From IMG/VR virus record IMGVR_UViG_3300019360_000042, positions 1 to 23,219 of that record: a stretch of 23,219 nucleotides of DNA; one strand, written 5' to 3'. The translations under genes were made by a program, and so were the position numbers. The notes below the pieces were generated by a model. It did no database searches and had not been told where the DNA came from. It saw nothing but the letters and a program-made list of their open reading frames with translations. This document shows, piece after piece, positions 1 through 23,219 of the stretch. The DNA comes from a virus. The number at the start of each line of letters is the position of its first letter. Position 1 is the first letter of the stretch.

Positions 1-1539
1 GCTGTCTGCGGCTTCGACCGTCTCTCCTGGGACCTTCACCGAGGATTTGCCAACTTTATTCAGCTGCACCCATTCAACGGTGGTCCCCCGCGCTCCTATA
101 GAAAGCACGCTTGGATGCCGCGGGAACATTTCAAGTCCACGATTTGCTCCATCGCATTCCCCTTGTGGCTGCTCTCGTGCGTGGATCGAAACCTTACTAT
201 CGCCCTGATCTCCGCGGACAACGATAACACGAAGAAGTGGCTGCGCGCGATCAAGGAGATCATCAAGTACAACGGGTTCTTCCGTTGGCTCTACCCCGAG
301 ATCCGGCCCGGCGAGAAGTGGGACGAGGAAGAAATCATCGTCCGGCGGGATCGGGAGTACGGCACGGACGTGCAAGCGTCCATCACTGCGTACTCGATCA
401 ACTCGGGGCTGGCCTCGCAGCACCACAGTTACATCGTTCTGGACGACCCTGTGAACGAGCAGGTCGCTGGCTCTGCCGCGATGATGGCAGACGCGGTGCG
501 CCTCTTCATCCACCTGGAGGAAATCCTCCGCGGGTGGAAGCAGTCCGGCTTTCTGCTGGTTGACACCCCTTGGGGCCGCGAGGATCCGCACCATGTGGCA
601 TTACAGGAAGAGCGCCGCGGGTACCGCCTGAAGTGGGGAATTGGCGTGTACGGGGAGTTTGAACTTTCCGCCGCGCTCGCTGACCGCCCGGAGCTGACCC
701 CGACGGTCGAGCCCGGGCAGCCCATACTTCCCTCCGAGTGCGACGAAGACAAGCTGGAGCTCATAAAGTCCCAGGACATGAGCAAGTACTTTTTCCACTA
801 CCTCTGCAAACCGTACGAGGCGGGGCGAAATGGGTTTACCCTGGACCTCATCCGAGACTTCTCCCTGTTCCCCGACGGTCGGATGCAGTGTGAATGCCAC
901 CGGGACCATTACCACAGCATAGCCCAGGGTTCTACCGTCGCGGTCTCGGACCCGGCGTACACCCCGGACAAGAAGAACTGCGAGTCCGCCATCCTTATTA
1001 TCCACGAGCAGCCCTGCGGCTGTCGCTTCCTGCTCGAAGAGTGGGGCGACCACGTCCACCTACAGCGGTATTACAACACCGTCTGCGACATCGCGGGTCG
1101 GTGGAAGACCTGGCTGGGTGGGTTCGGGATTGAATCCGAGCATGTGCAGTCCGCAATGGGGCAGGTGCTCCGAGAGATGAAAGCCTCTGGCACTTTCCCG
1201 CTGGGCGTGGAGATCCTGGAGCTGAAACCGAAGCGTCGGGCGAAAGACCTGCGGATCGGAACCCAAATCGCCTACGTGAACAACGGGCAGTGGCACAAGC
1301 GGCCCACGATGCAGCATCTCGCGGGGCTGAACAACCTGCTTCAGCAGCTTTACCAATGGCCCTACTCGAACAAACGCGACCGCGCGGATGCCTTCGGCTA
1401 CGCGAACGATGCCTTTGAGATGAAGCCCCCGCGACGGGATGCCCAGGCTGCGCTCCCGGGGCAGCGAAATGTCCCTGGAATCAACCGCCGGCGTGAAGAC
1501 GCCGACATGGCTGCGTTCCAACAGGAGCTCAGCGCTTAG
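1..1539 (+). CDS. terL: Terminase large subunit (5' end missing)
   Basis: ATP-driven DNA packaging motor with a C-terminal nuclease that cuts the concatemer. The reading frame is open from base 1, so the gene enters from outside the window; the first ATG (115) lies inside the ATPase domain and is not the true start. Seen in the sequence, numbering from the ATG at 115: a Walker A-like stretch PREHFKST at residues 2-9, Walker B VLDDP at 108-112 (bases 436-450), a coupling-type motif VDTPWGRED at 149-157, then a RNase H-like nuclease with candidate acidic residues D279 (VSDPAY), E340 (FGIESEH) and D425 (RADAFGYA). These motifs in this order are characteristic of TerL. The 512 codons present are close to the full usual size, so probably only a short N-terminal part is missing. 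It is the first gene of the block and precedes the accessory genes rather than directly preceding the portal. Confidence 0.95.
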   Translation, partial: AVCGFDRLSWDLHRGFANFIQLHPFNGGPPRSYRKHAWMPREHFKSTICSIAFPLWLLSCVDRNLTIALISADNDNTKKWLRAIKEIIKYNGFFRWLYPEIRPGEKWDEEEIIVRRDREYGTDVQASITAYSINSGLASQHHSYIVLDDPVNEQVAGSAAMMADAVRLFIHLEEILRGWKQSGFLLVDTPWGREDPHHVALQEERRGYRLKWGIGVYGEFELSAALADRPELTPTVEPGQPILPSECDEDKLELIKSQDMSKYFFHYLCKPYEAGRNGFTLDLIRDFSLFPDGRMQCECHRDHYHSIAQGSTVAVSDPAYTPDKKNCESAILIIHEQPCGCRFLLEEWGDHVHLQRYYNTVCDIAGRWKTWLGGFGIESEHVQSAMGQVLREMKASGTFPLGVEILELKPKRRAKDLRIGTQIAYVNNGQWHKRPTMQHLAGLNNLLQQLYQWPYSNKRDRADAFGYANDAFEMKPPRRDAQAALPGQRNVPGINRRREDADMAAFQQELSA

Positions 1540-1553
1540 AAAAGGAACGAATC

Positions 1554-1916
1554 ATGCCTAAAGACGTAACTGGTCAGCCCTGGTACTTCGACGCCGCGGC
1601 CCAGGGCGAGGGATTTGGCCCCAGCCTGGATGGTGTTTCCGTGGCCTTTGACGGCCGGATCTACATCAAACGGGTGAAGCTGTACACGGGGGATGGTGGA
1701 GCGGTGCGCGTGTACGATCGACAGACCTCGCCGCCCGTGCTAGGACTTCCCGGGGAGGACGACGCGCAGCACGCTCGACATATCGTCTTTTACCTACAGA
1801 ACCTGGCCGCTCAGGACAACTTTGAAATTCCCGTCGAGGCGGAGCTTCTAGGGTTCTACGTGGATACGCTTCCCGCGAACGCGTACATGGAGGTCTTTCA
1901 TGGCGCGGCTTCTTAA
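1554..1916 (+). CDS. Small beta-rich virion-like protein, function unknown
   Basis: A 120-residue protein that I do not recognise. The start is supported by AAAGGA about 9 bases upstream. It is rich in alternating hydrophobic residues (IYIKRVKLY near residue 37, AVRVYD near 50, LLGFYVD near 98), which suggests a small all-beta domain, and it lacks a signal peptide or membrane segment. Its pattern (a beta strand leading to a Gly-Asp turn, then a proline-flanked strand pair near the end) loosely resembles the small jelly-roll-like appendage proteins downstream, for example the gene at 16256, but this is an impression rather than a demonstrated homology. Its 3' end overlaps the next gene by 17 bases, which implies translational coupling. 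It is probably a minor structural protein; the function is not known. Confidence 0.7.
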   Translation: MPKDVTGQPWYFDAAAQGEGFGPSLDGVSVAFDGRIYIKRVKLYTGDGGAVRVYDRQTSPPVLGLPGEDDAQHARHIVFYLQNLAAQDNFEIPVEAELLGFYVDTLPANAYMEVFHGAAS

Positions 1917-3372
1917 GCTCCTACTCGCAGCGACAGTGACCTTCGGGGTCCTGGCGACGCTCGAGGGGCAGCCGACGACTACGATCTCGCGGTTCCCGAG
2001 GTTCACCACGGTGGGCCGCCCGACCTGCAATTTCACGCGCGTGGGGCATCCTTACTTTGATCTAACTACTTCGTCGGCCTACGTCTGCGATGGTACGAGC
2101 TATCTTCTCATAAGCAGTGGCGGCGGCGTGGCCGGTAATGTTTTCACTGCTGCAATCACTGCCGATGGCGCGGCTGGCAACGTCAACTTAGGAAACGACG
2201 GAGGAGTCTCCGGCGTGGTGTTTGAAGGCGATCTTGCTGATGCAGTAGAAGGGGTTATCGACTACAGTGATATAGGCAATGGGGAGTTCAGCATCATCCC
2301 CAACTATGGCGCTAGCCCGATCTACCGATTCAACGGGCCTCCTGCGGCAGGGGCTAGCGGCAACCTCTTTCGAGCTGAGGGGATTGTTCTCGCGGCGATG
2401 AACGGAAGCGATACGGTTAACATCATTGACGCATCGCTCACCAACGCGAACCATACCGGCGTGAGCAACGCGCTCAACTTCTTCAATATCCCTGCTATCA
2501 CCGCGGATGCCGACGCTACAGAGACCGCTATTAAAGTGGGCTCAGGGTGGGACGTTGGTATTGATGCGGCAACTGCCCTTACCATTAGCGTAGATTCCAC
2601 GATAGTTGCTCAACTGTTCGACCCGGTTACTTCGTTCGGAGGGGCGCTATCGCAAGTTACAAATAATATTGTTGGAGTGGGCGCGGGCGTGCTGCTTACA
2701 GCGATGGACAGTTCTGGTGATATCACCACCCTTTTAGAGGTGAATTTTCTCAACGCGGACCACACGGCGGGAACTCTTAACGGGATAAACTTTGCCGCTT
2801 TCAGTAGTGATGCTCAAGCACAGGAGAATGCTATCAACGTTGGTGGAGGGTGGGACGCAGTTCTAACAACGTCGGCCGACAACATTCCCGTGATTTACAG
2901 TACCAACGCTGGTGGTAACATCTTGATTCGGTCTGATTCTGCGAATCCTCAATGGAAATTTCTTCAATCTGGTAGTCAGGTTTTTACCATTCTGAAAGGT
3001 TCCACCGGAGGCGCTGGGATAACTCTATCCTTTCTGCAAGGTACAGACTTAGCTGTAGTAGGCTCAGCCCAGACGATAACGCCAAACTCTTTAGTAGTGG
3101 AGATCGGGGCTGGCGCTGCCGCTTCCGTTTCTGTCATTAACCCACCGACTGGAGCCGCGAGCACTCATAGTGCCTTACTAACGCTGGTGTGCAAAGACGC
3201 GAACGTCACCTTCAACGATGCCGATCGAGGGGGAGCTGCCGATACGATAGACCTTGCGGGAGCCGCTACCAATTTCGTTTGTACCGACGGCGACACCCTC
3301 ACCCTAGCGCTAATTCGAACCCCGGGAACCGGAAATGAGCGCTGGTCGGAAGTAGCTAGGAGCGTAAACTAA
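1900..3372 (+). CDS. Fibre-like protein with N-terminal signal peptide
   Basis: A 490-residue protein starting at an ATG 5 bases after GGAGGT (1889-1894), inside the end of the previous gene. Residues 1-23 look like a signal peptide: short basic n-region (MARLLK), hydrophobic core, then EGQ. The segment around residues 40-70 (PYFDLTTSSAYVCDGTSY) resembles the phage-appendage theme of a G-x-YFD-TT start followed by a DGT-W/Y strand. Two internal copies of a roughly 50-residue unit follow, each with (N/D)HT...NF...DA.A.E.AI.VG.GWD. The end (GDTLTLALI..., ERWSEVARSVN) is like the C-terminal strand of many phage fibre proteins (W-x-E-V-x-R-S). It is likely a trimeric beta-structured surface protein. 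Bases 2941-3000 are about 38 % GC against about 63 % in the portal gene, so it may be a newer arrival. A signal peptide is odd for a virion protein. Confidence 0.75.
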   Translation: MARLLKLLLAATVTFGVLATLEGQPTTTISRFPRFTTVGRPTCNFTRVGHPYFDLTTSSAYVCDGTSYLLISSGGGVAGNVFTAAITADGAAGNVNLGNDGGVSGVVFEGDLADAVEGVIDYSDIGNGEFSIIPNYGASPIYRFNGPPAAGASGNLFRAEGIVLAAMNGSDTVNIIDASLTNANHTGVSNALNFFNIPAITADADATETAIKVGSGWDVGIDAATALTISVDSTIVAQLFDPVTSFGGALSQVTNNIVGVGAGVLLTAMDSSGDITTLLEVNFLNADHTAGTLNGINFAAFSSDAQAQENAINVGGGWDAVLTTSADNIPVIYSTNAGGNILIRSDSANPQWKFLQSGSQVFTILKGSTGGAGITLSFLQGTDLAVVGSAQTITPNSLVVEIGAGAAASVSVINPPTGAASTHSALLTLVCKDANVTFNDADRGGAADTIDLAGAATNFVCTDGDTLTLALIRTPGTGNERWSEVARSVN

Positions 3373-3373
3373 C

Positions 3374-3745
3374 ATGCTGACGATCATTCTTCTTCTGTTG
3401 CTTCAACCCCCACAGCCGGACATTCAGCAGCAAATCGATGCTCTGATTGCTGAGCGTGCACAGCTCATTGCTTTACAACGAGACTGCCTGGCTGCTCGGC
3501 GCAATCCCGCCCGTGCGGCTATCCAAGCCCGTATTGATAAACTCACGGCACTGAAAGCGGATCCTGTAGCCGACGCTGAGATCGACGCGATTCTGGACAG
3601 TCTGATTCAGAAGGCTCAAACCGAGCTGGACGTACTAGACGATGTGAAGCTTGGGGCAAGGTGTACGGAAGAAAAGCAAGCCGCGGCTCGTATTGCAGAC
3701 ATCAATCGTCAGCTGGGCAAGTTGGAAGCTTTGAAAGGGAAGTGA
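3374..3745 (+). CDS. Membrane-anchored or exported coiled-coil protein, spanin-like
   Basis: A 123-residue protein one base after the preceding stop; AGGAG at 3358-3362 is 11 bases before the ATG. Residues 2-10 are purely hydrophobic (LTIILLLLL), followed by a proline-rich break (QPPQPD) and then a charged, Glu/Lys/Ala-rich helix to the end, with heptad-like spacing of Leu and Ile. There are exactly two cysteines, C38 and C97, one in each half, as expected if the soluble part is oxidised outside the cytoplasm. A short N-terminal anchor plus a periplasmic coiled coil is the build of an inner-membrane spanin (Rz-like), and a holin-like gene lies 188 bases downstream. No Rz1-like lipoprotein partner was seen, and the hydrophobic stretch is short for a membrane anchor with no basic n-region. 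The spanin idea is therefore tentative; a secreted structural protein is the alternative. Confidence 0.65.
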   Translation: MLTIILLLLLQPPQPDIQQQIDALIAERAQLIALQRDCLAARRNPARAAIQARIDKLTALKADPVADAEIDAILDSLIQKAQTELDVLDDVKLGARCTEEKQAAARIADINRQLGKLEALKGK

Positions 3746-3749
3746 GCCA

Positions 3750-3932
3750 ATGCCTGCAACATCTGAACGTCAACGTCGCGCCGCCTGTGCGGATCTCGGG
3801 CGCAAGCAAAAAGGACAAGGAGCCAGAACCTTCCCCGGCATGTCAATTCAATCGCTGTCGGACTTCTGCAAGAAGCCGCTTGCGGCGAAGAAGGGCGGAA
3901 GGATTCACATGAGAAGGAAAAGGGGGTACTGA
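3750..3932 (+). CDS. Small basic DUF3008-like protein
   Basis: A 60-residue protein with AAGGGA at 3735-3740, 9 bases before the ATG. The sequence begins MPATSERQRRAACAD and continues with a lysine-rich stretch, then a short helix SIQSLSDFCKKP. This matches the layout of the DUF3008 family of small phage proteins: an MPAxSxxQQR-like start, a basic linker, and a helix ending in a D/E-F-A/C pattern. The function of that family is not known. The C-terminal end is strongly basic (RRKRGY), so nucleic-acid binding is possible. The gene sits between the coiled-coil protein and the holin-like protein, two bases from the next ATG. The family assignment is from recall of the pattern, not from a search. 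Confidence 0.6.
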   Translation: MPATSERQRRAACADLGRKQKGQGARTFPGMSIQSLSDFCKKPLAAKKGGRIHMRRKRGY

Positions 3933-3933
3933 A

Positions 3934-4152
3934 ATGAACTACAGCGTTCTTAAGTCATTTGGCAAGGCGTTCCGCGCCGTTGCTATCACCACGGGCTCAG
4001 TGGCCGCGGCTGCCGGGCTGCTCGCGCTGCAAAATCCGGAGGTCGTTGCCCCGATTGTCGCGGTCGGCCCGTTCGGCCCGATTGTCGCCTTGGCAGTCCA
4101 GGGGCTCGCGGTCGTCGCGTTCGACGCGCTCAAGCATCGGAATAAGGAGTAA
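3934..4152 (+). CDS. Small two-helix membrane protein, possible holin
   Basis: A 72-residue protein with AGGGGG at 3921-3926, 7 bases upstream. The N-terminus is short and basic (K7, K11, R14). A first hydrophobic segment covers about residues 15-32 (VAITTGSVAAAAGLLAL) and a second covers about 38-64, broken by a GPFGP turn. The tail is charged (KHRNKE). Length under 100, two membrane segments and a charged C-terminus fit a class II holin, which would form the membrane lesion timing lysis. Small membrane proteins of other function have the same look, and no endolysin gene lies next to it: the only cell-wall enzyme in the window is the virion transglycosylase at 18163. It lies directly downstream of the basic protein and 2 bases before the next gene. 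Confidence 0.6.
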   Translation: MNYSVLKSFGKAFRAVAITTGSVAAAAGLLALQNPEVVAPIVAVGPFGPIVALAVQGLAVVAFDALKHRNKE

Positions 4153-4154
4153 CC

Positions 4155-4409
4155 ATGGCGATCAAATTCGCGAAAGCATACCCCGGGGATTGGTACCCGG
4201 GCAAAGCCCCCAACCCGGGCGCCGAGGTTGTGAGTCCGGAAGCGCTCAATGGCGAGCGGGGCAGCAACATGCCCATGGACGGCTCCAAGTCTGGAGAGAG
4301 TCCGTCGGTGGAGGGCTATCCTAATATGAAGACCGTCTCGCGGGAAGCGTTCTTAAACGAGCGCGGGTCCAGCGCCCCGATGTCGGGGAACCAGTCGAAG
4401 ACCTACTGA
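4155..4409 (+). CDS. Small hypothetical protein with internal duplicated motif
   Basis: An 84-residue protein I do not recognise. AAGGAG (4144-4149) precedes the ATG by 5 bases, so expression looks real. The protein is hydrophilic, rich in Gly, Ser, Pro and Asn, and probably poorly ordered. It contains two copies of one motif: residues 26-46 (VSPEALNGERGSNMPMDGSKS) and 61-82, where the shared core is VS-x-EA-(L/F), NERGS or GERGS, PM-x-G-x-x-S. The beginning (DWYPGKAPNPG) is rich in aromatic and proline residues. It ends 7 bases before the portal gene, so it is co-translated with the head genes. It may be a minor head protein or a peptide scaffold; there is no evidence for a specific role. 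Confidence 0.6.
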   Translation: MAIKFAKAYPGDWYPGKAPNPGAEVVSPEALNGERGSNMPMDGSKSGESPSVEGYPNMKTVSREAFLNERGSSAPMSGNQSKTY

Positions 4410-4416
4410 GGTTCGC

Positions 4417-6468
4417 ATGTCATACATCGCGGCCGATGGCGCAGAAGTCAGGCTCTCGGCGGAAGACCGAAAGAAGCTCGGAGTGATCTTCCGGGACTGG
4501 GCCAAGTCGGTGCAGGATGACCGCCGGCGGTTGGCGGAAGAGTCTTGGACCCAGGCCCTGGTGAACTACGAGGCCAAGCCGCCCGAGAAGCAATTTCCCT
4601 GGCCCGGGGCTTCAAACGCCGTGGTCCCGATCATCCCGGTCCACGTGGAATCCCTTGAGGCTCGGCACTTCTCCGCCGCAACGGCGCACGACCCGGTCTT
4701 CATGATCGAGCCGAATGCCCAAGGCGAGGTGATCCCCGGGCTGACCGTAGAGAAATTCGCCACGATGTGGCAGAACGTCTCGCACTGGATTGAGCGAGAG
4801 GAAGTGCCGCTCAAGGATGTCATGGAAGAAGTCTCCTTGACTTTTGTCCTGTACGGCGATGCCTGGGTGTACATCCCCTGGGAGACCGAGAAGATCATGG
4901 ACGTGGAGCTTGACACGCGGGGAAAGATCAAGAAGACCGAGCGCACCTTGTGGGACCACCCCGTGCTGAAGCCCCTGCACCCCCGCGAGGTCTTCATCAA
5001 CTCCTGGGAGAAGGATAAGGAAACCGCGAAGCGGGTGGGCATTCGTTTCGACCTGGACCTCCAGGACCTGGAGCTCCGAGTCAAGCAGAAGGTCTACGCG
5101 GATGATGAGGCGGTGGAGGAGCTGCGCAAGCTCCTGACCGGCCGGGCGGAGAAACTGAAGGGGATCGAAGAGAAGCTGAAGTCGCCCCAGTATTTCAAAG
5201 AGCATGAGGGCCGTTTTTACGCACGGGATGAGTTCGAGAAGAAGCAGCGAGAGAAGATTGGGCTGGGCGACGCCGTGCCCCACGCCCTGCGAATGCTGAA
5301 AGTTTTCGTCCGAGAGGATCTGGACGGGGACGGCATTCCCGAGGACATCGTCTTCGACGTGGAGCTGGAAACCGGGACCGTGCCCTACGCGAGGTATGCG
5401 AACTTGGCCCACCGGCTGAAGCCCCTGGTCCACTTCTATTACAGCAAGCGTCCGGGCAGCATCTACAACCGCGGCGTCGGCGAAATGTTGTCCAACATCC
5501 AAAAAATCCTCACGACCACGATGCGGGACATCCTGGACAACAACAAGGTTCAGAATACGAAGATGTTCCTCGCTCGCAAGGGCGGCGGCGTGGAAGAGGA
5601 GATGAAAGTCTACCCCTCGCGCATCATCTTCCTGGACAATCCGAAGGAAGACTTCATACCCATCGACCTCGGCACCGGGCGCCCCGTGACCAACATTACG
5701 GACGTCTCGTTCATGATGTCGTGGGGCGAGCGGCTCTCGGGGATCAATGATTCGAATCTGGGAATGGAGCGGCGCTCACGCACGCCCGCGACCTCGCAAC
5801 TAGCGCTCCTCGAAGAGGGGTCCCAGCGTCGCGACCGGTCCATCGACCTAATGCGCGGCGCGATGCGGGAGATGTGGTGGCAGGTCCTTATGCTGTACGT
5901 GCAGAACGGGGACCTGTCCAAGCTCGCGGAAGTCGCGGCGGTAGAGAAGGGCGACCGCGATCTCTTCCTCCAGGCCATGGCTACGGTGGACATGGAGCTT
6001 TTGAAGAGCAAGATCATCGTCCGGCCGGAAGTCTCCAGCAACTCGCTGAACCGGAGCGTGCAGCGCCAGGAAAAGATGGCGCTCTTCGCGCTGGTGCAAC
6101 AGTGGTACACGCAACTCAAAGGTCTAGCCGACGCGATTGGCGCATCAGGGAACGATCCTGTGATGAAGGAGCTGTTCCTCACATTCGCCCGGGGTGGGCA
6201 TCGAGTGTTCTCTTCCATCCTGGACACCTTCGGGGAAAAGAATCAGGACGAACTCAACCCCGATTTTACCAAACTGTTGGCGGAGGTCCAAAGTGTCGAA
6301 ATCGTGGCCGAAGGCCCCGGCGGCGCAAGCTCCCGACGCAGCAATCCAGCTGCAACGGCTGCGGGAATGGCTGCAAACAACGCTGGCTTCGTTGGGGTCA
6401 CGGAAGCACCTGGCCGTCCAGCGCCGGGACTTCCCCGGGTACCAGACGTTACTGGTGGGGCTCAGTGA
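4417..6468 (+). CDS. Portal protein
   Basis: Portal (head-to-tail connector) protein, 683 residues; dodecameric ring through which terminase packs DNA and through which DNA leaves. The start follows GAGGTT. Seen: an N-terminal helical region with PWPGASNAVVP at residues 61-71, a signature found in many podovirus-type portals; a mixed wing domain; a charged helical segment near 220-290; the stretch NNKVQNTKMFLARKG near residue 372 before the long stem region; a helix with SQLALLEEGSQRRDRSIDLM near residue 460; and a C-terminal tail (after about 630) of Gly/Pro/Ala-rich low complexity. The length fits podovirus portals, which are longer than the 400-500 residues of siphovirus ones. The low-complexity tail coincides with a second gene in another frame (6293-6610), which may explain its composition. 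Confidence 0.95.
   Translation: MSYIAADGAEVRLSAEDRKKLGVIFRDWAKSVQDDRRRLAEESWTQALVNYEAKPPEKQFPWPGASNAVVPIIPVHVESLEARHFSAATAHDPVFMIEPNAQGEVIPGLTVEKFATMWQNVSHWIEREEVPLKDVMEEVSLTFVLYGDAWVYIPWETEKIMDVELDTRGKIKKTERTLWDHPVLKPLHPREVFINSWEKDKETAKRVGIRFDLDLQDLELRVKQKVYADDEAVEELRKLLTGRAEKLKGIEEKLKSPQYFKEHEGRFYARDEFEKKQREKIGLGDAVPHALRMLKVFVREDLDGDGIPEDIVFDVELETGTVPYARYANLAHRLKPLVHFYYSKRPGSIYNRGVGEMLSNIQKILTTTMRDILDNNKVQNTKMFLARKGGGVEEEMKVYPSRIIFLDNPKEDFIPIDLGTGRPVTNITDVSFMMSWGERLSGINDSNLGMERRSRTPATSQLALLEEGSQRRDRSIDLMRGAMREMWWQVLMLYVQNGDLSKLAEVAAVEKGDRDLFLQAMATVDMELLKSKIIVRPEVSSNSLNRSVQRQEKMALFALVQQWYTQLKGLADAIGASGNDPVMKELFLTFARGGHRVFSSILDTFGEKNQDELNPDFTKLLAEVQSVEIVAEGPGGASSRRSNPAATAAGMAANNAGFVGVTEAPGRPAPGLPRVPDVTGGAQ
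6282..6286 (+). promoter_or_regulatory. SD that sets the GTG start of the gene at 6293
   Basis: GGAGG inside the portal gene, 6 bases before GTG 6293. Together with the absence of a good SD and of protein-like sequence at the longer ATG start (6194), it decides the start of the overlapping gene. Confidence 0.7.
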
Positions 6469-6610
6469 ACAGGAATACATTCTCCGTGAGGTCCTTTTGA
6501 AAATGGATCTCCTGGAGCACGGCTCGGAAAACCTGAATCGTCAGGCCGACTTCCTCGGAGCCGATCAACTTCCGCCGGTCCATCTGACTGATGAGCTGGC
6601 GGATCTATAA
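6293..6610 (+). CDS. Small helical protein overlapping the portal 3' end, GTG start
   Basis: A 105-residue protein read in the +1 frame relative to the portal, overlapping its last 176 bases. A longer ATG (6194) exists in this frame, but the GTG at 6293 has GGAGG at 6282-6286 with a 6-base spacer, and the sequence upstream of it has no protein-like character. From residue 16 the sequence reads as a well-formed helical protein (IQLQRLREWLQTTLASLG, then LSEQEYILREVLLKMDLL), with a polar end. The 142 bases beyond the portal stop are coding only in this frame, and the SD of the next gene overlaps this stop codon. I do not recognise the family. Position between portal and scaffold suggests a head-assembly or packaging role, which is inference. 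Confidence 0.75.
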   Translation: MSKSWPKAPAAQAPDAAIQLQRLREWLQTTLASLGSRKHLAVQRRDFPGYQTLLVGLSEQEYILREVLLKMDLLEHGSENLNRQADFLGADQLPPVHLTDELADL

Positions 6611-6619
6611 GGAGAAAAA

Positions 6620-7522
6620 ATGGCTGAATTCGCAAGAGAGTACGAAAGGGCTGACGTGGCGCCCGCACCTGCGCCAGTAGAGCAGCCTAAAGAACCATCT
6701 TCGGACGCGCTTCTGGCTCAGAAGGATGCCGAGCTACAAGCGCTCAAACAGGAGATGGCACAGAAAGAAGCGGCGTTTGACGCAAGGTTTCAAGGGTTAG
6801 AGCGCATGGTAAGCGATGGGTTTCGCAATCGGGCTACCCCTGTGGCTCCCGCGCCGGCGGTGGACGCGCAAGCGGCGTACCGTGCGGCTCAGGACCTGGG
6901 GCTGTCGGATGAGGAGATCCTAGCCAATCCGTTGAAATCGTTTGAGAGAATTCGGGACCACCTGCGGGATCAAATCCGCGCGGAGGTAACGCAGGAGTTC
7001 GGCGGCCGGTTGCAGAACCTGGCTGTCACGGCGTTCACCGCGCAGATGGATGCCCTGAAGAGCGATCCGTACTACGAGGATCTCAAGGACGCGCTCGTGC
7101 AGTACTTCCAAGAGAATCCCAGCGAGGCGGAGAACCCCGGGCAGATCCGGCGGATCTACAACGAATTGATCGGAGTGAACATCGCTGAGCTCCAGCGCCG
7201 GCAGGCGACCCGGGCGGAGAAAGTAGCTGAATCCGCTCCCGCCCCCTCGCCCGTGCCCCGCGCTCGTGCGGTTGAACCGTCCTACCGCGCGCCCTCTGCG
7301 CCCTTGCCGGAGGTTGCAAAACCTGCTCCGGCTGCGGAGATCGATGAAGCGGAGGCCGCCATGATGGAGGCTTTCAACAAGGTCCGCCCCGGGCTGTTCA
7401 AAAATACAGGCGAGTGGGCCGAGGTCGCGCAGAGCAAGCGGTTCCCGAAGCAACTGTCGTCAGACATTCAGTTCGGTCGAAGCCGGCCGAACACGCACTA
7501 TCCCGTTGGAGGTAAGGACTAA
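6620..7522 (+). CDS. Scaffolding-like head assembly protein
   Basis: A 300-residue protein with AAGGAG 5 bases before the ATG. The build is that of a phage scaffolding protein. An Ala/Pro/Glu-rich start leads to a coiled coil at about residues 30-68 (QKDAELQALKQEMAQKE). An Ala/Pro linker at 72-82 leads to a helical core at about 85-195, then a second Ala/Pro-rich linker at 205-245 and a short C-terminal segment. Scaffolds guide capsid-protein assembly and leave or are degraded before packaging. Its place between portal and capsid genes is the usual one. No protease domain is seen in it or in neighbouring genes, so removal by exit through the shell is more likely than proteolysis. Sequence alone does not prove scaffold function. 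It overlaps the next gene by one base (TAATG). Confidence 0.75.
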   Translation: MAEFAREYERADVAPAPAPVEQPKEPSSDALLAQKDAELQALKQEMAQKEAAFDARFQGLERMVSDGFRNRATPVAPAPAVDAQAAYRAAQDLGLSDEEILANPLKSFERIRDHLRDQIRAEVTQEFGGRLQNLAVTAFTAQMDALKSDPYYEDLKDALVQYFQENPSEAENPGQIRRIYNELIGVNIAELQRRQATRAEKVAESAPAPSPVPRARAVEPSYRAPSAPLPEVAKPAPAAEIDEAEAAMMEAFNKVRPGLFKNTGEWAEVAQSKRFPKQLSSDIQFGRSRPNTHYPVGGKD

Positions 7523-8154
7523 TGCCGAGAAAGAAGAAGACCCAGGAACCCGTTGCGGAGGTTTCCCCTGTAAAAGAAGCGAACGAAGCGGTTCGCTCGA
7601 TCATGGAAGCCGCAACGGTAGCAAGCAAACCCGCACTTCCAACTATTTCTGTGACCGAACCAGATCTCACGGGCAAAAGCGCGCTCGGAGAAAGGACCGC
7701 CGAACAGGAGAACCAGGCCGACTTCATCCCCGGGACCAAGCACATTGACCTGCCGTACATCCCCGAGTTCGTTTACGACGAACTACTGGTGAGAAAGCGG
7801 CGTCTGCTCATTCCATCCGAATACCACTACGTCTGGGTTCAGTTCGAGTTGATAACCAGACAGAAAGCCTACCAGTACCAGTTCTGCAAGTACGACGGGG
7901 GCGCGGGATCCGGTTTGGGAGAGGGCGGGTTCAAAAACACGGGCTTGTTCGAACGGACCATCGATGGCCGCGTTATGCTGGGGGACACGTACTTGATGTT
8001 CGTCCCCATGCGCAGGTACGAGGCCATCCTGGAGCAACAGCGACAGCGTCAGGACGCACTTGAGACCCCCGGTGGAGCACTTCATGCTGCCGGGAACCAA
8101 GCGGGTGTCCGCACGTTCGTCGAGGGGCCGGACGGGCAGCTCATTTACAACTAA
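7522..8154 (+). CDS. Head-module protein of unknown function
   Basis: A 210-residue protein whose ATG overlaps the previous stop (TAATG), with GGAGGTAAGG just upstream, so translation is coupled to the scaffold gene. The first 70 residues are basic then Ala/Glu/Pro-rich and probably disordered. A compact domain follows from about residue 75, rich in aromatic residues (SEYHYVWVQFELITRQKAYQYQF) with a Gly-rich loop (GGAGSGLGEGGF), ending in a helix YEAILEQQRQRQDAL. There are no transmembrane segments or known catalytic motif. Proteins of this kind occur between scaffold and capsid genes in other podovirus-like genomes in my recollection, but I cannot name the family. It may be an assembly factor or a minor capsid component. 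Confidence 0.65.
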   Translation: MPRKKKTQEPVAEVSPVKEANEAVRSIMEAATVASKPALPTISVTEPDLTGKSALGERTAEQENQADFIPGTKHIDLPYIPEFVYDELLVRKRRLLIPSEYHYVWVQFELITRQKAYQYQFCKYDGGAGSGLGEGGFKNTGLFERTIDGRVMLGDTYLMFVPMRRYEAILEQQRQRQDALETPGGALHAAGNQAGVRTFVEGPDGQLIYN

Positions 8155-8165
8155 CGGAGAAACAA

Positions 8166-8702
8166 ATGCCTTACACTATCGAATGGGTATACAACGAAGG
8201 TGGGGTCGGCCCCTTCATTCGTGAGTACCCTGAGGGCGTTTCTGAGACGTTTCCCCGAGGTGCGTTGGTCATTTTCGACCGCAGCGAGGATGGAGTCGTT
8301 GAAGTCGCTCGTGCGGCTGGCGTACCCTCGGATCAGAACTTTCTCGGAATTGCTCTACGCGCCGCGACTGGCGTTGCCGGTTCGCGGATTCCTGTCCTCA
8401 TCCCGAGGTCGGGAGATGTGTTCAAAGCCACGTTGGCTTCGGACGAGAACACGGACGTTGCCCCCAACGGTGACGACCGGGGTCAGCTTTACGGGATCGT
8501 CAAGCGGACCACGGGACACTATGTGGTTGACAGTGCTGCCACCACGTGGGTCAAAACCCTAGACATCAACCCCGAAGACATCGCCAAGCGCGGGCAGGAT
8601 CCCTTTACCGCTCTGGCGGCGGCTAACTTCACTGCCGGTTCCGACGGACTGATTTTCCGGTTCCAGGAAGCGGTTATTGACAACGCCGGTAGCCAGGCGT
8701 AA
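8166..8702 (+). CDS. Probable capsid decoration (cement) protein
   Basis: A 178-residue protein with GGAGA at 8156-8160 before the ATG. It is predicted all-beta: short hydrophobic strands alternate with Gly/Asp turns (GALVIFDRSEDGVVEVA, FLGIALRAATGVAG, IPVLIPRSGDVFKATLA). A protein with the theme of an entry-to-capsid barrel (an ALV-F-D start, then GIA-x-x-A, then VP(V/I)-x-x-GDVF) lying directly before the major capsid gene is typical of phage head-decoration or head-stabilisation proteins, which bind the outside of the shell after expansion. No catalytic motif is present. The call rests on position and fold impression, so an unrelated small head protein remains possible. It is 12 bases upstream of the capsid gene and should be made in similar amounts. 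Confidence 0.65.
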   Translation: MPYTIEWVYNEGGVGPFIREYPEGVSETFPRGALVIFDRSEDGVVEVARAAGVPSDQNFLGIALRAATGVAGSRIPVLIPRSGDVFKATLASDENTDVAPNGDDRGQLYGIVKRTTGHYVVDSAATTWVKTLDINPEDIAKRGQDPFTALAAANFTAGSDGLIFRFQEAVIDNAGSQA

Positions 8703-8714
8703 TGGAGAGATGAC

Positions 8715-9647
8715 ATGGCTGTGATGAGAACTTCTGATCATCCCGAGCTGCTCGACACTCCGTTGCGGAAGATTTTCTTCCTGGCGGTCGAAGCGGTTCG
8801 GGCGGAGTACCCGTCCTGGATTAACATCTGGGACACCAATCGTGCATTCGAAGATGACCTTCGTATGGCGGAGTTCGGATTCATCCCGCAGGTTGCTGAG
8901 GGCGAGGCTGTGCAGTTCCAGCGCGCGCTCGAAGGCGGAACCAAGCGGTATGAGCCTCTGGAGTTCGCTGGCGGATTTCTGATCACTCAGAAGATGCGCG
9001 AGACGGACCAGCACGGAATTATGGCCCGCATGACCGAAGCTTTGCGGCGCTCGTTCAGGCACCTGTTCGAGGTGGAGTCCTACCGGATTCTGAACAACTC
9101 GGCGGTGACCACGGGCTCGCGGAACCTCGGTTTCGACGGCCTTCCCCTCCTCAGCACTGCTCACACGATGCTGAAGCCGGGCGTCGCCAACCAGGCGAAC
9201 CGTCCGACTGTTGACGTCACGTTGTCTCAGCTAGCTATCGAGACGGCCGTGGTAGCTTTCCACGACTGGACCGATGAGACCGGCAAGCCTGGGTTCTTCT
9301 CACCGGATATGGCGATTGTGGACAACACCACGCAGTTCCTGGCAGCCAAGCTGTTCAAGAACGCGACGCGGTATGACACCGCCAACAGAGAAGAAAACTG
9401 GATCAAACAGGGTCCGGATTCCAACGGAGTCAGCTCGTTCCTGCCGACGCGGTATTTCACCGCCGCGAACCAGTGGTACTTGATGAGCGGCAAGGCGCAG
9501 CACGATCTCCAGTTGGCCGTGCGGATTCAACCTCAGTTCGAGACGTTCATCGAGTTCGCTACCGGCAACTTCCAGGCGAAGGGCCGCGCGTCCTTGATCT
9601 CGTCCTTCGGACGGTGGTTTGGCGTTTACGGTTCTCGCGGGTTCTAA
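8715..9647 (+). CDS. Major capsid protein (HK97-type fold)
   Basis: A 310-residue shell protein. The start at the first ATG follows GGAGAG; a second ATG three codons later is less well spaced. Features: a short N-terminal arm; an E-loop-like stretch at about residues 62-90 (EGEAVQFQRALEGGTKRYEPLEFAGG); a long spine helix at about 95-128 (REALRRSF-type amphipathic segment, then HLFEVESYRILNNS); and the motif FDGLPLLSTAHT at 140-151, which recurs in one class of phage capsid proteins. An Ala/Asn-rich axial domain and a C-terminal strand (FQAKGRASLISSFGRWFGVYGSRGF) follow. The size suits the basic fold without insertions. No processed N-terminal delta domain is evident, which fits a separate scaffold. 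Directly downstream is another virion gene and then a terminator. Confidence 0.93.
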   Translation: MAVMRTSDHPELLDTPLRKIFFLAVEAVRAEYPSWINIWDTNRAFEDDLRMAEFGFIPQVAEGEAVQFQRALEGGTKRYEPLEFAGGFLITQKMRETDQHGIMARMTEALRRSFRHLFEVESYRILNNSAVTTGSRNLGFDGLPLLSTAHTMLKPGVANQANRPTVDVTLSQLAIETAVVAFHDWTDETGKPGFFSPDMAIVDNTTQFLAAKLFKNATRYDTANREENWIKQGPDSNGVSSFLPTRYFTAANQWYLMSGKAQHDLQLAVRIQPQFETFIEFATGNFQAKGRASLISSFGRWFGVYGSRGF

Positions 9648-9659
9648 GGGAGGCATGAG

Positions 9660-10541
9660 ATGGGCATTACGAACTTAAGTGCATTGAATGCGAATCTCGG
9701 CCCGGCGTTCCGCGGGAATGACTGGGTCAAGTATCGCTACACGGAGTTCCAAGGACCGGTACTCGGCGAAGCGTTTGCTGACGTATCTGCTACTCCAGAC
9801 TTGGTGGAGCACTCCACGGTTGCGCAGGTTGGCGCCGGGGACATTAACACCATCTACGTGGGTGGATACCCCTGGCAATACTTCGTTAACGGGGCTTTCG
9901 CTGGTCAGGCTCCTCAGGTGATTCACAACGCGAACGGCTTGGCGCTTTCTATTGATGCCGCCAATGACGACGGCATCGAGTTTGCGCCGATTCTAGCAGA
10001 GACTATCGCTCTAGTCGCAGGGGTGCACGACGGTAGTATCGCGGCGCCCGCACGGACGGTCAACGGGTTCACGGCCCGGACGGATGACATGTTTCTTCGT
10101 GTCCGCATGAGGGTTGAAGACGTGTCGGCTCTCGATTTCCTCTCGCTAGGCTTCCGTCGAGCAAACCAGCTTCCGCAGACCACGCTTGGCGCGTACACTG
10201 ACTACTTCGTTATGAACCTCAACAACGGAACGTCGGAAACGCGCAGCAGGCTGAACAGCGGAACCGAGTCAGTTACGGTCAGTACTGAGACCGTGGCGGA
10301 CGCGGGGACGGTGATCTACGAAGTCCGGGTTAACAGAGCGGGAGTGGCTCAGGGGCTGGTTAACGGCGCGCTTGTCGCCGCGGGCCAGTCGGGGTTCACC
10401 TTCGATAGCGCCGACCTGCTTATTCCGTTTTTCCTAGCTCAGGCGGACGGCACCGACGGCGGAGCGGTAGAGCTTTCGTTGTGGGAACAGGGCACGTTTG
10501 ACCAGCGACAGTTGGTTTCGCTGGGTGACCTGGTTAACTAG
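9660..10541 (+). CDS. Virion protein co-expressed with capsid, lectin-like beta domain
   Basis: A 293-residue protein with GGGAGG (9648-9653) upstream, 12 bases after the capsid stop. The N-terminal third has a tail- or head-binding look (GPVLGEAFADVSATPDLVEH). The rest is beta-rich, with strands such as MFLRVRMRVEDVSALDFLSLGFRR and VIYEVRVNRAGVAQGLVNGALV. The second stretch, with NGALV following a repeated hydrophobic pattern, recalls the NG-x-x-V turn of concanavalin A-like (LamG-type) beta sandwiches, as in the next gene. It lies between the capsid gene and a strong terminator (10548-10578), so it should be made at high level like the capsid protein. A head-surface fibre, a second decoration protein or an abundant tail component would fit; I cannot choose between these. 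Confidence 0.7.
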   Translation: MGITNLSALNANLGPAFRGNDWVKYRYTEFQGPVLGEAFADVSATPDLVEHSTVAQVGAGDINTIYVGGYPWQYFVNGAFAGQAPQVIHNANGLALSIDAANDDGIEFAPILAETIALVAGVHDGSIAAPARTVNGFTARTDDMFLRVRMRVEDVSALDFLSLGFRRANQLPQTTLGAYTDYFVMNLNNGTSETRSRLNSGTESVTVSTETVADAGTVIYEVRVNRAGVAQGLVNGALVAAGQSGFTFDSADLLIPFFLAQADGTDGGAVELSLWEQGTFDQRQLVSLGDLVN

Positions 10542-10547
10542 TTTCAA

Positions 10548-10578
10548 GCGGGGGGTCGAAAGGTCCCCCGCCTTTTTT
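10548..10578 (+). terminator. Rho-independent terminator after the capsid operon
   Basis: A hairpin starts 6 bases after the stop codon of the gene at 9660. The left arm GCGGGGGGTC (10548-10557) pairs with GGTCCCCCGC (10562-10571), giving a 10-bp stem with two G-T wobbles near the top. It is closed by a GAAA tetraloop (10558-10561) of the stable GNRA type. One C and six T residues follow (10573-10578). This is a textbook intrinsic terminator. It sits inside a run of co-directional late genes, so it probably reduces rather than ends transcription, letting capsid and its neighbour be made in excess over tail genes. T7 uses its T-phi terminator after gene 10 in the same way. Confidence 0.93.
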
Positions 10579-10584
10579 GCACTC

Positions 10585-11562
10585 ATGAGCATCTCGGTCA
10601 CTAATCAAATCATAAGAAGGACAGGGAACTTGGCCGGGGTGCAGGATTCTTTACAAGGGACGGTTTCGTTTTGGGCGCGGGTCTCCAGCGCGATTGTGGG
10701 CAGCTCGGCGTACCTTTTTGCTGTGCGGGATGCCAGCGACGCGGCCGGGTTTCGCGGATTTCAGGTCACCAAGGGCACGACTGGAGTGTGGATTGTTCAG
10801 GGCCGCAACACCGCTAATTCCTTACGTATGAGCCTCTTAGGGACTACGAATGCGCACACGCTCGGCTGGCACCACGTGGTCGCGTCCTGGACTTCGGGCT
10901 CGGGCCGGATTCTGGTCAACGGGCTGGACGACACGGCTGGCGGCTCGGTCTTTCTGACCGGCTCGGACCTGGACTACACCCGGGGGCTCAACACCTTGTT
11001 CCAAGCCGATGCGCCCGCGACCTCGGGGCAGTTCCAGGGTGACGTGTACGACTTCGCCTTCTGGCCCGGACTGTTCGTGGACCTGACGGACGCGGAGGAA
11101 GTGCGCAAGTTCATCTCCTCGGACGGGCTGACCTCTTCAGACGGCGATTTCGCCAACCCCGGGCCGACGGCCGGCACGCGCAAGCCGGTGGGCTACCCGC
11201 TCGGCGATCTGGGCCAGCCCGCGGTCTTCTTCACCGGGGGCTTCACGCACAACATGGGCACCGCCGGGCCGTTTCAAGATCGCGCAGCATTTGACGAGAG
11301 CACGACCGAGCCTGTGGTCTACCGGCAGTCAAGCTCTCCGCTCGCGCGCCCTGGCGAACGCTCATTCGATTCCGAGAAAAGCGGCTTCACCTACCCGCGG
11401 CATCTGACGTTTGTCGAGCGGCGGGAAGGGAACCCGGACTACGGGCTGCGCATGGGCTTCGACGAGCGGAGCGCGCCCACGAGGGATGATAACCCAGGCT
11501 ACCGACTTTCCCATTTCATCTTCCAAGACCGAGAGGAAGATGACGAGGAGTACGACCGCTAA
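10585..11562 (+). CDS. LamG / concanavalin A-like domain virion protein
   Basis: A 325-residue protein. An earlier in-frame ATG (10498) would place the start inside the previous gene and translate through the terminator stem, so the ATG at 10585 is preferred. No good SD precedes it; TTG at 10630 with AAGGA (10617-10621) is an alternative that would cut into the first strand. Residues 5-185 form a typical LamG-like sandwich: GTVSFWARV near residue 22, then HTLGWHHVVASWTS near 91, RILVNGLDD, and QFQGDVYDFAFWPG near 149. The remaining part is Pro/Gly-rich, and the tail ends in an acidic stretch (DREEDDEEYDR). Such domains bind sugars or stabilise trimers in phage tails. The position before the adaptor suggests a head-tail or appendage protein. 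The one-base overlap with the next gene (TAATG) implies coupling. Confidence 0.8.
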   Translation: MSISVTNQIIRRTGNLAGVQDSLQGTVSFWARVSSAIVGSSAYLFAVRDASDAAGFRGFQVTKGTTGVWIVQGRNTANSLRMSLLGTTNAHTLGWHHVVASWTSGSGRILVNGLDDTAGGSVFLTGSDLDYTRGLNTLFQADAPATSGQFQGDVYDFAFWPGLFVDLTDAEEVRKFISSDGLTSSDGDFANPGPTAGTRKPVGYPLGDLGQPAVFFTGGFTHNMGTAGPFQDRAAFDESTTEPVVYRQSSSPLARPGERSFDSEKSGFTYPRHLTFVERREGNPDYGLRMGFDERSAPTRDDNPGYRLSHFIFQDREEDDEEYDR

Positions 11563-12260
11563 TGCCAGCCTCCTTAGCCACGATGCGAACAAACGTCTTG
11601 TACAAAGTCGCTAATAAACCGGGGATCACCGCGAACGTCGATGCGAAGATCAACGAAGCGGTGTTGCACATCGTGACTAAGTACAGACCTCAGGACATGT
11701 GGGGGCGAGCGAATGTGACCGCCGTGGCTAACCAGGCATTGTACACGTTCAACGTCTCGGCTAGCGGTTTAAGGACACTTGCAGCTGGAGACGTATTAGA
11801 TCTCTACGCCATTCTCATGGTGCGCAACACCACCAACGATCGAGAGATCCTCCGCGGCTCGATGCGGCACTTCAACCGGTTGCGTCAGGATACGGCTGTA
11901 GCTGCAACAGTGGGCGAGCCCCGCCGCTGGACTCGGCAGGAAAATTCATTGGTTCTCTATTCCCGGATTCCTGACTCGACCGCACGGACCTTCCGTGTCA
12001 CGTACCTGCGCAGGCCCCCGACCATGGTAGTCGGCCCTCCGGCTCAGCTCTTCCCGCTTAACGACGAATGGCAAGCCCCGGTTGAAGAGTATGCGGCCTT
12101 CCTTCTGTGGACAGACCTGAATGAGGCGAACAAGGCCGCGGCTAAGCTAGCGGCGTTTCAAACGATGATCGGCGCGATTGTCGGATTGGAAAAACCGGAA
12201 GTGATTGAAGATGAGGCGCCCGAAGCTGCTGTACGTCCTTTTGTGGATTCTGGAGAGTAG
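11562..12260 (+). CDS. Head-tail adaptor (tail tube A-like) protein
   Basis: A 232-residue protein beginning at an ATG overlapping the previous stop. The N-terminal helices (ATMRTNVLYKV..., VDAKINEAVLHIVTKY, residues 6-40) followed by a beta segment with a YTFNVSASG strand are the layout of podovirus adaptor proteins, the gp11 of T7 or gp4 of P22 type. These dock under the portal and start the short tail. Further on come an FNRLRQD helix, a YLRRPPTM strand end and an Asn/Glu-rich helix with LLWTDLNEANKAAAKLAAFQTMI (roughly 183-206). This helix with many Ala and a conserved-looking E is the usual end of such adaptors. The assignment rests on this pattern and on the nozzle-like gene that follows, not on a search. 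No enzyme motif is seen. Confidence 0.72.
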   Translation: MPASLATMRTNVLYKVANKPGITANVDAKINEAVLHIVTKYRPQDMWGRANVTAVANQALYTFNVSASGLRTLAAGDVLDLYAILMVRNTTNDREILRGSMRHFNRLRQDTAVAATVGEPRRWTRQENSLVLYSRIPDSTARTFRVTYLRRPPTMVVGPPAQLFPLNDEWQAPVEEYAAFLLWTDLNEANKAAAKLAAFQTMIGAIVGLEKPEVIEDEAPEAAVRPFVDSGE

Positions 12261-12264
12261 CTTC

Positions 12265-14460
12265 ATGCCGTACTTCGACTTCTCTCCGGTCACTACTGGG
12301 TTGCATTCGGAGCGGCCGTCTTATCAAGTGCAGTGGACCAGGCTGCAAAACTTTCAGGCCCGCCGAGGCCGCCTGATTACCAGAGCTGGGTCCGCGGAGA
12401 TGGAAGCCCAGCCGCTGTTCACAGTGGAAGGGGCAATCCCTCTAGTTATCACTGAGGTCTTGAACCCCCGCTCTGGGATCACAGCTGGACGTACCTTGCA
12501 ACTCCACCAGATTCGTCGTCCTAGTGCAGAAGGGTTTTGCACAACCGGATTTGTTCCAGTCGGAGACGCCGATCTGGCCCTGGTGCTGGATGACGATCCG
12601 CCCGATGATGGCGCCACACTAGCACGCATCGCTGTTACAGCTGGAGGGTTTGGAGAGTTCTACCTTGACCGTACTGACTTCGATGCCGACTTCCTGGCGA
12701 TCGATCAGATTATCGTCCGCACGCGGGTGCGGTTCACAAATAGTAGCTACGTCGGCCCCGCGACGGTGCAGATGGGACTGGGGGTTTGTGACTCCTCCTC
12801 AGGGCAAGTAACTAATCGTATTCAAGTGGTGCCCTCGCAGGTCGGCTGGACCGAGCTGACTGCCGTGTTGCCCAGTCGGGCAGCTATTTCTCTTGGCGGA
12901 GCGCGCCCGGACATCGACTGGCTCGGGAGCACTAGCCCCTGGACTATCGCGGTTTTGAATACGGGTGTTATTGCAAACAGACCGCAGTTCTTCTTCCGGG
13001 TTGAGTTCCCTGCAGGTGTAACCGGCTTGGGAAATTTCGAGGTTGATTACCTCGTGATGGGGCTCTACGGCTGGAAAACGACCACTGTGGCAGATGACGG
13101 CTTGATTGGAATCGATCGAATATACGTGACCTCGCACAGCTTTGAAAGGCTGGTTGATGAGAGTTCCGATTCCGGCTTTGAAAACGTCCGAGGGGCGGTC
13201 GCCCTGCCCACTGGAGCAGAGTTCGACGCGACCCAGTTGTACGGACAGCTTTATCTCGCAAACGGGGCTGATCAGTTGTATCGCTATCCCACTGCCGGTG
13301 GCATCTTTGAGCAGTTTGCAGGGAAGCCGTTCGGGAAGACCGTGTTAGGGTTCGACGGGCGGGTGCACCTCGGCTGGGTGACCGACGGGGGCACAGACAC
13401 GCCCGAGCGGGTGAGGTTCTCAATAAAAGGCGATGGCTCAGATTTTACCGGCATAGGAAGCGGGTTTTACGATGCGCTCGCAGCCCCGGGCGGCGTAATA
13501 AAGCTGGAGGCCCTGACCGAAGATACCTATGCGCTGTACAAGCAGCAAAGCGTGTGGCTGGTCCGACGCACAGGTGATGACTCTGCGCCGTACATCCCCG
13601 ACGTGATTGACCCACAAACCGGCCTGTTAGCCCTGCGGACGGTAAAGACGGCTATCACGCCCCAAGGTACACCGATCCAGCTTTTCTTGGGAAGCAACCC
13701 AATCGACGGCATCTCGGTTTTTCGATTCGATGGCAGTACTGTGGTAGACGTGGGCCAGGGGCTTACTCAGTTCCTACGGGATAACGCTAACCAGGAGCAG
13801 ATTCAATACTCCTTCGCCGCAATCGATCCTGATTCTGGAACTTACTGGCTGTTCGTCCCCGAGGGCAGTCGGCTCTTTCCAGAAAAGGCATGGATCATGG
13901 ACATCCGTACCGGCGAGTGGTTCGAGGGCACGTTCCCGCAGGCGTACAGCGCTGCAGGAAGCTGGCAGCTCAAGACGGTGACAACTCCCCGACCAAGGGG
14001 GAAGGCAACGCTCATAGGAGGCCGGGTAAGCGACGGGCGGCCCCGAACGTTTGTCTATAGCCAGGCGGAAGACAGCGGGCAGGCTGACCACGGAGGCGGC
14101 AATCTAGCGCAATTCACCAACGCGCCCCACGTCCTGGAGACGGGGGACCTGCGGCTCACTGAGCCCCAGCTGCAGACGATTCCTTACAGCATTCATCTGC
14201 AATTTGTAGACCGGGGACAGTTCAACGTGGCAGTGGATGTCAGCATTGATGGTGGGCTGACGTTCAACACATCAATCAGCCAAACGTTTGGCGGGGGGGC
14301 CTCGGGATCGTTGCAGTACGCAAAGCTGGACGGGACTGTTATCCAGGGCCGGCGCATCCGGTTTCGTTTAACCTTCATCGCAGTCGGCTCGGCCGCTCTT
14401 CCGATTATAGAAATCCACGAGGGGTGGATCTACTTCGAAACCGGTGGGGATGATGCCTGA
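12265..14460 (+). CDS. Tail nozzle (T7 gp12 / P22 gp10-like) protein
   Basis: A 731-residue protein. An upstream ATG (12205) exists, but the ATG at 12265 has GGAGAG 8 bases before it and begins MPYFDFSPVTTG. This start, with a Tyr/Phe-rich stretch then ERPSYQV...RLQNFQARRGRLITRAGS, is like the N-terminus of the short-tail nozzle proteins, where the element reads roughly P-x-x-x-G-V, then N-x-x-x-x-x-G-x-x-x-R-x-G. Long beta-rich regions follow, with repeated aromatic and Gly/Asp turns. Around residues 430-560 the protein reads like propeller blades: LYKQQSVWLVRRTG, IPDVIDPQTGLLALRT, IQYSFAAIDPDSGTYWLFVPEG, WIMDIRTGEWFEG. It probably closes the tail channel before infection. The exact homologue is not certain. 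Its end overlaps the next gene by 8 bases. Confidence 0.8.
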   Translation: MPYFDFSPVTTGLHSERPSYQVQWTRLQNFQARRGRLITRAGSAEMEAQPLFTVEGAIPLVITEVLNPRSGITAGRTLQLHQIRRPSAEGFCTTGFVPVGDADLALVLDDDPPDDGATLARIAVTAGGFGEFYLDRTDFDADFLAIDQIIVRTRVRFTNSSYVGPATVQMGLGVCDSSSGQVTNRIQVVPSQVGWTELTAVLPSRAAISLGGARPDIDWLGSTSPWTIAVLNTGVIANRPQFFFRVEFPAGVTGLGNFEVDYLVMGLYGWKTTTVADDGLIGIDRIYVTSHSFERLVDESSDSGFENVRGAVALPTGAEFDATQLYGQLYLANGADQLYRYPTAGGIFEQFAGKPFGKTVLGFDGRVHLGWVTDGGTDTPERVRFSIKGDGSDFTGIGSGFYDALAAPGGVIKLEALTEDTYALYKQQSVWLVRRTGDDSAPYIPDVIDPQTGLLALRTVKTAITPQGTPIQLFLGSNPIDGISVFRFDGSTVVDVGQGLTQFLRDNANQEQIQYSFAAIDPDSGTYWLFVPEGSRLFPEKAWIMDIRTGEWFEGTFPQAYSAAGSWQLKTVTTPRPRGKATLIGGRVSDGRPRTFVYSQAEDSGQADHGGGNLAQFTNAPHVLETGDLRLTEPQLQTIPYSIHLQFVDRGQFNVAVDVSIDGGLTFNTSISQTFGGGASGSLQYAKLDGTVIQGRRIRFRLTFIAVGSAALPIIEIHEGWIYFETGGDDA

Positions 14461-15160
14461 GGTAAAGCAGCCGTTTTCGTTCAAGCCATTCGTAACGACG
14501 GTTCTGAACAAGCTGTTCAACGCCACAGGGTTTCCGGTTCCGCAGCTAGCGGAAAATGATGGCACGGAACGCACACAGCTCATCCTTCATGATGGTACCG
14601 TACAACGTCGGTGGAAAAGCGAAACGACCGGCGAGGCGGATGTCGTTCCGTATGGAAGAGAGTCCGGAGGCGGCCTGCGTGCTTTCCAGACAGAGAACAC
14701 GGCGGCGACTCTTGGCCGGCTCATGGCGCTCGCTCAGCTTGCCGGGACGGATTCGACCTCGACCGAGGCGCGGCTTCGGATCGATTCGAGCCGCATCCTG
14801 GAGACGCATCCGTACAACCCGGTCGCTACACAGATCTCGGCTACGATGCCGGCTGGGGGCGCAACGTACTACACGGTCCCGGCGGGGCGACGCGCGCGAG
14901 TAGAAATCGATATCGTGAACAACTCTGCGTTGGCCTCGACGGTGAACCTGTTCGTGCGTGTGACCGGCGAAGCGGCGGGAGCGGCAAACCGGATCCTTAC
15001 GAACGTCCCGATCGCAGCTAATGTGGTGGGCATCCGGCTGGGGCCGTTTCACCTGGCTGCTGGCGGGATAATCAGTGGAGACAGCACGCTGACGGATTCG
15101 TCCACCATTTTTCTAACCATCGAAGAGGACTCAAGCGGCTGGACGCCGGGGACGGTCTAA
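14453..15160 (+). CDS. Tail appendage protein with jelly-roll-like C-terminal domain
   Basis: A 235-residue protein. Candidate starts are GTG 14444, ATG 14450 and ATG 14453; I chose the last because GGTGGGG (14443-14449) can act as its SD, but the choice is weak. All overlap the nozzle gene. The N-terminal 90 residues contain a beta hairpin-like segment (RTQLILHDGTVQRRWKSE) and a Gly-rich loop. The C-terminal 110 residues read as a small beta sandwich: ATYYTVPAGRRARVEIDIVNN, then TVNLFVRVTG, ANVVGIRLGPFHLAAGG and a final STIFLTIEED. The phrase YTVPAG followed by a long V/I/V strand is common in phage appendage and neck proteins with a jelly-roll fold. No enzymatic motif is seen. It belongs to the appendage module and likely links the tail to the fibres. 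Confidence 0.75.
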   Translation: MPEVKQPFSFKPFVTTVLNKLFNATGFPVPQLAENDGTERTQLILHDGTVQRRWKSETTGEADVVPYGRESGGGLRAFQTENTAATLGRLMALAQLAGTDSTSTEARLRIDSSRILETHPYNPVATQISATMPAGGATYYTVPAGRRARVEIDIVNNSALASTVNLFVRVTGEAAGAANRILTNVPIAANVVGIRLGPFHLAAGGIISGDSTLTDSSTIFLTIEEDSSGWTPGTV

Positions 15161-15162
15161 CC

Positions 15163-16242
15163 ATGCCCTCAGGCGGACGATACTCCAAGAGCGGCGAATA
15201 CCAAGTAGCAACCATCGGTTCCGCCGAGCTTGACAACAACTCAGTCACCAACGCAAAGCTCGCCGATGTCCCTACCGCGACTTTCAAAGGGCGGACTACA
15301 GGAGGCACAGGAGACCCAGAGGATCTAACCACAGCTCAAGCCACCGCGCTTCTGGACCTATTTACGTCCGTGCTTAAAGGGCTTGCGCCGGCGTCTGGTG
15401 GAGGCACTACCAATTTTCTCCGGGCGGACGGGAGCTGGGTAGCACCTCCAGGCGGTGGAGGCGACAACATCTCGGTGAACGGCGCCGCGGCCATCGACGC
15501 CGATTTCGACGATGCAACCCCGGCGGCTCCAGCAGGCGGAGTGAACGTCAAGTGGCAGAAAGATACCGCCGCCCCGGACAATATCAGCGCGCACTTAGCG
15601 GCCAATGATGTTGGGGATACGGTGCTTCGCGATTCTAGCGCTCTCTCTGTTATAGGGCGTTCAGCAAACTCGTCCGGGGACCCTGCTGACATCGCCGCCG
15701 TCGCAGCGAGTGGGGCTGTGCTACGTGAGAGTGGTAGCACGCTCAGCTTTGGCACAGTAGCCACCGCGGGTATTGCGGACAATGCGATCACTAACCCGAA
15801 ACTTCGTGACTCCGGCGCGCTTTCTGTAATCGGGCGAAGCGTCAACTCCTCAGGCGATCCGGCCGACATCGCGGCTGTCGCGGCCAGCGGGGCTGTGCTG
15901 CGTGAAAGCGGGAGCGCGCTGGGATTCGGCACTGTAGCAACGGCAGGCATTGCAGACGATGCCGTCACCTACGCCAAGATTCAGAACGTCTCGGCGTCGC
16001 CACGGTTCCTGGGGCGCATCACCGGGGGCGCTGGGGACACGGAAGAACTAACTGGAACACAAGCGACGACACTGCTTGACATCTTCACGTCCGTCTTGAA
16101 AGGGCTGGCCCCCGCTTCTGGAGGTGGTACGGTCAATTTCCTCCGAGCGGACGGAACGTGGGCGGCTCCTGGAGGAGGTCCGGGAGGCGGGATTTCGTTG
16201 GGACTCGCCACAGCAACAATGCTGGGCATGAATCTCAACTAG
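15163..16242 (+). CDS. Repeat-built tail fibre / adhesin protein
   Basis: A 359-residue protein starting 2 bases after the preceding stop. It is built from duplicated modules in an A-B-C-C-A' order. Module A (residues 21-97) recurs at 261-338 with identical cores such as FTSVLKGLAPASGGG and NFLRADG. Module C (156-214, starting RDS-ALSVIGRS) is followed directly by its copy at 215-273. The phrases NSVTNAKLADVPTATFKGRTTGGTGDPEDLT, with VTN-KL and GR-TGG-GD, are typical of phage fibre shafts whose units form trimeric beta elements. The Gly-rich C-terminus (GGGPGGGISLG) leads into the adhesin genes. There is no chaperone domain. Base differences between the copies are mostly synonymous, so both copies seem to be under selection. 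It probably binds host surface sugar or protein. Confidence 0.85.
   Translation: MPSGGRYSKSGEYQVATIGSAELDNNSVTNAKLADVPTATFKGRTTGGTGDPEDLTTAQATALLDLFTSVLKGLAPASGGGTTNFLRADGSWVAPPGGGGDNISVNGAAAIDADFDDATPAAPAGGVNVKWQKDTAAPDNISAHLAANDVGDTVLRDSSALSVIGRSANSSGDPADIAAVAASGAVLRESGSTLSFGTVATAGIADNAITNPKLRDSGALSVIGRSVNSSGDPADIAAVAASGAVLRESGSALGFGTVATAGIADDAVTYAKIQNVSASPRFLGRITGGAGDTEELTGTQATTLLDIFTSVLKGLAPASGGGTVNFLRADGTWAAPGGGPGGGISLGLATATMLGMNLN
15223..16176 (+). repeat. Dispersed module A copies within the fibre gene
   Basis: Module A at 15223-15453 recurs at 15943-16176, one residue longer. The region from about 15361 aligns with the region from about 16084: TT(T/C)ACGTCCGT-CTT-AAAGGGCT, then GGTGGAGGC or GGAGGTGGT, then TT(T/C)CTCCG-GCGGACGG. 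Protein identity over the last 35 residues is about 80 % or better by eye, while many third positions differ. The entry spans both copies and the material between them. Confidence 0.8.
15628..15981 (+). repeat. Tandem 177-base repeat inside the fibre gene
   Basis: Two direct copies of 177 bases, 15628-15804 and 15805-15981, each encoding 59 residues, adjoin without a gap. Most protein positions are the same (SALSVIGRS, SSGDPADIAAVAASGAVLRE, FGTVATAGIAD), while many third codon bases differ. The copies are therefore old enough to have diverged at silent sites but not in protein sequence. Copy number could vary between related phages and would set shaft length. Confidence 0.9.
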
Positions 16243-16255
16243 CGGAGTTTTCATA

Positions 16256-16690
16256 ATGGCAGCTAACACAGCTCCTATATATTCCCTACTGGGTCAGGTC
16301 TCCCGCGATAGCTCCACGGGCATGAACCAGCTAGTAACAGCCGCGGCTAACGACTATACAGGAGCCGGGGCGAATAACTCGCTGATCTTCACGGCTGATC
16401 CGACCAACGGTAGCTGGGTAGAACGGATTCGATTCAAGGCGGGCGGAACTAACGTTGCGTCCGTCGCGCGCATTTTCATCAACAATGGGAGTGCGAATAC
16501 TACCGCGACTAACAATGTGTTTTACGGAGAGACCTCCCTGCCCGCGACGACCGCGATTGCTACAGCCGCTACTGTGGAGATTGACTACCCCTTAGGATTG
16601 GCGCTGCCTCCAGGATTTCGATTGTTCTTTGGGCTCGGTACGGCGGTTGCCGCAGGTTGGGTCGCAACGGTTGTTGGCGGAGATTACTGA
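16256..16690 (+). CDS. Small beta-rich appendage protein
   Basis: A 144-residue protein with GGAG 9 bases before the ATG. It has the look of a compact jelly-roll or galactose-binding-like domain. Strands such as NGSWVERIRFKAGGTNVASVARIFINNG (residues about 51-78), the NVFYGETSLP turn, VEIDYPLGLALPPGFRLFFGLG near 107-128, and a short end WVATVVGGDY are all typical of a small phage structural sandwich. No enzyme motif, signal peptide or membrane helix is seen. Its stop codon overlaps the ATG of the next gene by one base (TGATG), so the two are translationally coupled and may act together at the tail tip. It may be a fibre-tip or baseplate-like component; the family cannot be named with certainty. 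Confidence 0.75.
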   Translation: MAANTAPIYSLLGQVSRDSSTGMNQLVTAAANDYTGAGANNSLIFTADPTNGSWVERIRFKAGGTNVASVARIFINNGSANTTATNNVFYGETSLPATTAIATAATVEIDYPLGLALPPGFRLFFGLGTAVAAGWVATVVGGDY

Positions 16691-17604
16691 TGCTTGACGT
16701 TTTTCACACTCCACCTCGTAAGCGGAACCGTATCTGGATATTCAACCGGCCTTCGACTGTCACAAACTTGCAGTGGCTAACTTGGATCAATCCAGGCGGT
16801 ATCACCCAGCTGGACATCGTCTGCATAGGTGGTGGAGGCGGGGGTGGTGGAGGATTCTCTGCTGCCGCCGGATTGGCTAGGGGCGGCGGGGGCAGTGGCG
16901 GCTCTTCAGGAGTAAGCCGAGTTACGCTTCCTGCGCTGTACCTGCCGGATACGCTGTATATTCAAGTTGGAGCCGGTGGAGCTGGTGGAGCAGCGGGAGC
17001 GGCTGGTTCGGCTGGGGTTCTCTCCTACGTCGCCATCGCACCGAACACGACTGCCAGCAACGTGGTAGTGCTATCCGGCGCGGCTGGTGCAACAGGTGGA
17101 GGGGGAGGAACCGGAGCAGCGGGTGGGGCTGCAGGGGCCGCGTCAACCGTCGCAGTCATAGGGTCCATGCCACTGGCCGGGCTAGGCAACTTCGATCTCA
17201 TAGTCGGGCAGGCTGGAGTGGCAGGCGGATCCCAAGCTGGAGCCAACGGAACGGCGATCACGATACCGACCACTTCTACTCTTTGCCAAGGCGGATCTGG
17301 AGGGGCCGGAACCACCAGCGCCGACTTCGCTGGCGGCGCCTGTACAGCGATTGCAAACTCTTACCTGTCAGAACAGCGACCGGCTACTCCAGCGGCTGGC
17401 TCGAATAACGGTTCTGCTGGCCCCCAGCTATGGAAGCCGTTTTTCAGCTTCGGCGGCCTGGGCGGTTCGGCTAGCAACGCCGGCGTCGGAGGTTTTGGAG
17501 GAAACGGCGCTGCCGGGGCAGGGGGTGGTGGAGGCGGCGGTGGGACGACTGGCGGAAGCGGTGGAGCCGGCGGAGCTGGGCTGGTTCTTATCATAGCGAC
17601 GTAA
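16690..17604 (+). CDS. Glycine-rich tail adhesin
   Basis: A 304-residue protein. The ATG at 16690 overlaps the previous stop and has GGCGGAGA upstream; a longer frame starting at 16657 would be read from within the preceding gene. The first 35 residues include WIFNRPSTVTNLQWLTWINPGG. Then LDIVCIGGGGGGGGG (residues about 41-55) begins a long glycine-rich region with tracts such as ARGGGGSGGSSG, QVGAGGAGGAAGAAG, GATGGGGGTGAAGGAAG and GGGGGGGGTTGGSGG near the end. This W-x-x-P-x-G, D-V-x-GGGGGGG, then Y-x-Q-VG-x-GG pattern is that of the glycine-rich domain found in phage tail proteins. These are thought to form polyglycine II-type helix sandwiches, as in the phage S16 adhesin. The segments between tracts probably form loops that contact the receptor. 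Distal position in the appendage module fits a receptor-binding role. Confidence 0.87.
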   Translation: MLDVFHTPPRKRNRIWIFNRPSTVTNLQWLTWINPGGITQLDIVCIGGGGGGGGGFSAAAGLARGGGGSGGSSGVSRVTLPALYLPDTLYIQVGAGGAGGAAGAAGSAGVLSYVAIAPNTTASNVVVLSGAAGATGGGGGTGAAGGAAGAASTVAVIGSMPLAGLGNFDLIVGQAGVAGGSQAGANGTAITIPTTSTLCQGGSGGAGTTSADFAGGACTAIANSYLSEQRPATPAAGSNNGSAGPQLWKPFFSFGGLGGSASNAGVGGFGGNGAAGAGGGGGGGGTTGGSGGAGGAGLVLIIAT

Positions 17605-17621
17605 TGCAATGAGGAAACAAA

Positions 17622-18392
17622 ATGGCCAAAATCCAGGATATGTCCGTGGCCTTGCTGCAACTGCTACGCGCAGCATGGGCCAAGAACGGACGACACATGG
17701 CGGATGCCGACAGGCCGCCCGAAGTGCTCGAATTTCTCCTCTTCCAGGACGGCGGGGACTCGCAGTGGTATGAAATACCTGGACACCTTGCTTGGATCTA
17801 TGTGCGAAACGTGGTCCCCGGGCTTTCTGCCGATTTCCACGCTCTCAACCTTGAGGGAGAACAGGCGTTCAACGTCGAGAAGGTCCGCGGGGTCGTCCGG
17901 GAGATCATGCGGGAGTACGATCTCCGGAGGCTTACCATGGTCCTCCCCGCCCCGGTTACCAACGTTGCTGGAGCCGCGGCTCGGCTCGGGTTTCAAATCG
18001 AAGGCCGGCTGGTGGACGCGTGCATATATGACGGGCAGTTTGCGGACGGGCTCGTCATGGGGTTCTATCGGGGCAATGTTGAGAAGGTGGCTCTCTCGCC
18101 AGCGGCTCAAGCAGCACCAAAACGCCGTAGACGCCGGCGGTCACGACGGAGGAAGCAGGTAAATGCCCAAGGACTTCAGCAAGCGGGTTCAAGCCCTGCA
18201 GATGCTCGCGCATCAGATGGAAATGGAGTTCCGCAAGAGGTTCCCCCGCGGGTCGAGGTTCCAGCCGAAACGGGTTTCCGGCGCAACGATCCGAGGGCAA
18301 AAGGGGGGAAGGATCCCCGTCAAAGAGATTTCCGAGGCCGTGCCCGGCGGGACACTTTTCCGCGCTCAGGGACAGAAAGGTCAGTTCATTGA
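17622..18392 (+). CDS. GNAT-like acetyltransferase with Arg-rich and overlapping C-terminus
   Basis: A 256-residue protein with GAGGAAA before the ATG. Residues 1-155 resemble a GNAT fold. There is a helical start (LLQLLRAAWAKNGRHMAD), an acidic strand (EVLEFLLFQDGG), then LSADFHALNLEGEQAFN and a late block (TMVLPAPVTNVAGAAARLGFQIEGRLVDACIYDG), the last like the C-terminal part of GNAT proteins, where N-x-x-x-x-x-x-x-x-x-GF-x-x-EG-x-x-x-x is usual. The R/Q-x-x-G-x-G/A acetyl-CoA loop is not obvious, so activity is uncertain. Residues about 164-178 are almost all Arg and Lys (KRRRRRRSRRRKQ). The last 77 codons overlap the next gene in another frame and look random, so that part may be functionless. 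Position matches T7 gene 13 (internal virion protein). Role inferred: an internal or ejected protein. Confidence 0.68.
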   Translation: MAKIQDMSVALLQLLRAAWAKNGRHMADADRPPEVLEFLLFQDGGDSQWYEIPGHLAWIYVRNVVPGLSADFHALNLEGEQAFNVEKVRGVVREIMREYDLRRLTMVLPAPVTNVAGAAARLGFQIEGRLVDACIYDGQFADGLVMGFYRGNVEKVALSPAAQAAPKRRRRRRSRRRKQVNAQGLQQAGSSPADARASDGNGVPQEVPPRVEVPAETGFRRNDPRAKGGKDPRQRDFRGRARRDTFPRSGTERSVH

Positions 18393-19185
18393 GGCGTTGC
18401 TTAAGCCCACGGGAGAGGTTCACGTCGGCCGGGTCGAGGTGCCTACGGCTCTGCGAGGGCAAGGCTTGGCGAAGGACCTGTACCTCCGGTTGGCGGATTT
18501 CGCCCGCAAGTCGGGGCTACCGAGGCTGGAGTTCCAGGCTGGGAAGAACATCTTGAACCTGCCCGCGGTTACCAAACTACGGCAGGCTGCGATAGAAAGG
18601 TTTGGCGGGTTAGGCGCAACCGCAGGCGCGCTGGGGAATGTCCAGCTTCCGTTCGAGGTTGCTGGGCAGGTTGGGCGGGTTGTTCAAGCGCTCACGGGAA
18701 AGACCGGAAGGGCGCCCACGGCGGAGGAGATCCAGCTTGTGACCGGGGCGGTACCGAGTAAAATTTCGCTGCAACACGGCGGCCGTGTGCCCGACTTCTC
18801 GCCCATCGTTGACGCGGCTTCCGCACGGCATGGCGTGCCCGCCGAGATCATCAATGCGATCATTCAAACGGAATCCAGCGGGCGCCCGCGGGCTGTGAAT
18901 CCCGAGCTCGCGTCCGGGGGCGGGAAAAACCCATCCACCGGCTTGATGCAGCTTCGGCGGACCACGGCCCAGGCCCTGGGCTACGACCCGAAGAACCTGT
19001 TTGATCCGGAAGTCAACATCAACGCGGGCACGGAGTATCTGGCAAAGCAGTTTCGTCGGTACGGCGACTGGCTCTCCGCGATTGCGGCATACAACGCCGG
19101 GTCCGCTCGGCCCGTGAAGGGTGGCAAGGGCGAGTTCCGAAACCAGGCATACGTCAACAAGGTCTTGAAGGCGATTCAGAGGTAA
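18163..19185 (+). CDS. GNAT-like domain fused to SLT lytic transglycosylase
   Basis: A 340-residue protein with GGAGGAAG (18148-18155) before the ATG; the frame has a stop directly before it (18160-18162), so no earlier start is possible. The C-terminal 130 residues are a lytic transglycosylase (SLT) domain: candidate catalytic Glu E237 in QTESSG, STGLMQL at 258-264, INAGTEYLAKQFRRYGD at 286-302 and AAYNAG at 308-313. Such domains cut peptidoglycan so that DNA can pass the cell wall, and T7 gp16 carries one. The N-terminal region has VGRVEVPTALRGQGLAKDLY (residues 88-107), a GNAT-type acetyl-CoA loop R-G-x-G-x-A, followed by a LEFQAGKNI strand, suggesting an acetyltransferase fold. A linker at 180-210 carries LQHGGRV. 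It is virion-borne by inference from its neighbours. Confidence 0.86.
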   Translation: MPKDFSKRVQALQMLAHQMEMEFRKRFPRGSRFQPKRVSGATIRGQKGGRIPVKEISEAVPGGTLFRAQGQKGQFIEALLKPTGEVHVGRVEVPTALRGQGLAKDLYLRLADFARKSGLPRLEFQAGKNILNLPAVTKLRQAAIERFGGLGATAGALGNVQLPFEVAGQVGRVVQALTGKTGRAPTAEEIQLVTGAVPSKISLQHGGRVPDFSPIVDAASARHGVPAEIINAIIQTESSGRPRAVNPELASGGGKNPSTGLMQLRRTTAQALGYDPKNLFDPEVNINAGTEYLAKQFRRYGDWLSAIAAYNAGSARPVKGGKGEFRNQAYVNKVLKAIQR

Positions 19186-19186
19186 C

Positions 19187-21784
19187 ATGGCAGCGCAGAA
19201 TAGCATTCGGCTTCCCGGGCAGCTCATCCGACGGCTCCGCCTGGGCGGGTTGATTCAGCAGTACCAGCAGGGTGGGATAGTTTTTGCCCAACCCGGAGGG
19301 CGCATACTTCCCGGCGGCGTGCCCCCGGGGTGGCAGCCTGGACAGCCTGGGGGATCTTTTGGTAGCGATCAAACCCCTCCGCAGGCGGGCGGCGGGCTTG
19401 TCGGTGGAATCCAGCAGCAGCTCGGGGCGTACAACCAGCAGTTCGTCCAGCCGGTTCAAGCTGCCGCGGGGCAGGTCGGAGGGTTCAACCCCTTCGGCGG
19501 ACCGCTCGGGCAGCAAGCGCAGGCCACGGCCGGGGAGCTACTCCGAACGGGCGCCCCGACCGACGTGTCGGGCTTGACGCAGGTGGCTCAACAGCGCGCT
19601 GGAAGGACGTTCGAGGATTTCCTCTCGGGTGCACGTGAACGGTTTGGCGCGCTGAACCTGGAATCCTCCAGCGCGTTGGAGCAGGCGAAAATGCGAGAGG
19701 CGGCCCGGCTGGCACAGGGTGTGGGCGAGCAGGGCATCATCTCAGGCGTGGGCGCAGCGGAGTCGGCTACCGGCCGGCGGCTCGCGGCTTTGAGTCCGTT
19801 CCAAGAATCTCGGCAGCAGCAGTTGGGTGCCCAGACGGCCGCGGGCGGGCTGTACGGCCAGGCGGCAGGATTGGGATTCAATCCGATTCAAGGCGGTCTT
19901 CAACTCTCGGGGCAGCTGTTCCCGGCCCAAGCGGCACAGGTGAACCAGCCGTTCATCGGCGGGAATCAGCCCCCGCCTACACAATTCTCGCCCATGCTAC
20001 AGTTTGGAGCATCGCAGTCTGTCTCCAGGCCTGCCCTATCGAGTCCGGCTCCAGCCCCGGCCGCGAGCCAGAGGCAGTACGCTTACAACCCGAACCAGTA
20101 CAACCCGTTCGCTGGATCGCTCGTTAGTGGGCGTACTCTTGGCTTCCAAGACGGTGGCCGGGTGGACGGCCGGGTGGACTTTGGGGACTACTTGAGCAAT
20201 CTCCTGTTCGGCCAGCAGTTTACGCGCCCGCAGGCGCAAGCACAGGCTCCCGGGCAATTCCTGGCGCCCCGCATGGCGGCAGCAGCTGCTCCAACGGAAA
20301 GGCCGTTGGAAAGGGGCTTCGAGCGAGAAATGCGAGAGGCGCAGTTAAAATCCCTTCGCTTGCAAAACGCTCGGGAACAGAAACTGATGAACTTGATCCG
20401 CGGGATCTCGGGCAACGTCGGCACAGGGGCGGAGCAGTTCTTCGCTCAGACTCGCCAGCAAAACGCGTTGCGCGACATGATCGCGGCCCTGACAGGGAAA
20501 GAGCGAGCAGGAACAATTACGCAAGCGCCCGCCCCGACCTACAACATCTACCAGCAGCCGTATCAGCAGCAGCAGCCGGCCCAGAAGACCGCAGATGGCG
20601 GCACCATTCAAGGCCCGTCCTACCCGCCCGACACCGTTCCCGTACTGGCCCAAGGCGGCGAGGTTATCCTGCCGCTGGAGACCGTTGCGCGTATTCAGAA
20701 GTCGAAGAGCAAGGACCCGCTCATTCAGGAGATTAAGCGGATTGCCCGCCGGACGCCGGATCAGCAGGGTGCGCAGCTCGGGGGTAAGCTCCAGGACTTG
20801 GAGCAACGGTTCGGTGGCACCGCGGGGCCGGTTCCGGGCATTCCAGGTGCGACGTTTGATCTCAAGGGAGGAAAGGGCGGGCGCCCTCTGTTCACACTCA
20901 CCGGCACGCCCGAGCCGCTCGAAGCGATAGAAGAGCGTCGGTTGCAAGACGCAATCACTTACGCTCGGGCGAATGTGAATCGCCTCAAGACAGCGTATGC
21001 CCTCGGAACCAAGGGAACGGGCGAGCAGACCCAAACGTTGATCGCCTCAGCGCAGCAAGAGCTTGACAAGGCGCAGCAGGATCTGGTAACGTCAAGAACG
21101 CAAGCTCTAGCGAAGGAACAAGCAGCGGTGCAGAAGGAACAGGCAGCGACGCAGCAGAAGGTGGCCGAAGCTCAGAAGGCATCGGAAGAGGCTCGGAAGT
21201 CCTTGTACGAAGCCCAGGCCAAGGCGGCAGCGGATGAGGCGAAGCTCGCGCTCGACCAATCGAAGAGCGACGCCGGCGCGCTCAAGGACATCATTATTAA
21301 TACCGCACGGCAGGGAGGCTCGCCTTTTATGGCCGCGATGGCGTACTACCAGGTCACTGGAAAGGAGCCGCCTCCGGGACTGGTCCAGGCTGCCCAGCAA
21401 GAACAACAGCAGATGGCCGCGGCTTCGAACCCCGCGCCGGTGACTGAAGCGATCTTGCCCGAAGTAGTAAGGCGACAGAACGAGATGGTGGCCGCACAAC
21501 AGCAGCAGAATCTACTGGTCGGTGGCCATCAGCCCGCGCGCGAACCTTTTGTGACCGGACCAGTTTCCCGTCCGGGAAGCCCAGAGGTCGGAGTTCCAGG
21601 GCTGGAAGTTCCGCCAACGTCAGACATCATCCACGCCATTCTGCAGAACATTGCAGCGGGGGACACATCTCCGGAGAACGCCTTGCTCTTGCAGTATTAT
21701 GCTTCACCAGAGGCTTTACAAACGTTGCCGCCTGAAGAGCGTACTCAGATTGTTGAGATCATGAAACAACTGGGTCTATTCTGA
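19187..21784 (+). CDS. Large internal virion / ejection protein with coiled coil
   Basis: An 865-residue protein starting one base after the previous stop, with AGAGGT just upstream. The N-terminus has a basic amphipathic stretch (IRLPGQLIRRLRLGGLIQQYQQGG), followed by Gln/Gly/Pro-rich low-complexity segments. A helical region at about 130-210 follows. Near residues 466-498, DGGTIQGPSYPPDTVPVLAQ followed by GGEVILPLE is a signature shared by tape-measure and internal proteins (DxVPxxLxxGExVxP). Residues about 584-700 are a strongly charged coiled coil with Ala, Gln and Lys, then helical and Pro-rich segments to the end. No catalytic motif is seen. The layout is that of internal core proteins (the T7 gp14-16 class) that are ejected with the DNA and form a channel. 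Sequence is repeat-rich, so homology is hard to judge. Confidence 0.75.
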   Translation: MAAQNSIRLPGQLIRRLRLGGLIQQYQQGGIVFAQPGGRILPGGVPPGWQPGQPGGSFGSDQTPPQAGGGLVGGIQQQLGAYNQQFVQPVQAAAGQVGGFNPFGGPLGQQAQATAGELLRTGAPTDVSGLTQVAQQRAGRTFEDFLSGARERFGALNLESSSALEQAKMREAARLAQGVGEQGIISGVGAAESATGRRLAALSPFQESRQQQLGAQTAAGGLYGQAAGLGFNPIQGGLQLSGQLFPAQAAQVNQPFIGGNQPPPTQFSPMLQFGASQSVSRPALSSPAPAPAASQRQYAYNPNQYNPFAGSLVSGRTLGFQDGGRVDGRVDFGDYLSNLLFGQQFTRPQAQAQAPGQFLAPRMAAAAAPTERPLERGFEREMREAQLKSLRLQNAREQKLMNLIRGISGNVGTGAEQFFAQTRQQNALRDMIAALTGKERAGTITQAPAPTYNIYQQPYQQQQPAQKTADGGTIQGPSYPPDTVPVLAQGGEVILPLETVARIQKSKSKDPLIQEIKRIARRTPDQQGAQLGGKLQDLEQRFGGTAGPVPGIPGATFDLKGGKGGRPLFTLTGTPEPLEAIEERRLQDAITYARANVNRLKTAYALGTKGTGEQTQTLIASAQQELDKAQQDLVTSRTQALAKEQAAVQKEQAATQQKVAEAQKASEEARKSLYEAQAKAAADEAKLALDQSKSDAGALKDIIINTARQGGSPFMAAMAYYQVTGKEPPPGLVQAAQQEQQQMAAASNPAPVTEAILPEVVRRQNEMVAAQQQQNLLVGGHQPAREPFVTGPVSRPGSPEVGVPGLEVPPTSDIIHAILQNIAAGDTSPENALLLQYYASPEALQTLPPEERTQIVEIMKQLGLF

Positions 21785-22917
21785 TGCCGAATCTAACCCC
21801 CGAAGAGTTCCGCCAGCTGTTCCAGCAGTTGTATCAACAGAAGGTGAGAAGCTACCAACAGGGGTTCGCACCGCAGTTCCAGACCGGTCTTCGAGAAACC
21901 ATCGAGGCGATTACACCAGGCCCCGGGGCCAATCTCCCGAACATCCCTGCTGAGACCCTCCCGGGCAAGATCGGTCGGTTTGCTGGGCAGGCTCTCCCCG
22001 AGATCGCGGCAGCGGCTGGAGTTGAAGCCCTGACCGGCGGGCTGGGCGCGCCGTTTGCTGCCCGGATCCTCGCGGGAGGAGCGACCGCAGGTTTGATCGG
22101 CGGATTACGTTCAGGCGAGCCATTGTCCGGAGCGGCCCTGGGCGCGGGTACCGCGGGGGCGCTGGGTCTACTCGGACGACTCGGGCGGCGGGCGATCCCA
22201 GCAGCGGCAGAGGAAGCCCAAGCGGCTTTGACGGCCGGTCAAGCACCCTTGGCCCTCCCGGCGGAGTTCGCCCAAGAAGCCGCGGCCAGGCCGTTTGTTT
22301 CCCCCGGACGGGTTGGCCCGCAACTTGCTCTGCCTAGCGGACTTCCGGGTGAGAGCCTGCGACTGCAAGATGTCTTCGCCCGGGCCGCTAAAGGGGACAC
22401 CGCGGCTTTCAGGGAAGCGGCCGCAGCGCTGGGGAGCACCCCCGAGTCCATAGCGGCCCAGATCGTCCGGCTGAACCGTGGGGCGGCGGGCAAGATGCTG
22501 CCGAAGCGGCTGCTGGGGGACAACTACCGCCAGGCCCTACAACGGCTGGAAGCGGAAGGAGCAGCGCCTCCACCTCCGGCTGTACCCCAACCCCCCACAT
22601 CGGTCTCCGAGGCCGTGAGCCTCATGGAGACCCTCAAGAAGAAGCTCATTTCCGGAGAAGCGGGCAAAGAGGTATCCGAGGGGGAGGCAATCCGCATTGC
22701 AACCCGGGCGAAGCTGAATCGAGAGTTGATTGCCGCGGCGCAGAGGGATTTGCCTCCAGAGGTTGCTGAGCGAGCGGCGAAGGTGCTACCGACGGCATTT
22801 GATGGTGCTGACGATGCGACCCTGGCGATCCTGGATGAGACGATTCAGGACCTGAACCCGCAGAACATCGCGCGACTGGCCGCACATCTGAGTTCGAAGA
22901 ACTTCTGCAAGAGGTAA
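21784..22917 (+). CDS. Gly/Ala-rich internal virion protein
   Basis: A 377-residue protein whose ATG overlaps the previous stop (TGATG). Residues 5-25 form a Gln-rich helix. Residues about 60-135 are rich in Gly and Ala with hydrophobic stretches (ALPEIAAAAGVEALTGGLG, AARILAGGATAGLIGGLRSG, ALGLLGRLGRR), which recall membrane-active segments of internal or ejected phage proteins. Then follow a helical region to about 255, a Pro-rich hinge (APPPPAVPQPP, 261-271) and a further helical segment (ETLKKKLISGEAGKEVSEGEAIRIATRAK). The end, up to FCKR, is followed by TAA, GAC, then the ATG of the next gene in the same frame, so the two could once have been one protein. The role is inferred from position; no enzyme motif is seen. 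Confidence 0.7.
   Translation: MPNLTPEEFRQLFQQLYQQKVRSYQQGFAPQFQTGLRETIEAITPGPGANLPNIPAETLPGKIGRFAGQALPEIAAAAGVEALTGGLGAPFAARILAGGATAGLIGGLRSGEPLSGAALGAGTAGALGLLGRLGRRAIPAAAEEAQAALTAGQAPLALPAEFAQEAAARPFVSPGRVGPQLALPSGLPGESLRLQDVFARAAKGDTAAFREAAAALGSTPESIAAQIVRLNRGAAGKMLPKRLLGDNYRQALQRLEAEGAAPPPPAVPQPPTSVSEAVSLMETLKKKLISGEAGKEVSEGEAIRIATRAKLNRELIAAAQRDLPPEVAERAAKVLPTAFDGADDATLAILDETIQDLNPQNIARLAAHLSSKNFCKR
22908..22914 (+). promoter_or_regulatory. SD within the end of the preceding gene
   Basis: AAGAGGT is at 22908-22914, 6 bases before the ATG at 22921. It lies in the last codons of the gene at 21784. It supports separate initiation of the downstream gene rather than read-through of the intervening TAA (22915-22917). 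Confidence 0.6.
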
Positions 22918-22920
22918 GAC

Positions 22921-23219
22921 ATGGCATTCTGCATCAAGCCGGGCGATATTCCTGATCTATTACGCGAGACCCGCGCGTCCTCCATGCTGTTCGGTCTGGC
23001 GCAAGTGAAAAACGGCTTGTTCAACATCGCGTCATCGGCGTTCCGCGTTCCGGTCACGGCAGTAGCTGCGGGGTTAGAGCAGACCGCCGGACGTGCGGCC
23101 GCGGCAATAAAAGGCCAGCCTTTCCAACAAACGCAGTACACGTCCGAAGCGATGGCGCACATGTACGGGTTCTTTCATGCCTTACCCCTTGCGCTGAAGA
23201 CATACGGCCGGCAGGCAAA
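22921..23219 (+). CDS. Start of a large internal / polyvalent-type protein (3' end missing)
   Basis: The open frame runs off the right edge, so only the first 99 codons are seen. It begins MAFCIKPGDIPDLLRETRAS and reads SSMLFGLAQVKNGLFNIASS near residues 20-40. The theme of a helix ending in R-A-S-x-ML, followed by a short loop and V-x-N-x-x-x-N-I, recurs in phage internal or polyvalent-type proteins. There it reads like SML-S-G-P-x-T-x-x-x-N-I. Residues 44-62 are Ala-rich and possibly membrane-active. The frame is the same as that of the preceding gene, separated by one stop codon. Function is not certain. It probably continues the ejection module outside the window. Confidence 0.72.
   Translation, partial: MAFCIKPGDIPDLLRETRASSMLFGLAQVKNGLFNIASSAFRVPVTAVAAGLEQTAGRAAAAIKGQPFQQTQYTSEAMAHMYGFFHALPLALKTYGRQA

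Follow-up and report, generated by a model that had tools for sequence, protein, structure and literature searches.

In phage SU10, the proteins gp20-24 exit the virion together with the genome, and gp20 has been described as having transglycosylase activity (PMC9509320). The internal virion transglycosylases of the T7 gp16-like kind are proteins of more than 1000 aa, with an N-terminal SLT domain encoded in the last part of the structural operon. Genes for GNAT acetyltransferases are also found at loci of this kind. SIO1 pc40 is a GNAT located beside the internal virion proteins in cobaviruses and has been compared with T7 gp13, a protein with a suggested role in morphogenesis (PMC6775973), whilst ORF39 of vB_PaeM-G11 is a GNAT encoded just ahead of the gp14-gp15-gp16 genes (PMC10142737). 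In addition, two GNAT families and lysozyme domains have been described in the polyvalent proteins that are injected by phages (PMC5512222). GNAT genes adjoin ejection genes both in T7-like phages and outside that group.

The protein described here, P0001, joins an SLT domain of a known kind to a GNAT-like domain of a known kind in one compact chain, a pairing that is uncommon among the sequences compared. In common with SU10 gp20 (Kuravirus), its SLT domain is found among ejection-type genes, in a genome with an SU10-type portal and adaptor, and, like that of the gp16-like enzymes, it is encoded in the last part of the structural operon. Unlike the gp16-like enzymes, however, P0001 is only 340 aa long and its SLT domain is C-terminal, with the GNAT-like domain in front. 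The GNATs of SIO1 pc40, vB_PaeM-G11 ORF39 and two viral sequences identified here (L068 and L069) likewise adjoin ejection genes, but are separate genes without an SLT fusion; in the window, the slot in question is already taken by the gene upstream of P0001 (17622-18392). Both kinds of domain are present in polyvalent proteins and in a 2764-aa phage protein described below, although P0001 confines itself to two domains, whereas further domains, such as a zincin peptidase, LPDs or ART, are typical of polyvalent proteins.

A single gene encodes both domains

The window analysed here is the whole 23,219-nt (23.2 kb) stretch of DNA from the virus record IMGVR_UViG_3300019360_000042. P0001 is encoded by one uninterrupted open frame at 18163..19185 on the plus strand. 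A GGAGG ribosome-binding site (18148..18152, same strand) is located 10 nt upstream of its ATG, a TAA (18160-18162) stands immediately before this codon, and at ~18120-18160 the codon-position GC leaves the upstream gene's frame and takes up that of P0001. These three signals show that the start is correct and that both domains belong to one gene. Codon-position GC is also normal for a coding gene across the whole of P0001.

The encoded chain divides into three parts, all on the plus strand. The first is a GNAT-like domain (residues ~48-150; 18304..18612), recognized by Pfam (PF00583/PF14542), an AlphaFold model and Foldseek, which contains the acetyl-CoA loop motif R98-G-Q-G-L-A103 (18454..18471). 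This is followed by a linker without a convincing family match (residues 151-205; 18613..18777) and by an SLT lytic transglycosylase domain (residues 206-340; 18778..19182), in which the alignment of SLT proteins predicts E237 (codon 18871-18873) as the catalytic glutamate. The first-pass annotation had proposed a GNAT-type loop and an SLT domain with E237 in the same chain, and the single 340-aa frame, its motifs and the Pfam matches bear this out. As with the SLT catalytic residues, the GNAT homology and the position of the gene in its module, the fusion is read here from sequence.

The transglycosylase domain

By sequence, residues 206-340 are an ordinary family-1 SLT lytic transglycosylase domain. 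PF01464 matches residues 216-316 with an E-value of 4.4e-25, and the motifs of the family are all present, namely the catalytic Glu in an ES motif (E237 in ESSG), GLMQ at residues 260-263 and AYNAG at residues 309-313. Across 61 aligned viral SLT proteins, comprising 60 fetched by SLT similarity and P0001 itself, E237, S238 and GLMQ are invariant and the three motifs as a whole are invariant or nearly so. E237 also pairs, free of gaps, with residue 478 of Slt70, the catalytic Glu of that enzyme. The profile match, the motifs and the Slt70 alignment together confirm what had been called at first pass, an SLT domain at residues 210-340 with E237, for which a profile search had been advised.

Families of endolysins in PHROG also match the SLT part of P0001. 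ORF99 of the Kuravirus relative EK010 matches this part and lies among structural genes; unlike P0001, it has its SLT domain at the very start and gives no match to GNAT. The SLT part of P0001 most likely opens peptidoglycan at entry.

The GNAT-like domain

Evidence for the identity of the N-terminal part is individually weak but concordant between sequence and fold, and for this reason a GNAT-fold domain is the best reading of it, and very probably the right one. Pfam searches with residues 1-180 alone return PF14542 with an E-value of 8e-5 and PF00583 with one of 2.5e-4, the latter scoring 21.7 bits where the cut-off is 20.7. With full-length P0001 the PF00583 score is 20.2 bits, 0.5 bit below the cut-off, and in a six-frame search of the whole record with this family P0001 is the sole hit, above the cut-off (E 2.1e-6). 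The PF00583 alignment spans just motif A and its surroundings (profile positions 55-99 of 116). PF14542 (Acetyltransf_CG), the family of short GNATs that includes At1g77540 and E. coli YjdJ, is the best Pfam match of the domain, and small GNATs of this kind also appear in the fold lists; yet, with 23.1 of 30 bits, P0001 falls below the cut-off of this family and it has no Cys. The R-G-x-G-x-A acetyl-CoA loop that had been noted within residues 88-107 is present and intact as R98-G-Q-G-L-A103, which conforms to the GNAT consensus Q/R-x-x-G-x-G/A. E92, on the strand before this loop, could serve as a base. Whether the domain is active is uncertain, since Cys is absent from the entire protein and Y107 is the lone Tyr within residues 1-200; the Tyr that usually acts as general acid in GNATs is not obvious in the sequence.

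The closest matches to the domain in 398 bacterial genomes are weak, and about 8 of the 17 were judged by eye to be GNATs whose loop is similar; a hydrolase present in four copies and a number of unlikely frames were set aside as chance. Viral contigs yielded no homologue of the N-terminal domain, and the three hits there to a degenerate pattern of the GNAT loop did not look like GNATs when read. A 180-aa N-terminal query returned no homologue from phage records at E-values up to 1. An 89-aa core query, run at E-values up to 10, gave five hits at E 3-5 only, all five of them annotated as acetyl- or acyltransferase genes. Genome contigs contained no full-length homologue of P0001, just an SLT match in Thiofilum.

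Structure prediction, which had been recommended at first pass together with a fold search, gives models in keeping with this assignment. AlphaFold predicts residues 1-180, as a single sequence, with low confidence (pLDDT 43.7), and residues 48-150, without an alignment, with a pLDDT of 71.6. Both models have the strand-loop-helix-strand-helix order of GNATs. In the 48-150 model (E7-13, E16-22, E28-33, E38-45, H49-70, E76-79 and H86-100), the domain appears to be shortened past the second helix. Foldseek searches of the PDB list acetyltransferases or proteins of the same fold for the 1-180 model (best E 0.009) and mostly GNATs for the 48-150 model (best E 0.02), whilst the top match among the viral models of BFVD is a GNAT (E 0.0019); no single E-value from the PDB and BFVD searches is below 0.001. 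In VIA-align comparisons GNATs reach a Z-score of 7.6 and metallo-beta-lactamases tie with them at ~7.5. GNAT similarity within residues 40-150, the absence of which would have counted against the original call, was therefore found by both Pfam and fold searches, and the profile search for GNAT families that had also been advised matched PF00583 and PF14542.

Weak BFVD matches to the GNAT model include A0A6F8ZK16 and A0A6J5KM98; the two are, respectively, an internal virion protein of 1490 aa from Xylella phage Cota and a phage protein of 343 aa. Another GNAT fusion of the virion might be represented by either of them.

Genomic context

The window encodes a terminase, an SU10-type portal (PF23899), a capsid protein and an SU10-type adaptor, a gene content that identifies the virus, on sequence grounds, as a short-tailed phage of Kuravirus-like architecture, or SU10-like podovirus. 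Relatives were sought via the portal, the MCP and the downstream gene, and also via a 751-aa protein, which returned none. The only relative found to cover the P0001 region is G001, a genome of 44 kb; the sequences L005 and L012-L014 end before it.

Directly upstream of P0001 is a second GNAT-like gene (17622..18392, plus strand), identified by profile search and codon-position GC. A profile built from it and its G001 homologue matches the acetyltransferase 2ge3 (E 5e-4), and eight of the nine hits listed are acetyltransferases, whilst no recognizable acetyl-CoA loop of the RGxGxA type was seen in it. No profile similarity was detected between this gene and the GNAT-like part of P0001 that would indicate a shared origin. 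It has no Pfam match to the T7 gp13 family (PF11090) and its hhalign comparison with gp13 is not significant, so that it agrees with T7 gp13 by gene position only. The last 230 nt of this gene (18163-18392) overlap P0001 in a different frame, and its homology to G001 stops near residue 155, beyond which lies an Arg-rich tail. Given this end of homology and the switch of frame in codon-position GC, the tail is possibly spurious, or the sequence may contain an indel.

Downstream, on the plus strand, are genes for a putative ejection protein of 865 aa (19187..21784), which aligns with the product of the syntenic G001 gene over 671 columns at 33% identity, and a second of 377 aa (21784..22917), assigned by position only, the slot of which is occupied in G001 by a 293-aa gene without a significant sequence match. 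These are followed by the first part of another putative ejection gene (22921..23217, plus strand), cut at the end of the window, which resembles a 626-aa protein of G001 (E 1e-6). Gene order in G001 is the homologue of 17622-18392, a 363-aa gene, the homologue of 19187-21784, the 293-aa gene and the homologue of 22921. This shared order, together with the SU10-type portal and adaptor, supports the earlier suggestion of an ejection-module setting and makes it plausible that the P0001 gene lies inside such a module. The 363-aa gene of G001 in the P0001 slot has no Pfam match, and a search of G001 for PF01464 and PF00583 gave no hit. As the syntenic gene has neither, both the SLT and the GNAT domains are variable in this slot.

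Occurrence of the pairing

In the 61 viral SLT proteins, the flanks of which had been limited to ~350 aa ahead of the SLT start and 300 aa counted from it, a GNAT family was found only once, in P0001. PF00583 was then sought in 65 virus records, some of which are close relatives of one another, so that counts among them are not independent. One of these (G429) encodes a 2764-aa ORF with an SLT domain at aa 351 and a GNAT at aa 1319 of the same chain, which trimming had hidden; this ORF is located at 31228-39519 on the minus strand of IMGVR_UViG_3300029258_001781 (L132). Two others (G440 and G441) have a solo GNAT-like gene ~2.3 kb upstream of the SLT gene, before the other genes of the block, a placement like that of gp13 in T7, the match in G440 being under the cut-off. 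A solo GNAT-like gene in the T7 gp13 slot, ahead of a series of ejection-type genes of which the last encodes an SLT protein, is found at 288-743 of L069 and at 171-743 of L068. In three further records of the 65 the GNAT hits fall in separate short frames.

A GNAT and an SLT domain in one chain is uncommon, as had been suspected at first pass, but not unique, and a GNAT adjoining the ejection block recurs. When the fusion was looked for in related phages, as had been advised, the syntenic gene of G001 contained neither domain, and the 2764-aa protein with both came from a separate search. The XAJ24 and Ponderosa proteins, checked as possible relatives, have an SLT domain but no GNAT match. 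No description of this compact GNAT-SLT fusion was found among open papers.

Possible roles of the GNAT-like domain

The explanation that we favour, and put forward tentatively, is that P0001 is an ejection protein of an SU10-like podovirus whose GNAT domain acts in the producing cell or as a docking module. P0001 would be packed in the phage head and leave with the first DNA, whereupon the C-terminal SLT domain would cut peptidoglycan and thereby give the ejection channel a way across the wall, the function proposed for SU10 gp20. Only gene order points to a location in the virion, which we infer from it; the timing, and what the GNAT domain does, are likewise proposals. Acyl-CoA donors, acetyl-CoA among them, are made in the cytoplasm (PMC12148441), and the domain would consequently work either before ejection, in the producing cell, or after reaching the host cytoplasm; for the same reason, periplasmic acetylation of a peptidoglycan-related molecule is the least likely of the functions proposed. 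The GNAT-fold domain would most likely act while still in the producing cell, which contains acetyl-CoA, in assembly, docking or the acetylation of a virion partner. Alternatively, it may be a non-catalytic docking module that loads the enzyme into the procapsid or holds ejection partners, a task resembling that suggested for T7 gp13 and for the GNATs that T7-like phages encode in the gp13 slot. By analogy, this docking option appears the better fit to the T7-like precedent, and an assembly or docking role for the GNAT-like half is offered as a first guess.

The GNAT-like gene directly upstream counts in favour of this explanation, and the gp13-slot precedent and the lack of the usual Tyr would favour action in the producing cell. 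Counted against it are the fully intact R98-GQGLA103 loop, which a purely structural domain would not seem to need, and the slot of G001 without either domain. The likeness to T7 gp13 is, moreover, positional only. The searches found no homologue of the N-terminal domain that would show it to be under selection, which is also counted against. A compact natural fusion nevertheless hints that the GNAT cooperates with the ejection transglycosylase, in assembly or entry, and P0001 is a small protein suited to acetyl-CoA binding and deletion tests; otherwise, it is one more domain pairing in the known mosaic of phage ejection proteins.

A rather unlikely alternative is that P0001 is an effector of the polyvalent type, in which an active GNAT accompanies the DNA into the host cytoplasm and there modifies a host protein, whilst the SLT domain opens the wall. 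The intact acetyl-CoA loop, the occurrence of GNAT and lysozyme domains in injected polyvalent proteins (PMC5512222) and the 2764-aa protein with both domains speak for it, and the loop and this precedent mean that action in the host cytoplasm may occur. However, at 340 aa P0001 is short for such a protein, and the notable families in a Pfam scan were confined to GNAT and SLT/lysozyme-like ones; neither a peptidase nor any other domain of polyvalent proteins was found. The SLT domain must also act in the periplasm, with no evident cleavage site to separate it, and the general-acid Tyr is not obvious. The full proposition, that one small virion protein cuts the wall and an active acetyltransferase domain then modifies a host protein at the start of infection, is improbable.

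It is similarly improbable that the GNAT is a functionless N-terminal extension, captured by recombination beside the gene in the gp13 slot. The apparent shortening after the second helix, the missing typical catalytic residues and the different protein that fills the slot in G001 speak for this, but the acetyl-CoA loop is intact and codon-position GC is of the coding type throughout.

Free SLT enzymes are the endolysins of some phages. P0001 could on this basis, and on that of its PHROG matches, be an endolysin with a regulatory or targeting GNAT-like part, rather than a virion protein. This is very unlikely, as the gene is flanked by virion-type genes in an order common to G001, has no lysis-gene neighbour among the genes scanned, and has in EK010 an SLT counterpart that is also placed among structural genes. 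Finally, a chance motif in an unrelated alpha/beta domain, for which the lack of a fold match at E <0.001, the tie with metallo-beta-lactamases and the partial coverage of the Pfam profile might be cited, is highly improbable in view of two GNAT Pfam models at E ~1e-4, one above its cut-off, Foldseek lists from two models made up mostly of GNATs and the ~8 clear GNATs among the nearest bacterial matches.

Gene order elsewhere in the window

Two further differences between the window and its relatives were observed. The gene at window positions 9660-10541 has two tandem copies in G001 (13819-14703 and 14762-15655 of L006), each with 47-48% identity. A small gene located between terminase and portal (1554-1916) has its counterpart downstream of the capsid gene in relatives (15712-16035 of L006 and 8662-9024 of L012), and is a moved gene.
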